Of a stretch of 64,000 nucleotides of DNA, positions 1 through 64,000 are shown one piece after another. The stretch is taken from contig JALSIB010000038.1 in NCBI GenBank assembly GCA_026981855.1, positions 62,001-126,000 on the forward strand. The letters are read 5' to 3'. How positions within the stretch are numbered: position 1 is the first letter of the stretch; each line of letters begins with the position of its first letter. A program made the position numbers and the translations under genes. The notes beneath the pieces were generated by a model. It saw nothing but the letters and a program-made list of their open reading frames with translations, had not been told where the DNA came from and ran no database searches. Source of the DNA: Methylothermaceae bacterium (GTDB taxonomy: Bacteria; Pseudomonadota; Gammaproteobacteria; Methylococcales; Methylothermaceae).

Positions 1-137
1 CGACGAAACAGGCGCCGTCGATCATGCGCCGGTTGCGGCGGCTGTTCGGCAGGGTCAGGCTGGAAAAGAGGGAGGTGGATATCTTGAGAGGCATCCTGAG
101 TTGTGCCCAGCGGCAGGCGGGGGACGAAAAGCGATGA
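1..137 (+). CDS. trmJ: TrmJ-type tRNA (cytidine/uridine-2'-O-)methyltransferase, C-terminal end only
   Basis: Only the last 44 codons are inside the window; the reading frame is open from base 3 to a TGA at 135-137. The visible peptide contains [20 protein letters not shown] followed by LRGIL, which matches the C-terminal tail of TrmJ, the SPOUT methyltransferase that 2'-O-methylates position 32 of tRNAs. The stop overlaps the next start as ATGA. TrmJ next to cysE and iscR is a common gammaproteobacterial arrangement, which supports the call. The catalytic SPOUT domain is outside the window, so the assignment rests on a short tail plus context. Confidence 0.75.
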
Positions 138-916
138 TGCGTTGTTTGCGAGGCTTCTGGTCGAGAATGCGCGAAGACGTGACTTGCGTGTTCGAGCGGG
201 ATCCTGCGGCCCGTAATTGGGTGGAAGTCGTTACAAGCTACCCCGGCGTCCACGCGGTGTGGTTTCACCGCCTCAGTCATTGTCTGTGGCGGCACGGTTT
301 CTATTGGCCGGCCCGCTTCTTGTCCCACCTTGTCCGCTGGCTCACGGGAATCGAGATCCATCCGGGCGCCCGGCTTGGGCGGAGAATCTTCATCGATCAT
401 GGACTGGGGGTCGTCATCGGGGAAACCGCGACCATCGGCGATGATTGCACTTTGTATCACGGCGTGACGCTGGGTGGAACCAGCTGGAAGAAGGGCAAAC
501 GTCATCCCACTTTGGGCAATGGCGTGGTGGTGGGGGCGGGGGCCAAGATTCTGGGGCCGATCAGGGTGGGGGACAATGCCAGAATCGGTTCCAATTCGGT
601 GGTTCTCAAAGATGTTCCGGCGGGCGCCACGGTGGTAGGCATTCCCGGTCATGTCATCAACAAGGCGGGAGCGGCTCAAAAAGCCGCCATCGCCAAACAA
701 CTGGGATTCGACGCCTACGGCCTGGCGCCTGACATGCCCGACCCGGTGGCCTATGCCATCAACCACATGTTGAAGCATATTGAGGCGTTGGACCGGCAGG
801 TGGAAGCACTCAGGCAGGCGCTCGGGAAAGCGGGGGTGGCGCTTCCCGAGGTGCCCCTGCCTCCCCTGGATGCCTGTGAATTGCGCGATAGTGATGAAGA
901 AGAAGACGGAGGTTGA
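134..916 (+). CDS. cysE: Serine O-acetyltransferase
   Basis: Acetyl-CoA:L-serine O-acetyltransferase, first step of cysteine synthesis in the cytoplasm. The 260-residue product has an N-terminal helical domain ([16 protein letters not shown] near residue 13) and a left-handed beta-helix of hexapeptide repeats from about residue 73 to 172. The catalytic pair is visible as IDHG (D88, H89) and KRHPTL (H124), followed by the GIPG turn that closes the active site. I chose the ATG at 134 because it overlaps the trmJ stop (ATGA); an upstream TTG would extend the protein by 11 residues inside trmJ. It precedes iscR/iscS, whose substrate is cysteine. The acidic C-terminal tail may carry feedback or complex-forming functions. 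Confidence 0.95.
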
Positions 917-946
917 ATCCGGCCGCAAAGGGAGCTTGAGACTAAG

Positions 947-975
947 TTGACTGTTTTTGTGGGAATTAGTAAAGT
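947..975 (+). promoter_or_regulatory. Putative iscR promoter with IscR-box-like sequence
   Basis: TTGACT at 947-952 and TAAAGT at 970-975 are separated by 17 bases, a good sigma-70 spacing. The TTGACT is followed by a T-rich stretch and GGGAAT, which resembles the type 1 IscR operator layout that overlaps the -35 element in iscR promoters. It lies 31 bases upstream of cysE's successor gene and just before the iscR GTG start. Autorepression by [2Fe-2S] IscR is known for the family; the operator here is inferred by eye. Confidence 0.55.
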
Positions 976-1017
976 GTTTTGTACTCCAAACCAAAGGGTG
1001 CAAGACCGGAAAATGCC

Positions 1018-1488
1018 GTGCGATTGACAACCAAGGGCCGCTACGCGGTCACAGCGATGCTGGACCTAGCTTATCATAGTGGACAAAGACCCGTGGCCTT
1101 GACCGATATCGCCAAGCGCCAGGACATTTCCTTGTCTTATCTCGAGCAACTGTTCGCGAAACTGCGCCGGGCGGGCATGGTTATCGGAATACGGGGGCCG
1201 GGGGGTGGCTATCAACTGAGCCGGCCCGCGGGCGAGATCAATATTGCCGATATCATTACCGCTGTGGATGAAAGCGTGGACTCCACCCGTTGTGGCGGGA
1301 AGGGGAATTGTCAAAACAATCAGCCATGCCTCACCCATGCTCTGTGGATGGGTCTGAGTGAGCAGATACACAACTATCTTTCCGGAATTACCCTGGGGGA
1401 TCTGCTGGCGCAAAGCGAAATTCGCGAGGTCGCCTGTCGTCAGGATCAGGCATTGCAAAGGGGAATGGAGGAAACCCCTTTCAATTGA
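1018..1488 (+). CDS. iscR: Rrf2-family Fe-S cluster assembly regulator IscR
   Basis: Winged-helix Rrf2 transcription factor that senses Fe-S status. With the GTG at 1018 the protein begins VRLTTKGRYAVTAMLDLAYH, the canonical IscR start, and the three cluster cysteines fall at C92, C98 and C104 with H107, identical in spacing and number to E. coli IscR. This numbering is the reason for choosing GTG over an in-frame TTG at 979. The winged helix occupies roughly residues 1-70. It is followed after one base by iscS and then iscA, so it probably regulates this short operon and other Fe-S genes. A [2Fe-2S]-binding form is expected. Confidence 0.95.
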   Translation: MRLTTKGRYAVTAMLDLAYHSGQRPVALTDIAKRQDISLSYLEQLFAKLRRAGMVIGIRGPGGGYQLSRPAGEINIADIITAVDESVDSTRCGGKGNCQNNQPCLTHALWMGLSEQIHNYLSGITLGDLLAQSEIREVACRQDQALQRGMEETPFN

Positions 1489-1489
1489 A

Positions 1490-2614
1490 ATGATCTATCT
1501 GGATCACAACGCCACCACGCCTTTGGACGAACGGGTCGTAGAGGCGATGCAACCCTTCCTGTCACGGTTTTATGGCAATCCTTCGGCCCTGCACCGCTGG
1601 GGGCGTGTGTGCCGGGATGCGATCGAGCAGGCGAGAGCGCAGCTGGCCGCTTTGGTCAAGGTGCAACCGCAACAAATCATTTTCACCAGCGGAGGGACGG
1701 AAGCCAACAATCTCGCTATCCAAGGATGGTGTCTGGCAAATCCGAAGAGCTCCCTCGCCGTCAGCCCGATCGAGCATCCTTCCGTGCGGGATACCGTCAA
1801 AGCCATGGAGAAGCGTGGCCACGCGCTCCATTGGCTGCAGGTGGATGCGCAAGGGCGTGTTCAGGGCGACGGTTTGGTGAAATGGTGTTCGGGCGTTGAG
1901 AATGGATTCGTCAGCTGCATGCTGGCCAACAACGAGACGGGGGTAGTGCAGCCGGTGAAAGCGTTGGTCCGTCTGCTCGCCGGCGGAAGCAATATCGTAT
2001 TCCATACCGATGCGGTTCAGGCTGCCGGCCGCCTGGAACTGGACTTTGAGGGATTGGGGGTGAATTTGTTGACCTTGTCCGCCCACAAAATCCACGGTCC
2101 CAAAGGAGTGGGGGCGTTGGTGGTCGATCCCTCCGTGACTTTGGTGCCTTTGTTGTATGGGGGTGGGCAGGAGAGGGGGATGCGCCCGGGAACCGAGAAC
2201 GTGGCGGGCATTGTGGGTTTCGGCAAGGCTGCGGAAATTCTGCAACAGGAGGGCCGGAAGGTGAGCGAGCATTGTTTGCGTTTGCGCCGTTTGCTCGAAG
2301 CGGGATTGGAAAAGATCCCCGGGGTGACCCTCCTCGCCAGGGAAGCGGAGCGCCTTGCCAATACCGTTTCATTCTCTGTTTCGGGCATGGACGGGGAAAT
2401 GTTGGTGATGGCCCTGGACAGGGAGAAAGTGGCGGTCTCGAGTGGCTCTTCTTGTGCCAGCGGTAAGGCTGAACCCAGTCATGTGTTGATGGCGATGGGT
2501 CTGACGCCGGACATTGCGAGGGGCGCGGTTCGGGTCAGTCTGGGCAAGGACAATTGTAGACAGGAGATCGAGCGATTCCTGATTATCCTGAGAAATCTAT
2601 TGGGGCACGGATGA
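1490..2614 (+). CDS. iscS: Cysteine desulfurase, NifS/IscS class
   Basis: PLP-dependent enzyme that removes sulfur from cysteine for Fe-S clusters and thio-cofactors. The 374-residue protein starts MIYLDHNATTPLDERVV. Visible motifs are SGGTEANN at 67-74, EHP with H96, NNETG at 147-151, HTDAVQ at 172-177, the PLP lysine in SAHK (K200) and the active-site cysteine loop SSGSSCASG (C322). It is about 30 residues shorter than housekeeping IscS (about 404), and the start reads DHNATTP rather than DYSATTP, so it could equally be called NifS-like. The ATG follows the iscR stop by one base; GGAGG lies 18 bases upstream, so translational coupling is likely. No iscU follows. Confidence 0.9.
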   Translation: MIYLDHNATTPLDERVVEAMQPFLSRFYGNPSALHRWGRVCRDAIEQARAQLAALVKVQPQQIIFTSGGTEANNLAIQGWCLANPKSSLAVSPIEHPSVRDTVKAMEKRGHALHWLQVDAQGRVQGDGLVKWCSGVENGFVSCMLANNETGVVQPVKALVRLLAGGSNIVFHTDAVQAAGRLELDFEGLGVNLLTLSAHKIHGPKGVGALVVDPSVTLVPLLYGGGQERGMRPGTENVAGIVGFGKAAEILQQEGRKVSEHCLRLRRLLEAGLEKIPGVTLLAREAERLANTVSFSVSGMDGEMLVMALDREKVAVSSGSSCASGKAEPSHVLMAMGLTPDIARGAVRVSLGKDNCRQEIERFLIILRNLLGHG

Positions 2615-2644
2615 AGGCTTGGCAAACAGCGGAGGAAATTTCCC

Positions 2645-2968
2645 ATGACGGTACGATTGACTGAAAGGGCCGCGGCGCAAATCCGCAAGCAGCTGCACAA
2701 GCGGGGCAAAGGAATAGGATTGCGTTTGGGGGTTAAAAAAGCCGGGTGCTCGGGGTATGCCTATGTCATCGACTTTGCCGATCAAATCGGTTCCCGGGAT
2801 GTGGTTTGCGAAAGCCAGGGAGTCAAGATACTGATCCAACGGGAACAGTTGGCGTATCTTGATGGCGTGGAGGTGGATTATCGCCGGGAAGGTCTGAACG
2901 AGGCTTTCCAGTTCAACAATCCCCGGGCCAAGGGAACCTGTGGGTGCGGGGAAAGTTTTACAGTCTGA
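2645..2968 (+). CDS. iscA: A-type Fe-S carrier protein IscA/ErpA family
   Basis: Small A-type carrier that delivers Fe-S clusters to apoproteins. The 107-residue protein has the three invariant cysteines of the HesB/YadR/YfhF fold: C35 in AGCSGYAY and C99/C101 in GTCGCGESF near the C-terminus. A GGAGGA Shine-Dalgarno lies 9 bases upstream of the ATG. It is the third gene after iscR and iscS and ends the cluster. In the usual isc operon iscU sits between iscS and iscA, with hscBA and fdx after it; none of these is present here. IscA, SufA and ErpA cannot be separated by eye, so the symbol reflects context. Confidence 0.88.
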   Translation: MTVRLTERAAAQIRKQLHKRGKGIGLRLGVKKAGCSGYAYVIDFADQIGSRDVVCESQGVKILIQREQLAYLDGVEVDYRREGLNEAFQFNNPRAKGTCGCGESFTV

Positions 2969-2975
2969 GTCGCCG

Positions 2976-3004
2976 TTTCGGGCTTTCCCCGAAAAGGAAT
3001 TTTT
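2976..3004 (+). terminator. Weak Rho-independent terminator-like hairpin after iscA
   Basis: TTTCGGG (2976-2982) pairs with CCCGAAA (2988-2994) around a five-base loop, followed by a few bases and a short T run near 3000. It lies just after the iscA stop and before the TonB receptor. The T run is short and not adjacent to the stem, so termination may be partial. Confidence 0.4.
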
Positions 3005-3078
3005 CCTATATCCAATTGTTCTGATCGACCCTATCATTTCTCCCATTTGCCCGTAAACAGATTGGGGAGATGGAGAGG

Positions 3079-5412
3079 ATGTATTCTGCAAGAACGAAAA
3101 AAAACCTCATCTTGGCATTTTTGACGGCTTCGTCTTTTTCGCTGCAGGCGGACGAGACCGTCGAGCTGGAAACGATGGAGGTGGTGGGAACCACACCGTT
3201 GACCAGTGACGGCGTTTCTCTGGAACGCCTGCCGTCCAATATCCAGACGGCGACCGGTGCCGATCTGGAACGGATGGAGAGTTATTCCATCAGCGATTAT
3301 TTCCGCAATGCGATGGGAGGGGTTTCGGTCAACGATGCCCAGAACAACCCCTTCCAGCCCGATATCCAGTATCGCGGCTTCACGGCGTCTCCCCTGCTGG
3401 GGCTTCCCCAAGGGTTGACGGTTTACTTCAATGGGGTGCGTTTCAACGAACCTTTTGGCGATACCGTCAACTGGGATCTCATTCCCGAGGGCGCCATCGA
3501 TCGCATGGCGCTGCATCCGGGGTCGGATCCCGTTTTCGGTCTCAATACCCTGGGTGGGGCGATCGCCATCCGCAGCAAGACGGGTTTCACCTATCAGGGC
3601 CACCAGCTGGAGGGGTACGCGGGATCCTGGGGACGGCATAACGAGGAGTTGTCGAGTGGCTGGAACAATGGCACGGTGGGGTACTTTTTCCATATACGCC
3701 ATTTTGAGGAGAATGGCTGGCGGGACCGTTCACCCAGTCAGGTCCGGCAAGCGTTCGGTGTACTCAGCTGGCGCGGGGAGGCCTCGGAGCTCAATTTGAC
3801 AGTGTCCGGCAACAACAATGATTTGGTTGGAAACGGCGCGGTGCCGATCCAGCTTTATCGTGAGACGCGTAAGGCGATTTTCACTCATCCCGACAATACC
3901 AAGAACAAGATGCTGTTCGGCAATCTGGACGGAAAGTTGTGGGTCACTGACGACATCCAGATGTCGGGCAATGTGTATTACCGGTACAACGAAACCAATA
4001 CGCTGAATGGCGACGACACCGATTTTGAGGAATGTGAGCCGCCCGATGACGATTTCATGTGCGAGGAGGAAGGGGAGATTGCCGAAGACGTCAGCGGAAA
4101 TGAAATTCTTGCCACGGATGATGTGGAGTCGGCGACGGTCAATACCAGCAAAACCCGCCAGCGGGGATATGGCACGACCATTCAGACTGTTTTTACCCAC
4201 GATCTTTTCGGCCTGGAAAACCGCTTCGTCACCGGCTTCAGTTTCGATCAGGCCCAGATCCGTTTCAAGTTCGATACCGAACTGGGACGCCTGACTCCCA
4301 ACAGGGGGGCTGAAGGCGGGGGCGTTCAGGTGGGAGAATCGCGGGTGCGCCTGGATACGGAGGTCACTCATTATGGCGCATACTTCCTCGAACAGTTCAC
4401 GCCGATCGAGAATCTCACACTCAGCGTTTCAGGGCGTTTCAATTCTACCAGTATCCGGCTGAACGACCGGGCGGGCGATGACTTGGAGGGCAAACACCAT
4501 TACAACCGTTTCAATCCGTCCGGTGGTTTGACCTACCGCATTCTGCCCGCCCTTTCCTTGTATGGCCGCTACAGTGAGAGCAACCGGGCGCCCACGGCGG
4601 TGGAGTTGACCTGCGCCGACCCGGAGTCGCCCTGTAAATTACCCAATGCCTTTCTGGCCGACCCTCCCTTGAAACAGGTGGTTGCCAAAACCTTCGAGGC
4701 AGGGTTGCGCGGGAACGTGGATTCTCTGCCTTTGGGCAAGGGGATCACCACCGCCTTCCAGTGGCACACGGGTTACTTTCACACCGTCAATCACGACGAT
4801 ATCATTTTCATCAGCGCCGGTGATCTCACCAGTGAGGGTTACTTCGACAATGTCGGCAAGACGCGGCGCCAGGGGCTCGAGGCGAACCTGAACGGTATCT
4901 TGCGCAATCCTCTTACCGGAAGGTATTTGTCCGCCCTGAGATATGGATTCAACTACACTTATCTGGATGCGACGTTCCGTACCCCTTTCCTGGCACCAAG
5001 CCCGAACAATCCTTCGGCGGATGGGGCCGGGAACATCAATGTCAGCAGGGGCGATCGGATACCCGGCCTGCCCGAGCACATGTTCAAGTTCAACCTAGAT
5101 TTGGACGTGCTGCCGCAATTCACCATCGGGATGACGGGAATCTACAACAGCGACCGTTACTTCCGGGGTGACGAGGCCAATCTGAACGATCCCTTGCCCG
5201 GCTATTGGGTGTTCAATCTTCGCAGTGCCTACCGATTCAATCGATATGTCCAGTTGTTTGTCCGGGTGGACAACCTGTTTGACAAGCGATACAAGACGTT
5301 TGGTTTGTATGGTGAGGCGGACGAAGTGCTGGGGGATGAGTATGACGATGCCCGGTTTGTGGGTCCGGGAGCGCCCAGGGGTATCTGGGGAGGCATACGC
5401 CTGAGTCTTTGA
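3079..5412 (+). CDS. TonB-dependent outer-membrane receptor
   Basis: Beta-barrel outer-membrane transporter driven by TonB-ExbBD; the substrate is unknown. The product (777 residues) has a lysine-rich start, a hydrophobic signal peptide ending LQA, a TonB-box-like segment (ETMEVVG), and a plug domain (about residues 50-170) containing IQYRGF, YFNGVRFNEPFGDTVNW and GLNTLGGAIAI. The barrel ends in the typical aromatic/aliphatic strand IWGGIRLSL. I chose the ATG at 3079, with GGGGAG 9 bases upstream, over the ATG at 3070. An acidic loop at about residues 312-344 (DDTDFEEC, PPDDDFMCEEEGE) interrupts the barrel and carries two cysteines. Neighbouring isc genes make an iron-related role possible but do not show it. 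Confidence 0.92.
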   Translation: MYSARTKKNLILAFLTASSFSLQADETVELETMEVVGTTPLTSDGVSLERLPSNIQTATGADLERMESYSISDYFRNAMGGVSVNDAQNNPFQPDIQYRGFTASPLLGLPQGLTVYFNGVRFNEPFGDTVNWDLIPEGAIDRMALHPGSDPVFGLNTLGGAIAIRSKTGFTYQGHQLEGYAGSWGRHNEELSSGWNNGTVGYFFHIRHFEENGWRDRSPSQVRQAFGVLSWRGEASELNLTVSGNNNDLVGNGAVPIQLYRETRKAIFTHPDNTKNKMLFGNLDGKLWVTDDIQMSGNVYYRYNETNTLNGDDTDFEECEPPDDDFMCEEEGEIAEDVSGNEILATDDVESATVNTSKTRQRGYGTTIQTVFTHDLFGLENRFVTGFSFDQAQIRFKFDTELGRLTPNRGAEGGGVQVGESRVRLDTEVTHYGAYFLEQFTPIENLTLSVSGRFNSTSIRLNDRAGDDLEGKHHYNRFNPSGGLTYRILPALSLYGRYSESNRAPTAVELTCADPESPCKLPNAFLADPPLKQVVAKTFEAGLRGNVDSLPLGKGITTAFQWHTGYFHTVNHDDIIFISAGDLTSEGYFDNVGKTRRQGLEANLNGILRNPLTGRYLSALRYGFNYTYLDATFRTPFLAPSPNNPSADGAGNINVSRGDRIPGLPEHMFKFNLDLDVLPQFTIGMTGIYNSDRYFRGDEANLNDPLPGYWVFNLRSAYRFNRYVQLFVRVDNLFDKRYKTFGLYGEADEVLGDEYDDARFVGPGAPRGIWGGIRLSL

Positions 5413-5483
5413 TGACGTTATTGTTTCTTTTCGTGTAATAATATGCTGCTGCCAAAGGGGATGGATTGGTTTTGGTGAACGAG

Positions 5484-5489
5484 TATAAT
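5484..5489 (+). promoter_or_regulatory. Perfect -10 box upstream of candidate sRNA
   Basis: TATAAT matches the sigma-70 consensus exactly and lies about 7 bases before the predicted RNA start at 5496. No good -35 element is visible at 16-18 bases spacing (ATGGAT or nearby), so an extended or activator-dependent promoter is possible. Confidence 0.5.
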
Positions 5490-5495
5490 ATTCCT

Positions 5496-5595
5496 CGAAC
5501 GTTGGGGGGTGACTGAGAGCCTCTGGTTCCCCTGACTGTTCACCTCAACAGTAGTTCTCCTCCTCTTTGGCGGCCGCAAGGTCGCTTTTTTTTTT
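5496..5595 (+). ncRNA. Candidate small regulatory RNA with anti-Shine-Dalgarno CU-rich motif
   Basis: About 100 bases run from the predicted start after a consensus -10 box to a T10 tract. Three elements are visible: a GGGG...CCCC-bounded 5' hairpin (about 5505-5533), a perfect hairpin ACTGTT/AACAGT (5535-5540 with 5547-5552) whose six-base loop is CACCTC, and a terminator hairpin GCGGCC/GGTCGC (5570-5575 with 5580-5585) closed by a GCAA tetraloop. Between the last two sits unpaired CTCCTCCTCTTT, complementary to Shine-Dalgarno sequences. This layout is typical of trans-acting sRNAs that block translation initiation. The family is not one I recognise; expression and target range are inference. 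Confidence 0.55.
5570..5595 (+). terminator. Rho-independent terminator with GCAA tetraloop and T10
   Basis: A six-pair stem including one G-U pair (5570-5575 with 5580-5585) closed by GCAA is followed at once by ten T (5586-5595). It could end both the candidate sRNA and read-through from the TonB receptor gene. Confidence 0.8.
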
Positions 5596-5705
5596 GAATC
5601 GGCGGTTCGATGCCCCAAGACCATGGGGGAATACACATGCTGATAGGGGAATAGGGGTGGAGAGTGAGGGTGAACCGATCTGTCGGCCCGGATGGGAGAA
5701 AGAAA

Positions 5706-5741
5706 AGCCCGCGTAGGGCGGGCTATTTTTATTGTTTTTAT
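5706..5741 (+). terminator. Strong Rho-independent terminator
   Basis: AGCCCGC (5706-5712) pairs perfectly with GCGGGCT (5718-5724) around a five-base loop, followed by ATTTTTATTGTTTTTATTT. It follows an FMN-riboswitch-like tail by three bases, so it could be an expression-platform terminator or the end of a second transcript. Confidence 0.8.
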
Positions 5742-5807
5742 TTACGAAAATTAGCTCGCATAGAGCGATGCATCACAGTAGTTTTTTGTCATTATTTTTT
5801 CGTGGCT

Positions 5808-5941
5808 CAGGGAACTCCTCCTCTTTGACGCATCATGTGCGAATGATCCCTGTAGCGGGTAAGAAGTCTAATGGAAATTCTCTCTCATGTCCAAAAAAAT
5901 GTGGCATATGCCATAGGGCTGGGGGTTATGCCCTGTTTGTT
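5808..5941 (+). ncRNA. Second structured segment carrying the repeated CU-rich motif
   Basis: CAGGGA (5808-5813) pairs with TCCCTG (5846-5851). Inside lies CTCCTCCTCTTTG (5815-5827), identical to 5557-5569 of the upstream candidate sRNA, plus an inner hairpin CGCA/TGCG. ACAGTAGTT also occurs upstream of both copies (5548 and 5775). A weak terminator-like AGGGC/GCCCT hairpin with a GTTTGTTTG tail follows at 5915-5941. It may be a degenerate paralogue of the sRNA or part of the rimI leader; evidence for a separate transcript is thin. Confidence 0.3.
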
Positions 5942-6025
5942 TGCTGGCGGAGTGATGGCGGCGCATGTTTGTAGAAGCGGCCCTGGAAGCTAAAATATGT
6001 TCTGCTTCGAGAAGGGAGAGCACGG

Positions 6026-6565
6026 ATGGTGGCGTTGTGGGATTCGTTCAAAAGGTGGCTGGGGTGCGAAGAACAGCGTTCTTTCTACATAAGGCATTTT
6101 CCCGAGGTTGCGAATCAATCCTTGTTTATCAGGCCCATGAAAAAAGGGGATCTCAAAGCCGTCGTGGCGATTGAAGCATCTGCCTATCATTTTCCCTGGA
6201 GTTTGGGGATCTTCAAAAATTGCCTGAAGGTTGGCTATTCCTGCTGGGTGGGAGAGCTTGGCAATGAAGTGGTGGCCTATGGGATTCTTTCCATCGCGGC
6301 CGGTGAGGCCCATGTGATGAATGTTTGCGTCGCGCCGTCGTGTCGGGGGCGAAGATACGGGCAGATGATGATGGAACACTTGATGGAGGTCGCCCGGCAT
6401 CATCGTGCCGATATGATTTTGCTGGAAGTTCGCCCCAGCAATGAAACCGCAATACGCTTATATCACAGATTGGGGTTCAACGAAATTGGCCAGCGCAAAA
6501 ATTACTATCCCGCTGCCAATGGCGGGCGGGAAGATGCCTTGGTGATGGCCAGGATGCTGGAATGA
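6026..6565 (+). CDS. rimI: Ribosomal-protein-alanine N-acetyltransferase RimI
   Basis: GNAT-fold enzyme that acetylates the N-terminal alanine of ribosomal protein S18. The 179-residue product carries the acetyl-CoA loop VAPSCRGRRYGQMMMEHLM and the RimI-type segment EVRPSNETAIRLYHRLGF followed by KNYYP and EDALVM near the C-terminus. It has about 35 residues before the GNAT core (IRPMKKGDL), longer than typical RimI (about 150 residues). AGGGAGAG lies 7 bases before the ATG at 6026; an internal ATG at the MKKGDL methionine would give a shorter protein but would lose the first beta strand. It appears monocistronic or weakly linked to the following PilZ gene. Related GNATs of other function cannot be excluded. 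Confidence 0.85.
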   Translation: MVALWDSFKRWLGCEEQRSFYIRHFPEVANQSLFIRPMKKGDLKAVVAIEASAYHFPWSLGIFKNCLKVGYSCWVGELGNEVVAYGILSIAAGEAHVMNVCVAPSCRGRRYGQMMMEHLMEVARHHRADMILLEVRPSNETAIRLYHRLGFNEIGQRKNYYPAANGGREDALVMARMLE

Positions 6566-6617
6566 GCCTATATTCTATACTTTTAATGAATACCTCTGAC
6601 TGCAAAAGGATCTGGTC

Positions 6618-6959
6618 ATGAACCCTGAGCGCCGACGAGAGCCGCGGATTCCCGTGCCACGAACGCTGCAAGCCCTCGACGCTGCCTCCGGGGCGATCGT
6701 TGGAACGGTGGCGAATGTTTCCAGCCAGGGGATGCTGGTTCTGTGTTACCAGTGCATAGAGCCAGATCGGGTTTTGCAGTTTAAGATCCAGATTCCACCT
6801 TCTTTGTTGCCGGATGCGCCCCTCCTGTCCGTGGCGGTGGAGAGTGTGTGGACAGAAGCCGATGGTACCGAAGGCAAATACTGGTGTGGATTTCGCATCA
6901 TCGAATATGCACCTGATGCGGCGGACATATTGCAACGTCTGATGGCTCAGTTCAGCTGA
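6618..6959 (+). CDS. PilZ-domain protein
   Basis: Single-domain c-di-GMP receptor candidate of 113 residues. The two PilZ signatures are visible: an arginine cluster at the start (ERRREPR) and NVSSQG about 30 residues later, matching the (D/N)xSxxG motif. AAAGGAT precedes the ATG by 6 bases. Its stop overlaps the stop of the convergent DUF1631 gene by 8 bases. The target is unknown; a second PilZ protein lies beside the pilus cluster at 60.4 kb, so a role in surface behaviour is plausible but inferred. Confidence 0.85.
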   Translation: MNPERRREPRIPVPRTLQALDAASGAIVGTVANVSSQGMLVLCYQCIEPDRVLQFKIQIPPSLLPDAPLLSVAVESVWTEADGTEGKYWCGFRIIEYAPDAADILQRLMAQFS

Positions 6960-9207
6960 ACTGTCTCTGTTTCAACAGGGTATGAATTCGTCGCAGCGTT
7001 CGTTCCACAAAGGGGCGTTTGTCGATCACCAGTATCCGGGCATTTCCCCTTTGTATTTGCCTTGCAAGCTTTTTGAGCGGTTTGACCGCGACCTGGATAC
7101 CCGCCTGATTGACAAAAATGTAAAAAGAAGTCTTGGTGCTGTACCACGAAAGTTTGGCGCGGACAGGGGTATCTGAGTCTTCTTCTCTGAACTCGAACCA
7201 GGTTCCGAGTTTGATGTTTTGCAGTTGGCGGACGATATTCAGGAACTCTGCGGACGTCTCTTTGGTTGCCGTCTCCGGATTCAGGATATCGTCGGTATCG
7301 ATTTCTCTCAGCAAGGGATACTCTTGCGGGGCCGAAAGCGGCTTTGCTACCGCTTGGGATGTTTTGTCGGGGAAGGACAAGGCTTCGCTGTGGCAGTCCT
7401 CCAATTCTTTCAGCAGGCTGTCTGCGCTGTGTTCCGGATCACCCAACAAGGCCAAGCCTTCCTGGATGGCTTTCTTGATCTCGGGGAGCTTGCGTTTGAG
7501 TTCGTATTGATCTCCGGGAGAGGATTTGGGTTGAACGCTCCATACGATGTCCCGGGTGACCTGCAGGTAGGATTGTCTGGTCTCGCTATCGGCACCCTCG
7601 CGCAAATACAACAAGACGAGCAAATTGGACCAGGGGCCGAAAATCAATTTTTCCGCCGCTTTTGGCAGTGTATTGTCACGAATGATCGCTATCAGTTCCC
7701 GGGCGACCACTTGCCGCGCTTCGCGTAACTTTTCCTGGCCTTTGGCCTTTTCGATCGCGCGTTTTTCGATGGCCCGCGCTTGTTTCTGGAATTTTTGCAG
7801 AAACTTTTCGAATTCCTGCAGCAGCTCCTCGAACAATTCGATATTGTCGTCGAAGTCTGTCAATATCGAATTGACCGTCTTGCGCATCTGGTTGAAGACC
7901 AACTGCTCGTTTTTCAGCTTCGCATTGCACATCGTCCCTGCCTGGGTCAGGAGATTGAGCAGGCGACGTGCCGGATGGCGCCGTTTGAAAAAAAACTTAC
8001 GATCCAGCAGGGCCACTTTGAGGTAGGGCGTATGAAGATGGCTGAGTAACGCCTTGACCGAATCAGGCAGGTTGGGGTCGTTGAGAACTAGTTCGAACAA
8101 CATCCCTACCAGTTCGATGACATCGGCATCGGTATGGTTGAGCGGGTGCTGCTTGATGATTTCCGAAAGCCGGCTGATCTGGGCCGAGAATTCGGCCCGG
8201 ATCTGATCCATAGAGTGATAGGCGATATCGGAAGGAACGCCAACGGTTGATTTCGTCGCGTTCGCTTGTCGCGTCAAATCGGAAATCAGCCTGGAAACCG
8301 CTGCAGGGCTGCTTGTCGCCTGGGTGGCCGAAGGGGGTGTTTTCGCCTCTCCTCCCCGGCGTTGTTGAAGCAGCTGGCTGATTTGTTGATAAACCTTCTG
8401 TTCGATGATTTCTTCCCGGGTTTCTGTCCCGCGATTGCTCTGTTGTTCCACTTCCGCGGGTTTTTGCGCGGTTGCAGATTCGTCATCCGGTTCTCTGGGG
8501 ATGTGGAGGGGGTTGCTTTCCAGGTTTGGCAAAATGCCGGCATCGATCAGAATTTCGTTATATCTTTTATAGAGGGGCCCGGCCTGGCGAAATACGTGTT
8601 CCTCGATTGCCTCGATCAGACTGATTTTGACTGCAGTGTCGATGGGAATTTGTACCGCGGTCAGCGCTGAGCGGTAGGCATTGCAGATATGGTGGGGGCT
8701 GCCGGGCAGGGCAGCGGATCGCTCACCGGGTTTCCTGCCACCACAGATGGCGGCAAGCCGGAGATTCAGTGTAGCCAAAGCTTCGCTGTAGCGGACGCAG
8801 GCGCCATTTGCGATGGTATCGAAAGCCAATTCAATCTCAAAGGTTTCTTTTTCCACCAACGATAATTGTTTTGGTTTTCGCGCCGGTTCGCCAGGGCCCT
8901 CGGCCTGAAGGTCGTGTCGTTTCCCCAGGATGAAGTTCTCGAAACCCGCCATCAACTCGTTATAGAACAGCTGGATTATTTCATCGCGATGATCGGTCAT
9001 TTCCTGGCGAATATCCATGCAATGAGCCTGCATGACATTGCTTTCCGCCTGTTCGGCCAGTTTCAGCAAGATGCCGGGAAGGTCGTCCATGAACTGCTGG
9101 AACAGCCCGGTGTACGCCTCGACCAGATATTCCCGGCATTGGTGCGCCACGTCGACGTAGCGGGCGGTTACGCCGGAGGGATGGGGGGATCGTTCTGGCA
9201 ACTTCAA
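6952..9207 (-). CDS. DUF1631 family protein
   Basis: Large soluble protein of 751 residues matching the DUF1631 family (sometimes mislabelled thymidine phosphorylase). The N-terminus is helical (FMDDLPGILLKLAEQAESN near residue 40), the middle is helical with RRHPARRLLNLLTQ, DFDDNIELFEELLQEFEKFL and a long basic/acidic coiled segment, and the C-terminal 90 residues (GTWFEFREEDS ... FVERTLRRIHTLL) resemble a PilZ-like beta domain seen in this family. Function is unknown; links to c-di-GMP signalling or surface traits are proposed for relatives. The start is a TTG at 9207 with only a weak AGG upstream, so the true start could differ. It converges on the PilZ gene with an 8-base overlap. Confidence 0.8.
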   Translation of the reverse strand: MKLPERSPHPSGVTARYVDVAHQCREYLVEAYTGLFQQFMDDLPGILLKLAEQAESNVMQAHCMDIRQEMTDHRDEIIQLFYNELMAGFENFILGKRHDLQAEGPGEPARKPKQLSLVEKETFEIELAFDTIANGACVRYSEALATLNLRLAAICGGRKPGERSAALPGSPHHICNAYRSALTAVQIPIDTAVKISLIEAIEEHVFRQAGPLYKRYNEILIDAGILPNLESNPLHIPREPDDESATAQKPAEVEQQSNRGTETREEIIEQKVYQQISQLLQQRRGGEAKTPPSATQATSSPAAVSRLISDLTRQANATKSTVGVPSDIAYHSMDQIRAEFSAQISRLSEIIKQHPLNHTDADVIELVGMLFELVLNDPNLPDSVKALLSHLHTPYLKVALLDRKFFFKRRHPARRLLNLLTQAGTMCNAKLKNEQLVFNQMRKTVNSILTDFDDNIELFEELLQEFEKFLQKFQKQARAIEKRAIEKAKGQEKLREARQVVARELIAIIRDNTLPKAAEKLIFGPWSNLLVLLYLREGADSETRQSYLQVTRDIVWSVQPKSSPGDQYELKRKLPEIKKAIQEGLALLGDPEHSADSLLKELEDCHSEALSFPDKTSQAVAKPLSAPQEYPLLREIDTDDILNPETATKETSAEFLNIVRQLQNIKLGTWFEFREEDSDTPVRAKLSWYSTKTSFYIFVNQAGIQVAVKPLKKLARQIQRGNARILVIDKRPFVERTLRRIHTLLKQRQFS

Positions 9208-9274
9208 CTTATATGGAACCTGTAGTGTGAGTATTGCGCATCACCGGAAAGCCAAATATCCCTGCTGCATCGTC

Positions 9275-9853
9275 TCAGAACGCCAGCATGAGCACCAGTT
9301 TTTGCAACGGCGGCATGACGAGCATCTTGATGAGCTGTAAGCCTACGAGCGCCAGCAAGGGAGACAGATCCAGCCCTCCCATCAAGGGGATGATACGCCT
9401 GCATGGCCTGAGAATGGGTTCGGTAAGCTGGGACAAAAGGGAAAAAACAGGATTGTATGGGTCGGGGTTGATCCAGCTCATGATCGCCTGAATGATGATG
9501 GCATAAATGAAAACATTGAAAGCCAGATTGACCAGCTGCACGATGGCAGAGGCGATCAGGATACCTATTGCCACTTTCCCCCCACCCTGGACGACGAACG
9601 CCAGATAGTTTGCCAGCATTTGCAGCAGCAATAGCATGACCAGCGAAGCGGAATCCACGCGGCCGATGGAAGGGATGATCCTTCTCAGGAGGCGAAGGGG
9701 AGGATGCGTGATTCTGACCAAAAACTGTGATATGGGATTGTAAAAATCGGCATCCACCAATTGGAACATGAACCGCAACATCACGGCGAGAATGTAGAAT
9801 CCAAAAACGGTATTGATCAGAAATACCGCGGGATTGGCCAGATAACCATTCAT
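9275..9853 (-). CDS. yggT: YggT family membrane protein
   Basis: Integral membrane protein of 192 residues with two YGGT repeats, each of two membrane segments: residues about 8-75 (FGFYILAVMLRFMFQLV, then HPPLRLLRRIIPSIG) and 105-165 (FIYAIIIQAIMSWI, then LTEPILRPCRRIIPLMG). The paired P-(L/I)-R-(R/P)-x-R-R-I-I-P motifs are the family signature. Distant homologues in plastids (CCB3/YlmG) act in cytochrome assembly or nucleoid organisation; the bacterial role is unclear. The ATG overlaps the proC stop as ATGA, the conserved proC-yggT pairing of gammaproteobacteria. Confidence 0.93.
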   Translation of the reverse strand: MNGYLANPAVFLINTVFGFYILAVMLRFMFQLVDADFYNPISQFLVRITHPPLRLLRRIIPSIGRVDSASLVMLLLLQMLANYLAFVVQGGGKVAIGILIASAIVQLVNLAFNVFIYAIIIQAIMSWINPDPYNPVFSLLSQLTEPILRPCRRIIPLMGGLDLSPLLALVGLQLIKMLVMPPLQKLVLMLAF

Positions 9854-10683
9854 CGGTCGTTTTCCCCTAAATGAGCGGAGAGTTGTTTTGATCTCTCATA
9901 CGCGGCCTGCAAGGCCTGCAGAACCAGTTGTTCGAAATTTCCCTGGGTGAAAGTCTCTATGGCACGTTCAGTGGTTCCACCGGGTGAGGTTACTCGGCGA
10001 CGTAATTCACCGGGACCGACATCTGCTTCCAGGGCCAGTTTGGCAGCGCCAAAGGCGGTTTGTTCCACCAGAAGCCGGGCGGTATCGGGAGGCAGGCCCA
10101 ATTCCAAGGCCGCGGTTTCCATGGCCTCCATCAAAAGAAAAAAATAGGCGGGTCCACTGCCCGAAACCGCCGTCACGGCATCCAAGAGCGCTTCCGACTC
10201 GACCCATACCGCCACGCCGACGGCACGCAGCAACGATTCGGCCAGATCCCTTTGCCGGGTGCTGACGTGGGAATTGGCATGCAACCCCGTTGCCCCGGCT
10301 TGAACCAGGGCGGGCGTATTGGGCATGCAGCGCACAATGGCCACATTGCCCCCCAGCCACCCTTCCAGACTCTGTTCCCGGATGCCGGCGGCGATCGAGA
10401 CGATCAATGGCCGGGCACGCTGGACCAGATCCGCGATCTCCAGCGCCACAGACCGGACCTGCTGAGGCTTGACGGCCAATACGACGATATCGCACGCTTC
10501 AACCAACGACCGGTTGGTGGAGGCAAGGTTGACGCCCAATGCGGCGTTCAAGTCCCGGCATTTCTTCGGATCGAGGTCCGTAACCGTGATGTTTTGGGGA
10601 GGGAAGTCATCTGCAATCAGACCACCAATGAGACTGGTGGCCATATTCCCCGCGCCTATGAAGCCGCAGCGGTACTTCTCCAT
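9850..10683 (-). CDS. proC: Pyrroline-5-carboxylate reductase
   Basis: NAD(P)H-dependent reductase catalysing the last step of proline synthesis. The 277-residue protein begins MEKYRCGFIGAGNMATSLIG with the GxGxMA nucleotide-binding loop at residues 10-15, followed by VKPQQV and MPNTPALVQAG. The C-terminal dimerisation domain has AVSGSGPAYFF and TSPGGTTERAI. AGGAGG lies 7 bases before this ATG, which is why I prefer it to an upstream in-frame ATG 48 codons earlier that runs through the bTHX gene. It overlaps yggT downstream and follows the bTHX gene by 49 bases, probably one transcript. Confidence 0.95.
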   Translation of the reverse strand: MEKYRCGFIGAGNMATSLIGGLIADDFPPQNITVTDLDPKKCRDLNAALGVNLASTNRSLVEACDIVVLAVKPQQVRSVALEIADLVQRARPLIVSIAAGIREQSLEGWLGGNVAIVRCMPNTPALVQAGATGLHANSHVSTRQRDLAESLLRAVGVAVWVESEALLDAVTAVSGSGPAYFFLLMEAMETAALELGLPPDTARLLVEQTAFGAAKLALEADVGPGELRRRVTSPGGTTERAIETFTQGNFEQLVLQALQAAYERSKQLSAHLGENDR

Positions 10684-10732
10684 TTTTATCCTCCTGAGAG
10701 GGGGAGAGCTCGAAGGCATTCCCCCCCGGGTG

Positions 10733-10837
10733 TTATTTATTTCCCTTGGATTTGGTTTTTTTGGCTTTGGGGCGGGTCTTGCCGTAGGTTCCGGCAGCAA
10801 TCTTGCCTCGTCTGGTACGGATATCACCTTTTGCCAT
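10733..10837 (-). CDS. Small ribosomal subunit protein bTHX
   Basis: A 34-codon gene encoding a very basic peptide that starts MAKGDIRTRRGKIAAGTYGK and continues TRPKAKKTKSK. The pattern GDxxTxRGKxxxGTxGKTRPK is the signature of the 30S protein THX, which sits in the head of the small subunit and stabilises it. GGAGG lies 6 bases before the ATG at 10837, and a TAA at 10733-10735 ends the frame. It sits 49 bases upstream of proC in the same direction. It is easily missed because of its size and because a longer in-frame shadow of proC crosses it in another frame. Confidence 0.9.
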   Translation of the reverse strand: MAKGDIRTRRGKIAAGTYGKTRPKAKKTKSKGNK

Positions 10838-10911
10838 ACGATTCCTCCAGGGTTGAATGAAAACAGAAGGTGTTCATTTTAACCTGCTTGTCTGGGCGAA
10901 CAAATATTCCT

Positions 10912-10929
10912 GGCAGGCAAGCCTGCCAA
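10912..10929. repeat. Perfect inverted repeat between bTHX and DUF779 genes
   Basis: TGGCAGGC and GCCTGCCA are separated by two A, forming an 18-base palindrome 60-77 bases downstream of the DUF779 stop on the minus strand. There is no T tract on either side, so it could be a protein-binding site for the bTHX-proC promoter or a Rho-type transcript end stabiliser. Confidence 0.45.
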
Positions 10930-10988
10930 CTCTCAACTTGCTTTCCGGTGGAAACGGCAGGTTTGACCGTAGAAGGGGCTTTCCGGTC

Positions 10989-11366
10989 TCAAGGGTTTTG
11001 GTCTTGCTCCAACAGGGCCAGTTCCTCTTCCGTGAACACCCGGGAGCGGGTAAGGAAACGCATGCCTTCAGGGCCCTCGAGGGAGAACATGCCGCCCCGC
11101 CCTGGGACGACATCGATGATCAGTTGAGTATGCTTCCAATATTCGTACTGGGGGCGCCCCATATAGAATGGGCATCCGCCGATTTCACCCAGTAAAACGT
11201 CTTGGTTGCCGAGCTGGAAGTCGTCCCTGGGATAACACATGGGCGAAGAACCATCGCAGCAGCCGCCGGACTGGTGGAACATCAACGGGCCGTGTTCAGC
11301 CTCGAGTTTCTCGATCAGCTTCAGGGCCGCCTCGGTGGCGACCACACGGGGGACGGTTCCACGCAT
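10989..11366 (-). CDS. DUF779 family protein, aldehyde dehydrogenase partner
   Basis: Soluble 125-residue protein of the DUF779 family. It has the conserved block FHQSGGCCDGSSPMCYP with a vicinal CC plus a third cysteine (possible metal site), then GGCPFYMGRPQYEYWKHTQL and PGRGGMFSLEGPEGMRF. Genes of this family are commonly found directly downstream of AldB/ExaC-type aldehyde dehydrogenases, as here (98 bases after the dehydrogenase stop). A helper role in maturation or activity of that enzyme is suspected from context only. GAGGA precedes the ATG at 11366. The spacer to the dehydrogenase carries an inverted repeat. Confidence 0.85.
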   Translation of the reverse strand: MRGTVPRVVATEAALKLIEKLEAEHGPLMFHQSGGCCDGSSPMCYPRDDFQLGNQDVLLGEIGGCPFYMGRPQYEYWKHTQLIIDVVPGRGGMFSLEGPEGMRFLTRSRVFTEEELALLEQDQNP

Positions 11367-11394
11367 GGCATGTCCTCGATGATTCGTGCGTTCG

Positions 11395-11454
11395 CCGGGA
11401 AGACGCAGAGAACGCAGGGCTTTAGAGTCAAAACTTTTCTCTGCGCCTCTGCGG
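11395..11454. repeat. Imperfect inverted repeat of CGCAGAG type
   Basis: An arm at 11395-11412 (core GACGCAGAGAA) mirrors an arm at 11437-11454 (core TTCTCTGCGCCTCTGCGG) around a 24-base loop. CGCAGAG-type inverted repeats are widespread intergenic elements in proteobacteria. It occupies most of the gap between the aldehyde dehydrogenase and DUF779 genes and may trim or stabilise the mRNA. Confidence 0.6.
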
Positions 11455-11464
11455 TGAATCCCAA

Positions 11465-12985
11465 TCAGAAGAAACCCAACGGCTGGGTGTCGTAACTCAC
11501 CAGCAGATTCTTCACCTGCTGATAATGGTCGAGCATCATCTTGTGGGTTTCCCTGCCAATGCCCGACTGCTTGTAACCACCGAAGGCGGCATGGGCCGGA
11601 TAGAGATGGTAACAATTGGTCCATACCCTTCCCGCCTGGATACCGCGCCCCATGCGGTAGGCGAGGTTGATGTCCCGCGTCCAGACACCGGCTCCGAGGC
11701 CGTACAGGGTATCGTTCGCGATTCGCAAGGCCTCGTTTTCGTCCTCGAAGGTGGTGACGGCAAGGACGGGACCGAAAATTTCCTCCTGAAAAATCCGCAT
11801 CTTGTTGTGCCCTTTGAATACCGTCGGAGCGACGTAATAGCCGCCGGCCAGCTCCCCTTCCATTGTGAGCGGTTCCCCACCGGTCAGACATTCCGCGCCT
11901 TCCTGTTTGGCGATATCGAAATACGAGAGAATCTTCTCTTTCTGCTCGGAGGAAGCCTGGGCGCCCATCATGGTGTCGGTGTCCAGGGGGTTGCCGACCC
12001 GAATGGCCTCGACCCGCTCAAGGGCGCGGGAAATGAAGTCCTCGTAGATGGATGCCTGGATCAAGGCCCTGGAGGGGCAGGTGCAGACTTCCCCCTGGTT
12101 GAGGGCGAACATCGTGAAGCCCTCCAGGGCCTTGTCGAGATATTCCCCTTCGGAAGTCATAACGTCCCGGAAAAAAATATTGGGTGACTTGCCCCCCAGC
12201 TCGAGGGTCACGGGGATGAGGTTTTCCGAGGCGTACTGCATGATCAGGCGACCGGTGGTGGTTTCGCCGGTAAAGGCGATTTTGGCGATCCGGGGATTTT
12301 GCGCCAGGGGTTTCCCGGCCTCGACTCCATAACCATTGACGACGTTGAGAACGCCCGGGGGAATCAGGTCTCCCACCAATTCCAGCCAGAGCATGATCGA
12401 AGCCGGGGTTTGTTCGGCCGGCTTCAATACCACGCAGTTTCCGGCCGCGATCGCCGGGGCCAGTTTCCAGGCTGCCATCAGCAGCGGAAAATTCCAGGGA
12501 ATGATTTGCCCGACCACGCCCAGCGGCTCGTGGAAATGGTAGGCGATCGTCTTGTCGTCGATTTCACTGAGGTGCCCTTCCTGGGTCCGGATCGCGGCGG
12601 CGAAATAGCGGAAATGATCGATGGCCAGAGGAATGTCGGCCGCCAGCGTTTCGCGGATGGGTTTGCCGTTGTCCCAGGTTTCCGCCACCGCCAGGGCCTC
12701 CAGGTTGTCTTCCATTCGGTCGGCGATGTGGCGCAGCACGGCCGCACGTTCGGCGGCGGGGGTGTCGCGCCATTTGTCCTTGGCGGCGTGGGCGGCGTCC
12801 AGGGCCTTTTCGATATCTTCCGCAGTGGAGCGGGCGACTTCGCAAAAGGGTTGGCCGGTGACCGGCGTGATGTCCGGGAAGTATCGGCCTTTGACGGGCG
12901 CGACCCATTGACCGCCGATGAAGTTGTCATAACGGTTTTTGAATGCGACCTTCGAACCTGAGGCGTTGGGGGGAGCATACAGCAT
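11465..12985 (-). CDS. NAD(P)-dependent aldehyde dehydrogenase, AldB/ExaC type
   Basis: Oxidises an aldehyde to the acid in the cytoplasm; relatives act on acetaldehyde and other short aldehydes. The 506-residue protein has [16 protein letters not shown] (cofactor site), FTGETTTGR, the general base E262 in LELGGKSPN, and catalytic C301 in [11 protein letters not shown] with a second cysteine at C303, a pattern typical of the AldB/ExaC/AcoD group. The C-terminal [14 protein letters not shown] segment is present. AGAGG precedes the ATG by 7 bases. With DUF779 downstream it forms a two-gene unit. In a methylotroph it might detoxify acetaldehyde; formaldehyde as substrate is possible but unproven. 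Confidence 0.93.
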
Positions 12986-13136
12986 GGAGATACCTCTTCA
13001 ATTTGGAAGGCGGAACAGGTGTTTTCCGCCGATTATACAGGCTGCCCCGGTGTCTTCAACCGCTCTGCCGGTCGAGTCAGGGCAATCCCATGACTGCGGT
13101 TTTCCCGTTCAAACTCGATCTTGCACGACCTTAAAG

Positions 13137-13160
13137 CCCCTTCTCCCAAAGGGAGAGGGG
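13137..13160. repeat. GC-rich hairpin repeat CCCCTTCTCCC/GGGAGAGGGG
   Basis: CCCCTTCTCCC (13137-13147) and GGGAGAGGGG (13151-13160) form a near-perfect hairpin around AAA within the 281-base gap between aldehyde dehydrogenase and holC. The following 100 bases (GGGAAAGGGGGAT, GCCGGGGTGGGCGG) are also of the low-complexity GC type often repeated in intergenic regions. No second copy is in this window. Confidence 0.5.
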
Positions 13161-13266
13161 AGAAACCGGTTCGTGCGAGTGCCCTGCCGGTTAGGTCCGC
13201 CCTCTGTCGCGTCCCCTGGGAAAGGGGGATGTCAGAGGCCGGGGTGGGCGGAAGGTGCTGCCGGGC

Positions 13267-13698
13267 TCAGTGGATTTTGTGGGTCGCGGGCTTGATGTCC
13301 TGGCTTTGATAGGAGCGGTATTTGTCGCGCCCCGCCTGGCGAACGCCGGGGTCTGCATCGACTATCTCGGCGATACGCTGAAAATACCGCCAATCCGGCG
13401 GGATGTCGGCGGCCAGATTGATCAGAAAGTCGTGAAATCCTTCGGGTGCCTGAGACACGCCGATCAAGACCGGAACGAGTGGATCGTCGCCCTGGTTCCC
13501 GGCCAGGGCATGGGGGACGAAACTGCCTTGGCGGAAGGTCCACAAAAGCTCGTCGAGCAGTGCGGCCTCGGTGGTGTCCGAGGCCCGGATGAAAACCTTG
13601 TGGCCCGCTTTCCATGCTTTCTCGGCCAGACGGCAGGTGTACAGGCGGCGGGCAGAGGGGTCGTCGCCCGCCAGGACGAAAAAATCCACCTGGGGCAT
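13267..13698 (-). CDS. holC: DNA polymerase III chi subunit
   Basis: Component of the clamp-loader complex that links the replisome to SSB. The 143-residue protein begins [29 protein letters not shown], contains LLDELLWTFRQGSFVPHAL and PVLIGVS, and ends with ERY-like FQRIAEIVDADP and RDKYRSYQ. These blocks and length match HolC. Its ATG overlaps the pepA stop by one base (TAATG), the conserved pepA-holC pairing. No terminator is evident downstream. Confidence 0.92.
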   Translation of the reverse strand: MPQVDFFVLAGDDPSARRLYTCRLAEKAWKAGHKVFIRASDTTEAALLDELLWTFRQGSFVPHALAGNQGDDPLVPVLIGVSQAPEGFHDFLINLAADIPPDWRYFQRIAEIVDADPGVRQAGRDKYRSYQSQDIKPATHKIH

Positions 13699-15185
13699 TA
13701 TCCCGCTTTGTCGAGCAGGAATTGCGTCAGCAAGGGAACGGGGCGGCCCGTCGCGCCCTTGTTGTTACCGCTGTGCCAGGCCGTTCCGGCGATGTCCAGG
13801 TGTGCCCACTTGAACTTTTCCGTGAATCTGGCCAGGAAACATGCGGCGGTGATGGTGCCGGCATCGCGGCCACCGATATTGGCCATGTCGGCAAAATTGG
13901 ATTTGAGCTGCTCCCGGTACTCGTCCCACAACGGGAGCTGCCAGGCCCTGTCCAGGCTGGTTTTGCCCGCTTCGAGAATATCCCGGCACAGGGACTCGTC
14001 GTTCCCCAGCAAGCCGGAGGCATGATGTCCCAAAGCGACGACGCACGCGCCTGTCAAGGTGGCGATATCGATGACCAGCTCGGGGTCGAATTTTTGGGTA
14101 TAGGTGAGGGCATCGCACAAGATCAAGCGGCCTTCGGCGTCGGTGTTGAGAATCTCGACCGTTTTCCCTGCCATGGTCTTGACGATGTCGCCGGGCTTGT
14201 TGGCTTCCCCGTCAGGCAGATTTTCCGAGGCCGGGATGATTCCCACCAGATTCAAGGGCAAGGCCATCTCGGCGACGGCCTGGAAGGTTCCCAATACACT
14301 GGCGCCGCCGCACATGTCGTATTTCATTTCATCCATGTTCTGGGCCGGCTTGAGGGAGATGCCGCCGGCATCGAAGGTCAGTCCCTTTCCAACCAGCGCG
14401 ATAGGTTTGTCTTTGCTTTTCGCGCCCCGATATTCCAGAACGATCAGCTTCGCGGGTTGACGGCTGCCGCGGGAAACCGACAACAGTGCACCCATGCCGA
14501 GCTTTTCCATCTCGCGCTCTTCCAGGATCGTAGCCTTGATCGGCGCGTGGCGATCGGCCAGTTCCTGCGCCTGTTCGGCCAGATAGGCCGGGGTGCAGAC
14601 ATTGCCGGGGAGGTTGGCCAGATCTTTGGCGAAATTCATGCCCGAAGCGATCGATCCGCCTTCGCGGGCCCCCTTTTCGACCGCCTCGCCATGCGCCTTG
14701 TCGCCAATGTGGAAATCCACATGGCTCAAAACGGGCAGATCCCCCTCCTCGCTTTTCATGGTGGTGAAGCGATAGCAACCTTGCCCGAAGCGCATCGCGA
14801 GCTGTCTCGCCTTCCAGCGCGGGTCGGCCTTTTCCACCTGGACATCGAGCAGGGCGCAAAGCGCCCGTTTCGAGGGGGTGGAGGTGAGCGCCTTGATAGC
14901 GGCATCGACCGATTTGGCATACTGGGCGGGTCCGAGATCTTTTTTCTTGCCCAAACCCACGGCCAGGATCCGGTCCGCCCGGCATCCGGGCAGTTGATGC
15001 AGTAACAGCGTGTCACCGGGGCGGGCCTTGAACTGTTCGCGTTTCAGGATCCTGGCGAGGGTTCCGTCGCTTGCGCGGTTGATGGTTTCGGCCCCGGGCG
15101 ACAGCTTGAGTTTGTCGTAAATGCCGACGAGCAAGCAAGGGGTGCGTTTCTTGTCGATGGCGCCGGTAAAAGAAGAAAAGTCCAT
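13698..15185 (-). CDS. pepA: Leucyl aminopeptidase
   Basis: Cytosolic M17 aminopeptidase with two metal ions, releasing N-terminal leucine and other residues; PepA of E. coli also acts in DNA recombination and regulation. The product (495 residues from ATG 15185) has the metal and catalytic motifs [25 protein letters not shown] and [10 protein letters not shown]. An in-frame TTG at 15209 would add eight residues and overlap the preceding gene, but AAGGA lies 8 bases before the ATG at 15185, so I take that start. It is followed by holC and preceded by a small membrane protein gene, probably one transcript. Confidence 0.95.
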
Positions 15186-15205
15186 GAGAGAATCCTTTTT
15201 GTCGG

Positions 15206-15451
15206 TCAAGCGGATTCCTCGGATGCCTGGACAGTGGCGGTATGGCTGTCGTCTTCTTTCTCCAGGCTGGCGAAACGGGCGCCGAAAAACATGGCGATAT
15301 AGACTTCCACCGCCAGCATGAGCATGTAAAGAAGCGCCGGCAGTCTGGCGAAAGTCAAGGCGAAGAACAATACCAGAAACAGCGAAGTCAATGCCGGGTG
15401 TGCCAGGAACTCTTCATGTTTGATGGTGATCTTATAATAATTGATGTTCAT
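15206..15451 (-). CDS. Small membrane protein of unknown function
   Basis: An 81-residue protein with a short N-terminal cytoplasmic part ([18 protein letters not shown]), two hydrophobic segments ([13 protein letters not shown] and [17 protein letters not shown]) and an acidic C-terminal tail. I do not recognise the family. GAGGAGG lies 12 bases before the ATG and a consensus -10 box is visible upstream. The gene ends 20 bases before pepA and runs in the same direction, so it is probably the first gene of a pepA-holC transcript. Confidence 0.65.
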
Positions 15452-15516
15452 GATCTCGGAGTACCTCCTCTTGAATTGGGGAATAGTCGGGCCTGAAAAA
15501 AATACAGACCTTTCCC

Positions 15517-15522
15517 ATTATA
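15517..15522 (-). promoter_or_regulatory. Consensus -10 box for the small membrane protein-pepA-holC unit
   Basis: On the minus strand the sequence reads TATAAT, 66 bases upstream of the 81-residue protein start. The -35 position (TGCCAT at 17 bases) is poor. The divergent DUF4404 gene starts about 110 bases away. Confidence 0.45.
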
Positions 15523-15627
15523 AGCCAATAACGTGGTGGATGGCAGGCGGGTGATCGCTTTTCAAATACCTTGTTGAGCAGTGCTGTGATAGGATTTACC
15601 CATGAATCACGAGGGTTGGAGGTGTCA

Positions 15628-15900
15628 ATGAGCGATACGAACAAGGACAAGCTCAGTCATGGGTTGGAGCGGCTGAGGGAAGAACTCAAAAATGAAAAGA
15701 TCGACCAGGCCACCAGAGAGCGTCTGGAGTCTCTTGCCGCAAGAGTCGAAAGCCAGCTGGAAAGACAAAAGGACGAGGAAGCGCATCACGGTTTGTTACA
15801 GGAGCTTGAAGAGGAGATCATGCGCTTCGAGGTTGCCCATCCCCGTCTCACTGCAATCATCAATGACATCATGGTGGCATTGAGCAACATGGGGATCTGA
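15628..15900 (+). CDS. DUF4404 family protein
   Basis: A 90-residue, highly charged, mainly helical cytoplasmic protein: an N-terminal amphipathic helix (KLSHGLERLREELKN), a coiled-coil-like middle (RLESLAARVESQLERQKDEE) and a conserved C-terminal segment FEVAHPRLTAIINDIMVALSNMGI. The C-terminal PxLTxxLxxxxxxLxxMGI pattern is typical of DUF4404. Its role is unknown. GGAGG lies 5 bases before the ATG at 15628. It is followed by pcnB after 27 bases. Confidence 0.82.
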   Translation: MSDTNKDKLSHGLERLREELKNEKIDQATRERLESLAARVESQLERQKDEEAHHGLLQELEEEIMRFEVAHPRLTAIINDIMVALSNMGI

Positions 15901-15927
15901 ATTCTAATTATCCACACCGCCTGAGCA

Positions 15928-17271
15928 TTGCCAATTTTCAATCTTGTCAAGAAACTGCTGAAACAGGAGCGTACTCCGAGTCCGCGCATCTATTCCCGTC
16001 CCGAGCACACGATCTCCAGATCCCAGATCAGCCCCAACGCCCTGAAGGTGTTGTATCGGTTGAAAAGTGCCGGTTTTCGCGCTTGCCTGGTGGGGGGGTG
16101 TGTGCGTGATTTGCTGCTCGGGCGCGAACCCAAGGACTTCGATGTCGCCACCGACGCCCATCCTCAACAAGTCCGGGAGTTGTTCCGCAACTGCCGCCTG
16201 ATCGGTCGCCGGTTCCGCCTGGCCCATGTTCATTTTCGCTCCGAGATCATTGAAGTGGCGACCTTCCGCTCGGCGGCGACGCCCGATGGCGAGGGCGACT
16301 GGGAGAAGCAGGCGGAAACGGGACGGGTTCTGCGGGACAATGTTTACGGCACCATCGAGGAGGACGCCTGGCGCCGGGATTTCTCGGTCAACGCGCTCTA
16401 TTACGATATCGCCGACTTTTCCGTGGTCGATTATGTGGGGGGCATGGAAGATCTTCGAAACGGACTGTTGCGCCTGATCGGCGATCCTGAGCAGCGGTTC
16501 CGCGAGGATCCGGTCAGGATGCTCAGGGCGGTGCGATTCAAGACCAAGCTCGGCTTCAGGCTGGATGAACCATGCGAGCGGCAGCTGCCACATTTGTCGT
16601 CATTGTTGGCGAATGTCCCTCCGGCGCGGCTGTATGACGAGGTGCTGAAGTTGTTCCTGTCCGGCAATGCGTTGCAGACTTTCGAAAACCTTCGCCACTA
16701 CGGACTCTTCGCGCCATTGTTTCCCGCCACCGAGGCCGCGCTTGCCCGGGAGCATGAAGGTTATCCGTTGGTGTTTCTGGCCAGGGCCCTGGAGAATACC
16801 GACCTGAGAATCCAGCAGGGAAAAGCGGTGACGCCGTATTTCCTTTATGCCGCCTTGTTGTGGGAACCGGTGCGATTGGCCGCAGAGCGCATTCAGGCGG
16901 AGGGGGAAGCACCCGTAGTCGCCATGCAGGAAGCCGTGAGCGAGGTTTTGAGCGCCCAGATCAAGCATGTCGCCATTCCCAAACGGGTCACGCTCCCCAT
17001 GCGGGAGGTCTGGACCCTGCAGCCGCGGTTCGAGCATCGCATCGGCCGCCGCCCGCTGAGGCTTTTGGCGCATCCCCGTTTCCGCGCCGCTTATGATTTT
17101 CTTCTGCTGCGTAGCGAATCCGGCGAAGCGGATCCGGATCTGGCCCGGTGGTGGACCCGGGTGCAGGAAGTGGATGAGAGCGAGCGCCGCAAGATGATCG
17201 CCGGCCCCAGGCGCCGGAGACGAAGGCGCTCCAGACACCGGACAGGCAACAGAGATTCGGCTTCGTCGTGA
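15928..17271 (+). CDS. pcnB: Poly(A) polymerase I
   Basis: Adds 3' poly(A) tails to RNA and promotes decay. The 447-residue protein has the nucleotidyltransferase core: LVGGCVRDLLLG (GG at 56-57), the catalytic pair D70 and D72 in KDFDVATDA, RRFRLAHV, ATFRSAAT and RRDFSVNALYYD, then the RNA-binding domain. The C-terminal tail is strongly basic (RRRRRRRSRHR), as in PcnB and unlike CCA-adding enzymes. The start is a TTG at 15928 with no clear Shine-Dalgarno; weak non-ATG initiation is known for E. coli pcnB. It leads a run of seven closely packed genes. Confidence 0.93.
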   Translation: MPIFNLVKKLLKQERTPSPRIYSRPEHTISRSQISPNALKVLYRLKSAGFRACLVGGCVRDLLLGREPKDFDVATDAHPQQVRELFRNCRLIGRRFRLAHVHFRSEIIEVATFRSAATPDGEGDWEKQAETGRVLRDNVYGTIEEDAWRRDFSVNALYYDIADFSVVDYVGGMEDLRNGLLRLIGDPEQRFREDPVRMLRAVRFKTKLGFRLDEPCERQLPHLSSLLANVPPARLYDEVLKLFLSGNALQTFENLRHYGLFAPLFPATEAALAREHEGYPLVFLARALENTDLRIQQGKAVTPYFLYAALLWEPVRLAAERIQAEGEAPVVAMQEAVSEVLSAQIKHVAIPKRVTLPMREVWTLQPRFEHRIGRRPLRLLAHPRFRAAYDFLLLRSESGEADPDLARWWTRVQEVDESERRKMIAGPRRRRRRRSRHRTGNRDSASS

Positions 17272-17750
17272 CCGTGGCCTATATTGGATTTGGCAGCAAT
17301 CTAGGCGATCCCACAGGGCAGATTGCCCGCGCCAGAGAAGCCGTCTCCGGCTTGCCGGAAAGCGAAGAAGTGGCGTTTTCCAGCCTCTATCGCAGCGATC
17401 CCATGGGCCCCCCCGATCAGCCTCGCTATATCAATGCCGTGATGGCCCTGCGGACGCGGCTTCCACCCTTCACTTTGCTGAATTGCCTGCAAAAGATAGA
17501 AAACGATCAGGGGCGGGTTCGGACAGGAGAGCGCTGGGGGCCGAGAACGTTGGATCTGGACATCCTGCTCTATGGACGGGCGTGCATCCGGACGCAAACC
17601 CTGACCATACCGCATTACGGGATGGCGCAGCGGCCTTTCGTGCTCTATCCTTTGGCGGAAATCGCCCCGGAAACGCTGCTGATTCCCGGGCAGGGCCGTC
17701 TTGCAATGTTGCTGCGAAACTGCCCGAAACAAGGTGTGGAGAGAGTATGA
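17268..17750 (+). CDS. folK: 2-amino-4-hydroxy-6-hydroxymethyldihydropteridine pyrophosphokinase
   Basis: Transfers pyrophosphate from ATP to the pterin alcohol in folate synthesis. The 160-residue product has AYIGFGSNLGDP at the start, SLYRSDPMGPPDQPRYINAV, IENDQGRVRTGERWGPRTLDLDILLY and LTIPHYGMAQRPFVLYPLAEI, the full HPPK signature set. The GTG start overlaps the pcnB stop as GTGA. pcnB-folK-panB-panC is a recurrent gammaproteobacterial order. Confidence 0.95.
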   Translation: MTVAYIGFGSNLGDPTGQIARAREAVSGLPESEEVAFSSLYRSDPMGPPDQPRYINAVMALRTRLPPFTLLNCLQKIENDQGRVRTGERWGPRTLDLDILLYGRACIRTQTLTIPHYGMAQRPFVLYPLAEIAPETLLIPGQGRLAMLLRNCPKQGVERV

Positions 17751-17878
17751 CTTACCATCTATCCCTGTCGGAGGGGGGGCAGGGAGGGCCGCTCCGGGAC
17801 TGAATTGATGGACGAATTTCGGTCCGGCGGACCCTTCCCGGACGCGGGAAAAGCAAACCGATAAGTGTTGAGGAGTGT

Positions 17879-18673
17879 ATGAATCGAGTCTTGACCGTTC
17901 CACAGCTGCGGGAGTACAAACGGCGGCAGGAGAAAATCGCCTGTTTGACCGTTTACGATGCCACCTTTGCCAGGGTATTGGAGAAGGCCGGCGTCGAAGT
18001 GCTGCTGGTGGGGGATTCCCTCGGAATGGTCATTCAGGGGCGGGAGACGACCGTGCCGGTGACCGTGGAGCAGATGATCTATCATACCGAATGTGTCAGC
18101 CGGGCCGCGAAACGGGCCTTGCGGGTGGTGGATCTTCCCTTCGCCAGTTATGCCTCCCCCGGCCAGGCGGTGGAAAGCGCCGCCCGGCTGCTGCGGGCGG
18201 GTGCCGGCATGGTCAAGCTGGAAGGCGGCCGGGGACGGGTGGAGGTGGTGCGCGCCCTGGTCGCGGAAGGCATTCCGGTTTGCGGCCATCTTGGCCTGCT
18301 GCCCCAGTCCATTCATCGTCTTGGCGCATACAAGGTCCAGGCGACGGGCCCCCAGTCGGCCCAGCATCTTTTGGAAGATGCCTGCCTGCTGGAACAGGCG
18401 GGCATCGATTTGCTCGTCCTCGAATGTATTCCCGCCACTCTGGCCGAGTCGGTCAGCGCGGAAATTTCCGTTCCCACCGTGGGGATAGGCGCCGGTGCCG
18501 GATGCGATGGCCAGGTTCTGGTCTTGTACGACCTGTTGGGGTTGGGAATGGAGGAGGCGCCCCGTTTCGTCAGGAATTTTCTGGCGGAGGTCGGGAGTAT
18601 CGAGGCGGCGGTTGCCGCTTATGTCCAGGCGGTCAAGGAAGGAAGCTTCCCCGCGGCCGAACATACTTATTGA
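17879..18673 (+). CDS. panB: 3-methyl-2-oxobutanoate hydroxymethyltransferase
   Basis: First committed enzyme of pantothenate synthesis, moving a hydroxymethyl group from 5,10-methylene-tetrahydrofolate to ketoisovalerate. The 264-residue TIM-barrel protein shows LTVYDATFARVLEKAGVEVLLVGDSLGMV, the metal-binding D in VVDLPFASY, MVKLEGG and GHLGLLPQS. GGAG precedes the ATG at 17879. It follows folK after 128 bases without a visible terminator, and panC starts 8 bases after its stop. Confidence 0.96.
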   Translation: MNRVLTVPQLREYKRRQEKIACLTVYDATFARVLEKAGVEVLLVGDSLGMVIQGRETTVPVTVEQMIYHTECVSRAAKRALRVVDLPFASYASPGQAVESAARLLRAGAGMVKLEGGRGRVEVVRALVAEGIPVCGHLGLLPQSIHRLGAYKVQATGPQSAQHLLEDACLLEQAGIDLLVLECIPATLAESVSAEISVPTVGIGAGAGCDGQVLVLYDLLGLGMEEAPRFVRNFLAEVGSIEAAVAAYVQAVKEGSFPAAEHTY

Positions 18674-18681
18674 TATCACCC

Positions 18682-19524
18682 ATGGAGACGATTCGATCCA
18701 TCGCCGACCTGCGTGGCCAGCTTGCCAAATGGCGCCGCCAGGGACAGACCATCGCCCTGGTGCCCACCATGGGAAATCTTCATGCCGGCCATCTGCGATT
18801 GGTGGAGGAAGCGGGCAAGCAGGCGGACAGGGTTGTGGTGACCATCTTCGTCAACCCCCTTCAGTTCGCTCCCGGGGAAGATTACGAGCGTTATCCCCGG
18901 ACCCTGGAGGAAGACCGGGCAAAGCTGGCGTCGCGTCGGGTGGACCTGCTGTTCGCGCCGGCCGTGGAGGAAATCTATCCCCGCCCCCTGCAGCGGGGAA
19001 CCTATGTGGAGGTGCCGGAAATCACAAGCATTTTGTGCGGTGCCTGGCGGCCCGGCCATTTTCGCGGGGTGACCACCGTGGTGGCCAAGCTTTTCAATCT
19101 GGTGCAGCCGGATGTGGCGCTGTTCGGGGAGAAGGACTACCAACAGCTCCAGGTCATCCGTCAAATGGTGGCCGATCTCAACTTTCCGTTACGGATCGAG
19201 TCGGTTCCCATCGTCCGGGAGCGGGATGGGTTGGCGTTGAGTTCACGCAACCGCTATCTCTCTCCACGGGAGCGTGCCCTGGCCCCGGCACTTTATCAGT
19301 CCCTGTGCCAGGCCAGGGATGCGATCGCCGCCGGAGAACGGGATTTTTCGGCGTTGGCCCGCCGGCAAACCGGATTCCTCCAGCGCTGCGGTTTCCAGCC
19401 GGAGTATTTCGAGATTCTCCGTCCGGACCTTTCCCCCGCAAGCGCCGGCGACCGTCCACTGGTGATACTCGCCGCCGCCAGGCTGGGGCAGACCCGTCTG
19501 ATCGACAATCTCCCGCTGTCATGA
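18682..19524 (+). CDS. panC: Pantothenate synthetase
   Basis: ATP-dependent condensation of pantoate and beta-alanine. The 280-residue protein begins METIRSIADLRGQL and has the HIGH-like nucleotide site TMGNLHAGHLRLV, VNPLQFAPGEDYERYPRT, FGEKDYQQLQVIRQMV and SSRNRYLS. The ATG at 18682 is chosen because the family starts at this point; a longer frame upstream overlaps panB. Its stop overlaps the mtnB start as ATGA, tying pantothenate genes directly to the methionine salvage genes. Confidence 0.96.
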   Translation: METIRSIADLRGQLAKWRRQGQTIALVPTMGNLHAGHLRLVEEAGKQADRVVVTIFVNPLQFAPGEDYERYPRTLEEDRAKLASRRVDLLFAPAVEEIYPRPLQRGTYVEVPEITSILCGAWRPGHFRGVTTVVAKLFNLVQPDVALFGEKDYQQLQVIRQMVADLNFPLRIESVPIVRERDGLALSSRNRYLSPRERALAPALYQSLCQARDAIAAGERDFSALARRQTGFLQRCGFQPEYFEILRPDLSPASAGDRPLVILAAARLGQTRLIDNLPLS

Positions 19525-20132
19525 GCGGGGCGTTCGAAATTCGCGCCCGGGAGCTGATCGCGGCCGGAAAGAGGTTGGCCGACCAGGGCTGGGTGCCTGC
19601 CACCAGCGGGAATTTATCGGCCCGCCTGGAAGATGGAACCTTCGCCATCACCGTCTCTGGTGTGCATAAAGGGTGTCTCACGCTCGCCGACATCATGCGG
19701 GTGGACGATCGGGGGCGCTCTCTGGATGGGCGCCGGCCGTCGGCTGAAACCCAGCTGCATCTGGCACTATACCGCCGTTGGCCACGGGTCCAGGCCATAC
19801 TGCATCCCCATTCCCCGGCCGCGGTACTGGCTTCGCGCCTTTTCGGCGGCCATCTGGTTCTGGAGGATCACGAACTCCTCAAGGCTCTCGATGGCATCGA
19901 CACCCATGCCCACCGTCTGGTGGTGCCGATTTTCCCCAATGATCAGGACATTCCCCGCCTGGCTGACAGAGTGGACCGGTGGATCGATGAAAATGGCGAT
20001 ATCCATGCCTATATCATCGCCGGACACGGCTTCTATACCTGGGGAGACAGCGTGTCATCCGCTCTGGTCGCGGTGGAGGCGCTGGAATTCATGTTCCATT
20101 GTGAAGTGACATTGCACGGAGTCAGAAAATGA
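19521..20132 (+). CDS. mtnB: Methylthioribulose-1-phosphate dehydratase
   Basis: Class II aldolase-fold enzyme of the methionine salvage pathway that dehydrates methylthioribulose-1-phosphate. The 203-residue protein shows WVPATSGNLSARL near residue 24, the zinc ligands H95 and H97 in LHPHSPA, and IIAGHGFYTWG with a third histidine near the C-terminus. Starts inside the panC stop (ATGA) and itself overlaps mtnD by ATGA. With mtnD and mtnC it recycles the methylthio group of methylthioadenosine; mtnA and mtnP/mtnN are not in the window. Confidence 0.94.
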   Translation: MSGAFEIRARELIAAGKRLADQGWVPATSGNLSARLEDGTFAITVSGVHKGCLTLADIMRVDDRGRSLDGRRPSAETQLHLALYRRWPRVQAILHPHSPAAVLASRLFGGHLVLEDHELLKALDGIDTHAHRLVVPIFPNDQDIPRLADRVDRWIDENGDIHAYIIAGHGFYTWGDSVSSALVAVEALEFMFHCEVTLHGVRK

Positions 20133-20689
20133 GCATTCTCACCATCCATTCCGAAACCGGTTTCGAGCCCTATGAGCGGTATGCCGACTCCGGGGAAATC
20201 GCTGCAAAACTGAATGAAATCGGGGTGTTGTTCGAGCGCTGGCCTGCCAGTCAGCCTTTGCCCAATGATGCCGATCAGGAGGCCGTGCTTGCCACCTATG
20301 CGGAACCTGTGGCACGGCTGAAAAAGCAGTATGGGTTTCAATCCGCCGATGTCATCAGTGTTGCTCCGGACCATCCCGAGCGCCAGGCGCTAAGGGAGAA
20401 ATTCCTGGCCGAACATACCCACAGCGATTTCGAGGTGCGCTTTTTCGTCGGCGGGCGGGGGCTGTTCTATCTTCATGTCGGGGACCGGGTTTATATCGTT
20501 TTGTGCCAGGCGGGCGATCTGATCAGCGTTCCCGCCGCAACGCCCCATTGGTTTGATATGGGGGAGCGTCCGCAGCTCAAGGCCATTCGCTTGTTCACCA
20601 CCCCGGAGGGGTGGGTGGCGGACTATACCGGAAACGCCATTTCCCGGCGGTTCCCGAAACTGGAGGAATATCTGGAGCGCCTCGGATGA
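20129..20689 (+). CDS. mtnD: Acireductone dioxygenase
   Basis: Metal-dependent dioxygenase (Fe form yields the methionine precursor ketoacid). The 186-residue cupin has all four ligands at the positions known for Klebsiella ARD: H96 and H98 in EHTHSDFE, E102, and H140 in ATPHWFDMG. ATGA overlaps link it to mtnB before and mtnC after. Confidence 0.96.
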   Translation: MSILTIHSETGFEPYERYADSGEIAAKLNEIGVLFERWPASQPLPNDADQEAVLATYAEPVARLKKQYGFQSADVISVAPDHPERQALREKFLAEHTHSDFEVRFFVGGRGLFYLHVGDRVYIVLCQAGDLISVPAATPHWFDMGERPQLKAIRLFTTPEGWVADYTGNAISRRFPKLEEYLERLG

Positions 20690-21432
20690 TCGAGGCGATC
20701 GTCACCGACATCGAGGGCACCACCTCTTCCCTGGCTTTCGTCAAGGAGGTGCTCTTTCCTTACGCCCGGGAGAGACTGGCGGACTTCGTTCGTACCCGCC
20801 GCGATGATCCAGAGGTCAAGGCGGTGGTGGAAGAAATCCGCGCGCTTGCCGGCAGGGAACTCGATCTCGAGCAAGTTATCGCCAGGCTTCTGGAGTGGAG
20901 CGACCAGGACCGGAAGATTCCCCCCCTCAAGACGCTGCAAGGGATGATCTGGCGGTGGGGATACGAAAACGGAGACTTCCAAGGGCACCTCTACGAGGAT
21001 GCGGCTCGGATGCTGAGGCGCTGGAAACTGCAGGGGATTGCGCTCTATGTATTTTCATCGGGCTCGGTGGCGGCCCAGAAACTTCTTTTCGGACATACCG
21101 CATTCGGAGATCTCACGCCGTTGTTTCGCGGTTTTTTCGACACCCGCACCGGCAGCAAGAAAGAACCTGAAAGTTACCGGAAAATTGCGGGGAACATCGG
21201 CCTGGAACCTGGCGCCATTTTGTTTCTTTCCGACGTGGAAGCGGAGCTCGATGCCGCCGCAAAGGCTGGAATGAAGGTTATTCAGGTGGTGAGAGAGGAG
21301 GCGCTGCAACCTCCGTCCGCCTTTCTCCAGGTGTGTGATTTCGAGGAAATCGACAGATTGCTCCAGCAAGGATCAATGGGTCCAGAGGGATCGCCACAAC
21401 CGGCGCATCAGGCTGATGGTGGCAAAAAGTGA
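20686..21432 (+). CDS. mtnC: Enolase-phosphatase E1
   Basis: HAD-superfamily enzyme that enolises and dephosphorylates the diketone intermediate of methionine salvage. The 248-residue product begins MIEAIVTDIEGTTSS with the nucleophile D8 and E10, and has the later HAD motifs YVFSSGS, GSKKEPESY and LFLSDVEAELDAA. The ATG at 20686 overlaps the mtnD stop. Its last 60 bases overlap the 3' end of a convergent membrane-protein gene, which adds a non-conserved hydrophilic tail (GSMGPEGSPQPAHQADGGKK). Confidence 0.95.
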   Translation: MIEAIVTDIEGTTSSLAFVKEVLFPYARERLADFVRTRRDDPEVKAVVEEIRALAGRELDLEQVIARLLEWSDQDRKIPPLKTLQGMIWRWGYENGDFQGHLYEDAARMLRRWKLQGIALYVFSSGSVAAQKLLFGHTAFGDLTPLFRGFFDTRTGSKKEPESYRKIAGNIGLEPGAILFLSDVEAELDAAAKAGMKVIQVVREEALQPPSAFLQVCDFEEIDRLLQQGSMGPEGSPQPAHQADGGKK

Positions 21433-21879
21433 AACGAAATCCAGTGGAAGCAGGATTTCCACCCCGAAAACGAGCATCACGATCAAGGTCCAGGCCGTGG
21501 CATATAACAGACTGGCCAGTTGGAGCCAGCGCAAGAGTTTCCCGTTCCGGGTGATGTCGGTTGCACGGTAGAGCTGGCAGGCGAGGTGTAACAGAAAAAC
21601 GCCGGTGATCAGGTCCAGCCAGGTGATGAAATCCGGCGAACCCTTCCAGCCGAAATACAGCAGGATGCTCCACAGAACGGTGTAGGCGACGCCGCCCACC
21701 ATCAAGTATTTCGACAAACGACGGGGATTCCGCGGTTTCCAGCCGAGACCATGAAAGCGTCCCAAGCCTGAGGGTTGCGCAGGTTCGGGTTTGCCACCTG
21801 GTACTGTCAGAAGGTCGTTATCGCCCGTGTATTCGGCTACATCTTCATAAGTGGCGTGATTGAAGCGGGAGTGATTCAT
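21373..21879 (-). CDS. Membrane protein of unknown function
   Basis: A 168-residue protein with a soluble N-terminal 55 residues (tyrosine-, proline- and histidine-containing) and three or four hydrophobic segments (YLMVGGVAYTVLWSILLYFG, ITWLDLITGVFLLHLAC, LASLLYATAWTLIVMLVFGV, LLPLDFVSLFATISLM). I do not recognise a family. AGAGG lies 8 bases before the ATG. It converges on mtnC with a 60-base overlap of coding sequences. Codon use looks like its neighbours. Confidence 0.65.
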   Translation of the reverse strand: MNHSRFNHATYEDVAEYTGDNDLLTVPGGKPEPAQPSGLGRFHGLGWKPRNPRRLSKYLMVGGVAYTVLWSILLYFGWKGSPDFITWLDLITGVFLLHLACQLYRATDITRNGKLLRWLQLASLLYATAWTLIVMLVFGVEILLPLDFVSLFATISLMRRLWRSLWTH

Positions 21880-22088
21880 GTGCGTGGCCTCTGAGGGGGG
21901 ATCTCAATGCAATTTTAGTTCTTTGGACCTTGCCGGGAGCTGGAGGATTGGCATCCGGATCAGAAATGGCCTGTTTCTTTTTTGAATTTGGCTATTGGTT
22001 CAATTTTTTCGCCGTGTCAGGCGAAATCTTCGACTGACAAAATCAGTCAATCGAACCAGAAAAGTAGTCCCAGCTCACGGTTGGAAGC

Positions 22089-22280
22089 ATGCATCTCTTG
22101 GGTCCGCCAGCCTTCAACGAAAAAACTCTAAATTTAGATTTAGATGACGGCTCCTGTGGCGAATGTAAGGAAATGTTGACGAAGATCAAAGAAAAATATA
22201 AAAAACTTGAAAAAATAAAACCCGAGAAAAGCAGGTGCTCAGCCCGGTCAAGCCGGTTTTTGCTGACCACAATCTCCTGA
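22089..22280 (+). CDS. Doubtful small ORF, 63 residues, CxxC
   Basis: An ATG-initiated frame with a weak GGAAG upstream encodes a lysine-rich peptide with a CGEC motif (DDGSCGECKEML) and KIKEKYKKLEKIK. A promoter-like sequence lies inside it, and no family is recognised. It may be a chance frame in an AT-rich leader. Confidence 0.2.
   Translation: MHLLGPPAFNEKTLNLDLDDGSCGECKEMLTKIKEKYKKLEKIKPEKSRCSARSSRFLLTTIS
22176..22204 (+). promoter_or_regulatory. Putative promoter of the giant protein gene
   Basis: TTGACG (22176-22181) and TAAAAA (22199-22204) are separated by 17 bases, about 100 bases upstream of the ATG at 22301. TATAAA at 22197-22202 gives a 15-base alternative. Assignment is by pattern only. 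Confidence 0.4.
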
Positions 22281-22300
22281 AGTGGAGGGAGGGCAAAGTA

Positions 22301-24217
22301 ATGAAGCTGGAATTCCATTCTGAGAAGCTTGCGGCAGGTCGTTTTTGGTGCGGTTTGGTCATTTTTCTTTGGTTGCTTGCCTTCCCTTTTCCCTCCCTCG
22401 CGTCACAAGGGGATCTGGACAATGATGGCGATGTGGATCGCGACGATCTCACTATCCTGTTGGCCGATCGCAACAAGCCGGTAGAGCAGAGTAACTGTGG
22501 TTCCGCCTGTGACTTGGATGGGGACGGTGTCATCACCGTGCTGGATGCCAGAAAGCTGGTACTTTTATGTACTCTGCCCCGATGCGCCGTCGTCTCCCAC
22601 GAAAACCAACCACCCGTGGCTGATGCGGGAGTCGATCAGGTCATAGCCCTTCCACAGGGGCAGGACGCTCTGGATGTTCAGCTGGATGCCAGTGGTTCGG
22701 GCGATCCCGACGGCACGGTAACAGCCTTTGTTTGGTCCGGCAGCCCCGATCCAGATGACATTTCCCGTCCGACAGTCAGTCTGACGGCGGGTTTTTATAC
22801 ATTCAGGCTGGTGGTTCAGGATGACAAGGGGGCGGTGAGTGGCCCCGACGAGGTGATCGTGAGGATCCTCGGTCCGCCGGAGTTGCTCCCCCTCCCGCGA
22901 GTGACGTCGGCGCCGACCGTGGTGTTGCGGGGGCAGACCCTGCCCGGGGTCGGGGTGGTCGTGCGGGGCGGCAGGCAGGAGGTGAGTGGAACCGCTTCAC
23001 CGGACAGCGGTTTTTTCGCCATTCCGGTCGAACTCAATGAGGGTGAGAACAGGCTGTCAGTCACCGGCAAATATGCGGGTGTCGAAAGTGCCCCTTCGGA
23101 GGTGGTTGTCCGCAGGGAAACCCCTGCGCTGGTGCTGGACAATGTTCAGCCTGAGAGCGGACAGGCTGGGTCCATCGTTACCTTGACCGGTTCAGGGTTC
23201 GTCCCTGACCGCTCGGTCATGGGCGTGTTCTTCAAGGGGAATGGCCTGGAAGGGACGGGTTTCGTGTTGGAGGTGACCGAGACAACGATGAAGGTGGCCG
23301 TTCCCTTCGTGTTTTTGGGGGTGACCGAGGAACAGGATCTCCAGGTCCAGGTCTTCAGCGATACCGATGTCTCCAACTTCATATCCTTTCATATCGTACC
23401 TCCCCAGGATCCCACCCCTGCGGAACGGGGAAACGAAACCGTGGCCCAATTCGATCTCTTGCTGACCCAGATCCAGGAAACCTCGGGCAAGCTGGAGCAG
23501 TTGGTCCATCCGTACGTTCCCGCTGACACCTGGACCTCCATCGAGGAAAACATGCGCCGCCTGGAAGCTTTTGTGCGGGAGGGGCGGGCAGAGATCCTCA
23601 ACACCCGAAGCCCGGACCAGCTTTCAAAGCTGGATGCGGTGTTCGCCAGCGATATCCTTTTGCTGGTCAATCAAAAGCTCGAGCAGGTCAACGAACTGCT
23701 CAGCCATTCCAGTTACGGGGAAGCGGCCTGCAATGTCGGTGAGGTTCTCCAGATCCTCAACGATGTCATCGGCATCTTGGATTGGGTCCACGGGGCACTC
23801 TATGCTGCAGAGGCCGTTTGTTTCTTCTTCTGCCAACCCGCACTGCCCGTGATCATTGCGGCGGAAGAGATCGTCGGTGCCGTGCTCGACGTGCTGGAAT
23901 CCATCCGCGACATTCTCGACGTGGCGGTGCCATCCAGGGCGGACCCGACGAGTTGGCACGTCGACATCGTCACTCCCTATCCAGGCACAGACCCCCACCT
24001 CTTGTTCACCGATACCCGGGATACTCTGACCCTCTACACGGACTTCACCAATGGTGGGGCCAACCGGCTCGTCGGCAGGTTTTCCTCCCTGGGGGGGGGT
24101 GGTGCTCGATCTTCTGGATATCGACATCGGTCGCATCACTGTCGAGGACGTCCAGGTTCCCTCGACTGCAGCCAGTTTCGATGTTTCGTTGATCAACAAT
24201 CTCACCACCGGGGATGA
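22301..24217 (+). CDS. Giant dockerin-like/PKD/IPT surface protein, N-terminal part (frame ends after G9 tract)
   Basis: Secreted multidomain protein whose frame breaks at a G9 run. As read, this part is 638 residues, the last 40 being out-of-frame junk after 24099. Domains: signal peptide (1-35, hydrophobic FWCGLVIFLWLLAFPFP), dockerin-like pair of EF-hand loops (about 37-95: DLDNDGDVDRDD and DLDGDGVITVLDARK), a PKD-like domain (about 101-190: PPVADAGVDQ, DASGSGDPDG), an Ig-like segment (about 195-275), an IPT/TIG domain (about 280-365: VQPESGQAGSIVTLTGSGF) and a helical region (about 380-545). GAGGG precedes the ATG. The rest of the protein continues one base later in the frame ending at 29618; with eight G the product would be 2438 residues. 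Confidence 0.85.
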   Translation: MKLEFHSEKLAAGRFWCGLVIFLWLLAFPFPSLASQGDLDNDGDVDRDDLTILLADRNKPVEQSNCGSACDLDGDGVITVLDARKLVLLCTLPRCAVVSHENQPPVADAGVDQVIALPQGQDALDVQLDASGSGDPDGTVTAFVWSGSPDPDDISRPTVSLTAGFYTFRLVVQDDKGAVSGPDEVIVRILGPPELLPLPRVTSAPTVVLRGQTLPGVGVVVRGGRQEVSGTASPDSGFFAIPVELNEGENRLSVTGKYAGVESAPSEVVVRRETPALVLDNVQPESGQAGSIVTLTGSGFVPDRSVMGVFFKGNGLEGTGFVLEVTETTMKVAVPFVFLGVTEEQDLQVQVFSDTDVSNFISFHIVPPQDPTPAERGNETVAQFDLLLTQIQETSGKLEQLVHPYVPADTWTSIEENMRRLEAFVREGRAEILNTRSPDQLSKLDAVFASDILLLVNQKLEQVNELLSHSSYGEAACNVGEVLQILNDVIGILDWVHGALYAAEAVCFFFCQPALPVIIAAEEIVGAVLDVLESIRDILDVAVPSRADPTSWHVDIVTPYPGTDPHLLFTDTRDTLTLYTDFTNGGANRLVGRFSSLGGGGARSSGYRHRSHHCRGRPGSLDCSQFRCFVDQQSHHRG

Positions 24218-27200
24218 TCCTGACCGGGCCGCCGACAGCCACACCTTGCAGGTTAACGGGCTGCCGTCTGGTGTGACCGTCGCCCATACCCAACTCGATG
24301 TCGAAGGCTCATGTGGGCCGTATCACTATCCCGACAAGGTCTGCGTCGGCGCCGCCTGTGCAGGCGGCGACGTGCCGCAATATCCTGACCTGTATGACAT
24401 CACCGTGATCGAGGCGCCGATCATAGAAAACATGGGGTGGAATGACGAGTTCGGGGGATGGGATGTCTCCGGTCTTGGATTCAGCACGCTGTGCGGAGAG
24501 GTTTTTCAGGTCTACTGGAACGGCGGCTTGGTGTCCTGTGGCCAGATCGAAAACCTGACGTGGGAATCCTTTACCGCAACGGGTACCCTTTTCAGTGAGC
24601 CGGGAAGATTCGAACTGGTTTTGGTGGATCCCAGCGATCCCTCCAATCCCGACAAGCATAGGCAGGGCCCTGCCTATGACGTCGGCCTGCCTCCTTACAA
24701 GGAGGTTTCCATCGACCGCGTCATCCCCGCCAGCAACTTCATCGGGGATCTGGTGACCGTGCGCGGAGATCATTTCATTCCTTACCCCGACAGCATCTTC
24801 ATCACCTTCTTTCTCGACCAGGATCGAAACATCACCAAGACCATCCATCCCCAGGCGGTGAACTATGACTGGTTACCTGGCGGATGGGACAGCTTGACCT
24901 TCAAGGTGCCCGAGGAGCTGCGCCGCTATGCGGGCCAGACCATTCCCTTCGAGGTCAGGATCGAGACGGACACGTCCTCCGGTCAAACGCATGCCTCTTC
25001 CGCATTTACGCCCAGGCAGACGGAGAGTGCCGCGTGGGGTGACCAGGATCTCGTCTCTTTTGGGGAAAGCGGGGGTTATGTTCGCAGTGCGGCGGTCGGG
25101 GATATCGATGGCGATGGCATCAACGATCTGGTGGTTGGGGTGCCCGAGGAACGTTCCGGGTTTGGGGCCGTGAATGGAGCTGTCTATATTGCTTTCGGTC
25201 CTGTCGAAGGAGCGTCTTTGCCCACTGGCCAGCAATACATCGATCTGGCTGAAGGCAGCATCGCCTCCAGCCATTGGGACGTGGTGATTTATGGAGACGA
25301 TACGGACTGTTATCTGGATGGGCAGTTCTGCCGCCGCATCGGTGGCGCGCTGGCGCTGGGGGATGTCAATGGGGATGGGGTCAACGACATACTGATCGGC
25401 ACCACGGATCAGAACGATGCCGGGCTACACGATCTCAACACGGAGGTGTTTCAGGGAAACAAAGGACATTTGCCCGGCAAGGCCTTTGTGTTTTTCGGGA
25501 GGTCCCGTGGCCAGTGGAATCGTTGGTATGAAATCGCCCGCGATGAATACGACGTTCTCATCCATGGCGATCTCCAGAGGGAGCTTGGAAAACAGGTGGC
25601 CATCGGCAACCTGAATGGCGATGCCTATGCGGATCTGATCGTCTCCGCTCCTTCACAACCCTATAATGCCAGCCGCCCGGACGACGACTGGTCGGGCAGG
25701 GTGTACGTGATTTTTGGCCAGGAGACGCTGCCACGCGAGATTCAAGTGGATAACGATCTTCGAGCTGCAGTGGCCGGCGTAATCATCAGTGGTGAGAGTG
25801 AACCCCAGGGACAAACGGTATACAAGGGGGACTTGCTGGGTGAAGGACTGGCGGTCGGCGACATGGACGGGGACGGCCGGGACGATCTTGCCGTGGGGGC
25901 CCCCGGTTTCTTCAATTCTGCTTTTGATGTCCATTATAGAAAGGGAGCGGTTTTTCTGTTCCGGGGTGCAGGATCCTTCGATAGGCCTGGTCATCTGGTC
26001 GCCAGCAGATCGGCCGATCTGGGCGATCAGGATCTTCTCATCGCCGGGCCGACATCCCCGCAGTCTCCTCATCCCCTGCATCGGGGGTGGGAGATCGGGC
26101 GCAGCCTAGTCATAGGGGACCTCGATGGGGATGGCAAGGGGGAACTTGTTCTGGCCGCACCCGATGAATATCTCGATTATCAAGCGATCATCGGCATGCC
26201 TTCGATTCACGAGGATCATATCGGTAGGATTTATCTGATCGAAGGCTCTGCCCTCTCCGGTTCCGGCGGTCAGAGTGTCGTCGATCTGGCCAGGGCGATC
26301 ATTCATGGCACCACGACGATTTCCCGTTTGGGTGGCGCGATGGCGGTAGGGGATGTGAATCTGGATGGTTTCCTGGATCTTGTCGCAGGGGCCCCCGGAA
26401 AACAGGGGTCGGAAGAACCCGGGAGTGTATGGGGTTTCCATGGGTCACCGCAACTGCCCAGTGGGGAGATCCATCTGACCGATCGCTCGGGGGTTCCCGA
26501 GGATTTCATTATCCGTGGGGACCAGGCCCACCCCGAGTCAGCAGGAGGTTTCGGGTCCTTCGTTACGGTGGGGGACCTGGCGCCGTTTGCAGGCGATGAC
26601 GTGATCGTCGTCGATCCGTTGGCGAGGGCACCCGAGCCCTCCGATCCTGCCCACCAGACATGGCGGGAAAAAGCAGGAATGCTTTATGCCTTTTATGAGG
26701 GTGCCCAGTTGTTTTTGCCGCGGATATCGGTATCGCCTGCCAGTGTTGATTTCGGGCAGATCAGTGGCGGCTTCGATCGCAGTGAAACCATTGATGTGGT
26801 CAATATCGGTAGTGGGCGGCTGTTTATCGCTTCTGTGGGTACGACGACCTTTTCACCCTGGTTCAGCCAGACGAACGATTGCAGTGGCCGTTATCTCTTG
26901 CCTCACGATCGTTGCGCCATTTCGGTTTCCCTTGCCACACGTGTGCCTGGGACTTACAGCGGCATCTTGCAGATCATTTCGAACGATCCGGACCAGGGGG
27001 TGATCGATATTCCCGTCCAGGTGGATATTTTGTCCAGCCCGGACATCCAGGTTGCCCCCCGGGATATCGAATTCACCGGTGTGCCTTTGGGGACCACAGC
27101 CTCCCGGGAGGTGACGGTTACCAATGAAGGCAATGCAGCTCTTCGACTGGCTTCTTTTGACCTGAGCGCCTCCGTTCATTATTCGTTCTCGGAGGCTTGT

Positions 27201-29618
27201 CCGGAGGTGCTGGAGCCGCAGGCGAGCTGTAAGGTGACAGTTACGTACGATCCCGGCAATCAGGTCAATGTCACCCATTGGGCAACGTTGGCTGTCCTGT
27301 CCGACGATCCCGATGAGCCGCGGGTCGAGGTGAATCTGTCCGGCCATGGCGTGCCTCCCTTTATCTCGGTGATTCCGACGATCGTGTCTTTCGGCAGCGA
27401 TTTGTCCGAAGTCCAGATTACGCTCAACAACACCAGCGATTCGGCCGCTCTGCAGTGGAATCTTACAGAGGATCTTCCGGCATGGTTGAGTGTTTCCGAA
27501 TATGGCGGTGTTCTTCCTCCACAGGGCAGTAAGACATTGCTGTTGAATGTCGACAGGAGTGGCCTTGCGGCCGGGTCCTACGCTCATACCCTCACCATCG
27601 TTTCCAATGGGGGTAGTCAGTCGGTTTCCCTGTCCATGGAAGCCCCAACCTTCCTTTCTGCTTCTCCTGCATCGATTGAGTTCGGACAGGCCAGGCAGTG
27701 GGCGGTACTGCCAATCCGAAACACCAGCAACTCGGATACGGTGCTCGAGTGGCAAATCGAGGATGCGCTCCCCCCCTGGCTGTCTGCTTCCCCTTCGTCT
27801 GGCCAGGTGCCAGTGGGGTCAACCCAGAGTGTGCTGCTTTCGGTGGACCGTAGCGGCCTTGCCGTCGGGGAATACCAGCATACGCTTTCCCTGATTTCGA
27901 ACGGCGGGAATCAACAGATCGGGATCGCCCTGACAGTGGCGGAGCCGCTGGTCTCCTTCGCCCATGCCTTTGGCGGTGAAGGGGGTGAATATGCGGCTGC
28001 CGTCCGGGTGACTTCCGACGGTGGGTTCATACTTATCGGCCTTACCAACTCCTTTGGCGGCGGCAACGAAGACGTCTGGCTCCTGAAACTGGATGGAAAT
28101 GGCCATCTCCAGTGGGAGAAGACAATCGGTGCCATCAACGCGGAACGTGGCTACGATATCCAGGAAACCGCCGACCACGGCTATGTTCTGGTGGCGGGCG
28201 GACTGGATGACGACGGCGATTACAATCTTCTGGTGTTCAAGCTGACCTCGCAGGGCGAGATCGAGTGGCAGAGATCCTATGGCGGCAGCCCCGATGACAA
28301 CTGGGGAGCTTGGGGTATCAACTTCAGTATTCGCCAAACCGGCGAGGGAGGATATGTCGTTGCCGGTAATACCCAGGGCTTCGGTGCAGCGAGAGACGAT
28401 GTCTGGATCCTCAAACTCGATGCCCGTGGCGAGGTGGAGTGGCAGAAACGCTACGGCGGCAGCGGCGACGACTACGCCAACTGGATCGAGCAGACGGAGG
28501 ATGCGGGTTACATCGTCGCGGGGGTGACGGAATCCTTCGGAGCGGGCGGTCCTGACATATGGGTGCTCAAGCTGGATGCCAGTGGTGAAGTTGAGTGGCA
28601 GAAGACCTACGGGGGCAGTGACTGGGATCTGGGCTATACCATCCGGCCGACCACCGATGGCGGATACGTGCTGCTCGGCACCACATTCACTTTCGGCGGG
28701 GCCTGGGTGCTCAAGCTCGACGCCTCGGGTGATGTCACCTGGCAGAAGGCTTATGGCGGATTCGATGGACGCGGCACTGATATCCGCCAGACCCAGGAGG
28801 GGGGTTATATCCTCAGTGGGTCCCTCTATACGCCTGGAGGAGGAACCGATGCCTGGTTGCTCAAGCTGGATGCGGCCGGAGAAATCGAGTGGCAGCGGAC
28901 CTACGGTGGCGACAGGGTGGATGAATTCCTCACCGTGGAGCAGACACCCGAAGGCGGTTTTGTGGCAGGGGGGGACAGTTGGTCGTTCAGGTCGGATCAA
29001 TATGGCGCTGATGTCGAACTCTGGGTGGTCCGGACCGACCGGTGGGGCAGTCTGGGCAACGTCTGCAATAACGTCAAAGTGCCACAGGTGTCGGCGGTGG
29101 CCACGGACGTCATTCCTCAGCAGAGCAGCGTGGACCCCATAGAAACCACGGCAGAACCGGTTGAGTTGGGATTTGCTTCCATGGATTCCGCAAGTGATGT
29201 TCAAGCCGTCTGTCTCTTGACCGAGAGCGAATGGCAACAGATGGAAGATCTGGACATCAATGACATACCCGCAAATCTGGATTTCAGCGCGGTGCCTGTC
29301 GAGCCCGGAGTGAGGGTCAGTCAATCCATCGTCGTTCAGAATCTTGGGCGTGCGGAAAGGCTGACTTTGGATCTCAGCCTTCTTGGCGATCCGGATTTCA
29401 CACTGTTCAGCAGTTGTCCTGACCAGCTTCTGCCGGCGCAGAGCTGCAATGTGGATGTTTCGTTCAGTCCCCAACAGGAGGGGGAACGCTCCGCCCGGCT
29501 GATCGTTCAATCCAACGACCCGGATGAAAGCACCTTTCAGGTGGACATCACGGGAACGGGCCAGGAATGTATTAAGTGCGAGGGTGGTTCCATTATTCCG
29601 GTTCCAGGAGGAGGTTAG
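24051..29618 (+). CDS. Giant surface protein, C-terminal part: FG-GAP propeller, choice-of-anchor D, BACON-like and second propeller domains
   Basis: Continuation of the preceding gene in the +1 frame; the ATG at 24051 is only the first in-frame start and is probably not used, true homology beginning near 24095 (VVLDLLDIDIGRIT). Counting from 24051: an IPT-like domain (about 205-305), seven FG-GAP/integrin-type blades (about 328-885) with calcium loops such as GDIDGDGINDLVVG, GDVNGDGVNDILIG and GDMDGDGRDDLAVG, two choice-of-anchor D domains (about 890-1100), two BACON-like domains (about 1107-1293, WLSVS and NVDRSGLAAGSY), a second propeller of about seven repeats (1300-1660; DGGYIVAG, WVLKLDASGEVEWQK, YGGS), and a last choice-of-anchor D domain (1730-1836). 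All fit an extracellular adhesion or scaffold protein; no enzyme motif is seen. Confidence 0.85.
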   Translation: MVGPTGSSAGFPPWGGVVLDLLDIDIGRITVEDVQVPSTAASFDVSLINNLTTGDDPDRAADSHTLQVNGLPSGVTVAHTQLDVEGSCGPYHYPDKVCVGAACAGGDVPQYPDLYDITVIEAPIIENMGWNDEFGGWDVSGLGFSTLCGEVFQVYWNGGLVSCGQIENLTWESFTATGTLFSEPGRFELVLVDPSDPSNPDKHRQGPAYDVGLPPYKEVSIDRVIPASNFIGDLVTVRGDHFIPYPDSIFITFFLDQDRNITKTIHPQAVNYDWLPGGWDSLTFKVPEELRRYAGQTIPFEVRIETDTSSGQTHASSAFTPRQTESAAWGDQDLVSFGESGGYVRSAAVGDIDGDGINDLVVGVPEERSGFGAVNGAVYIAFGPVEGASLPTGQQYIDLAEGSIASSHWDVVIYGDDTDCYLDGQFCRRIGGALALGDVNGDGVNDILIGTTDQNDAGLHDLNTEVFQGNKGHLPGKAFVFFGRSRGQWNRWYEIARDEYDVLIHGDLQRELGKQVAIGNLNGDAYADLIVSAPSQPYNASRPDDDWSGRVYVIFGQETLPREIQVDNDLRAAVAGVIISGESEPQGQTVYKGDLLGEGLAVGDMDGDGRDDLAVGAPGFFNSAFDVHYRKGAVFLFRGAGSFDRPGHLVASRSADLGDQDLLIAGPTSPQSPHPLHRGWEIGRSLVIGDLDGDGKGELVLAAPDEYLDYQAIIGMPSIHEDHIGRIYLIEGSALSGSGGQSVVDLARAIIHGTTTISRLGGAMAVGDVNLDGFLDLVAGAPGKQGSEEPGSVWGFHGSPQLPSGEIHLTDRSGVPEDFIIRGDQAHPESAGGFGSFVTVGDLAPFAGDDVIVVDPLARAPEPSDPAHQTWREKAGMLYAFYEGAQLFLPRISVSPASVDFGQISGGFDRSETIDVVNIGSGRLFIASVGTTTFSPWFSQTNDCSGRYLLPHDRCAISVSLATRVPGTYSGILQIISNDPDQGVIDIPVQVDILSSPDIQVAPRDIEFTGVPLGTTASREVTVTNEGNAALRLASFDLSASVHYSFSEACPEVLEPQASCKVTVTYDPGNQVNVTHWATLAVLSDDPDEPRVEVNLSGHGVPPFISVIPTIVSFGSDLSEVQITLNNTSDSAALQWNLTEDLPAWLSVSEYGGVLPPQGSKTLLLNVDRSGLAAGSYAHTLTIVSNGGSQSVSLSMEAPTFLSASPASIEFGQARQWAVLPIRNTSNSDTVLEWQIEDALPPWLSASPSSGQVPVGSTQSVLLSVDRSGLAVGEYQHTLSLISNGGNQQIGIALTVAEPLVSFAHAFGGEGGEYAAAVRVTSDGGFILIGLTNSFGGGNEDVWLLKLDGNGHLQWEKTIGAINAERGYDIQETADHGYVLVAGGLDDDGDYNLLVFKLTSQGEIEWQRSYGGSPDDNWGAWGINFSIRQTGEGGYVVAGNTQGFGAARDDVWILKLDARGEVEWQKRYGGSGDDYANWIEQTEDAGYIVAGVTESFGAGGPDIWVLKLDASGEVEWQKTYGGSDWDLGYTIRPTTDGGYVLLGTTFTFGGAWVLKLDASGDVTWQKAYGGFDGRGTDIRQTQEGGYILSGSLYTPGGGTDAWLLKLDAAGEIEWQRTYGGDRVDEFLTVEQTPEGGFVAGGDSWSFRSDQYGADVELWVVRTDRWGSLGNVCNNVKVPQVSAVATDVIPQQSSVDPIETTAEPVELGFASMDSASDVQAVCLLTESEWQQMEDLDINDIPANLDFSAVPVEPGVRVSQSIVVQNLGRAERLTLDLSLLGDPDFTLFSSCPDQLLPAQSCNVDVSFSPQQEGERSARLIVQSNDPDESTFQVDITGTGQECIKCEGGSIIPVPGGG
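24091..24099 (+). repeat. Nine-G homopolymer at the frameshift, candidate phase-variation tract
   Basis: The run sits exactly where the reading frame of the giant protein changes. The upstream frame continues to 24217, the downstream frame is open across it; removal of one G (or gain of two) makes a single 2438-residue frame. Slipped-strand mispairing at such tracts is a known ON/OFF switch; a sequencing error or fixed mutation gives the same picture. Confidence 0.75.
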
Positions 29619-29685
29619 CCAGCGACTTCCAGGGATGGTTGGGAGCGGAAATTCCACCCAATGAAAATTGCAAGAGGATAGGGAG

Positions 29686-30291
29686 ATGAAAAAGAAATCA
29701 ATATGTTATGGATTGTTTCTAGTCGTCACTTTCTTGCTGGGCATTTCTTCCGCCCGGGCGATCACCCTGGGCTTCGAGCCCGCGAATCAGGATGTTCCCT
29801 TTGGCGCCAGCGTGGAGGTGGGGGTGGCCCTATCCGATCTGGGAGCCGGCACCACCCCCTCGCTCGGCACCTATGACCTGGACATCTCTTTCGATCCCGC
29901 CGTGCTCGGTTTTACGGGGGTTAGCTTTGGCGATCCCGTCTTGGGGAACCAGCTTGATTTATTTGGCCTTGGAAGCGTGCAGAGTAGCGACTTGGGAGGC
30001 GGCGTTGTCAACGTATTTGAACTATCGTTGGATCTTATAACGGATCTGATCGCCTTACAGGCGGGGGATTTCACCTTGTTTACCCTCTCCTTCGATACCC
30101 TGAGCCGGGGGATCAGTCCGTTATCCATTTCCATCAATGCGCTGGGTGATGAAAATGGAAATCCTCTGGATGCTGATACCACCGCTGGTTCCATCTCGGT
30201 GCCCGAGCCTGACTCGCTGCTTCTATTGGGGTTGGGTCTTGCCGGGCTGATGCGATTCAGGTACTTGAGGGGCGCGAGGTGCTCTTCCTGA
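29686..30291 (+). CDS. Cohesin-like PEP-CTERM sorting-signal protein
   Basis: A 201-residue exported protein. It has a signal peptide (KKKSICYGLFLVVTFLLG, cleavage near ARA), a beta-rich body of about 145 residues that matches the cohesin-like PEP-CTERM pattern (LGTYDLDISFDPAVLGFTGV, then FTLFTLSFDTLSRG and ALGDENGNPLD), and a C-terminal VPEPDSLLLLGLGLAGLMRF helix with arginines, the PEP-CTERM signal processed by exosortase. The ATG at 29686 has AGAGGATAGGGAG upstream and is preferred to a TTG at 29668. It lies 67 bases after the giant dockerin-like gene, so a cohesin-dockerin pair anchored at the envelope is a reasonable inference. Confidence 0.85.
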   Translation: MKKKSICYGLFLVVTFLLGISSARAITLGFEPANQDVPFGASVEVGVALSDLGAGTTPSLGTYDLDISFDPAVLGFTGVSFGDPVLGNQLDLFGLGSVQSSDLGGGVVNVFELSLDLITDLIALQAGDFTLFTLSFDTLSRGISPLSISINALGDENGNPLDADTTAGSISVPEPDSLLLLGLGLAGLMRFRYLRGARCSS

Positions 30292-30331
30292 ACCAAGGCT
30301 TCAATTCCCGCAACGCCTTTCGGGCTTTCCT

Positions 30332-30351
30332 TCCCTTGTCGAAGGGATTTT
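30332..30351 (+). terminator. Short Rho-independent terminator-like hairpin
   Basis: TCCCTT and AAGGGA pair around GTCG and are followed by TTTT, 40 bases after the PEP-CTERM gene stop. The stem and T run are short, so efficiency is uncertain. Confidence 0.45.
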
Positions 30352-30524
30352 AGACGTCAGACCTGGCACGGAAGCCAACATCCCGCCCATTCCACCTGGA
30401 ACCGTTCTCCACGGCGAGACCGTGGGTAAACAATGATCCCCGCTTTCTACCCCGAAAGGCGTGTCTGGGGTAGTATGTAATGTACGCGCAATGTCATTTT
30501 TTATATCCGATTGAAGGAGAAACG

Positions 30525-30923
30525 ATGTATAGGATCATATGCTTGTTGGGCTGTGTCTTGGTTGTGGGGTTGGCCGGTTGCGCCGGTCGGGGCGGGGTTT
30601 CCGCGTCCGCTGCCTCCCGCCCGGAGGCGCCGAAACAGGTCAACGACTTTCCCACCCAGGCCCGGGTGGAGTACGTTTTTCAATGCATGCGCGACCACGG
30701 CGGCCAGAATTACGACAATCTTTACCACTGCAGCTGTATGGTGGATGAGCTCGCCAAGAAGATGTCCTATCAGACCTATTCCGAAGCGGTGGTGTTCAAG
30801 AATCTGCGTTCCATGCCGGGCGAGCAGGGCGGGCTCTTTCGCGATCCGCCTCAGGCCAGGCGGTTGAGAAACGAATTGCGGCAGGCCGAGCGAGAGGCCG
30901 AGGAAGTTTGTTTCGTAAAATGA
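30525..30923 (+). CDS. Predicted lipoprotein with conserved cysteines, unknown function
   Basis: A 132-residue protein with a lipoprotein signal (MYRIICLLGCVLVVGLAGC; lipobox LAGC, acylated C19). The mature part has RVEYVFQCMRDHGGQNYDNLYHCSCMVDELAKKMSYQTYSEA: a cysteine near residue 66 and a CSC pair about 16 residues later, which could form a disulfide or metal site, and a charged helical C-terminus ending in another cysteine. AAGGAG lies 5 bases before the ATG; an upstream ATG at 30480 would spoil the signal. It is immediately upstream of formate dehydrogenase genes and 4.7 kb before xoxF, so a periplasmic accessory role in C1 metabolism is possible but only by position. Confidence 0.75.
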   Translation: MYRIICLLGCVLVVGLAGCAGRGGVSASAASRPEAPKQVNDFPTQARVEYVFQCMRDHGGQNYDNLYHCSCMVDELAKKMSYQTYSEAVVFKNLRSMPGEQGGLFRDPPQARRLRNELRQAEREAEEVCFVK

Positions 30924-31012
30924 AATTAAGCTGTCAACAATTACGGTTTGAACTCCCTCTGCTTCTCTGTTTAGATTTGCAAGGTTTGTAACCAGTTTGT
31001 AAAGGTAGGAAT

Positions 31013-32698
31013 ATGGCTGCGCAACAGGCACGCGATGTGAAGAGGAAACCCCGGGTGGCGCGGGGCAGGCCTGTCGATCTGAAGGCGCTGGAGGAGGTGC
31101 GCGATCTCCTGGGGGATACACCCCGGCGCAGGGATCTGCTGATCGAATATTTGCACCGGATCCAGGACGCTTATCATCATATTTCAGCCAGACACATCGT
31201 AGCCTTGGCGCATGACATGAACCTGGCGCCGGCCGAAGTCTATGAAGTGGCCAGTTTTTATCATCATTTCGATGTGGTCAAAGAGGGAGAGACACCGCCT
31301 CCGCCCCTGACCATCCGGGTTTGCGAGTCCCTGAGTTGCCAGATGGCGGGCGCCCGCGAACTGCTGGAGGCGCTGGAACGCGGCTTGGGGGAAGGCCTCA
31401 GGGTGTTGCCGGCCCCTTGTGTCGGCCGCTGCCAGAGCGCGCCTGTCGCCATCGTCGGCCAGAATCCGATCGACCACGCCACTGCGGAGGCGGTGACCAC
31501 CGCCGTGGAAGCCGAAGCTTTTGATGCGCCAGTCCCGGAATACACGGATTATCAGGCCTATCTGAACCAGGGCGGTTATCGGTTGCTCAGGGAATTGATG
31601 GAAGGCGCGAGGGAACCGGCTTCGGTGATCGCGGCGATGAAAGACTCGGGGTTGCGCGGTTTGGGTGGCGCCGGATTTCCCGCCGGTCTGAAGTGGGAGA
31701 TCGTGAAGAAACAGCCGGCGCCACGCTATCTGGCGGTCAACATCGACGAGGGTGAGCCCGGTACGTTCAAGGACCGCCATTATCTGGAGTCCGATCCCCA
31801 TCGTTTTCTCGAGGGAATGTTGGTGGCGGCACATGTGGTCGGTTGTGAAAAGATCTTCATTTATCTGCGCGACGAATATCCCGCCTGCCGAAAGATCCTG
31901 CAGTCCGAACTGGAGCAGATCCGGGAAAACCTGCCCTTCAAGTCCCATCTGCCCCCGATCGAGCTGCGCCGCGGCGCCGGCGCCTATATCTGCGGAGAGG
32001 AGTCGGCGATGGTCGAGTCGATCGAGGGAAAACGCGGCATGCCGCGCCTGCGTCCGCCCTACCTTGCCGAAGTGGGGCTGTTTGGACGGCCCACTCTGGA
32101 GCACAACATGGAGACCTTGTACTGGGTGCGCGACATCGTCGAGAAGGGACCCGACTGGTTCACCTCTTTCGGTCGCAACGGCCGCAAGGGACTGAGGTCG
32201 TTCTCGGTCTCGGGCCGGGTGAACAAGCCGGGCGTGCATCTGGCGCCGGCGGGGATCACGGTGCGGGAATTGATCGACGAATATTGTGGCGGCATGTTGC
32301 CTGGACACGAATTCTACGGCTATTTTCCCGGTGGCGCCTCGGGCGGTATTCTGCCGGCTTCCATGGGCGATATACCGCTCGACTTCGATACCCTCAATGA
32401 ATACGGCTGTTTCATCGGTTCGGCTGCGGTCGTGATTTTTTCTCAGCATGACAAGGCCAGGGATCTGGCGCTCAACGCCACCCGTTTCTTCGAGGACGAA
32501 TCGTGCGGTCAATGTACGCCCTGCCGGGTGGGTACCGCCAAGGCGGCGACGCTGATGGCCCGGGGGGAATGGGACCGGGAGCGCCTGGAAGACCTGTGCC
32601 AGGTGATGGCCGATGCCTCGATCTGCGGGCTGGGTCAGGCGGCGCCCAATCCAATCCGCTGCGTCTTCAAATACTTCCCCCACGAACTGGAGGGCTGA
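31013..32698 (+). CDS. fdsB: NAD-dependent formate dehydrogenase, fused gamma/beta (NuoE-NuoF-like) subunit
   Basis: Passes electrons from the catalytic subunit to NAD. Residues 1-165 are a NuoE-like domain with [2Fe-2S] cysteines C104, C109, C136 and C140 (CESLSC, PCVGRC). Residues 185-561 are NuoF-like: GLGGAGFPAGLKW (FMN/NAD site), DEGEPGTFKDR, GAGAYICGEESA and the [4Fe-4S] motif ESCGQCTPCR with a later cysteine in ASICGLG. The fusion and the gene order match the two-subunit Fdh1 (Fdh1B-Fdh1A) of Methylobacterium. The ATG at 31013 opens the gene; fdsA starts 3 bases after the stop. Confidence 0.95.
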   Translation: MAAQQARDVKRKPRVARGRPVDLKALEEVRDLLGDTPRRRDLLIEYLHRIQDAYHHISARHIVALAHDMNLAPAEVYEVASFYHHFDVVKEGETPPPPLTIRVCESLSCQMAGARELLEALERGLGEGLRVLPAPCVGRCQSAPVAIVGQNPIDHATAEAVTTAVEAEAFDAPVPEYTDYQAYLNQGGYRLLRELMEGAREPASVIAAMKDSGLRGLGGAGFPAGLKWEIVKKQPAPRYLAVNIDEGEPGTFKDRHYLESDPHRFLEGMLVAAHVVGCEKIFIYLRDEYPACRKILQSELEQIRENLPFKSHLPPIELRRGAGAYICGEESAMVESIEGKRGMPRLRPPYLAEVGLFGRPTLEHNMETLYWVRDIVEKGPDWFTSFGRNGRKGLRSFSVSGRVNKPGVHLAPAGITVRELIDEYCGGMLPGHEFYGYFPGGASGGILPASMGDIPLDFDTLNEYGCFIGSAAVVIFSQHDKARDLALNATRFFEDESCGQCTPCRVGTAKAATLMARGEWDRERLEDLCQVMADASICGLGQAAPNPIRCVFKYFPHELEG

Positions 32699-32701
32699 GC
32701 G

Positions 32702-35479
32702 ATGGCTGCGAATCCCGAGTACATCAATGAATTGAAAACCATCACCTTCACCCTGGACGGCAGGGAAATGACCGCCTACGAGGGAGAGACCATTCTTCAG
32801 GCGGCCAGGCGACAGGGGATAGAGATTCCCCATTTGTGTTACAAGGATGGCATGCGCCCCGATGGCAATTGCCGCGCCTGCGTGGTGGAAATCGAGGGGG
32901 AGCGGGTGTTGGCGCCTTCCTGCTGCCGGACGCCCAAAGAGGGAATGCATGTCAAGGCGGCCAGCGAAAGGGCCGTCAAGTCGCAGAAAATGGTGTTGGA
33001 ACTGCTGCTGTCGGATATGCCGCAGCAGGGGCGATCCCCCTACCGGAACGACTCCGAACTGGATTACTGGGCCGACAAGCTGGAAGTGGGGTCGCCGCGT
33101 TATCCGTCGAGGCAGCAGCCCCAGGCGGACCTTTCCCATCCCGCGATGGCGGTGAACCTGGATGCCTGTATCCAGTGTACCCGTTGTGTCCGGGCCTGCC
33201 GCGAGGAACAGGCCAACGATGTGATCGGCTATGCCCTGCGGGGGGCGGCCGCCAAGATCGTCTTCGATATCGACGACCCCATGGGGGAGAGCACCTGCGT
33301 GGCTTGTGGTGAGTGTGTCCAGGCCTGTCCCACAGGCGCTTTGATGCCGGCGGGGGAGGTGGGAAAACTGCCGGTGGACAAGAAAGTCGAGTCCACCTGT
33401 CCCTATTGCGGGGTCGGTTGCCTTTTGACCTATCACGTGCAGGGCAACCGGATTCTCTATGTCGAGGGCCGGGACGGCGAGACCAATCACAACCGCTTGT
33501 GCGTCAAGGGCAGATTCGGCTTCGATTACGTCCATAATCGCTACCGTCTTACCAAGCCTTTGATCCGCAAGGAAGGGGTGGCGAAGACCACCGAGTTGCT
33601 CGCCCCCGAGGATCTACACCAGGTGTTCCGCGAGGCCAGCTGGGAAGAGGCGCTGGATCTGGCGGCGGGCGGTCTCAGGCGTATTCGCGACGAGAAAGGC
33701 CCCAAGGCCCTGGCGGGCTTCGGTTCCGCCAAGGGCAGCAACGAGGAGGCGTATCTGTTCCAGAAGCTGGTGCGCACCGGCTTCGGCAGCAACAACGTCG
33801 ATCACTGTACCCGTCTGTGTCACGCCTCGTCGGTGGTGGCGTTGCTCGAATGCATCGGCTCCGGTGCGGTCTCCAATCCTGTGGCCGACGTGATGAAGGC
33901 GGAGGTGATCTTCATCATCGGCTCCAACACCACCGTCAATCACCCGGTGGCCGCCACCTGGATCAAGAACGCGGTCCGTCAGGGGGCCAAACTGATCGTG
34001 GCCGACCCCATTCGCACCGAAATCTGCCGTTTCGCCACCCATTCGTTGCAATTCCGCCCCGATACCGATGTCGCACTGCTCAATGGCATCATGCATGTCA
34101 TCGTGGAAGAGGGCCTTTACGATCTCGAGTATATCGACAAGCACACGGAAGGCTTCGAAAATCTCAGGCATCACATCAAAAATTACATGCCGGAACGGGT
34201 GGCGCCCATCTGCGGTATCTCCGCCGATACCCTCCGCGAAGTGGCCCGTCTCTACGCCAAATCCAAGGCATCGATGATCTTGTGGGGGATGGGCGTCTCC
34301 CAGCATGTCCACGGCACCGACAATGCCCGTTGCCTGATTTCCCTGGCGTTGATGACCGGTCAGATCGGCCGGCCGGGAACCGGATTGCATCCGCTCCGGG
34401 GCCAGAACAACGTTCAGGGCGCATCCGATGTCGGGCTCATTCCCATGGTCTTTCCGGATTACCAACCGGTGGGGAACCACCGGGTGCGGGAGAAGTTCGA
34501 GCAATTGTGGGACGCGAAACTGGATCCTGAGCCCGGGTTGACGGTGGTCGAAGTGATTCACGCCATCGAGAAGGGTGAGATCCTGGGGATGTATGTCGAA
34601 GGGGAGAATCCGGCCATGTCGGATCCCAATGTGGCCCATGCCCGCGCCGCCCTGGCGAAACTCGATCATCTGGTGGTGCAGGACATCTTTCTCACCGAGA
34701 CTGCCGGCTTCGCCGATGTGGTGCTGCCGGCTTCGGCTTTCCCGGAAAAGACCGGCACGTTCACCAATACCGACCGGCGGGTTCAGCTGGGTCGTCAGGC
34801 CATCGATCCACCCGGGGAGGCGCGCCAGGACTGGTGGATCATCCAGGAAATCGCCCATCGTCTGGGGCTGAAGTGGCATTATCAGGGGCCGGCCGATATC
34901 TTCGCTGAGATGCGCCGGGCCATGCCCAGCATCGCCGGGATTACCTGGGAGAGGCTGGAGAAGGAGGATTCGGTGATCTATCCCTGTGAGAAGGAAGGCG
35001 ATCCCGGCGAGCCGGTCATCTTCACCGAGGGGTTCCCGACGCCAAGTGGCAAAGGTTTGTTCGTGCCCGCGGAGTTCACCCATGCCGCCGAGCTTCCGGA
35101 CGACGAATATCCGTTCGTGTTCATCACCGGCCGACAGCTGGAACATTGGCATACCGGGGCCATGACCCGCCACGCTTCAGTGCTCGATGCCATCGAACCG
35201 GAACCGGTGGTGCAGATCCATCCCCAGGATCTGGCCGATCTCGGAGCCCGGGCGGGGGATCTGATCACCCTGGAATCCCGGCGGGGCCGGGTGGTCGCCT
35301 ATGCCCGGCCGGATGTGGGGATGCAGCGGGGTACGGTCTTCATGGCGTTTTGCTATAACGAAGCGGCCGCCAATATTCTGACCAACGAGGCGCTCGATCC
35401 GGATGCCAAGATACCTGAATTCAAGTTCTGTGCCATCCGGGTTTCCCCGGGTGGTCAACCCGGTACCAGAATCCATTGA
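32702..35479 (+). CDS. fdsA: NAD-dependent formate dehydrogenase, catalytic alpha subunit
   Basis: Oxidises formate to CO2 at a molybdenum or tungsten bis-pterin centre; last step of methanol dissimilation. The 925-residue protein has an N-terminal [2Fe-2S] domain (ETILQAARRQGIEIPHLCYKDG, NCRAC, CCRTP), ferredoxin-type [4Fe-4S] motifs (CIQCTRCVRAC, CVACGECVQAC), the CPYCGVGC cluster at the start of the Mo/W domain, and metal ligand C373 next to H374 in TRLCHASS. The C-terminal pterin domain has TGRQLEHWHTGAMTRH. It resembles Fdh1A of Methylobacterium, a tungsten enzyme, but metal choice cannot be read here. FdsC/FdsD chaperones are not adjacent. GGAGG lies 8 bases before the ATG. Confidence 0.95.
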   Translation: MAANPEYINELKTITFTLDGREMTAYEGETILQAARRQGIEIPHLCYKDGMRPDGNCRACVVEIEGERVLAPSCCRTPKEGMHVKAASERAVKSQKMVLELLLSDMPQQGRSPYRNDSELDYWADKLEVGSPRYPSRQQPQADLSHPAMAVNLDACIQCTRCVRACREEQANDVIGYALRGAAAKIVFDIDDPMGESTCVACGECVQACPTGALMPAGEVGKLPVDKKVESTCPYCGVGCLLTYHVQGNRILYVEGRDGETNHNRLCVKGRFGFDYVHNRYRLTKPLIRKEGVAKTTELLAPEDLHQVFREASWEEALDLAAGGLRRIRDEKGPKALAGFGSAKGSNEEAYLFQKLVRTGFGSNNVDHCTRLCHASSVVALLECIGSGAVSNPVADVMKAEVIFIIGSNTTVNHPVAATWIKNAVRQGAKLIVADPIRTEICRFATHSLQFRPDTDVALLNGIMHVIVEEGLYDLEYIDKHTEGFENLRHHIKNYMPERVAPICGISADTLREVARLYAKSKASMILWGMGVSQHVHGTDNARCLISLALMTGQIGRPGTGLHPLRGQNNVQGASDVGLIPMVFPDYQPVGNHRVREKFEQLWDAKLDPEPGLTVVEVIHAIEKGEILGMYVEGENPAMSDPNVAHARAALAKLDHLVVQDIFLTETAGFADVVLPASAFPEKTGTFTNTDRRVQLGRQAIDPPGEARQDWWIIQEIAHRLGLKWHYQGPADIFAEMRRAMPSIAGITWERLEKEDSVIYPCEKEGDPGEPVIFTEGFPTPSGKGLFVPAEFTHAAELPDDEYPFVFITGRQLEHWHTGAMTRHASVLDAIEPEPVVQIHPQDLADLGARAGDLITLESRRGRVVAYARPDVGMQRGTVFMAFCYNEAAANILTNEALDPDAKIPEFKFCAIRVSPGGQPGTRIH

Positions 35480-35494
35480 ATTGCAGCCGATCTA

Positions 35495-35523
35495 TTGACT
35501 TTTGCGGCCAAATACTTCAATTT
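35495..35523 (+). promoter_or_regulatory. Possible xoxF promoter
   Basis: TTGACT at 35495-35500 is a good -35; the sequence at 17 bases spacing (CAATTT) is a poor -10. It lies about 90 bases upstream of the xoxF ATG, after the fdsA stop, suggesting xoxF has its own, perhaps activated, promoter. Confidence 0.35.
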
Positions 35524-35538
35524 ACGCCTTCAAGGAAC

Positions 35539-35559
35539 GGTCGGGAAATTTTCCCGACC
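35539..35559 (+). promoter_or_regulatory. Perfect palindrome in the xoxF leader
   Basis: GGTCGGGAAA and TTTCCCGACC flank a single T, a 21-base perfect inverted repeat 54-74 bases before the xoxF ATG. A T7 run follows about 10 bases later. It could be a regulator-binding site, an attenuator hairpin, or the terminator of fdsA; the gap between stem and T run argues against a simple terminator. Confidence 0.5.
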
Positions 35560-35612
35560 GGCCGAACGATTTTTTTGACCCTACCACTCCAAATAACAAA
35601 GAGGAGGCTCTT

Positions 35613-37454
35613 ATGAAGAAACCCTTGAAAAACGGCCTGATCGCAACTGCTGTCGCGGCTGCGTTGGTGGCCGGTGGGGCCCAGGCGAACGACGAAGTCA
35701 TCAAGCTGTCCAAGAACCCGGCCAACTGGGCCACGTGGGGGGGGAACTATTGGGGAACCCGCTACAGCGAGCTGGACCAGATCAACAACCGGAACGCATC
35801 CAAGCTGCAGCCGGCATGGACATTCTCCACCGGTGTGTTGAAAGGTCACGAAGGTGGGCCCTTGTTCATCAATGGCACCATCTACATTCACACCCCGTTC
35901 CCCAACAAAGTCATCGCGATGGATCCCAAGACCCAGAGCATCATCTGGCAGTACATTCCCACGCAGGACGCCGACGAGACCGTTCCGGTGATGTGCTGTG
36001 ACGTGGTCAATCGCGGTCTGGCCTATGGCGATGGCAAGATCATCGTGCAACAGGCCGACACGACGTTGACCGCTCTGGACGCCAAGACCGGCAAGGTGGT
36101 CTGGCAGACCAAGAACGGCGATCCCAAACTGGGCATGACCAACACCAACGCACCGCTGGTGGTCAAGGACAAGGTTCTGACCGGCATTTCCGGTGGGGAA
36201 TTCGGCGTGCGTGGTTTCATCGCCGCCTACAACCTGAAGGACGGCAAGCTGGCCTGGAAGAAGTACAGCACCGGACCCGATGATGAAGTTGGCCTGGATC
36301 CGAAGAAGACCATGACCTGGATGGGCAAGGACAAGGGCCTGCAGCCGGTTGGGAAGGATTCCTCCCTCAAGACCTGGGAAGGCGATCAGTGGAAGATTGG
36401 TGGCGGGACCACCTGGGGCTGGTACAGCTACGATCCTCAGCTCAACCTGATCTACTACGGATCGGGTAATCCCGGTACCTGGAATCCGGTGCAACGCCCC
36501 GGAGACAACAAGTGGTCCATGACCATCTGGGCCCGTGACGCCGACACCGGTGTCGCCAAGTGGGTCTATCAGATGACGCCCCACGACGAGTGGGATTTTG
36601 ACGGCATCAACGAAATGGTGCTTGCCGATCAGAAGATCAAGGGCAAGATGCGCAAGACCCTGGTCCATTTCGACCGTAACGGTTTCGCCTACACCCTCGA
36701 CCGGGTGACCGGTGAGTTGCTGGTGGCGGAAAAGTATGACAAGTCCGTCAACTGGGCCAAGTATGTCGACATGAAGACCGGCCGCCCGGTGGTCGATCCC
36801 AAGTACAGCACCGAGGAGAACGGTGAGGACGTCACCACCGAAGACGTCTGTCCGGCCGCGCTCGGTTCCAAGAACCAGGGGCCTGTGGCTTACTCGCCGC
36901 GTACCGGTCTGTTCTACGTCAACGGTAACCATCTGTGCATGACCTATGAGCCCTTCGAAGTGGAATACACGCCGGGTCAGCCTTATGTGGGCGCCACCCT
37001 GACGATGTTCCCGGCCGGCCGGGACGTCAAGACCGGAAAGAAGAACGGCTCCAGCAACCTGGGTGTCTTCACCGCCTGGGATGCCAAGACCGGCAAGATC
37101 GTCTGGTCCTATGACGAGCCGTTCTCGGTCTGGAGCGGTGTGCTGGCCACCAAGGGTGACATCGTGGTCCACGGTACCCTGGAAGGCTATCTGAAGGTGC
37201 GTGACGCCAAGACGGGTAAGGAACTGTACCGGTTCAAGACCCCCTCCGGCATCATCGGCAACCCCAACACCTGGATGTTCGATGGCAAACAGTACATCGG
37301 CGTGCTTTCCGGCCTGGGTGGCTGGGCCGGCATCGGCATGGCCGCGGGCCTCGAGGGTGAAACCGAAGGTCTGGGTGCTGTGGGTGCCTACCGTTCCCTG
37401 GACAAGGTCACCCAGTTGGGTGGCGTCCTGAGCGTCTTCACTCTGGGGCGTTGA
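35613..37454 (+). CDS. xoxF: Lanthanide-dependent PQQ methanol dehydrogenase XoxF
   Basis: Periplasmic quinoprotein oxidising methanol with PQQ and a rare-earth ion. The 613-residue precursor has a Sec signal ([20 protein letters not shown], cleavage after AQA), the vicinal disulfide C128-C129 (VMCCD), W-motif propeller blades ([22 protein letters not shown]) and the diagnostic stretch DEWDFDG: catalytic D328 and, two residues on, D330, which coordinates the lanthanide and is alanine in the calcium enzyme MxaF. GAGGAGG lies 5 bases before the ATG. The partner genes xoxG (cytochrome c) and xoxJ are not adjacent. A strong terminator follows, so xoxF is probably expressed alone. Confidence 0.97.
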
Positions 37455-37490
37455 CAGGAACGATCGCAACGATCTGAAGACCTTTGAAAG

Positions 37491-37529
37491 AACCCCGGTC
37501 GGGCGTGAGTCCGGCCGGGGTTTTGTTTT
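37491..37529 (+). terminator. Strong Rho-independent terminator of xoxF
   Basis: AACCCCGGTCGG (37491-37502) pairs with CCGGCCGGGGTT (37511-37522), 12 pairs with one wobble, around an eight-base loop, followed by TTGTTTTAT. It lies 37 bases after the xoxF stop. Confidence 0.88.
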
Positions 37530-37564
37530 ATACTGGACTCTGAATCAACGTCGAAGGGAGTCTT

Positions 37565-38452
37565 GTGGAGGAAATAGCCAGATTCATCATGGCCAGCCGC
37601 TGGCGCGCCATCGGGCTGACTGCATTGTTCACTATTTTGGGCGTCTATTTCATTCCGGTTTCCATTCTCACCGGGGCGATCATAGGATTAGTCGCCTTGC
37701 GCCGGGGCCCTTGGGCAGGCGGGGTCATCATCGTGGGCGCGGGCTTGATCAGTTGGCTGATTTTCTCCCTGTTGCCGCCCAGGCCCGGGTTTCCCTTTCC
37801 GCTTTCGTATGCCCTGTGGCCGCCGGTCCTGCTGGGCGCCATGGTGCTGCGCCGGACTTTCTCCCAGGGGATGATGCTGATGGGGGTGGGCGGCTGGCTG
37901 ATGCTCTACGTATTGGTCATGCACGGGGTCACCGGAGATGTGGTGGCCTTCTGGAAAGGATGGCTGGATCACGCGGTCGTCAATGTCAAAGGCGCCACGG
38001 TCGCCGGTTTCGAAGAGGAAGGGACGCTGAGGCTGATCAACGGCCTGGTCGCCCTGATATATGGTCTGGGAATCGTGACTGCCCTGTTGCTGGCCAGGTG
38101 GTGGCAGGCCATTCTGTATAACCCGGGTGGCTTTGCCGCCGAATTCCGGCGGCTCCAGCTGCCGCGATGGCTGATCGCGGTGGCGGTGGGAATTGTATGG
38201 CTGGCCGGTACCTGGGACAAGGTTCTGATGGTCGATCTGATGGTCGCGGCGATGGTCGTGTACCTGTTTCAGGGGTTGGCGGTGGTGCATTTTCTGGTCC
38301 TGCGCTTCAGTGGCAGCTGGTTTTGGCTGGTTCCTGTTTACGGGTTGTTGTTGATGTTGCCCCAGTTTTCCCTGATGGCGGCCGCTTTTCTGGGGGCGAT
38401 GGACAGCCTGGCCGATTTTCGTGGACTGAGAGCGAGGGACAGGCCGTCATGA
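37565..38452 (+). CDS. Polytopic membrane protein, DUF2232-like
   Basis: A 295-residue integral membrane protein with about eight hydrophobic segments spread along its length (for example ALFTILGVYFIPVSILTG, GGVIIVGAGLISWLIFSLL, GMMLMGVGGWLMLYVLVM, WLIAVAVGIVWLAGTW, WFWLVPVYGLLLMLPQFSLM). Topology and sequence resemble DUF2232/YybS-type proteins, but the match is by general pattern. The start is a GTG with AAGGGAG 4 bases upstream. It overlaps the rhomboid gene by ATGA, so the two are co-translated. Function unknown. Confidence 0.7.
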   Translation: MEEIARFIMASRWRAIGLTALFTILGVYFIPVSILTGAIIGLVALRRGPWAGGVIIVGAGLISWLIFSLLPPRPGFPFPLSYALWPPVLLGAMVLRRTFSQGMMLMGVGGWLMLYVLVMHGVTGDVVAFWKGWLDHAVVNVKGATVAGFEEEGTLRLINGLVALIYGLGIVTALLLARWWQAILYNPGGFAAEFRRLQLPRWLIAVAVGIVWLAGTWDKVLMVDLMVAAMVVYLFQGLAVVHFLVLRFSGSWFWLVPVYGLLLMLPQFSLMAAAFLGAMDSLADFRGLRARDRPS

Positions 38453-39138
38453 TTCCTTTCCAGGATACGGCACCCTGTCGGCGCACCCCTTGGGTGACAT
38501 GGTGCCTGATGGGAATCAACGTTCTCCTGTTCCTTTTCCTCTGGTGGCTGCCCGACGAACTTCGAACCGCCATCTTCTATCATTATGGGTTGGTGCCCGC
38601 GCGTTATGTCCATCCCGACTGGGCGCTGCGGGTGGGGCTGAATCCCAGCGACTATCTGCCTTTCGTCACCAATCTTTTTCTCCATGGCGGGTGGCTGCAT
38701 ATTCTGTTCAATATCTGGTTGCTCTGGATCTTCGGGGACAATGTCGAAGACCGGATGGGGTCTGGGCGTTTTCTGGTATTCTTTCTGCTGTGCGGGGTGC
38801 TGGCGAACGGGGTGCATGTGGCCATCAACCGGGATGCCATCACAGCGGCGGTGGGCGCGTCGGGAGCGATCGCCGGCGTGCTGGCGGCCTATTTCTATTT
38901 GTTTCCCTATGCCCGGGTTATCGTCTGGATCTTCCCTTTTCCCTTGTTCGTGCCCGTGCCTGCCATCGCCTTTCTGGGGCTTTGGGTGATCATTCAGGCC
39001 TACAAGGCCACCACTGCCATGGCGACGCAACAACCCTTCGCCGATGTGGCGTGGTGGGGTCACCTGGGCGGGTTCGCGGCGGGATTCCTGTTGTTCCGTT
39101 TTTTTGTGCCCAAAGATGAAACCAGAACTCAGGGCTGA
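38449..39138 (+). CDS. Rhomboid family intramembrane serine protease
   Basis: Intramembrane protease of 229 residues with six or seven membrane segments. The catalytic dyad is visible: S138 in GASGAIAG and H205 in WWGHLGGF. The oxyanion/loop motif HGGWLHILFNIWLLWIFGDNVEDRMG precedes it. This type (rhomboid with extended loop between segments) is common in proteobacteria; substrates are unknown. Starts inside the stop of the preceding membrane protein and its last 23 bases overlap glcD. Confidence 0.93.
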   Translation: MIPFQDTAPCRRTPWVTWCLMGINVLLFLFLWWLPDELRTAIFYHYGLVPARYVHPDWALRVGLNPSDYLPFVTNLFLHGGWLHILFNIWLLWIFGDNVEDRMGSGRFLVFFLLCGVLANGVHVAINRDAITAAVGASGAIAGVLAAYFYLFPYARVIVWIFPFPLFVPVPAIAFLGLWVIIQAYKATTAMATQQPFADVAWWGHLGGFAAGFLLFRFFVPKDETRTQG

Positions 39139-40576
39139 GCTGATCCGCTCACTGACCCGCTTTATCCCGGCCGATGCCATCCTGAGTACCGAGGAAGAGC
39201 GCAAACCCTATGAATGCGATGGATTGACCGCCTACCGCCAACTCCCGGGGCTGGTGGTCTTGCCGGAGGATCTGGCGCAACTGAAGGGGCTGGTGGAAGT
39301 CTGCCGGGAAAGGGAGGTGCCTCTGGTGATGCGGGGGGCGGGGACGGGATTGTCCGGCGGGGCATTGCCGCTTGCAGACGGTGTCCTGGTGAGTCTGGCG
39401 CGCTGGAACCGGATTCTGGAGCTGGATGCTGTCAACCGTATCGCCCGCGTTCAGCCGGGGGTGAGGAATCTTGCGATCACCGAGGCCGCCAGGCCGTTTG
39501 GTCTGTACTATGCGCCCGATCCATCCTCTCAGATCGCCTGCAGCATCGGCGGCAACGTTTGCGAGAACGCCGGGGGGATTCATTGCCTGAAATATGGCCT
39601 GACGGTCAACAACGTCCAGGGAATCAGGATATTGACCCTTTCTGGGGATGAAGTCGAGCTGGGCGGGAGCGGCTATGACGGCCCGGGCTATGATTTGCTG
39701 GCGCTGCTGCATGGTTCCGAAGGCCTGCTTGGCATCGTGACGGAAGTGACGGTACGGTTGCTGCCCCTCCCCGAAGAGACCCGGACGTTGATGGCCGCCT
39801 TTCCCTCCGTGGGGGGGGCGGCCGCCGCGGTGGCCGCGGTGATTCGCGAGGGACTCGTTCCCGCGGCGATGGAAATGATGGACCGCCCCGCGATCGAGGC
39901 GGTGGAAGACTATCTGCACGCGGGTTATCCCAGATCCGCCGGGGCTTTGATCATTTGCGACTTCGACGGACCGGCGGTGCAAGTCGGCGAAGAACTGGCC
40001 AAGGCCGGACGGGTGATGAAACAGGAGGGGGCGGAGGAAGTCAAGGTGGCCGCCGATGCTTCCGAGCGGCTGCGTTTGTGGGCCGGACGCAAGTCCGCCT
40101 TTCCGGCCATTGGCAGGCTGACGCCCGACTACTATTGCATGGATGGTACCATTCCCCGCCACCGCATCGCTGAGGTATTGGCTGGTATCGCCGACCTGGC
40201 CGGCTGTTATGGCTTGAGGGTGGCCAACGTGTTTCATGCCGGAGACGGCAATATCCACCCCTTGATCATGTACGATTCGTCCGCCGGCGAACTGGAACGG
40301 GTCGAGGCCCTTGGGCGCGAGATCCTCGAATTGTGTATCGGGGTGGGTGGAACGATCACCGGCGAACATGGTGTGGGAGTGGAAAAGCTCGACAGTATGT
40401 GTCAGCAGTTTGGTAGGGGAGAGTTGAAGCTGTTTCACGACGTCAAGCATGCCTTCGATCCGGGGGGGCTGCTCAATCCCGGAAAGGCCGTTCCGACGCT
40501 CTCCCGCTGCGCCGAGCTGGGCGGTATGCATGTCCATGAGGGGCGATTGCCTCATCCTGAATTGGAGCGTTTCTGA
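39116..40576 (+). CDS. glcD: Glycolate oxidase FAD-binding subunit GlcD
   Basis: FAD-linked subunit of membrane-associated glycolate dehydrogenase, which converts glycolate to glyoxylate. The 486-residue protein has the VAO-type FAD domain (LVMRGAGTGLSGGALPLADGV, PDPSSQIACSIGGNVCENAGG) and a C-terminal FAD-oxidase domain with VFHAGDGNIHPLI, GTITGEHGVGVEK and FDPGGLLNPGK. The ATG at 39116 overlaps the rhomboid gene by 23 bases. It heads a glcDEF unit with one-base gaps or overlaps. In methanotrophs the pathway would salvage glycolate, for example from phosphoglycolate if RuBisCO is present. Confidence 0.95.
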   Translation: MKPELRAELIRSLTRFIPADAILSTEEERKPYECDGLTAYRQLPGLVVLPEDLAQLKGLVEVCREREVPLVMRGAGTGLSGGALPLADGVLVSLARWNRILELDAVNRIARVQPGVRNLAITEAARPFGLYYAPDPSSQIACSIGGNVCENAGGIHCLKYGLTVNNVQGIRILTLSGDEVELGGSGYDGPGYDLLALLHGSEGLLGIVTEVTVRLLPLPEETRTLMAAFPSVGGAAAAVAAVIREGLVPAAMEMMDRPAIEAVEDYLHAGYPRSAGALIICDFDGPAVQVGEELAKAGRVMKQEGAEEVKVAADASERLRLWAGRKSAFPAIGRLTPDYYCMDGTIPRHRIAEVLAGIADLAGCYGLRVANVFHAGDGNIHPLIMYDSSAGELERVEALGREILELCIGVGGTITGEHGVGVEKLDSMCQQFGRGELKLFHDVKHAFDPGGLLNPGKAVPTLSRCAELGGMHVHEGRLPHPELERF

Positions 40577-40577
40577 A

Positions 40578-41633
40578 ATGGATCTGAGCGAAACATTACG
40601 CCGGAAGGTGGAAGCGGCCATTGCCGAAAAACGGCCGTTGAAGATCCTCGGTGGAGGCAGCAAGGCATTCTACGGGCGGGAAACCCGGGGGGCGCCATTG
40701 GAAACCGGTTCGCATCGCGGCATCGTGGATTATGTGCCCAGCGAACTGGTGGTGACGGTTCGTTCCGGCACCCCGCTGGTGGAATTGGAGCAGGCCCTGG
40801 CCGCCGAAGGGCAGATGCTGGGGTTCGAGCCTCCTCACTTTGGCCCCGCCACGGTTGGCGGGATGATCGCCGCCGGCTTGTCGGGACCCAGGCGGCCGTT
40901 CACCGGGGCCGTGCGTGATTTCATTCTGGGGGTGAAGCTCCTCAGCGGAAGAGGTGAAATCCTCACCTTCGGCGGCCAGGTGATGAAGAACGTGGCGGGG
41001 TTCGACCTGTCCCGCATGATGGCCGGTTCTCTCGGAACTCTTGGGGTGATGCTCGAAGTCTCGCTCAAGGTGCTGCCCCGGCCGGAAATGGAAGTGACGG
41101 TTCGCCAGGAGATCAGCCCGGAGCGCAGTCTGGAAACGATGGCCCGGATCATGGGAAAATCCCTGCCGGTGAGCGCCCTGGCCTATGAAGAACCCTTTCT
41201 GACCATCCGCCTGAGCGGCTTGGAGGCCGCGGTGGCCGGGGCGGCCGCGCGATTGGGGGGCGATCTGCTTTCTGAAGGTGAACGCTATTGGCTCGAATTG
41301 AGGGAGCAGCGCGCGCCTTTCTTTACCGAGGGAGAATCGGACCTGTGGCGGTTGGCGGTGGCGCCTGCCGCCCCCTTGGCGGATATTCCCGGACGTTGGC
41401 TGCTCGACTGGGGGGGCGCCCAGCGCTGGCTCAGAACCAGCGCCACCGCAGGGGAGGTCTTTGCCGCCGCGCGGGTGGCGGGAGGGCATGCCACCTTGTT
41501 CCGGACTTCGGGAGAACGCGGCCAGGTCTTTCAGCCCTTGCCTCCGGAACTGGCCAGGCTCCACCATGCGCTCAAGCGGGCTTTCGACCCCCATCGTCTT
41601 TTCAATCCCGGCCGCATGTACGAGGATCTGTGA
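40578..41633 (+). CDS. glcE: Glycolate oxidase FAD-binding subunit GlcE
   Basis: Second flavin-domain subunit of glycolate dehydrogenase, 351 residues. It shows the shorter VAO FAD domain (PLKILGGGSKAFYGR, LVVTVRSGTPLVELEQALAAEGQMLGFEPPHFG, ATVGGMIAAGLSGPRRP, GSLGTLGVM) and ends with HALKRAFDPHRLFNPGRM. The ATG at 40578 is one base after the glcD stop and its TGA overlaps the glcF ATG. GlcE is needed with GlcD and GlcF for activity. Confidence 0.94.
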   Translation: MDLSETLRRKVEAAIAEKRPLKILGGGSKAFYGRETRGAPLETGSHRGIVDYVPSELVVTVRSGTPLVELEQALAAEGQMLGFEPPHFGPATVGGMIAAGLSGPRRPFTGAVRDFILGVKLLSGRGEILTFGGQVMKNVAGFDLSRMMAGSLGTLGVMLEVSLKVLPRPEMEVTVRQEISPERSLETMARIMGKSLPVSALAYEEPFLTIRLSGLEAAVAGAAARLGGDLLSEGERYWLELREQRAPFFTEGESDLWRLAVAPAAPLADIPGRWLLDWGGAQRWLRTSATAGEVFAAARVAGGHATLFRTSGERGQVFQPLPPELARLHHALKRAFDPHRLFNPGRMYEDL

Positions 41634-42880
41634 TGCAGGTTCGGATTCAGGACGCAATTTCGGGGGATCGGGAGGCCGAGGAGGCGGCCAGGATCATCCG
41701 GGCCTGTGTGCATTGTGGTTTCTGCAATGCCACCTGTCCCACCTATCGGCTGTTGGGGGACGAGCTCGACGGGCCGCGGGGGCGGATTTATCAGATCAAG
41801 GCGCTTCTGGAAGGCGGCCGGCCCACCTTCAATATCCAGAAGCATCTGGACCGTTGCTTGACTTGCCGGGCATGTGAAACCACCTGTCCTTCCGGAGTCG
41901 AGTACGGACGATTGCTGGATATCGGCCGGGGTTGGCTGGAAAGCGGGGCGCCGAGGCCATTGACCCAGAGGGTTCTGCGGCGGCTGTTGCGATTCTGGCT
42001 GCCGCACCCTCGCCGAATGCGGCCCTTGTGGAATCTGGGGCGGGTCTTGAGGCCGTTGTTGCCCGTTTCATTGAGGGTGTGGCTGGATCCTGGCGAAAAC
42101 GATGCTCACTGGCCCGGGCCGCGCCATCGGAGGCGGATGCTGGTTCTCGACGGTTGCGTGCAGCAACTGGCCGCCGCCCGGATCAATCAGGCCGCGGCCC
42201 GCGTGTTCGACCGCCTGGGAATCAGCCTGATTCGGGTACCGGAGGCGGGGTGCTGCGGCGCCTTGAGTTATCATCTGGGAGCCCACGAGGAAGGGCTGGA
42301 TTTCATGCGCCGCAATATCGACGCTTGGTGGCCGCAGGTGGAGGCCGGGATCGAGGCGATCGTCGTCACCGCTTCCGGGTGCGGGGTGACGGTCAAGGAA
42401 TATGGCCGGTTATTGGCGCATGATCCGGATTACGCCGTCAAGGCGCAGGCGATCTCCGCGCTGACCCGCGATCCCGCCGAGATTCTCGCCGCCGAGGATC
42501 TGGGCGGGTTGAAGGTGAAACCTCGCAGGGTGGCGTTCCAGTCCCCCTGCACCCTGCAACATGGCCAGCGGTTGAATGGTGTGACCGAAGGGGTTCTGCA
42601 AAGCCTGGGCTTCGATCTGGTTGGGGTGGAAGATCCCCATCTGTGCTGTGGTTCCGCCGGCACTTATTCACTCCTGCAGCCGAAACTGGCCGGAGAATTG
42701 CGGGACCGAAAACTCGCCACCCTGGAGAAGGCGGACCCAGACGTCATCGCCAGCGCCAACATCGGCTGCATGCTCCATCTGTCGCCCGCTTCCAGGCGTC
42801 CTGTGGTGCATTGGCTGGAATTGCTGGCGGATCAAGGCAGGGAGACCGGCCGGTCCATATTGTCACCAATCCAACGGTAG
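41633..42880 (+). CDS. glcF: Glycolate oxidase iron-sulfur subunit GlcF
   Basis: Electron-transfer subunit that passes electrons to the quinone pool. The 415-residue protein has two [4Fe-4S] motifs (CVHCGFCNATCPTY at about residue 25 and CLTCRACETTCPSGVEY at about 75) and two CCG heterodisulfide-type domains (EAGCCGALSYH, DPHLCCGSAG with ASANIGCMLH). TGATG overlap with glcE. Its 3' end overlaps the convergent feoC gene by 49 bases. Confidence 0.95.
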   Translation: MQVRIQDAISGDREAEEAARIIRACVHCGFCNATCPTYRLLGDELDGPRGRIYQIKALLEGGRPTFNIQKHLDRCLTCRACETTCPSGVEYGRLLDIGRGWLESGAPRPLTQRVLRRLLRFWLPHPRRMRPLWNLGRVLRPLLPVSLRVWLDPGENDAHWPGPRHRRRMLVLDGCVQQLAAARINQAAARVFDRLGISLIRVPEAGCCGALSYHLGAHEEGLDFMRRNIDAWWPQVEAGIEAIVVTASGCGVTVKEYGRLLAHDPDYAVKAQAISALTRDPAEILAAEDLGGLKVKPRRVAFQSPCTLQHGQRLNGVTEGVLQSLGFDLVGVEDPHLCCGSAGTYSLLQPKLAGELRDRKLATLEKADPDVIASANIGCMLHLSPASRRPVVHWLELLADQGRETGRSILSPIQR

Positions 42881-43080
42881 ATTTCCACGCTTTCGCCGGG
42901 GCACAGCCGGCACCCTCCGGCGCACAAGGTGCCTTGCGGCAATTTGACCACGAGCCCTTTCTTCATCAGACGATGCAGCATCGCGCGCGCGACTTCCGGG
43001 TCGATTTGCAGCCGCGAGGCCAGATCCTTGAGCGGAAGCTGGCGGTGACAGCGCAGCAGCGCCCGCAGTTCCAGGATCAT
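42832..43080 (-). CDS. feoC: FeoC-like Fe-S/winged-helix protein
   Basis: Small partner of the ferrous iron transporter, 82 residues. The N-terminal winged-helix part reads ILELRALLRCHRQLPLKDLASRL with PEVARAMLHRLMKKGLV; the C-terminal part carries a cysteine cluster CAGGCRLCPGE that resembles the FeoC cluster motif. The ATG at 43080 overlaps the feoB stop as ATGA. The family protects or regulates FeoB in enterics. The last 49 bases overlap glcF on the other strand. Confidence 0.85.
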   Translation of the reverse strand: MILELRALLRCHRQLPLKDLASRLQIDPEVARAMLHRLMKKGLVVKLPQGTLCAGGCRLCPGESVEIYRWIGDNMDRPVSLP

Positions 43081-45410
43081 TTGCAGCAACTCCGGTGAAT
43101 GAGACCGGGGCCGCCCTGGCCTGTGGCCGGGACCAGGGGCGGCGCTGTTTTGCGGCCTCTTATCCTGAGAAGCAGCCAGAATGCCGCCAACGCCAGGAAG
43201 ATGGATGCCATCCACAGGACCGATTGCGCCGGATGCCGGGAAAAGGTTGCGGCCTGATAAAAGAAAACGGCGCTGCTGTAGGCCAGCCCGGTGGTCCAGG
43301 TGAGGGCGAAGAGCATCCAGCCGGTTCCCGTCTCCCGCCGGATGGTGGCGGTGGCCGCGACACAGGGGGCGTAGAGAAGGATGAAAAGCAGATAGGCGAA
43401 GGCCCCGTGATGGCCGTCGAAATGGCGCACCATGGCGCCAAAGGTGGCCCCGTGGACCGCCTGGGCGGCAGCGGCCTGGGCCGGATCGCTGGTGGAGTCC
43501 AGGATTCCCAGCCCCAGCGGGTCGGCCAGGTTGCCGATGGCGTCGTTCAGGTTGGCCGGAATGGTGTCCAGTGCCTCCTTCAACGCCGGGATGAGCGCGA
43601 ATGATTTTGCGGTGGAAGCCGGTGTGTGGTCGAGGTGGGAATACAGGGCGTCCAGAGTGCCGACCACGACTTCCTTGGCCAGTACGCCGGTCATGATGCC
43701 CACGGTCGCCGGCCAGTTGTCCTGCTGGATGCCCAAAGGTCCGAATACCGGTGTGATGGCGCGGGCCGCGGCGCTGAGCATGGATTGATCGGGTTCCACT
43801 TCCCCGAACCTGCCATCGGTGCTCCAGGCGTTGAATACGTTGATGACCATGACCATGACGACGATGTACTTCCCCGCGTCGGAGGCGAAACCTTTCAGCC
43901 TCAGCCAACTGTGCAGCAACAGATTGCGCAGGCTCGGCAACTGGTAGGCGGGCAATTCCATCAGCAGGGCTTCGGGTTCGCCGGGGAGAAGGGTGGTCTT
44001 GAGCAGGAATGCGGTCGCCATCGCCGCCAGGATGCCGATGACATACAGCGCGAACACGATGTTCTGGCCTCCATGGGGAAAGAATGCGGCGGCGAACAGG
44101 GCATAGACGGCAAGACGGGCGCCGCAGGACATGAACGGCGCCATCATCACGGTGAGGATGCGTTCGCGTTCGCCTTCCAGGGTTCTTGCGGCCATGATCG
44201 AAGGCACGTTGCAGCCGAACCCGACGATCAGCGGGACGAATGCCTTGCCCGGCAGCCCCAGACGGGACATCAGCCGGTCCATGATGAAGGCGGCGCGCGC
44301 CATGTACCCTGAATCCTCCAGAAAAGTGAGGAACAGATAGAGGAAACCGATGATGGGGATGAAGGTGGCGACCACCTGGAGTCCTCCACCGATGCCGTCC
44401 GCCAGGAACACCTGGAGCCAGGCCGGTGCTTTCACGGTCTGGAGCAGCGCCTTGAAACCGTCGACGAACAGCGCGCCGGCCGCCTGATCGAAGAAATCCA
44501 CGAAGGCGCCGCCGAAATTGATGGTAAAGGTGAACATCAGATACATCGCCAGCAGGAATACCGGAATGCCCAACCAGCGATTCAATACCAGCGTGTCGAT
44601 CCGGTCGGAAGGAGTCGGCAGCCCTGTGTGATTGCGCCGCAGCACTTCCCTTCCGATGGTTTGCGCCTGGCGGTAACGGGCGTCGGCGATCAGCAGGTCG
44701 GGGTCGTCGGGCAGATCGTGGCGGATCGTGGCGGTGAGGCGCTTGGCCGCTTCGGGCAGGGGCGTCGGAGACCTGTGCCCGGCGAGCAGATGAAGCGCCA
44801 GCCAGGGGGAGGGCGGTTCCGCGAGCAAGGGGGTCAGTCCCGTTTCGAGACGGACGAGCGCCTTTTCCAATGGAGGCGGATAGGAAACGATCGGTTCGGG
44901 GCAGTGGGGATTTTCTGATTGTCCGGCGATGGCGCTTTTGAGTGCCTCGATTCCGCCGGCCTGTCGCGCAATCACGGGAACCACGGGAATGCCCAGAATT
45001 TCGCCGAGTTTCCGGGTGTCCACCTCCATCCCCAGACGTTTGGCCCGGTCCATCATGTTGAGCGCCAGAACCTGAGGCGTCCCTGTTTCAAGCAGTTGCA
45101 AGGTCAGATACAGGCCCCGCTCCAGCTGCGTGGCGTCCACGATATTGACGACCACCCCGGCCTGACGGGAGAGCAGAAAATCCCTGGCGATGCGCTCGTC
45201 GGCGGAGGTGTCTTCCGGATCGAGCGAGTAGGTGCCGGGAAGATCGATGACCTTGTAACGGCTGTCCCGGTATCGATAGTGGCCTTCCTTGCGCTCGACG
45301 GTCACCCCCGGCCAGTTGCCGGTGCGCTGCCGGGTTCCGGTGAGAAGATTGAAAAGCGAGGTCTTTCCGGAATTGGGATTGCCGATCAGTGCGATGACAT
45401 GGGTGGTCAT
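43077..45410 (-). CDS. feoB: Ferrous iron transport protein B
   Basis: Inner-membrane Fe(II) transporter with an N-terminal G-protein domain. The 777-residue protein has G1 GNPNSGKTSLF (10-20), G3 DLPGTYSL, G4 NMMDRAKR, a GDI-like helical region to about residue 270, then the membrane domain with GKAFVPLIVGFGCNVPSIMA and SCGARLAVYALFAAAFF (gate cysteines), and LAKEVVVGTLDALY. A cysteine pair ends the protein. Starts inside feoA (ATGA) and overlaps feoC. The operon is likely controlled by Fur and anaerobiosis. Confidence 0.96.
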   Translation of the reverse strand: MTTHVIALIGNPNSGKTSLFNLLTGTRQRTGNWPGVTVERKEGHYRYRDSRYKVIDLPGTYSLDPEDTSADERIARDFLLSRQAGVVVNIVDATQLERGLYLTLQLLETGTPQVLALNMMDRAKRLGMEVDTRKLGEILGIPVVPVIARQAGGIEALKSAIAGQSENPHCPEPIVSYPPPLEKALVRLETGLTPLLAEPPSPWLALHLLAGHRSPTPLPEAAKRLTATIRHDLPDDPDLLIADARYRQAQTIGREVLRRNHTGLPTPSDRIDTLVLNRWLGIPVFLLAMYLMFTFTINFGGAFVDFFDQAAGALFVDGFKALLQTVKAPAWLQVFLADGIGGGLQVVATFIPIIGFLYLFLTFLEDSGYMARAAFIMDRLMSRLGLPGKAFVPLIVGFGCNVPSIMAARTLEGERERILTVMMAPFMSCGARLAVYALFAAAFFPHGGQNIVFALYVIGILAAMATAFLLKTTLLPGEPEALLMELPAYQLPSLRNLLLHSWLRLKGFASDAGKYIVVMVMVINVFNAWSTDGRFGEVEPDQSMLSAAARAITPVFGPLGIQQDNWPATVGIMTGVLAKEVVVGTLDALYSHLDHTPASTAKSFALIPALKEALDTIPANLNDAIGNLADPLGLGILDSTSDPAQAAAAQAVHGATFGAMVRHFDGHHGAFAYLLFILLYAPCVAATATIRRETGTGWMLFALTWTTGLAYSSAVFFYQAATFSRHPAQSVLWMASIFLALAAFWLLLRIRGRKTAPPLVPATGQGGPGLIHRSCCK

Positions 45411-45631
45411 TGGCGGACTCGCACCAGAATCTGTTTCGCAAGGTTGTGGCCGATCGCCATGCGTTCCTGGTGACGGCCGACGACGATGGCGCCGTTGCGG
45501 TTGCGCAGTACCGTCAAATGGGTGCCTGGAGGCAGTCCCAGGCTCAGCATGCGTTTGTGGAGCCTTCCAGGTACCGTAGCGATCTGAATATCTTTACCGG
45601 GAGGAATGGTGTTCAACGGATAGGACGCCAT
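45407..45631 (-). CDS. feoA: Ferrous iron transport protein A
   Basis: SH3-like cytoplasmic partner of FeoB. With the ATG at 45631 the protein has 74 residues: MASYPLNTIPPGKDIQIATV, HKRMLSLGLPPGTHLTVLR and GRHQERMAIGHNLAKQILV, the full FeoA pattern. GAGG lies 6 bases upstream of this ATG, whereas the ATG at 45646 has no ribosome-binding site, so I prefer the shorter form. ATGA overlap with feoB. A Fur-box-like sequence lies just upstream. Confidence 0.92.
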   Translation of the reverse strand: MASYPLNTIPPGKDIQIATVPGRLHKRMLSLGLPPGTHLTVLRNRNGAIVVGRHQERMAIGHNLAKQILVRVRQ

Positions 45632-45646
45632 GGCATGCCTCATCAT

Positions 45647-45668
45647 GTGAATGAGAATGATTGTAGTT
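45647..45668 (-). promoter_or_regulatory. Putative Fur box upstream of feoABC
   Basis: On the plus strand the sequence reads GTGAATGAGAATGATTGTAG, close to the GATAATGATAATCATTATC consensus (AATGAGAATGATT core). It lies about 18-37 bases upstream of the feoA ATG, where Fur-Fe(II) would block transcription. Iron repression of feo is well known; this site is by eye only. Confidence 0.6.
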
Positions 45669-45894
45669 TGTAATCGAGAGGTTGTCTAATGGTTTTTCCT
45701 CCTGTCATGGCCGCACCTTGGGACTTCTCCACCCGGGCCGGCGTCTGATCACAAGTTCCTCAGCAGTCTGAATCCGGCGGCAAGGCGTGGCCGGATCCGA
45801 TTTCCGATCCATGGGTAAAAACATTAAAATACCCGTGTCCTTTGGATGATCGAGGGAGTCAGAGGTTCCACCCCCAGTCAGGAGACAACGAGCA

Positions 45895-46671
45895 ATGGCC
45901 AGGCAGGATATCGCCAAGAAAAAGCGCGCCGGAAAACCCAAAAAGAAACGTTCCTACAGGGGGCGGGCCGTCTTATGGATTTTCGTCTTCATGATCATCG
46001 ACGAGGTGACCCCCGGCATTCCCCTGGCCGAGGTGTTCATTCTGGCGATCCTGATTATTCTGCCCCGCTGGTTGCTCAACATGGTTCACAGGGTGTACGA
46101 ATATGTCCCTCACAAACAGTCGTGGCGCAGCGTCGGGGACATCTGTCACCGTAACGTGTTGACGGTTTCCCCTCAGGCCAGTGTCCTTGAAGCGGCCCGG
46201 TTGATGGGGGAGGAGCAGGTCAGAAGCCTGGTCGTGGTGGAAAAGCGCGAGGCCCTGCCGCTTCTGGAAAGCGAAGCGGAGGACAAGCCGCAAGGCGGCA
46301 AAAAGCAGAGCCGCAAAAAGGCCAGGGAAAAAGCCGCTCAGCCGGAGCACGTGTTTTATCCGGTCGGGATTGTTACCGACCGCGACATTGCCCTGCGGGT
46401 GGAGGCCGAAGGGTTGCCGTGGGAAGAAACCGCCGTCTCCGAGGCGATGACGGCGAACGTGGAGGTGATGCCGTCGCAGACGGAAGTCCACGCGGCGGTG
46501 GAAAAGATGGGGGAACTGGGGATTCGGCAGATACCGGTGGTGGACGACCGCGGCAATCTGATGGGCATTCTCAGCCTGGACGATATCATCGCCATGCTTT
46601 CAGACAGCCTGGACGACATGGTCGAACTGCTGCGGCGGGAAGCGCAATTGGAAGCCGAGATCACGAGATAG
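45895..46671 (+). CDS. Membrane-anchored CBS-domain protein 1
   Basis: A 258-residue protein with a basic N-terminus (ARQDIAKKKRAGKPKKKRSYRG), hydrophobic segments (AVLWIFVFMIIDEV and VFILAILIILPRWLLNMV) and two CBS motifs: residues about 78-160 (GDICHRNVLTVSPQASVLEAARLMGEEQVRSLVVV) and about 180-240 (AVSEAMTANVEVMPSQTEVHAAVEKMGELGIRQIPVVD). A lysine-rich linker (QGGKKQSRKKAREKAA) splits the first CBS domain from its GIVTDRD strand. CBS pairs bind adenosyl ligands. The next gene is a paralogue. GGAG lies 12 bases before the ATG. Ligand and function are unknown. Confidence 0.85.
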   Translation: MARQDIAKKKRAGKPKKKRSYRGRAVLWIFVFMIIDEVTPGIPLAEVFILAILIILPRWLLNMVHRVYEYVPHKQSWRSVGDICHRNVLTVSPQASVLEAARLMGEEQVRSLVVVEKREALPLLESEAEDKPQGGKKQSRKKAREKAAQPEHVFYPVGIVTDRDIALRVEAEGLPWEETAVSEAMTANVEVMPSQTEVHAAVEKMGELGIRQIPVVDDRGNLMGILSLDDIIAMLSDSLDDMVELLRREAQLEAEITR

Positions 46672-46707
46672 ACGCGCCAGCGAGCGACTGGAACCGGGGG
46701 AGAGGAA

Positions 46708-47481
46708 ATGGCCGAAAAAGAGCAAGGCGAAAGAAAGAAACCGAAGAAGGAGCGTTCCTATAAAGCCAAGGTGATCTTGTGGACCGTCGTGCTGATGGTG
46801 ATCGACGAGATCACCATTGGCATTCCGGAGGCGGATCTGGTGCTGTTCTACGTGGTGCTTTTCCGCCCCAAATGGTTTCTCAATATGACCCACAAGCTCT
46901 ACAAATATGTGCCCCACAGGCGGGCCTGGCGTCCCGTCAGCCAGATCTGCCGGCGCGAGCTGGTGACGGTGACGGTGGATGAAACCGTGACCGAAGCGGC
47001 CAGACTGATGCGGGACCATCAGGCCAGAAGCCTCGTCGTGATCGAAGAACGCCGCTATATGCCGGATGCCGCAACGAACCAGGCGGGTAAGAAAAAATCC
47101 TGGTTTGGCAAACGTTCCCGCAAGCAAGCGGTGGAAACTGTGAAATCGGATCCCGAAACCCTTCTCGTGCCGGTCGGCACCCTGACCGACAGAGAGCTGG
47201 TGCTGCGGGTCGGGGCGGCGGAAAATGGGGGGCAGGCCCTGTCGGTGGGAGATATCATGACGCCCGAACCCGGTGTCGTGCTCGAAAACGAAGATATCAA
47301 CTCCGCGGTCGAAAAAATGCGGGAAGCCGGAATGCGCCGTTTGCCGGTGGTGGACGACCGGGGCGCGTTGGTGGGGCTGTTGAGCCTCGATGATGCGATC
47401 ACCGTGCTTTCGGAAGGACTCAACGACATGTCGTTGCTGCTGCAACGCGAAAGTCAAAAGGAAGCGGCGGGCTCGGTCTGA
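46708..47481 (+). CDS. Membrane-anchored CBS-domain protein 2 (tandem paralogue)
   Basis: A 257-residue paralogue of the preceding gene: basic start (EKEQGERKKPKKERSYKAK), hydrophobic segment VILWTVVLMVIDEITIGIPEADLVLFYVVLF, the shared RPKWFLNMTHKLYKYVPHRRAWRPVSQICRRELVTV boundary, and two CBS domains (SVGDIMTPEPGVVL, AVEKMREAGMRRLPVVDDRGALVGLLSLDDA). As in its neighbour a basic insert (GKKKSWFGKRSRKQ) lies within the first CBS domain. It starts 36 bases after the first gene, with GGGGGAGAGG before the ATG. Tandem duplication and divergence are clear; a hetero-oligomer is possible. Confidence 0.85.
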   Translation: MAEKEQGERKKPKKERSYKAKVILWTVVLMVIDEITIGIPEADLVLFYVVLFRPKWFLNMTHKLYKYVPHRRAWRPVSQICRRELVTVTVDETVTEAARLMRDHQARSLVVIEERRYMPDAATNQAGKKKSWFGKRSRKQAVETVKSDPETLLVPVGTLTDRELVLRVGAAENGGQALSVGDIMTPEPGVVLENEDINSAVEKMREAGMRRLPVVDDRGALVGLLSLDDAITVLSEGLNDMSLLLQRESQKEAAGSV

Positions 47482-47524
47482 CGTTCTTCGGCCCGCCGCC
47501 ATATGCCCTGATGAGGAAAGGGAA

Positions 47525-47911
47525 TCAGGGGGCGTTTTGGGTTTTCGCCTTGGGTTCGGCCAGCAACCATTCTTCGTTTTCCCGGGAACGGCAGAAGAAA
47601 AAGACGCTTTCCCCACTCAGGCCCCGGATGCTGTTGTAAATCCTGACCTTGCGGCAGGTTCTCTTGGAGGTCTCATAGGTTTTGACTGGCGTGACTTTAC
47701 CCGCCGCGCCGGTTTTCGGGTTTTTCCATTCCAGGGTTTTGCCATCCGGCTGGTTGTTGAGGGCGTTTTGGACAGCGGAATTGTAGAGCGACCAGTCTTC
47801 TTCGTTGTAATAACGGACCGGGGAGTAATTGAGCCAACGAAGATTGAAGGCTTCGGCTCCCGTGGTCATGAAACCTGCCACGATCAAACACGTCAATAAG
47901 AATTTTTTCAT
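47525..47911 (-). CDS. Exported surface-antigen-like small protein
   Basis: A 128-residue secreted protein: signal peptide MKKFLLTCLIVAGFMTTGAEA, then FNLRWLNYSPVRYYNEEDWSLYNSAVQNALNN, DGKTLEWKNPKTGAAGKVTPVKTYETSKRTCRKVRIYNS and FFFCRSRENEEWLL. This order (LNYSPxRYxxxxDW ... W-NPxTGxxGxxxP ... CR-x-R ... FCR) matches the RT0821/Lpp0805 surface-protein family. AAGGA precedes the ATG at 47911; a longer upstream frame has no signal peptide. Two cysteines may form a disulfide. Role unknown. Converges on the CBS genes with a 43-base gap. Confidence 0.82.
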   Translation of the reverse strand: MKKFLLTCLIVAGFMTTGAEAFNLRWLNYSPVRYYNEEDWSLYNSAVQNALNNQPDGKTLEWKNPKTGAAGKVTPVKTYETSKRTCRKVRIYNSIRGLSGESVFFFCRSRENEEWLLAEPKAKTQNAP

Positions 47912-48072
47912 CCCGTTAGTTCCTTTGATAAAGAGTCCATGGTGGAAATTCGTTAGCAGTATACCCGCCTTTGGCTTTCTGACCAATCTGGACGCGGCCG
48001 CCGCGTGAACCCCGGGAGGCATGCCGAATCACCGGGTTGGCAAAACACTCTCAATCGACGGGACGATTCTTT

Positions 48073-48756
48073 TTATGAAGAAGGGATTTGTGGCGCGGAC
48101 GCTTCTTTTTCATCGTCAGTGACGACACGGATCTCGTCATCCGTTCCGCTTTCAGCTTCCCCGGTTTCCGATTCCGGGGGGGATGTGGAGGATGCGGTTT
48201 GATCCGAATAGATGAGCACCCCGTCTTCTTCCTGATCCGTTTCCGGCTCATCTGTCACTGGCTCTTCTTCCATTTCCGGGGCGGGGGAAGGTTCCAATGG
48301 CGCGGGCGCCTCTGGTTCCGGGTCCGGAATGGAAGCGGACGCAGCGGCTGCCGGTTGTGATGCCGAAGCCTCATCCTTCGAGGGAAGCGCCCGCGCCAGG
48401 CTTTCCAGGCGGCTGTTGAGAAGCCGCTGTAACCGATGGGGGAAGTCGGCCAGGGTTTTGGGGTCGGGATGGAGATGCCAGGCGACGAATACCTGCCAGA
48501 ACTGCTTTTCCGCTTCCAGCCATTGAGCGGCGACTTCCTGGGCTGCTTCATCGCTCAAGGGTTGGTGGCTCTTGAGCCATTGGCTGTAGTGGAGTCCGCG
48601 TTCTGCGGTGTTGCGCTCCAGAAGATCGGCCATTTCCTCCAGGGAGCGGGTTCGTTGCCGGCGTGTACGCCACGACAGCACGCCCCAGGCCAATGCCAGG
48701 AAAGCGAGAAGCAGAAAAAGCTCGGTGCCCAACAGGGCGGGAACGGAAAGATTCAT
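48073..48756 (-). CDS. Membrane-anchored acidic protein, third gene of VWA operon
   Basis: A 227-residue protein with one N-terminal membrane helix (LLGTELFLLLAFLALAWGVLSW), a helical domain (residues 35-125, including AAQWLEAEKQFWQVFVAWHLHPDPKTLADFPHRLQRLL) and a long acidic, proline/serine-rich tail (residues 130-227: PEPEAPAPLEPSPAPEMEEE, DQEEDGVLIYSD). I recognise no family. Its ATG overlaps the preceding gene by ATGA. Context suggests it works with the VWA protein at the inner membrane. Confidence 0.7.
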   Translation of the reverse strand: MNLSVPALLGTELFLLLAFLALAWGVLSWRTRRQRTRSLEEMADLLERNTAERGLHYSQWLKSHQPLSDEAAQEVAAQWLEAEKQFWQVFVAWHLHPDPKTLADFPHRLQRLLNSRLESLARALPSKDEASASQPAAAASASIPDPEPEAPAPLEPSPAPEMEEEPVTDEPETDQEEDGVLIYSDQTASSTSPPESETGEAESGTDDEIRVVTDDEKEASAPQIPSS

Positions 48757-49427
48757 CTGTCGTCGACCAGTGTGATCACCAGGTCTTCGTTTTCTTCGTC
48801 GTTTTCGGAAGATCCGGTCAGATGATGTTCGCTCTGTTTCAGGGTGTCCAAAATCTTTTGCCGGCTGGCCTCTATGTCTTGCTGGGTTCTGTCTGCCGCG
48901 AACATGCGGGTGTATTCCCTGGAGAGGGTTTCCACCGTGGCCGTCGCCACCTGAAGCTGTCGTGTCAACTGTTCTGTTTCCCTTTTGAGCCGGTCGATTT
49001 CTTGCTCGGCTTTGTCGAGCGTTTCTTTCATTACCGGATCTTCCCGCTGGGGCAGGTTCGCCAGCAACTCCTGGTAAGGCTTGGAAAGTTCCCTGACACG
49101 TTGGTCGATTTGGCCGAGCAGGGTGGTGTCTCTTTGCAGGAACAGCTTTACGATCTGATGATAGAGGGCTGTCTCGAGTGCCTGGATGGTGGCCAGGAAT
49201 TCCCGGCGTTTGTCTTCGGGGAAGGACTGGATTTCCATGAGGATTTCGTTCAGCTCCCCGGCGTGATTTTCGCCGGCCTTTCTCAAGCGGTCGATCACTT
49301 TCCTGATGCCCTGTTGTTCCCGCAAGTCGCGCCGGGTCATGATCCAGATGATGCCGGCCAGGGTGACGAGCAGGAGCGCGGCCCCCTCCAGCAGCAGGAA
49401 TCCCGTCAACGGATCAAGCACGATCAT
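48753..49427 (-). CDS. Membrane-anchored coiled-coil protein, second gene of VWA operon
   Basis: A 224-residue protein with one N-terminal membrane segment (GFLLLEGAALLLVTLAGIIWIM) and an almost wholly helical cytoplasmic part with heptad-like repeats (MKETLDKAEQEIDRLKRETE, LTRQLQVATATVETLSREY). The C-terminus is acidic (SSENDEENEDLVITLVDDR). No enzymatic motif and no recognised family. ATGA overlaps on both sides place it in a strictly coupled three-gene operon behind the VWA gene. Confidence 0.7.
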   Translation of the reverse strand: MIVLDPLTGFLLLEGAALLLVTLAGIIWIMTRRDLREQQGIRKVIDRLRKAGENHAGELNEILMEIQSFPEDKRREFLATIQALETALYHQIVKLFLQRDTTLLGQIDQRVRELSKPYQELLANLPQREDPVMKETLDKAEQEIDRLKRETEQLTRQLQVATATVETLSREYTRMFAADRTQQDIEASRQKILDTLKQSEHHLTGSSENDEENEDLVITLVDDR

Positions 49428-51178
49428 GTTGGCGTCTCCCCGCCCAGACGGCTGAGAAGCACCTGGTTCTGGTGCTGGATTTTTTTTCTCAACCAGCGCC
49501 AGGCGAAGAAGCCGCCGCCGAGGAATGCCAGGTTGACGCCGGTCGCGATCAGGGCCGGCCGGAGCCAGCCTTCTTCCTGCTCCAGTTCTTCTTCCAGCAG
49601 CAATGCTTCATCCTCTTCTTCCGAATCTTCTTCTTCCGATGCCGCCGCTTCCTCTTCCTGATTTTCCTGTTCCGCCTTCGCCTGCCCCGGGATGATCTTG
49701 GGTTTCATCACCAGGGCCAGGGGGTTGCCGTCCAGATCCCTGGCCTCGAGCTGGAAACTGACGGTGAGTTCGGTCCCTGAAGGCGGAGCGTCGAGAAGGA
49801 GCCGCCATCGTTTCCGGTCGGTGGTGGAAAATTCCTTTTCCAGCGTTTCTCCTTGTCCCGTCATGACGGCCCGGGCCTGGAAGGTTTTCGGGTCGATGAC
49901 CCGGGTGTCGGGTGTCAGGGACAAAAGGATCTGGCCCGGTCTTTCCGCTGGATGTTCCAGCCCGATTTCGACCGGGGTCGAAATGACCTCGATGTTTTGC
50001 TCCCAGGTGCGCTGGAAAGTCTTGCCATCGACGGTCAATTCAAGGGTGTGTTCGCCCGGCGAGGTGAATTTGCCGATGGCCCGCCGGAACGTCCCCGGCT
50101 GCTTCGGATCCTGCGGTAACACGATGCCGTCGGCGGCGTCCTGTTTCAGCCTGAATGTCATCAGGCGCAAAAAGTTTTCCCGGGTGATGCGCTCGCCGTG
50201 TTCGGTCAGTTCCGCGGTCAGGGTGACGGTTTCGTCCCCCATAATGTAATTGGGCAGAGGGGTGACCTGGAGTTTGAGATCGGTGACGATCATCACTTGA
50301 TTGTCCGGGTCCGTTTCGGCTTCCAGCCGCCAGTTCCCCGGCATGGGATGGCTGACGGTGACGAGATCATAGCTTTCCTCCTGGTGCCAGCGGACGTTTT
50401 CCGGGTATTTGTCAGCGCTCCAGATCTCGCCGCTGGGTTTGATCAGCTTCGTGCCGGGGCTGTCCGGCCGGCGGAAGACCAAGAGAGAGAATTCATCGAT
50501 ACTGGAATCGATCTTGAACCGGTTTTCCTGGAGCGGAACCGTATCGCGTGGCACCGCGCTTTTGAAGATGTTCAGAAATGTCCGTTGCAGAGCTTCCGCC
50601 GTCCGCGCGATTTTGTTTTTGCCATCGGTGGCCACCGCGAGCTGTTTCAGCAGCAGGTGATCGGCCTGATCCGAGAGGGCGATGGTGTAAACGTGAATTC
50701 CCAGGGTTTGCAGCCTTGGGGCGAGCTTGTCGAGAATGCTTTTCCTGGACATCCGGTCCAGTGGAGCGCCGCCGTTCACGTCGACCATGCCATCCGTCAG
50801 CAGAATCAGGTGTCTCCCCGCCTTGGTTTCTGTCTGTTCCCACCCGCTGATTGCGGTCCCGATCGCTTTTTCGATATCGGTCAGGCGGCCGTTGGAATGG
50901 ATTTTCTCCGCCGCTTTGGCGGCATTGCGTTTCCATGCCTCATCGACCTTCGTGGGGGCGATCAGGGTTTCGGGATCGTTGGCGAACAGCCAGACACCGG
51001 CCTGGGTGCCCGGCGGCAACAGCTCGAGCAGCAGTTTGAGGGCGGGAATGCGTAAATTTCTGGGGTCATTGTGTTTCATGCTGCCCGAGACATCGATGAG
51101 GACTCTGACTTCGTCACCAGTGACGGGGATTGCCGTCAACATCGACAGGGTCAGGCAGAGGCAGGGTAGGAAACGCAC
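49424..51178 (-). CDS. Exported VWA-domain protein with C-terminal membrane anchor
   Basis: A 584-residue protein: signal peptide (MRFLPCLCLTLSMLTAIPVT), a von Willebrand A domain directly after it (residues 24-215) with a complete MIDAS start DVSGSM (D29, S31, S33) and LLTDGMVDV, two or three beta-sandwich domains (about 225-480; FKIDSSIDEFSLLVF, GNWRLEAETDPDNQV, GEHTLELTVDGKTF), an acidic stretch (EEEAAASEEEDSEEEDEALL) and a membrane helix (ALIATGVNLAFLGGGFFAWRW) with a basic tail. It resembles the TIGR03503 VWA family of gammaproteobacteria, whose role is unknown. It is the first of three overlapping genes and is divergent from mshL. Confidence 0.8.
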   Translation of the reverse strand: MRFLPCLCLTLSMLTAIPVTGDEVRVLIDVSGSMKHNDPRNLRIPALKLLLELLPPGTQAGVWLFANDPETLIAPTKVDEAWKRNAAKAAEKIHSNGRLTDIEKAIGTAISGWEQTETKAGRHLILLTDGMVDVNGGAPLDRMSRKSILDKLAPRLQTLGIHVYTIALSDQADHLLLKQLAVATDGKNKIARTAEALQRTFLNIFKSAVPRDTVPLQENRFKIDSSIDEFSLLVFRRPDSPGTKLIKPSGEIWSADKYPENVRWHQEESYDLVTVSHPMPGNWRLEAETDPDNQVMIVTDLKLQVTPLPNYIMGDETVTLTAELTEHGERITRENFLRLMTFRLKQDAADGIVLPQDPKQPGTFRRAIGKFTSPGEHTLELTVDGKTFQRTWEQNIEVISTPVEIGLEHPAERPGQILLSLTPDTRVIDPKTFQARAVMTGQGETLEKEFSTTDRKRWRLLLDAPPSGTELTVSFQLEARDLDGNPLALVMKPKIIPGQAKAEQENQEEEAAASEEEDSEEEDEALLLEEELEQEEGWLRPALIATGVNLAFLGGGFFAWRWLRKKIQHQNQVLLSRLGGETPT

Positions 51179-51304
51179 GATCGATCTCGACTCCAGAGCA
51201 GTTTTTTCTCAAGGATAGACCAAATCGCAGGGTCGGGCCGGTTCGCCGTTTTCTTGTAATGGCGGGTTCTTTTGCTAGTTTTCCCTATCAGGAGGGAAAC
51301 ATCT

Positions 51305-52894
51305 GTGAGACGAATCACATTTTTGATCTGGATAGTCCTTTTGCCGGCCTGTATGACCCAGCCGAAGCTGGAAGGCAAGCGTCATCTGCAGCCGGAGGAA
51401 CAGGTGGCAGGGGAGATTCCGCCGCCCGTCCTGAATCTGCCGCCCCAGCCGCTTCCCGCCGCCGGCAAGGCGCCGCGCAAACGGTTTTCCGCGGTGGTGA
51501 CCGGGGTGCCCATTCGTCAATTGCTGTTCGCCCTGGCGCGGGATGCGAAACTGAACCTCGATCTCGCCCCGGGCGTGGAAGGGGAAGTGACCCTCAACGC
51601 CATCGACCAGACCCTGCCGCAGATCCTGGAGCGATTGACCAGGCAGGTGGATTTCCGTTACCGCTTCGACGGCGATGTGCTGGTGGTGGAACCGGATACG
51701 CCTTACTTCGAACATTACCCCATTCCTTACGTCAATCTGGACCGGGACAGCACCAGCACCGTCGGGGTTTCCAATCAAATCGGCGGCGACGGGGAAAGTT
51801 CCGGCGATTCGGACGAGGAGGAAAACGAATCCTCGACCCGGATCGAGACTCTTTCCAGGAGCCATTTCTGGGACCGGCTGGTGAGAAATCTCCAGGCGGT
51901 CATCGGCGAGCCGCCGACCGGCATGCAGGGGGCGCAGGCGGCGCAGGGCAATCTTCCGGCGGAGCCGGTCCATATCATCGCCCATCCCGAAAGCGGCATC
52001 CTCAGCGTCAAGGCCAGCGCCAGGATGCACCGGCGGATCCGCCGTTATCTCGACATGGTGGTGAGCCGGGCCCAGCGGCAGGTGCTCATCGAAGCGACGG
52101 TGGTGGACGTGGTGCTGGGGGACCGTTTCCGGGCCGGGGTCGATTGGGAGGCGGTCAACGTCAAACTGGGCAGTGACAAGCGCAAGATAGACATCGTCCA
52201 GAACATGCTCGGCAACGCTTTGTCCGGCCCTCCGGCGCTGACCATCGCCTATGCGGGCAAGGACATCGCCGCGACCATCAAATTACTGAGCGAATACGGC
52301 ACCACCCGGGTGATCTCCAGCCCGAGGCTGATGGTGGTCAACAATCAATCGGCCATCATGCGGGTGGTCGAGAACAAGGTCTACTTCACCGTCGAGGCCA
52401 ATGTCAGCCAGGCCCAGACCAACACCCTGACCACTTTCGAGACGGTGCCCCACACCGTGCCGGTGGGGTTCGTCATGAGCATCACGCCCGCCATCGACGA
52501 TGACGACAACGTGTTGTTGCATGTTCGCCCGACCATTTCCAGAATCACCGGTTACATCGACGATCCCAATCCCTCCCTGGCGGAGGCGGGAACCGTGAGC
52601 AGAATTCCGGAGATCGAGGTGCAGGAAATGGAATCGCTGCTTCGTCTTCACGACGGTCAGATCGGCATCATCGGCGGGTTGATGCAGGACAATGAAAAGC
52701 GGCGCACCCAGGGGGTTGCGGGATTGGCGAATATTCCCTATGTGGGCCAACTGTTCTCTTTTCACGATGATGATGTCAGCAAGTCCGAGTTGGTGATCTT
52801 CATCCGTCCGACACTGGTTCGCAATGTCAGCCTGGACGCGGATCTCGACCAATACCGTTCCTATCTCGACCAAGTGGAGCGTCATGACCCATGA
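51305..52894 (+). CDS. mshL: MSHA-type pilus secretin (outer-membrane lipoprotein)
   Basis: Outer-membrane secretin through which the pilus passes. The 529-residue protein has a lipobox LLPAC after a short signal (RRITFLIWIVLLPAC), an N0/STN-like domain (TGVPIRQLLFALARDAKLNLDLAPGVEGEV), a serine/acidic linker (GESSGDSDEEENESS) and the secretin core (VLIEATVVDVVL, VISSPRLMVVNNQSA, VPVGFVMSITPAID, GQIGIIGGLMQDN, KSELVIFIRPTLV). I take the GTG at 51305, with AGGAGG 10 bases upstream, because it gives a proper lipoprotein signal. Gene order after it matches MSHA loci. Confidence 0.9.
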   Translation: MRRITFLIWIVLLPACMTQPKLEGKRHLQPEEQVAGEIPPPVLNLPPQPLPAAGKAPRKRFSAVVTGVPIRQLLFALARDAKLNLDLAPGVEGEVTLNAIDQTLPQILERLTRQVDFRYRFDGDVLVVEPDTPYFEHYPIPYVNLDRDSTSTVGVSNQIGGDGESSGDSDEEENESSTRIETLSRSHFWDRLVRNLQAVIGEPPTGMQGAQAAQGNLPAEPVHIIAHPESGILSVKASARMHRRIRRYLDMVVSRAQRQVLIEATVVDVVLGDRFRAGVDWEAVNVKLGSDKRKIDIVQNMLGNALSGPPALTIAYAGKDIAATIKLLSEYGTTRVISSPRLMVVNNQSAIMRVVENKVYFTVEANVSQAQTNTLTTFETVPHTVPVGFVMSITPAIDDDDNVLLHVRPTISRITGYIDDPNPSLAEAGTVSRIPEIEVQEMESLLRLHDGQIGIIGGLMQDNEKRRTQGVAGLANIPYVGQLFSFHDDDVSKSELVIFIRPTLVRNVSLDADLDQYRSYLDQVERHDP

Positions 52895-53622
52895 AGAGGC
52901 GGGGGTGGACGATATGCCTAGCGATGTTCTCTCCACTGGCCTGGGGCGGCGGGGAGATGGCATGCCCGGATCCCCGCGCGGGGCTTCAGGCGCCCATGGA
53001 AGGACCGGTTCGCAAGGGCTACTTCCGGGTGATCGAGGTGCCTGTGGGGTGGGTCGTGGAGTGCTGGCTGGCGGAAGGGCGCAGAGCCCTGGAAGCGGGG
53101 CGGTTCGATGAGGCGGACGGGGCTTTCCTCAAAGCCTGGCGCGACGGCAGGGAGAAAACCACGGCCCTGTTGGGGCTGGCGGCGGTGGCGGTGCGGCAGG
53201 GCAGGATGGAGGAAGCGCGGTCGAGATACCGGCAGGTGCTCCGCTACGACCCGGGAAATTCCCGGGCGCTGGCGGGACTGAGTATCGTGGCCGGCGACGA
53301 CCCGGAGCTGTTGGCCACGTTGGAGCGCATCGCCCGTGAGCGGCCACCCCGGCCAGAGGTGTATTTCGCGCTGGGCAACCTGTATGCGCGCCGGATCGAC
53401 TGGCCCAAGGCCCAGTCGGCTTATTTCCAGGCATATCACCTGGACAGGGACGATCCGACCTACGCCTACAATCTGGCGGTCAGCCTCGATCAGCTGGGGA
53501 AAAGGGCCCTGGCGCGGCGCTTCTATCGGCGGGCGCTCGATCTGGCGCAGCTGAGGTTCGCCGGGTTCGATCGGGAGGCCGTCCGCCGGCGGCTGAACCG
53601 GCTGGCCGGGAGCGGGTCATGA
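52891..53622 (+). CDS. mshN: TPR-repeat pilus biogenesis protein, MshN-like
   Basis: A 243-residue exported protein: signal-like start (KRRGWTICLAMFSPLAWGGG) and tetratricopeptide repeats from about residue 60 (EGRRALEAGRFDEADGAFLKAWRDG, AVRQGRMEEARSRYRQVLRYDP, FALGNLYARRIDWPKAQSAYFQAYHLD, AVSLDQLGKRALARRFYRRALDL). TPR proteins in this position (MshN, PilF-like) assist secretin or pilus assembly. ATGA overlaps join it to mshL and mshE. The mshM ATPase expected between them in Vibrio is absent. Confidence 0.75.
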   Translation: MKRRGWTICLAMFSPLAWGGGEMACPDPRAGLQAPMEGPVRKGYFRVIEVPVGWVVECWLAEGRRALEAGRFDEADGAFLKAWRDGREKTTALLGLAAVAVRQGRMEEARSRYRQVLRYDPGNSRALAGLSIVAGDDPELLATLERIARERPPRPEVYFALGNLYARRIDWPKAQSAYFQAYHLDRDDPTYAYNLAVSLDQLGKRALARRFYRRALDLAQLRFAGFDREAVRRRLNRLAGSGS

Positions 53623-55319
53623 GTCCGGCAAAGAAGCGCTTGGGAGAGTTGCTGATCGACGAGGGGATTCTCACCCCGGATCAGCTGGAGATCGCCCTGC
53701 TGGAGCAAAAGACCGGTGGAAGCCAGGAGCCGCTCGGCAAGATTCTGGTGCGTCTGGGGTTCGTCAGCGAGGAGATTATCCGCGATCAGCTGGGACGTTC
53801 CCTGGGACACGAAAGCATCGATCTGCGGCGCCTGGTGCCAGATCCCAGGGCGCTTTCGATGATCGATCAGGAAACCGCCCGCCGCTTGCGGGTGGTGCCG
53901 GTGGCCCTGGACGAGCAGACGGGGCAACTGGTGGTGGCGATGCATGATGTGTTCGACATCGTGACCCTGGACCGGTTGACGTCCATGCTGTCCGGTGAGG
54001 CGGAAGTGAAACCGGTGTTGGCGGGCAGCGCCGAAGTGGAACAGGCGATCGACCGCTTCTACGGCTTCGAGGTGTCCCTGGACGGCATCCTGCGGGAACT
54101 GGAAACCGGCGAGCAGGAAGCGGATCTGCAGCTGGAAACCGACCGCTACAGTCACCCCATCGTCCGTCTGGTGGACGCGATTTTGACCGATGCGGTCAAA
54201 AAGGGGGCCTCCGACATCCATTTCGAACCCGAGGAAGGGTATCTGCGCCTGCGTTACCGCATCGACGGCGTCTTGCAACAGATCCGGGTACTGCACAAGC
54301 GTTACTGGCCCGGCATGCTGGTGCGGATGAAAGTGATGGCGGAGATGAACATCGCCGAAAGCCGGGCGCCCCAGGACGGTCACATTCAGTTGTCGGTGGC
54401 GGGGAGGGAGATCGATTTCCGCGCCGCCACCCATCCGACGATCCACGGCGAGAACCTGGTGCTCAGGGTTCTCGACAAGCACAAGGGGATCGTCCCCCTC
54501 GATTCCCTGGGCCTGGCCGCCGACACCCTGGATGCCATCCGGCGGATGGCCCGGCGGCCCGAGGGCATTCTGCTGGTCACAGGCCCCACCGGCAGCGGCA
54601 AGACCACGACGCTGTATTCCCTGCTCAGCCATATCAACGAGGAAAAGATCAACATCATGACCCTGGAGGATCCGGTGGAATATCCTCTCCCCATGGTCAG
54701 GCAGAGCGCCGTCAATCCATCGGTGAAGCTCGATTTCGCGGCGGGCATCCGTTCCCTGATGCGCCAGGATCCGGATGTGATCCTGGTCGGGGAGATTCGT
54801 GACCGGGAAACCGCCAGCATGGCCTTCAGGGCGGCGATGACCGGTCACCAGGTGCTGTCCACCCTGCATACCAGTTCGGCGGTAGGGGTGTTCAGCCGGT
54901 TGCGCGACATCGGGGTGCCCACCGATCTGATCGCCGGCAATCTGATCGGGATCATCGCCCAAAGGCTGGTGCGCAGACTGTGCCCGGCATGCCGCAAGGA
55001 AACGGAGGTGGGCGCGGATATGGCGGGATTGTTCGGTCACCTCGAGACGCCGCCACGGGTGATCCACGAAGCCGGACGCTGCGAGGCGTGTCACTGGCTG
55101 GGGTACCGGGGGCGGATCGTGCTGATGGAGGTGCTGCCGCTGGATCGCGAGCTGGATGCCCTGGTGGCCGGGGCGGGCGCCCCGCACGAGATCGAGGCGC
55201 TGGCGCGGAAAAAGGGTTTTCGGTCCCTCGCCGAGGAGGGATTGCGGCAAGTGGCGTTGGGGAACACCACCCTGGCGGAAGTGGGCCGGGTCACCCATTT
55301 GCAGGCGCTGTCGGGGTAG
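53619..55319 (+). CDS. mshE: Pilus assembly ATPase with c-di-GMP-binding MshEN domain
   Basis: GspE/PilB-type extension ATPase, 566 residues. The N-terminus carries two MshEN motifs (KRLGELLIDEGILTPDQLEI ALLEQ at 6-30 and PLGKILVRLGFVSEEIIRDQLG at about 38-60), the known c-di-GMP-binding signature of MshE. The ATPase part has Walker A GPTGSGKTTTLYS (from residue 322), the Asp box LEDPVEYP, Walker B DPDVILVGEIRD, the His box TLHTSSA and a zinc tetracysteine (CPAC...CEAC). c-di-GMP would thus gate pilus assembly. It overlaps mshN by ATGA and ends three bases before mshG. Confidence 0.92.
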   Translation: MSPAKKRLGELLIDEGILTPDQLEIALLEQKTGGSQEPLGKILVRLGFVSEEIIRDQLGRSLGHESIDLRRLVPDPRALSMIDQETARRLRVVPVALDEQTGQLVVAMHDVFDIVTLDRLTSMLSGEAEVKPVLAGSAEVEQAIDRFYGFEVSLDGILRELETGEQEADLQLETDRYSHPIVRLVDAILTDAVKKGASDIHFEPEEGYLRLRYRIDGVLQQIRVLHKRYWPGMLVRMKVMAEMNIAESRAPQDGHIQLSVAGREIDFRAATHPTIHGENLVLRVLDKHKGIVPLDSLGLAADTLDAIRRMARRPEGILLVTGPTGSGKTTTLYSLLSHINEEKINIMTLEDPVEYPLPMVRQSAVNPSVKLDFAAGIRSLMRQDPDVILVGEIRDRETASMAFRAAMTGHQVLSTLHTSSAVGVFSRLRDIGVPTDLIAGNLIGIIAQRLVRRLCPACRKETEVGADMAGLFGHLETPPRVIHEAGRCEACHWLGYRGRIVLMEVLPLDRELDALVAGAGAPHEIEALARKKGFRSLAEEGLRQVALGNTTLAEVGRVTHLQALSG

Positions 55320-55322
55320 CCG

Positions 55323-56528
55323 GTGGCTTCGTACAAGTATCTCGCCATCGACGAGAAGGGGCGGCGCCTGCGTGGAACCGCCGAGGCCGACAACCTCGAC
55401 ATGCTCGATGCCAGACTCGGCCAAAGGCGATTGACGCTGATCCGGGCGCGGGAGCAAAAGGGGCGGGGCGCGATCCGGTTGCGCCACAAGGTGGGGCGCC
55501 GGGATCTCATCCAGTTCTGTTTTCAGATGGAACAAATGATCAACGCCGGGGTGGGCTTGCTCGAAGCCCTGCAGGACTTTCGCGAATTTCTCGAGCCGGG
55601 GACGATGCGGGACGTGGTGGCCAACGTGGCCGAGAAGATCGAGGCGGGTGAAACCTTTTCCCAATCCCTGGCGGCTTTTCCCGCCGTGTTTCCCGAATTG
55701 TTCGTCAACCTGGTGCGGGCGGGGGAGCAGAGCGGTGAACTGGGCAAGGTGATGGCGCACCTGACCGAATCGCTCAAATGGCAGGATGAAATGATCGCCC
55801 GGACCCGGAAGGCGTTGGGCTACCCCCTGTTCGTGTCGGCGGTGGTGATGGCGGTGATGGCCTTCATGCTGGTGTACGTGGTGCCCCAGGTCACCGGCTT
55901 CATCGTTTCCATGGGAGGGGCGCTGCCGTGGCACACCCGTTTGCTGATCGCCGTTTCCAATGGGGTGGTGGCCTGGTGGCCCTGGTTGTTGGGCTTGCCG
56001 GCCGTGGGCCTGGCCGGCGCCCGATTCGTGCTCAAACGCAACGAAAGGGCGAGGAAATGGTTCGATGGCTTCAAGCTGCGCCTATGGATCGTCGGCCCGG
56101 TGTTGCAGAAGATCGTCATGGCCCGTTTCGCCCATTATTTCTCTCTGTTGTTTCATTCCGGGCTGCCGGTACTCGATTGTATCGATCTGTGTGTCGGCGT
56201 GGTGGGCAACCGTTTCGTCGCCGCGAGCCTGGAGCGGGCGAAGCTCCGCATCACCCAGGGGGAAACGGTGAGCGACGCTCTGGCCGGGAGCGGTCTGTTT
56301 CCCAAGCTGGTGATCCGGTTGCTGAAGGTGGGCGAGCGAACCGGCGATCTCGGCAGCGCTCTCGGCAGCGTCAATTATTTTTACCAGCGCGATGTCGATG
56401 AAGCCATCGGCCGGATGCAGGCGATGATCGAACCCGCCCTCAATATCGTCATCGGCGCCGTCATGGGGTGGGTGATGATATCGGTGCTGGGGCCGGTCTA
56501 CGACATGATCAGCAAGGTGCGATTCTGA
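55323..56528 (+). CDS. mshG: Pilus inner-membrane platform protein, MshG-like
   Basis: GspF/PilC-family platform protein of 401 residues that anchors the ATPase. It has two GspF domains, each with FCFQMEQMINAGVGLLEAL-type or FAHYFSLLFHSGLPVLDCI helices, the AGEQSGELG and GERTGDLG loops, and three membrane segments (LFVSAVVMAVMAFMLVYVV, VVAWWPWLLGLPAVGLAG, ALNIVIGAVMGWVMISVL). The start is a GTG three bases after the mshE stop. It overlaps the next gene by one base (TGATG). Confidence 0.9.
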   Translation: MASYKYLAIDEKGRRLRGTAEADNLDMLDARLGQRRLTLIRAREQKGRGAIRLRHKVGRRDLIQFCFQMEQMINAGVGLLEALQDFREFLEPGTMRDVVANVAEKIEAGETFSQSLAAFPAVFPELFVNLVRAGEQSGELGKVMAHLTESLKWQDEMIARTRKALGYPLFVSAVVMAVMAFMLVYVVPQVTGFIVSMGGALPWHTRLLIAVSNGVVAWWPWLLGLPAVGLAGARFVLKRNERARKWFDGFKLRLWIVGPVLQKIVMARFAHYFSLLFHSGLPVLDCIDLCVGVVGNRFVAASLERAKLRITQGETVSDALAGSGLFPKLVIRLLKVGERTGDLGSALGSVNYFYQRDVDEAIGRMQAMIEPALNIVIGAVMGWVMISVLGPVYDMISKVRF

Positions 56529-58054
56529 TGCGCTGGGTGTTGTACCTGGGGAACGCCAGACAGGCGCTCTATCGGGTCGGGCGTCACGATGCCCGGCTGG
56601 TGTGGCAGATGCAAGACGGCCCCCCGGCCGAGAAGCCGGCGGCATGGTCGTGCAGGCGCTTGGCGGTGATCGTGGATCTGATGGAAGAAGAATACCGCCT
56701 GGAGCGGCTGCCTCACCTCGGCGGAAGAGACCGCGAGGCGCTGTGGGCCCGCAAACGGAGGCAATTGTTCCAGGACGAGCCTTACGTTTCGGTCGTCCGG
56801 ATTGGAAGAGAGAAGTCGGGGCGCCGTGACGACCGGGTGCTGTTCACCGCCGTTCGCGATGCGCCGCGGTTCAAGCGTTGGCTGGAATCTCTGGCTTCAT
56901 GGCGGATCGCGGTGACGGGTATCTGGTCGTTGCCCCGCCTGAGCGCCGGCTGGAGGGCCTGTCCCCTCGTCGAAGGGTTGCGGGTGCTGCTCTACCGGGG
57001 CGGGGGCAAGATCGCCCTGCGGCAGACTTATCATGAAGGCGGTCATCTCGTATTCAGCCGCTTCAGCCCGGTGGCAGGGGAAGAAGAAGGCGCGCAGGAA
57101 CTGGAACGGATGTGGCGCTATTTGTCACGCCAGTTTCAATGGGAAGCGGGGCGGGCGATTCCGCTTCAGCTTTGGGTGCCTCCCGGTCTGGAGGAGATGG
57201 CAAAAGGGCTCGTGGAGGGGTTGCCGAACAGCGAACCGGCCTTTATCGGCCTGACGAAGGTCGCCAGGACGAAGGGTTGGCGGGGAGAGGCGGCGGCCCT
57301 GGACGTGCCGGCGTTGGCGGCGTTTGCCTTGATGCGGCGCTGGAATCGGCAGCCATGCCATTACCGGGATCCGGTGCTGCATGCCCGGGAAAAGCGCCGG
57401 CGGCTGAATCTCGCCCTCTACCTGGGGTCGGCGGCTCTGTTTGCGGTGGCGGCGGGATACGATACGTTGATGGAACGTCATATCCTTCAACTGGATGAGG
57501 AGATGCGGCGGCTGCGGCTGAAGCGGCAAACCCTTGCCGGCGGGCCCGGCGCTCGGACGGTTCCGGAACCTGTGGCCGGTCTGGATGCCTGGCAACTGGA
57601 ATCGTTGCTGGCATTCCAGCGGAAGATCGCGGCCGGGCGGATCCGTCCGGAATCTTTGTTGACGCCGATTTCCAGTGCGCTTGATCGTTTCCCCGCGTTC
57701 GAACTCGTGTCTTTGGGCTGGCGGCGGCCTTCTCCCGCGGACGAGGAATCGGAGGAAGAAGCCGGGATCGATTTGTCCCGTCCGCCCCGCGTGACACTTT
57801 CGGTCAGGGTGCCTCTGGAAGGGGGCGTCCTGCGCCAGGCCGTCGAACGGGTGGAGCACTTCGTGGCCTTGCTGGAAAGGGACGGTCAGGTGGCCTCGGC
57901 GTGTCTTGCGGCGAGCACCCTTCCCGTCGCGGACGATGGGCCCGCCAGTGGGGAGGTCGGCGCGGTTGAAAGGGGGGAGGATTCGGCTATGTTTACCATA
58001 ACGGTCGATATGAAGGCGTTTTCCTCCCGGCCGGCTTTGGAAGCGCGGGACTGA
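56528..58054 (+). CDS. MshI/PilM-PilN-like bitopic assembly protein
   Basis: A 508-residue protein with a degenerate actin-like cytoplasmic part (MRWVLYLGNARQALYRV; VEGLRVLLYRGGGKIALRQTYHEG; IPLQLWVPPGL), a membrane helix (LNLALYLGSAALFAVAAGY at about 305-323) and a periplasmic coiled-coil plus ferredoxin-like domain (LDRFPAFELVSLGWRRP; VTLSVRVPLEG). This architecture is that of MshI or GspL/PilM-PilN proteins, which link the ATPase to the periplasm. Position after mshG differs from the Vibrio order. Sequence is divergent, so the symbol is left blank. Confidence 0.7.
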   Translation: MRWVLYLGNARQALYRVGRHDARLVWQMQDGPPAEKPAAWSCRRLAVIVDLMEEEYRLERLPHLGGRDREALWARKRRQLFQDEPYVSVVRIGREKSGRRDDRVLFTAVRDAPRFKRWLESLASWRIAVTGIWSLPRLSAGWRACPLVEGLRVLLYRGGGKIALRQTYHEGGHLVFSRFSPVAGEEEGAQELERMWRYLSRQFQWEAGRAIPLQLWVPPGLEEMAKGLVEGLPNSEPAFIGLTKVARTKGWRGEAAALDVPALAAFALMRRWNRQPCHYRDPVLHAREKRRRLNLALYLGSAALFAVAAGYDTLMERHILQLDEEMRRLRLKRQTLAGGPGARTVPEPVAGLDAWQLESLLAFQRKIAAGRIRPESLLTPISSALDRFPAFELVSLGWRRPSPADEESEEEAGIDLSRPPRVTLSVRVPLEGGVLRQAVERVEHFVALLERDGQVASACLAASTLPVADDGPASGEVGAVERGEDSAMFTITVDMKAFSSRPALEARD

Positions 58055-58084
58055 ACAGGGGTCGAATGAAGAAACGTGAAGCTC

Positions 58085-58690
58085 ATGAACATTTCCAGAT
58101 GGTTGCCTGTAGCGGTATTTGCCGGAGCGCTGATGTTTGCCTCGGTCACTGTCTTTCTGTTTCACCAGCAATGGTGGGCGTGGGAAAAGGCGCGCGACCG
58201 GCTGGCGCTGGACGTGGCGGCGCTGGCGCAGCAAAAGAGCCGGAACGAGGAGGCGGTCGAATTGTATGGGCGGCTCGTGCCCCGTTATGAGCAGGCCGCG
58301 GATCGGGGCTGGTGGCGGCCCCAGGAACGGCTGGCATGGCTGGAGTCGGTGCGGGATGCGGCGCGGGCTGCCGGGGTGGTCCGGCTGCGTTATACCTTGT
58401 CGCCTGCCCGGTGGCTGGAGGACGAGGGCGATTTCGGCATCCGTTCGGTGGCGGTGGAGTTGGAAATGGATTTGGTTCATGGCGGGCAGTTGCTGGATTT
58501 GTCCCGGGCACTGGAGAGGCTCGGGCCTTTCAGTTGGGAACGCTGCAAGATCGAGCGTCGTCCGGAGCCGCCCGAACCGGCCGCGCCGAACCTGGCGGCC
58601 GTTTGCCGGCTGGAATGGCTGGCCATCGTCCATCGGTCGGCCGATGAGGCGGATGGGGATTTTGTTGATGATGGGCTGGATGCCATTTGA
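58085..58690 (+). CDS. MshJ/PilO-like alignment-complex protein
   Basis: A bitopic protein of about 201 residues: short cytoplasmic start (NISRW), one membrane helix (LPVAVFAGALMFASVTVFLF), a coiled-coil (EKARDRLALDVAALAQQKSRNEEAV) and a ferredoxin-like periplasmic part (RSVAVELEMDLVHGGQLLDLSRALERLGPF). This matches the PilO/GspM/MshJ architecture. An alternative GTG at 58076 would add three residues. It follows the MshI-like gene by 30 bases and overlaps the next gene. Confidence 0.7.
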   Translation: MNISRWLPVAVFAGALMFASVTVFLFHQQWWAWEKARDRLALDVAALAQQKSRNEEAVELYGRLVPRYEQAADRGWWRPQERLAWLESVRDAARAAGVVRLRYTLSPARWLEDEGDFGIRSVAVELEMDLVHGGQLLDLSRALERLGPFSWERCKIERRPEPPEPAAPNLAAVCRLEWLAIVHRSADEADGDFVDDGLDAI

Positions 58691-59018
58691 AGCCGTGGCG
58701 CTGGGGCGTCTTTTCTTCACGCCCCAGGAGCGGATGATGCTGGAAAAAAGCACGGGGCCTGCAGATTCCCCGGCCGCTACGAAAGACACCCGCCGGAACG
58801 TGAAGACCGCCACCCTGACGGCCAACGGCTGGTTGTGGTCGGGAGAGCGGGAACGGATCTGGCTGAACGGCGGGGAGAGGCAGCCCGGTTCTTACCGTTT
58901 CGATTCCGGGGAAATCAGGGTCCGCTGGCGAGGTCGTGTTTTGGCCCTCAAACCGGGACAGACGGCGGTCGAAACGCCCGGGGGAAAAATCGTGATCCGG
59001 GAATTCGGGGATGATTGA
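58653..59018 (+). CDS. MshK/PilP/GspC-like periplasmic protein
   Basis: A small exported protein of about 121 residues: a short hydrophobic start (ILLMMGWMPFEAVALG) and a C-terminal small beta domain (ATLTANGWLWSGERERIWLNG, then GSYRFDSGEIRVRWRGRVLALKPG) of the PilP/GspC HR type, which contacts the secretin. Start choice is uncertain: ATGs at 58644, 58653, 58668 and 58671 are in frame; GAGG precedes 58653 closely. It overlaps the MshJ-like gene and the following prepilin gene. Confidence 0.6.
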   Translation: MGILLMMGWMPFEAVALGRLFFTPQERMMLEKSTGPADSPAATKDTRRNVKTATLTANGWLWSGERERIWLNGGERQPGSYRFDSGEIRVRWRGRVLALKPGQTAVETPGGKIVIREFGDD

Positions 59019-59670
59019 ACAGCGCGGTTTTTCCATGGTGGAAATGGCCATGGTGCTGGTGATCTTCAGCCTGCTGATGGGCGGGATGCTGATGCCGATG
59101 GCGGCCCAGTACCGGAACAAGCGGGTGGCCGAAACCCAGGGCAAACTCAACGCCATCGTCGAAACCCTCTACGGTTTCGCTCTCGGCCGGGGCAGGCTGC
59201 CCTGCCCGGATATCGACGGAGACGGGCAGGAAGACAGGAGCGCCTCGGGGCGGTGCAGGCGCGCTTCGGGAGATCTGCCGTGGGTGACCCTGTCGGTGGA
59301 TGCCGGGGATGCCTGGGGACGGCCCTGGATCTATCGGGTGACCGGGGCATTCGCCGACGCGGCCGATGGCACGGGGTGCGGCAAGACGGTTGCCGGGGTT
59401 TCCTTTTCCCTCTGTTCGCAAGGCGACATCCAGGTGAAGGATTCAGCGGGCGGACTGGTGGCCGACAAACTGCCGGCCATCGTGGTGTCGCAGGGTGAAA
59501 ACCCGTCCGCCTCCCGAGTGGAAAGAGAAAACCGGGACGGCGACAGGGTTTTCGTCAAGGATGTCTACTCCGACGTGCCGGGGAAAGAATTCGACGATCA
59601 GGTGGCCTGGGTGACATCGGCGGCGCTGAAGAACCGGATGGTGGTGGCGGGCGTGCTGTCTGCCCCGTAA
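59011..59670 (+). CDS. Type IV prepilin-like protein 1
   Basis: A 219-residue prepilin with a class III leader (MIEQRG) cleaved before FSMVEMAMVLVIFSLLMGGM; mature residue 5 is the conserved glutamate. The helix is followed by a globular domain with several cysteines, a CPDIDGDGQED calcium-like loop, WGRPWIYRV and PAIVVSQGEN. This domain resembles prepilins of the MSHA/T2SS-like group with a proline- and cysteine-bearing core. It overlaps the MshK-like gene by 8 bases. The length suggests a minor or tip pilin. Confidence 0.85.
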   Translation: MIEQRGFSMVEMAMVLVIFSLLMGGMLMPMAAQYRNKRVAETQGKLNAIVETLYGFALGRGRLPCPDIDGDGQEDRSASGRCRRASGDLPWVTLSVDAGDAWGRPWIYRVTGAFADAADGTGCGKTVAGVSFSLCSQGDIQVKDSAGGLVADKLPAIVVSQGENPSASRVERENRDGDRVFVKDVYSDVPGKEFDDQVAWVTSAALKNRMVVAGVLSAP

Positions 59671-59747
59671 TCTGGGAGTGAAGAGGGAGAAGGCGATGAC
59701 GATTGAGGCAAAACGTGTTGTGAGTGATCGGTAATTTGGAGGTAATC

Positions 59748-60329
59748 ATGCGTAAACAACAAGGCTTCACCCTGGTGGAAATCGCCATCGTTTTGGTGAT
59801 CATCGGCATTCTTCTGGGCGGCGTGCTCAAGGGCAGGGAATTGATCGAAAACGCCAAGATCGCCAATCTGGCCAAATCCATCGAAGAGATCCGGGCGGCG
59901 GTCAACGCCTATCAGGATCGTTACCGTGCCTTGCCCGGTGATGACAAGAAGGTGGACAAGCACATCACCACACTGGCCGCCAGCGATGCGGGGGATGGTG
60001 ATGGCAGAATCGAGGGCAGCTGGTATTCGACCAGGAACAGTGATGAAAGCAGGAAGCTGTGGAAGCATCTGCGCGCCTCCGGATTTCTTTCCGGAGAAGG
60101 CAGCGAACAGCCGGTTCACAGCTATGGGGGTGTCGTCGGGGTGCAATGGGCCAATATCGGAACTGGAAACGCCAATCTCATCTGCCTGGGTAATCTGTCC
60201 GGCGACATCGCCCGGATCGTGGATAACCGCATCGATGACGGGGTGGCGACCAGCGGTTCGGTCCGGGCCTGGGGCGCCAGGAGCGATTATGTGGATACCG
60301 GAACCTATCACGTCTGTACCAGGCTTTGA
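59748..60329 (+). CDS. Type IV prepilin-like protein 2
   Basis: A 193-residue prepilin: leader MRKQQG, then FTLVEIAIVLVIIGILLGGV with glutamate 5, the hallmark N-methylation motif. The following helix continues KGRELIENAKIANLAKSIEEIRAAVNAYQDRYRALPGDD, typical of pilins and pseudopilins; the C-terminal part ends with a cysteine pair (LICLGN, YHVCTRL) that may form the D-loop disulfide. GGAGG lies 6 bases before the ATG at 59748. A 77-base gap separates it from the first prepilin. It could be the major pilin. Confidence 0.87.
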   Translation: MRKQQGFTLVEIAIVLVIIGILLGGVLKGRELIENAKIANLAKSIEEIRAAVNAYQDRYRALPGDDKKVDKHITTLAASDAGDGDGRIEGSWYSTRNSDESRKLWKHLRASGFLSGEGSEQPVHSYGGVVGVQWANIGTGNANLICLGNLSGDIARIVDNRIDDGVATSGSVRAWGARSDYVDTGTYHVCTRL

Positions 60330-60349
60330 GATGGCGGAGGTGTGCCGGC

Positions 60350-61027
60350 GTGCGCCCGGGTGCTGACCAGCGAAGCGAATCTCGGCTTCCGGCGGGCGGG
60401 TTCCAGGTGGAGATCGCCCGCCACAAATGGCGTTCCGGAGAAATCCGGTGGTGCCATCTGGTCGATTTGAGCGGTAACGGATTGAGTTTCGTCAGTCACG
60501 ACAACCATCTCGGCCCCCTGGACAAGATTTCCTTCCGCCTCCACGTGGGGGCGGGTGTCGCCGAGGGAAAGGCCGTCATTTGCTACCGGCGGCCGGAAAG
60601 TGACAGCCGCTGGCGTTATGGGGCGATGTTTTTGAGTATTTCACCTGAAGTCGAGGAGCTGCTTCAGGAGGAACACCTGTCCACGGAAGAGGTCCGGTCG
60701 GTGGCGCGGCAGGTGGCGGACAGGATGGCCATGCAAGCGTGCCGCTCCGAGGCCCGGAGGCGGGCGTTGCGTTCCAGGGCGCTGTTGTGCGAAGCCGTTC
60801 GGGCTTTTCTCGAACGGCTGGAAACCCTCGGCCATCCACTTCCGCAACCGGTCGAGGTGAGTCTGGAAGAAGGCGTCCGGGTGGGGAAAGAAGCCTCCCC
60901 GCTTGTCGTTTCCGCGTTGGAAAACGGGTTGGGCTATGCTTCCAGCCGCGGCGAGCACTTCTCCAACGTGTTTGAAGTCCTGGAGTTTTTGCGCGCTGAA
61001 CTGGCGCTCAACCAAACCGGCCGGTGA
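60350..61027 (+). CDS. PilZ-domain protein next to pilus genes
   Basis: A 225-residue protein. The PilZ domain is near the N-terminus: RSESR (RxxxR motif) and DLSGNG (DxSxxG motif) about 40 residues later, followed by [22 protein letters not shown] helical C-terminal half ([57 protein letters not shown]) may bind a partner. I chose GTG 60350, preceded by GGAGG at 9 bases, over a TTG at 60326. It follows the second prepilin gene and may give the pilus a second c-di-GMP input. It converges on pstB with a 20-base overlap. Confidence 0.78.
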
Positions 61028-61877
61028 TGTAATCCTCGGTCAATGGATGGCGGGGGTTGGTGAAGATGCGCGAGGTATCGCCCACCTCGATCAATTTTCC
61101 CAGATGGAAATAGGCGGTGCGTTGCGACACCCGTGCGGCCTGTTGCATCGAATGGGTGACGATGACGATGGTGTAACGTTCGCGCAGCTCGTCTATCAGT
61201 TGCTCGATGGTGGCGGTGGCGATGGGATCGAGGGCCGAACAGGGCTCGTCCATCAGCACCACTTCGGGGCCCACCGCGATGGTTCTGGCGATGCACAGGC
61301 GCTGCTGCTGTCCGCCTGAAAGACCGGTAGCCGGGTGATCGAGCCGGTCGCGCACCTCTTTCCAAAGTCCGGCCCTTTTCAGCGAAGTTTCCACGATATC
61401 GTCCAGTTCGGTGCGGTTGGACGCCAGTCCGTGGATGCGGGGGCCATAGGCGACGTTGTCATAAATCGACTTGGGGAATGGGTTGGGCTTCTGAAACACC
61501 ATGCCGACCCGGGCCCTGAGGACGACGGGATCCAGTTCCTTGCTGTAGATATCCTGCCCGTCGAGCCGGATGTCGCCTTCGACCCGGCATCCCTCGATGA
61601 TGTCGTTCATGCGGTTGAGACAGCGCAGGAAGGTGGACTTGCCACATCCGGAAGGGCCGATCAGGGCGATCACCTCCCTTTGACCGATGTCCAGATTGAT
61701 GTCGAACAGGGCCTGTTTTTCGCCGTAGAAGACGTTCACACCCCGGCAGCAAATTCTGGGCTTTGCGACGCTGTACTCCCCCACCGTTTGATAACCTTGA
61801 TCCGAGTCGGTGGACGTGGGAGCCGCAGAATCCCGGCTTTCCTCAAATTTCTCGACGATGTTCATGATGGTACTCAT
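61008..61877 (-). CDS. pstB: Phosphate ABC transporter ATP-binding protein
   Basis: Cytoplasmic ATPase of the high-affinity phosphate importer. The 289-residue protein has Walker [10 protein letters not shown] (74-82), the PstB-specific [25 protein letters not shown] signature [15 protein letters not shown], Walker [14 protein letters not shown] and the H-loop histidine. The ATG at 61877 is preceded by GGGAGAA; an ATG at 61892 lies in a worse context. It has an N-terminal extension of about 40 residues. Gene order pstC-pstA-pstB is standard. The pho regulon is the likely control. Confidence 0.95.
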
Positions 61878-61896
61878 GGATGATTCTCCCATTTTT

Positions 61897-63180
61897 TCAC
61901 CAGCGCCGTTCCAGGCGGCGTCGCAGCAATACCGCCAGTAGATTCATCAGGCCAAGAAAAACCAGCAACACGATGATGGCGGCGGAGGTCCGTTCGACGA
62001 AGCCCCGCTCCGGGCTGTCGGCCCACAGGTAGATTTGCACCGGCAAGGCGGTGGCGGGGTCCAGAAACCCTTGGGGTGGATCGACGATGAAAGCCACCAT
62101 CCCGATCATCAGCAGCGGCGCGGTTTCCCCCAGGGCCCTGGCCATGCCGATGATGGCCCCGGTGAGCATGCCGGGCATCGCCAGGGGCAGAACGTGATGG
62201 AACACCGTTTGCATGCGTGAGGCGCCGATGCCCAGGGCGGCTTCGCGGATGGAAGGGGGAACCGCGGTGAGCGCGGCGCGGCTGGCGATGATGACGGTGG
62301 GCAAGGTCATGAGGGTGAGGGTCAATCCGCCCACCAGGGGGGTGGAGCGGGGCAGGCCGAAATAGCCCAGGAACACCGCCAGCCCCAGCAGTCCAAAGAC
62401 GATGGAGGGAACCGCCGCCAGGTTGTTGATATTGATCTCGATCATGTCCACCCAGAAGTTCTTCTTGGGGGCGAATTCCTCCAGATAGATGGCCGCCGCG
62501 ATGCCCAGTGGGAAGGAAAGCGCCAAGGTGACGATCATCATATACAGGGAGCCCTTCAGGGCCACCAGGATACCCGCCTGTTCGGGCTCTCTGGAATCGC
62601 CGTTGAGGAAAAATATTTTGTTGAATCTGAGTGCCAGTCTCTGTTCCCGCTTCAGCCGTTCGAGCCAGTGGATCTGATAATCCTTGAGACGGCGTTGGGC
62701 CTCGGGGACCGACGTGTCGACGGAACCTTTCATGTACATGTCCACGTCGGCGCCGGCCGGCAGCCAGACTGTGACGGTTTTGCCGATCTGTTCGGGATGT
62801 TCCATCACCCAGTCACGCAGTTCGTAAGCGCTGCCGGAACTCACCAGGCGGTACAGGGCGCGTTTTTGCCGCCGCTTTCTGACATCGGGGAACGAGCGGC
62901 GGAGCGTTTGTTTGATCAGTCCCTCGAAATCCACTTTGGCCAGGTGCTGCGGTGTCGGGGGGGAAAGTTCCCCGGGAGGTAGATAGACATCCAGGGCGAT
63001 ATAAGTCTGTTGAAAAGCGCTGAAACCGCGGCCCAGAATGTTCGCTAACAGCAGGGCCAGAAATGTCATCGCCAGAAGGATGGCCGTCCGGCCGTACCAG
63101 CGAAAGCGGGTCTCGCGCCGCCGCCTTTTGGCGAGCCCGGCTTGCACGATGTCGAGGGTCTGGGGCGCGTCGCTGTTCAT
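61897..63180 (-). CDS. pstA: Phosphate ABC transporter permease PstA
   Basis: Inner-membrane permease of 427 residues, about 130 longer than E. coli PstA. The extra N-terminal part (residues about 50-205) is a periplasmic insert after the first membrane helix ([18 protein letters not shown]) with [25 protein letters not shown] and is the DUF3333 type extension known in some proteobacteria. The permease core follows: [46 protein letters not shown] and the EAA loop region [24 protein letters not shown]. Starts inside the pstC stop (ATGA); pstB starts 19 bases after its stop. Confidence 0.93.
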
Positions 63181-64000
63181 TCGTATTGCTCCCTGTATCT
63201 GCGAACCACGTGCAGGGCGACCAGATTGAGCGCCAGGGTGATCAGGAACAGCGTCAATCCCAGCGCGAAGGCGGCCAGGGTCTTGGGGCTGTCGAATTCC
63301 TGGTCTCCGACCAGCAGGGCCACGATCTGGACAGTGATCGTGGTCACCGATTCCAGGGGGTTGAGAGTCAGTTTCGCCGTCATCCCGGCGGCCATCACCA
63401 CGATCATGGTTTCGCCGATCGCGCGCGACACCGCCAGCAGCAACCCGCTGACGATTCCGGGAAGGGCCGCGGGCAGAACCACACCGGTGATGGTTTCCGC
63501 CTGGGTGGCCCCCAGGCCGTATGCGCCCTCGCGCAGGGAGCGGGGAACCGCCGTGAGGGCGTCGTCGGTGAGGGAGGAAACGAAGGGAATGATCATGACG
63601 CCCATCACCGTCCCGGCCGCCAGGGCGCTTTCCGCCGAAACCGTCAGCCCCAGCTGGACGCCGAAGTCACGCAGCAAGGGGGCGACCACCAAGGCGGCGA
63701 AAAATCCGTATACGACCGTCGGAATACCCGCCAGCACCTCGATCAGGGGTTTGACGATCGAGCGGGTGTGCGATTTCGCATATTCCGAGAGATAGATGGC
63801 CGAAAGCAACCCGATGGGTGTGGCGACCGCCATGGCGATGCCGGAGATGAGCAGTGTGCCGGTGAGTAGAGGTATGAAGCCGAAAGCCCCGGAAGCGCCC
63901 ACCTGATCGGGGCGGATGGCCATCTGTGGACTCCACTTGAGGCCAAACAGGAATTCGGTCACGGGAACCTTGGAGAAAAAGCGCAGGGATTCGAACAAGA
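63177..64000 (-). CDS. pstC: Phosphate ABC transporter permease PstC (N-terminus beyond window)
   Basis: Partner permease of PstA. At least 274 C-terminal residues are visible: FFSKVPVTEFLFGLKWSPQ, GAFGFIPLLTGTLLISGIAM, PLGLLSAIYLSEYA-like TPIGLLSAIYLSEYA, EVLAGIPTVVYGFFA, and the EAA-type loop REGAYGLGATQAETITGVVLPAALPG. The frame runs off the end of the window at 64000, so the ATG at 63998 is not necessarily the start; the gene is probably longer. ATGA overlap with pstA. pstS would be expected further upstream. Confidence 0.92.
   Translation of the reverse strand, partial: LFESLRFFSKVPVTEFLFGLKWSPQMAIRPDQVGASGAFGFIPLLTGTLLISGIAMAVATPIGLLSAIYLSEYAKSHTRSIVKPLIEVLAGIPTVVYGFFAALVVAPLLRDFGVQLGLTVSAESALAAGTVMGVMIIPFVSSLTDDALTAVPRSLREGAYGLGATQAETITGVVLPAALPGIVSGLLLAVSRAIGETMIVVMAAGMTAKLTLNPLESVTTITVQIVALLVGDQEFDSPKTLAAFALGLTLFLITLALNLVALHVVRRYREQYE

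Follow-up and report, generated by a model that had tools for sequence, protein, structure and literature searches.

The DNA analysed here, a window of 64,000 nucleotides, belongs to a Methylothermaceae methanotroph: its MxaF is 94% identical to that of a Methylothermaceae MAG and 89% identical to that of a Methylohalobius MAG, and an initial annotation made from the letters was right to place it in a methylotroph. The forward strand carries a giant gene that is assembled in two parts. It starts with the ATG at 22301, which is preceded by a ribosome-site-like stretch (GGAGGGAGGG). As assembled, the 5′ part (22301–24217, forward strand) encodes 638 residues, comprising a signal peptide, dockerin, PKD and TIG/IPT domains, a helical stretch and then about 42 out-of-frame residues. 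The 3′ part (24102–29618, forward strand) lies in the +1 frame, is open for 1838 codons and encodes, in this order, FG-GAP repeats, choice-of-anchor D/ASH domains, BACON-like domains, beta-propeller-type repeats and a final choice-of-anchor D domain. Between the two parts, a tract of nine consecutive G (G9; 24091–24099, forward strand) was identified as the point of frame change from the letters, the frame translations and a codon-usage scan.

The length of this tract sets the frame of the giant gene. Translation from the ATG at 22301 stops after 638 residues with nine G and after 630 residues with ten, and with eight G the whole of 22301–29618 becomes one frame of 2438 residues with zero internal stops. 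The presence of the nine G and the restoration of a single frame by removal of one of them, both asserted by the initial annotation, were therefore confirmed. Its statement that the frames meet exactly at the tract holds in part. The two frames are open together from about 24028 to 24217, so that stops alone do not fix the change point; in the codon-usage scan, however, the best switch points (24092, 24095 and 24098, which score equally) all lie within the tract, and 52% of the switch-point weight falls in 24089–24101. After the tract, the downstream frame is the better one by codon usage (−5.46 versus −6.62 bits/codon). Further stop codons downstream, together with a fixed G9 in all relatives, had been named beforehand as a sign against the proposed switch; no stop occurs in the 1838 codons that follow the tract. 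No homopolymer in the giant gene is longer than this G9, the next being C7 and G7. Since GGG is a common glycine codon in this gene (71 of 261), the tract needs no special selection, and its coincidence with the frame break is the sole feature of it that stands out.

The N-terminus of the giant protein is that of a secreted, surface-type protein, as had been proposed. The signal peptide is followed by a type I dockerin domain with two Ca-binding-type repeats (22409–22555, forward strand; PF00404, cut-off 22.9), which scores 25.8 bits when the first 100 residues are scanned and 20.9 bits when the whole 638-residue part is used. Next come a PKD-like domain (22604–22843, forward strand; PF22352/PF18911, 26.4/25.1 bits, slightly under the cut-off of 27) and an IPT/TIG domain (23132–23362, forward strand; PF01833, 21.6 bits, cut-off 20.9). 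The giant protein itself has no PEP-CTERM motif. A Pfam scan of the read-through junction returned no domain above cut-off, and an AlphaFold model of this junction, made without an alignment, had a pLDDT of 36, too low to be informative.

The cohesin neighbour, a paralogous pair and the history of the locus

Fifty bases 3′ of the stop codon of the giant gene lies a neighbouring gene (29668–30291, forward strand) with a cohesin domain and a PEP-CTERM sorting signal (PF07589, 29.4 bits). The cohesin assignment is borderline, with PF00963 scores of 23.7–24.1 bits against a cut-off of 24.1: 23.7 bits in the scan of the gene, and at the cut-off in the genome search. The product of this gene is the presumed anchor partner of the dockerin in the giant protein, as judged from sequence. 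The arrangement is similar to cohesin–dockerin pairs known outside cellulosomes, in that a large secreted dockerin protein adjoins a cohesin protein. Unlike in those pairs, the cohesin here bears a PEP-CTERM signal, and hence its handling would fall to an exosortase and not to a sortase or an S-layer domain; one exosortase gene is present in the genome (PF09721, E 3.6e-80). None of the papers searched combines the terms cohesin, dockerin and PEP-CTERM.

Across ten genomes of the genus, the only cohesins found are this neighbour and one belonging to a second, intact pair on contig C51 (L197:1367–5148). In the C51 pair, a cohesin/PEP-CTERM gene (cohesin 34–35 bits with PF00963) is followed directly by a dockerin/FG-GAP gene, which also contains an in-frame G8 near its 3′ end. 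The 1030-residue product of the latter has at its N-terminus a dockerin region with 50% identity to that of the giant protein, together with FG-GAP repeats in one open frame. Because this paralogue joins dockerin and FG-GAP in a single frame, it provides the best evidence that the halves of the giant protein form one chain, and we conclude that both are parts of a single gene. A homologue spanning the junction was found in none of 40 relatives, 369 genomes of the class, the genome contigs, plasmids or PDB sequences, and the ancestral reading thus rests on the layout of the C51 paralogue and on codon usage.

The giant gene and the cohesin gene occupy an insert of about 8–9 kb (21880–30479) that is absent from congeners at the conserved mtn–fds–mxaF locus. 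The insert is flanked on the left by a gene at 21373–21879 (reverse strand) and on the right by a gene at 30480–30923 (forward strand), the latter conserved beside mtnC/fds in congeners; in the closest congener (G005) the homologues of the two flanking genes directly adjoin one another. The order in congeners is mtnB–mtnD–mtnC and then the 30480–30923 homologue, with fdsB–fdsA–mxaF next where the fetched stretch extends that far, and in nine congeners neither a giant gene nor a cohesin gene lies between these genes. In one of these (G007) the locus is only a fragment, yet the giant gene was found nowhere in that genome. Since both genes are missing from the congeners, they constitute a lineage-specific insert.

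G/C tracts in the genome and in congeners

The genome (2.75 Mb, 60 contigs) contains 25 distinct G/C tracts of nine or more (28 overlapping matches). Markov models of the window predict 31–123 such tracts, and there is thus no enrichment. The surroundings of all 25 were read. At least eight are in frame inside Pfam domains that span them, in hemB (ALAD), rseP, priA, argC, anmK, fabH, ggt (gamma-glutamyltranspeptidase) and a SpoIIE-type phosphatase gene; two more fall inside long open frames (L046 and L051), and the remaining tracts are intergenic, close to the ends of genes or in unnamed frames. We saw no preference of these tracts for surface or modification genes, many of them being in frame in housekeeping genes. 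Only two of the 25 were found to break a gene: the G9 of the giant gene and a C10 in a fadE (acyl-CoA dehydrogenase) homologue, located at 3700–3709 of contig C13 in the same genome (G000; L044:2701–2710). This C10 is the sole G/C tract of ten or more that was found within a gene. The fadE homologues in three congeners (G005, G006 and G001) are open through that point and have no homopolymer there, and this break, too, may stem from a slip or from an error in the consensus. Codon scores had also flagged frame breaks at several others of the 25 tracts, at kinase/hydrogenase, fabH/fabD, uvrB/cysC and methyltransferase/rnhA, which proved to be gene ends or starts. Similarly, a G10 beside a beta-propeller paralogue on contig C13, considered as a second surface-gene tract, turned out to be located in the adjacent fadE homologue.

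Tracts of another kind were observed in two congeners, G007 and G002, where promoters of the form TTGACAT-C12/13-N6–8-CATAAT-like precede secreted astacin-like metalloprotease genes. The C12–C13 run sits between the TTGACA −35 and the CATAAT-like −10 elements (L168:2893–2904, L169:2661–2673, L164:3177–3188, L167:2510–2521 and L205 near 1425). G007 has two such protease genes, another tract at a contig end and one interrupted copy (C7TC4), and G002 has one such gene. The reversed promoter pattern did not match anywhere in these genomes, and a search of 369 genomes of the class gave only two matches, with C9. The spacers measure about 19–21 bases, and loss of a few C would bring them to the optimum of 17; promoter-spacer phase variation is a candidate mode of control at these astacin-like genes. 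These promoter tracts look more contingency-like than the G9 of the window. G002 also contains G/C tracts of 19–23 (L159:3539–3561, L160:329–347 and L161:3044–3064), of which two lie in intergenic repeats that resemble each other, with CCCTCCACCGCTTGC adjoining the G run; these tracts could represent repeat elements or artefacts of sequencing.

Origin and consequences of the frame break

We give an even chance to the following reading: a lineage-specific giant surface-protein gene, whose product would be tethered through its dockerin to the neighbouring cohesin/PEP-CTERM protein, has lost its frame because a slippage-prone G tract changed in length by one base. The tract is the likely slippage site because no other homopolymer in the gene is as long and the best-scoring switch points fall within it, and a slip of one base at this position would suffice to shift the frame. 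The gene as sequenced would yield no more than the 638-residue secreted dockerin–PKD–IPT stub, in line with the truncated secreted fragment predicted by the initial annotation, and the G9 allele would not give rise to the FG-GAP/propeller body. The stub keeps its dockerin and could still occupy the cohesin anchor, and early termination might, by polarity, reduce expression of the cohesin gene that follows. Slippage during replication could bring the tract back to eight G or extend it to eleven, and either length would again encode the whole protein; in principle, therefore, the lesion would be reversible, and in a weak sense phase-variable. We found no sign of selection for such reversibility, given the lack of enrichment or surface-gene preference among the tracts and the common use of the glycine codon. 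The long and intact downstream frame implies a break that arose recently, that does not exist in the living cell or that is often reversed. On the preferred reading the break is recent, in line with 1838 downstream codons free of stops and codon usage in favour of the downstream frame, and it is probably reversible.

It is possible, although somewhat unlikely, that the ninth G is an assembly or consensus error, with a true length of G8 and an intact giant protein. This is a draft genome in 60 contigs, the C10 in fadE likewise breaks its gene, the lengths of G tracts in databases may differ from those in real populations (PMC9187656), and singleton frameshifted genes have been ascribed to indels or sequencing errors (PMC3711429). 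Against this, at least eight Pfam-verified genes are in frame across G9 tracts in the same assembly, which indicates that G9 is usually called correctly, the per-tract error being bounded only at about 26–31% by the finding that none of the 8–10 in-frame G9 genes is wrong.

The initial annotation had proposed a phase-variable contingency switch. In an evolved switch, a hypermutable tract would determine whether the tethered giant protein is made (on, G8/G11) or not (off, G9/G10). The analysis did not establish such a locus, and we consider an evolved switch of this kind quite unlikely. The genomes of Neisseria and Campylobacter are rich in long tracts, which are found chiefly in surface genes. 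The tract described here is like their poly-G/poly-C translational contingency loci in that a homopolymer lies inside a surface-associated coding sequence; unlike in those genomes, tracts of nine or more are no commoner than expected, lie mostly harmlessly in frame or near gene ends, and in the one other case of a broken gene fall in a metabolic gene. The lack of enrichment and the many in-frame tracts in housekeeping genes argue that this is not a tuned system. In addition, nine is near the lower end of the lengths of poly-G contingency tracts, and GGG is common enough to make special selection unnecessary. Points in favour of a switch are that the target is a surface protein, that the paralogous dockerin gene has its in-frame G8, that two congeners have C12–C13 tracts in promoter spacers of secreted proteases, and that poly-G switches in surface genes are indeed known elsewhere. 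In the sortase-dependent pilin genes of Bifidobacterium breve, a G tract splits the secretion signal from the anchor, tract lengths are mixed within one culture, both the length mixtures and their effects on pili have been measured, and pilus clusters throughout the genus repeatedly contain such tracts (PMC9187656). As in these pilins, the secretion signal and the downstream part of the giant protein lie in two frames with a G tract between them, which a one-base slip would join; the difference is that here a single nine-G tract is known, in one genome and from assembled sequence. The B. breve case shows that such an anatomy can be a real switch.

Recoding seems very improbable. In such a case, some full-length protein would arise from G9 DNA because RNA polymerase slips on the G run or the ribosome slips there by +1. 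A G run allows tRNA-Gly or RNA to re-pair in any frame, and the downstream frame is intact; but a shift of +1 or −2 would be required in place of the usual −1, there is no conserved family, and we found no stimulatory RNA structure for programmed frameshifting in the 121 nt 3′ of the tract, which fold no better than shuffles (z −0.40). That these are two separate genes, the second starting near the downstream-frame ATG at 24051, is scarcely credible, as its product would have no signal peptide despite extracellular-type domains and the C51 paralogue carries dockerin and FG-GAP in one chain.

The one-base slip in the G tract is accordingly the reading that we prefer. A broader proposal, that this methanotroph lineage makes use of slippage contingency, with a G-tract switch for the dockerin-tethered 2438-residue protein and poly-C promoter-spacer switches for astacin-like proteases in the congeners, is decidedly doubtful. 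In the papers searched, phase variation and methanotrophs are linked only by incidental mentions. If the slip is fixed, or is a consensus error, the giant gene is nothing more than a broken or wrongly sequenced gene of the usual sort. A tract that does switch would represent translational phase variation in a free-living methanotroph, tied to a little-studied cohesin/PEP-CTERM display system.

What the first reader, a model, noticed from the sequence alone, without database searches (positions are those of the whole stretch)
22301..30291. Cohesin-like PEP-CTERM protein beside a dockerin-like giant protein: possible non-cellulosomal surface assembly
The giant protein begins with paired EF-hand dockerin-like loops, and the next gene encodes a cohesin-like body with a PEP-CTERM anchor signal. 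Dockerin binding to cohesin is established in cellulosomes. Here there is no glycosidase module: the giant protein is two beta-propellers plus PKD, IPT, BACON-like and anchor-D domains. This suggests an envelope-displayed adhesion or matrix complex, calcium-dependent, anchored through exosortase sorting.
Basis: partly seen in the sequence, partly recalled or inferred. Interest (0 to 1): 0.75.

Follow-up and report, generated by a model that had tools for sequence, protein, structure and literature searches.

The report
Plug-and-socket surface anchor in methanotrophs
Methane-oxidising bacteria and their relatives repeatedly pair a small cell-surface anchor protein bearing a 'socket' (cohesin) with a neighbouring gene for a secreted protein bearing the matching 'plug' (dockerin), so the parts known from cellulose-digesting machines seem to be used here as a general way to hang non-cellulase proteins on the cell surface.

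Summary
The finding is real, and larger than reported. Window 29686-30291 encodes a secreted cohesin with a PEP-CTERM tail; its predicted fold matches solved cohesins (Z 17.3). Window 22301-22597 starts a giant protein with a dockerin whose two calcium loops are complete. The genome has exosortase A in an exopolysaccharide locus.

One correction: the giant gene is broken in this assembly. A run of nine G (24091-24099) separates two frames, so it is one gene with a 1-base slip (assembly error, switch or mutation).

The pair is one case of a conserved two-gene module. In Methylococcales plus other orders, 51 of 60 PEP-CTERM-like cohesin genes have a dockerin gene beside them on the same strand. 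In a sample from other orders, all 10 genomes with this dockerin subclass also have the cohesin, always next door. Paired dockerins and cohesins co-diverge (Mantel r 0.68; 0.90 within one genus). Cargo varies: propellers, nucleases, proteases, cytochrome peroxidase, RHS giants. No glycosidase catalytic domain turned up among the cargos scanned.

Best reading: an exosortase-sorted single-cohesin anchor that holds a dockerin-tagged cargo on the envelope. Binding itself is untested. The parts are known; this conserved combination was not found described in the open-access papers searched.

The parts
22301..24217 (+). 5' part of the giant dockerin protein (frame 2): signal peptide, dockerin, PKD, IPT/TIG, then a helical region of unknown type; real coding ends at the G9 run
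22400..22597 (+). dockerin, subclass with CTxxxC tail (..GDLDNDGDVDRDDL..DLDGDGVITVLDARKLVLLCTLPRCAVVS); both 12-residue calcium loops complete
   Evidence: PF00404; alignment; PDB profile match 2y3n E 2.8e-8
24091..24099 (+). run of nine G where the coding frame switches; longest G or C run in the window
   Evidence: codon-usage score per frame
24051..29618 (+). 3' part of the giant protein (frame 0; coding from the G9 run): FG-GAP propeller, choice-of-anchor D, BACON-like, second repeat block, C-terminal anchor D; no C-terminal sorting tail
29686..30291 (+). cohesin PEP-CTERM protein, 201 aa: signal peptide, one cohesin, sorting tail
29794..30201 (+). cohesin domain
   Evidence: PF00963; VIA-align Z 17.3 to 6kgc_A, 139 residues, rmsd 2.2
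30196..30261 (+). PEP-CTERM sorting tail (VPEPDSLLLLGLGLAGLMRFRYLR)
   Evidence: PF07589 33.4 bits

Best explanation
A two-gene surface-display module. Both proteins leave the cytoplasm by signal peptides. The small protein is sorted by exosortase A through its PEP-CTERM tail and stays on, or is handed to, the outer envelope or exopolysaccharide. Its single cohesin is the socket. The neighbouring secreted cargo has no sorting tail of its own and carries a calcium-loaded dockerin, which plugs into that cohesin and so fixes the cargo at the surface. In the window the cargo is a giant multi-domain protein (propeller, Ig-like, BACON and anchor-D domains) that probably makes contact with a surface, matrix or other cells. 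Shown by computation: domains, fold, calcium-loop residues, sorting tail, exosortase, gene pairing, co-divergence, absence of a sorting tail on cargo. Inferred: binding, calcium dependence, place of attachment, and the adhesive role of this cargo. As assembled, the giant is off-frame, so whether it is made at present depends on the true length of the G run.
For: Cohesin fold of the window protein (pLDDT 89.9; Foldseek top 50 hits all cohesins; Z 17.3). Dockerin loop residues and profile match to solved dockerins. XrtA 367.8 bits against cut-off 208, fused to EpsI, in a locus with the XrtA-associated ATPase and chain-length protein. 51 of 60 cohesin loci have a same-strand neighbouring dockerin gene and none an opposite-strand one; two further loci with an adjacent dockerin seen by Pfam or a weaker model (L082, L119) are not counted in the 51. 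Sample from other orders: 10 of 10 genomes with the dockerin subclass have the cohesin (hypergeometric p 1e-15), all in neighbouring genes. Mantel r 0.68 over 45 non-redundant pairs and 0.90 within one genus (19 pairs), 0 of 2000 permutations each. 45 of 51 cohesins have a hydrophobic C-terminal tail by a simple cut-off; four more plainly have VPLP-type tails; no cargo has one. Exosortase in 12 of 15 strong-cohesin genomes against 103 of 320 overall (p 1e-4). The own genome holds two such pairs and its PEP-CTERM loci without cohesin have no dockerin near.
Against: No binding measurement and no complex model with a readable interface: the tethered-pair model folds both domains well but pTM is 0.64 and their relative placement cannot be judged. 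Three genomes with the cohesin (two of them 98-99% complete) have no detectable exosortase. In a third sample, 3 of 5 new dockerin genomes had the cohesin next door. The window pair and the second own-genome pair put the dockerin at the N-terminus, unlike 44 of 51 relatives. The giant is frameshifted. Its body has no homologue at the junction region in 200 genomes. Permutation tests do not fully remove shared ancestry.
Confidence: 0.8

Rival explanations
1. Two surface proteins of one operon with cohesin-like and dockerin-like folds that no longer bind each other; the neighbourhood reflects shared regulation only.
For: Operons of surface proteins are common, and several Methylomonas loci carry three more PEP-CTERM genes in the block. 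No binding data.
Against: The dockerin subclass occurs mostly beside this cohesin, with cargos of unrelated families, and dockerin and cohesin co-diverge even inside one genus. Calcium-loop residues are largely kept in the subclass members aligned.
Confidence: 0.1
2. The cohesin works as a carbohydrate- or matrix-binding jelly roll, and the dockerin is just a calcium-stabilised tail; both attach to exopolysaccharide independently.
For: PEP-CTERM proteins are tied to exopolysaccharide (PMC1569441), and cohesin shares a superfamily fold with carbohydrate-binding modules (own knowledge).
Against: All top structural matches are cohesins, many from complexes with dockerins, and the pairing pattern would be unexplained.
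Confidence: 0.06
3. The window locus is a decaying copy: the giant is a pseudogene through the G9 slip and the cohesin is an orphan or serves another dockerin protein.
For: Frame break at G9; no relative of the junction in the order sample; a second pair and a dockerin subtilase exist in the genome.
Against: Both halves are otherwise open over 7.3 kb with coding-like codon use near the break, and G runs are classic sites of sequencing error and of reversible slippage.
Confidence: 0.2

Closest known systems
Non-cellulosomal cohesin and dockerin of Archaeoglobus fulgidus (PDB 2xdh for the cohesin)
   Same: Cohesin fold (2xdh Z 15.7 to the window model); archaeal dockerin-cohesin bonds outside cellulosomes reported as verified (cited in PMC9012536)
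   Different: Archaeal; no PEP-CTERM exosortase tail with a diverse cargo next door described
Cohesin/dockerin proteins of ANME archaea and their sulfate-reducing partners (PMC5244752, PMC9012536, PMC10553843)
   Same: Non-cellulosomal, many pairs, suggested role in cell contact, sometimes adjacent domains
   Different: Different lineages; in the passages read no PEP-CTERM-anchored single cohesin with a neighbouring cargo is described
Clostridial cellulosome with anchoring scaffoldins
   Same: Same two interacting modules; single-cohesin surface anchors exist there too (own knowledge)
   Different: Here no glycosidase cargo, no multi-cohesin scaffoldin in the window, Gram-negative exosortase sorting instead of S-layer or sortase anchoring
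PEP-CTERM/exosortase A system (PMC1569441)
   Same: Sorting tail, XrtA, exopolysaccharide locus
   Different: The 2006 paper mentions neither cohesin nor dockerin; here the sorted protein acts as an adaptor for an untagged cargo

Membership tests
Cohesin (PF00963) | sequence match at curated cut-off | tested here: met
   24.1 bits at cut-off 24.1 in the genome search; 23.8 in the whole-protein scan; borderline
Cohesin (PF00963) | jelly-roll cohesin fold | tested here: met
   model pLDDT 89.9; top 50 Foldseek rows all cohesins; Z 17.3 over 139 residues
Cohesin (PF00963) | binds a dockerin | not testable with these tools
   no complex prediction with readable interface, no experiment
Dockerin type I (PF00404) | two F-hand repeats with calcium ligands at loop positions 1, 3, 5, 12 | tested here: met
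   D5-D7-D9..D16 and D38-D40-D42..D49 of the aligned segment; 26.4 bits, though 20.9 in the whole-protein scan
Dockerin type I (PF00404) | calcium-dependent cohesin binding | not testable with these tools
   no experiment
PEP-CTERM exosortase substrate | signal peptide, PEP motif, hydrophobic helix, basic end | tested here: met
   PF07589 33.4 bits; sequence
PEP-CTERM exosortase substrate | exosortase in the genome | tested here: met
   XrtA 367.8 bits, cut-off 208
PEP-CTERM exosortase substrate | tail cleaved by the exosortase | not testable with these tools
   no experiment
Cellulosome | scaffoldin with several cohesins | tested here: not met
   one cohesin per anchor protein here; only two cohesins in the genome, in separate loci
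Cellulosome | glycoside hydrolase cargo | tested here: not met
   none in the window giant or in the cargos scanned; one weak GH2 sugar-binding match below cut-off

The most novel reading that the evidence does not exclude
A widespread, modular one-anchor-one-cargo display system in Gammaproteobacteria (and, by single loci, some other phyla): exosortase-sorted single cohesins, each holding its own dockerin-tagged cargo, with separate pair classes within one genus, and a dockerin subclass marked by a conserved CTxxxC tail. In the window the cargo may be switched on and off by slippage at a G9 run.
Probability: 0.65. Interest if true: 0.75.

Novelty: new variant of a known kind. Interest (0 to 1): 0.62.

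Why it matters
What cohesins and dockerins do outside cellulosomes is an open question, stated as such in the papers read. Here is a compact, repeated pair with a clear anchor, a clear cargo and cultured laboratory relatives (Methylomonas sp. LW13, M. koyamae, Methylovulum), so the question becomes directly testable. It would also give PEP-CTERM sorting a concrete job: presenting a socket. Natural pairs of different classes would be useful for surface display in methanotroph biotechnology.

Tried and rejected
Searching genome contigs with the broad dockerin alignment failed (too little conserved); a tighter one worked. A sigma-54 promoter (as reported for PEP-CTERM genes) was sought in the window: matches at chance level. 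Tethered-pair modelling through a natural intergenic stop in Methylovulum gave good domains but no readable interface; its structural rows covered only the cohesin half, so the dockerin fold is untested that way. A relative of the giant's junction region was sought to settle the frameshift: none. Cellulosome membership was considered and dropped: single cohesins and no glycosidases. A dockerin subtilase (G000 C52) was considered as an alternative partner; it belongs to another dockerin class, and its relatives in the genus come from genomes with no cohesin match, so it is not counted as part of the module. The key non-cellulosomal review (PMC3035643) is not held, so priority there could not be checked.

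Full report
What is in the window. The gene at 29686-30291 codes for 201 residues: signal peptide, one cohesin (29794-30201), PEP-CTERM tail (30196-30261). AlphaFold2 with 16 sequences gives pLDDT 89.9 and a cohesin-type beta body; the top 50 Foldseek rows are all cohesins, including the non-cellulosomal cohesin of Archaeoglobus fulgidus, and the best structural alignment has Z 17.3 over 139 residues at 2.2 A. A profile of the relatives finds type II cohesins of Acetivibrio in the PDB at E 1.8e-9 by sequence alone. Upstream, a giant gene starts at 22301 with a signal peptide and, at once, a dockerin (22400-22597). Both calcium loops are complete, and a profile of its relatives matches the Bacteroides cellulosolvens Cel48 dockerin (2y3n) at E 2.8e-8. 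Pfam alone is borderline for both domains.

The giant is broken in this assembly. The ORF in frame 2 ends at 24217 and the ORF in frame 0 starts at 24051. Codon usage switches from one frame to the other at 24091-24099, a run of nine G, the longest G or C run in the window. A run of eight would keep one frame. This fits an assembly error, reversible slippage or a real mutation; the tools cannot tell them apart, and no relative of that region was found in 200 genomes of the order.

The genome. It has one exosortase, XrtA fused to EpsI, within an exopolysaccharide locus with the XrtA-associated ATPase, outer membrane protein and chain-length protein. It has six PEP-CTERM proteins over cut-off. 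Two are cohesins. The second cohesin (L102 9453-10148) overlaps by a few bases a gene for a 1030-residue FG-GAP protein with an N-terminal dockerin of the same subclass, below Pfam's threshold. The other PEP-CTERM loci looked at have no dockerin near.

The pair is conserved. In 251 genomes of the order, 34 have a cohesin and 92 a dockerin by Pfam. Flanks of the cohesins were fetched. Counting order and class samples, 51 of 60 cohesin genes of at most 300 residues have a dockerin gene directly beside them on the same strand, none on the opposite strand; the dockerin model was partly built from such neighbours, so this count alone is not independent. The independent test is the class sample: profiles made only from the order were run on genomes of other orders. 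Ten genomes have the dockerin subclass at E below 1e-9; all ten are among the 15 with a full-length cohesin match, p 1e-15, and in all ten the two genes are neighbours, over seven families. With looser thresholds the overlap is 17 of 19 (p 2e-10). A scan of 84,980 named species by dockerin pattern found 31 loci; 14 have the cohesin immediately downstream, including Methylomonas, Methylovulum, Pseudoduganella rivuli, Thalassotalea and single metagenome bins of other groups. A last sample gave 3 of 5 new genomes.

Matching partners. Over 45 non-redundant pairs, cohesin and dockerin similarity correlate (Mantel r 0.68; none of 2000 permutations reach it), and within the one genus with most pairs r is 0.90. 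Two pair classes in one Methylomonas genome have only about 17% identical cohesins and 35-40% identical dockerins. This is what matched plug-and-socket pairs would give; shared ancestry is not fully removed.

Division of labour. The cohesin proteins carry the sorting tail; the dockerin proteins do not. Dockerins are C-terminal in 44, N-terminal in 4 and internal in 3 of 51 partners. Cargo families scanned: FG-GAP, BNR, PD40, NHL and lactonase-type propellers, cadherin/PKD/Ig proteins, subtilase, M6 peptidase, endonuclease I plus exo/endonuclease, glucose/sorbosone dehydrogenase-like, MauG cytochrome peroxidase, IgGFc-binding-like, RHS/teneurin and PASTA giants; no glycoside hydrolase catalytic domain. 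Exosortase is present in 12 of 15 strong-cohesin genomes against 103 of 320 in the sample (p 1e-4), but three lack a detectable one.

Mechanism. The evidence fits an exosortase-sorted single-cohesin anchor that captures its neighbour's dockerin. Binding, calcium dependence and the place of attachment are inferred. A tethered model of a natural neighbouring pair (Methylovulum, read through one stop codon) folds both domains well but does not settle docking.

Novelty. Non-cellulosomal cohesins and dockerins are known from archaea and ANME consortia, and PEP-CTERM sorting since 2006. No paper in the open-access library holds cohesin, dockerin and PEP-CTERM together, nor 'cohesin domain' with PEP-CTERM. 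The library is incomplete and the main review is not held, so 'undescribed' means not found here.

Noticed in passing
window 24091-24099: Nine-G run at the frame switch of the giant gene: a candidate slippage switch or an assembly error.
   Followed up: partly
L088, L089, L097, L100, L122, L124, L126 (Methylomonas-type genomes): Three further PEP/VPLPA-CTERM genes lie directly upstream of the dockerin gene and its cohesin, making a five-gene block.
   Followed up: no
L091, L092; L101:13803-16778; L168:996-3590: Proteins carrying both cohesin and dockerin in one chain (cohesin-dockerin-cohesin, or cohesin first and dockerin last), which could chain head to tail.
   Followed up: no
L136, L166, L167, L171: Extracellular nucleases (endonuclease I, lamin-tail and exo/endonuclease domains; lamin-tail and exo/endonuclease only in L171) ending in this dockerin; the Alteromonas one (L166) has no cohesin within 10 kb.
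   Followed up: partly
L103:923-3406, L105, L106 (own genus): A subtilase with a C-terminal dockerin of another class is kept in at least two other genus members whose genomes have no cohesin match, so its partner is unknown.
   Followed up: partly
L128, L134: Giants with an N-terminal dockerin of this subclass and RHS repeats, with PASTA in one and teneurin-like domains in the other, beside the cohesin gene.
   Followed up: partly
G446, G376, G534: PEP-CTERM-like cohesins in genomes where neither PF09721 nor TIGR04178 finds an exosortase.
   Followed up: partly
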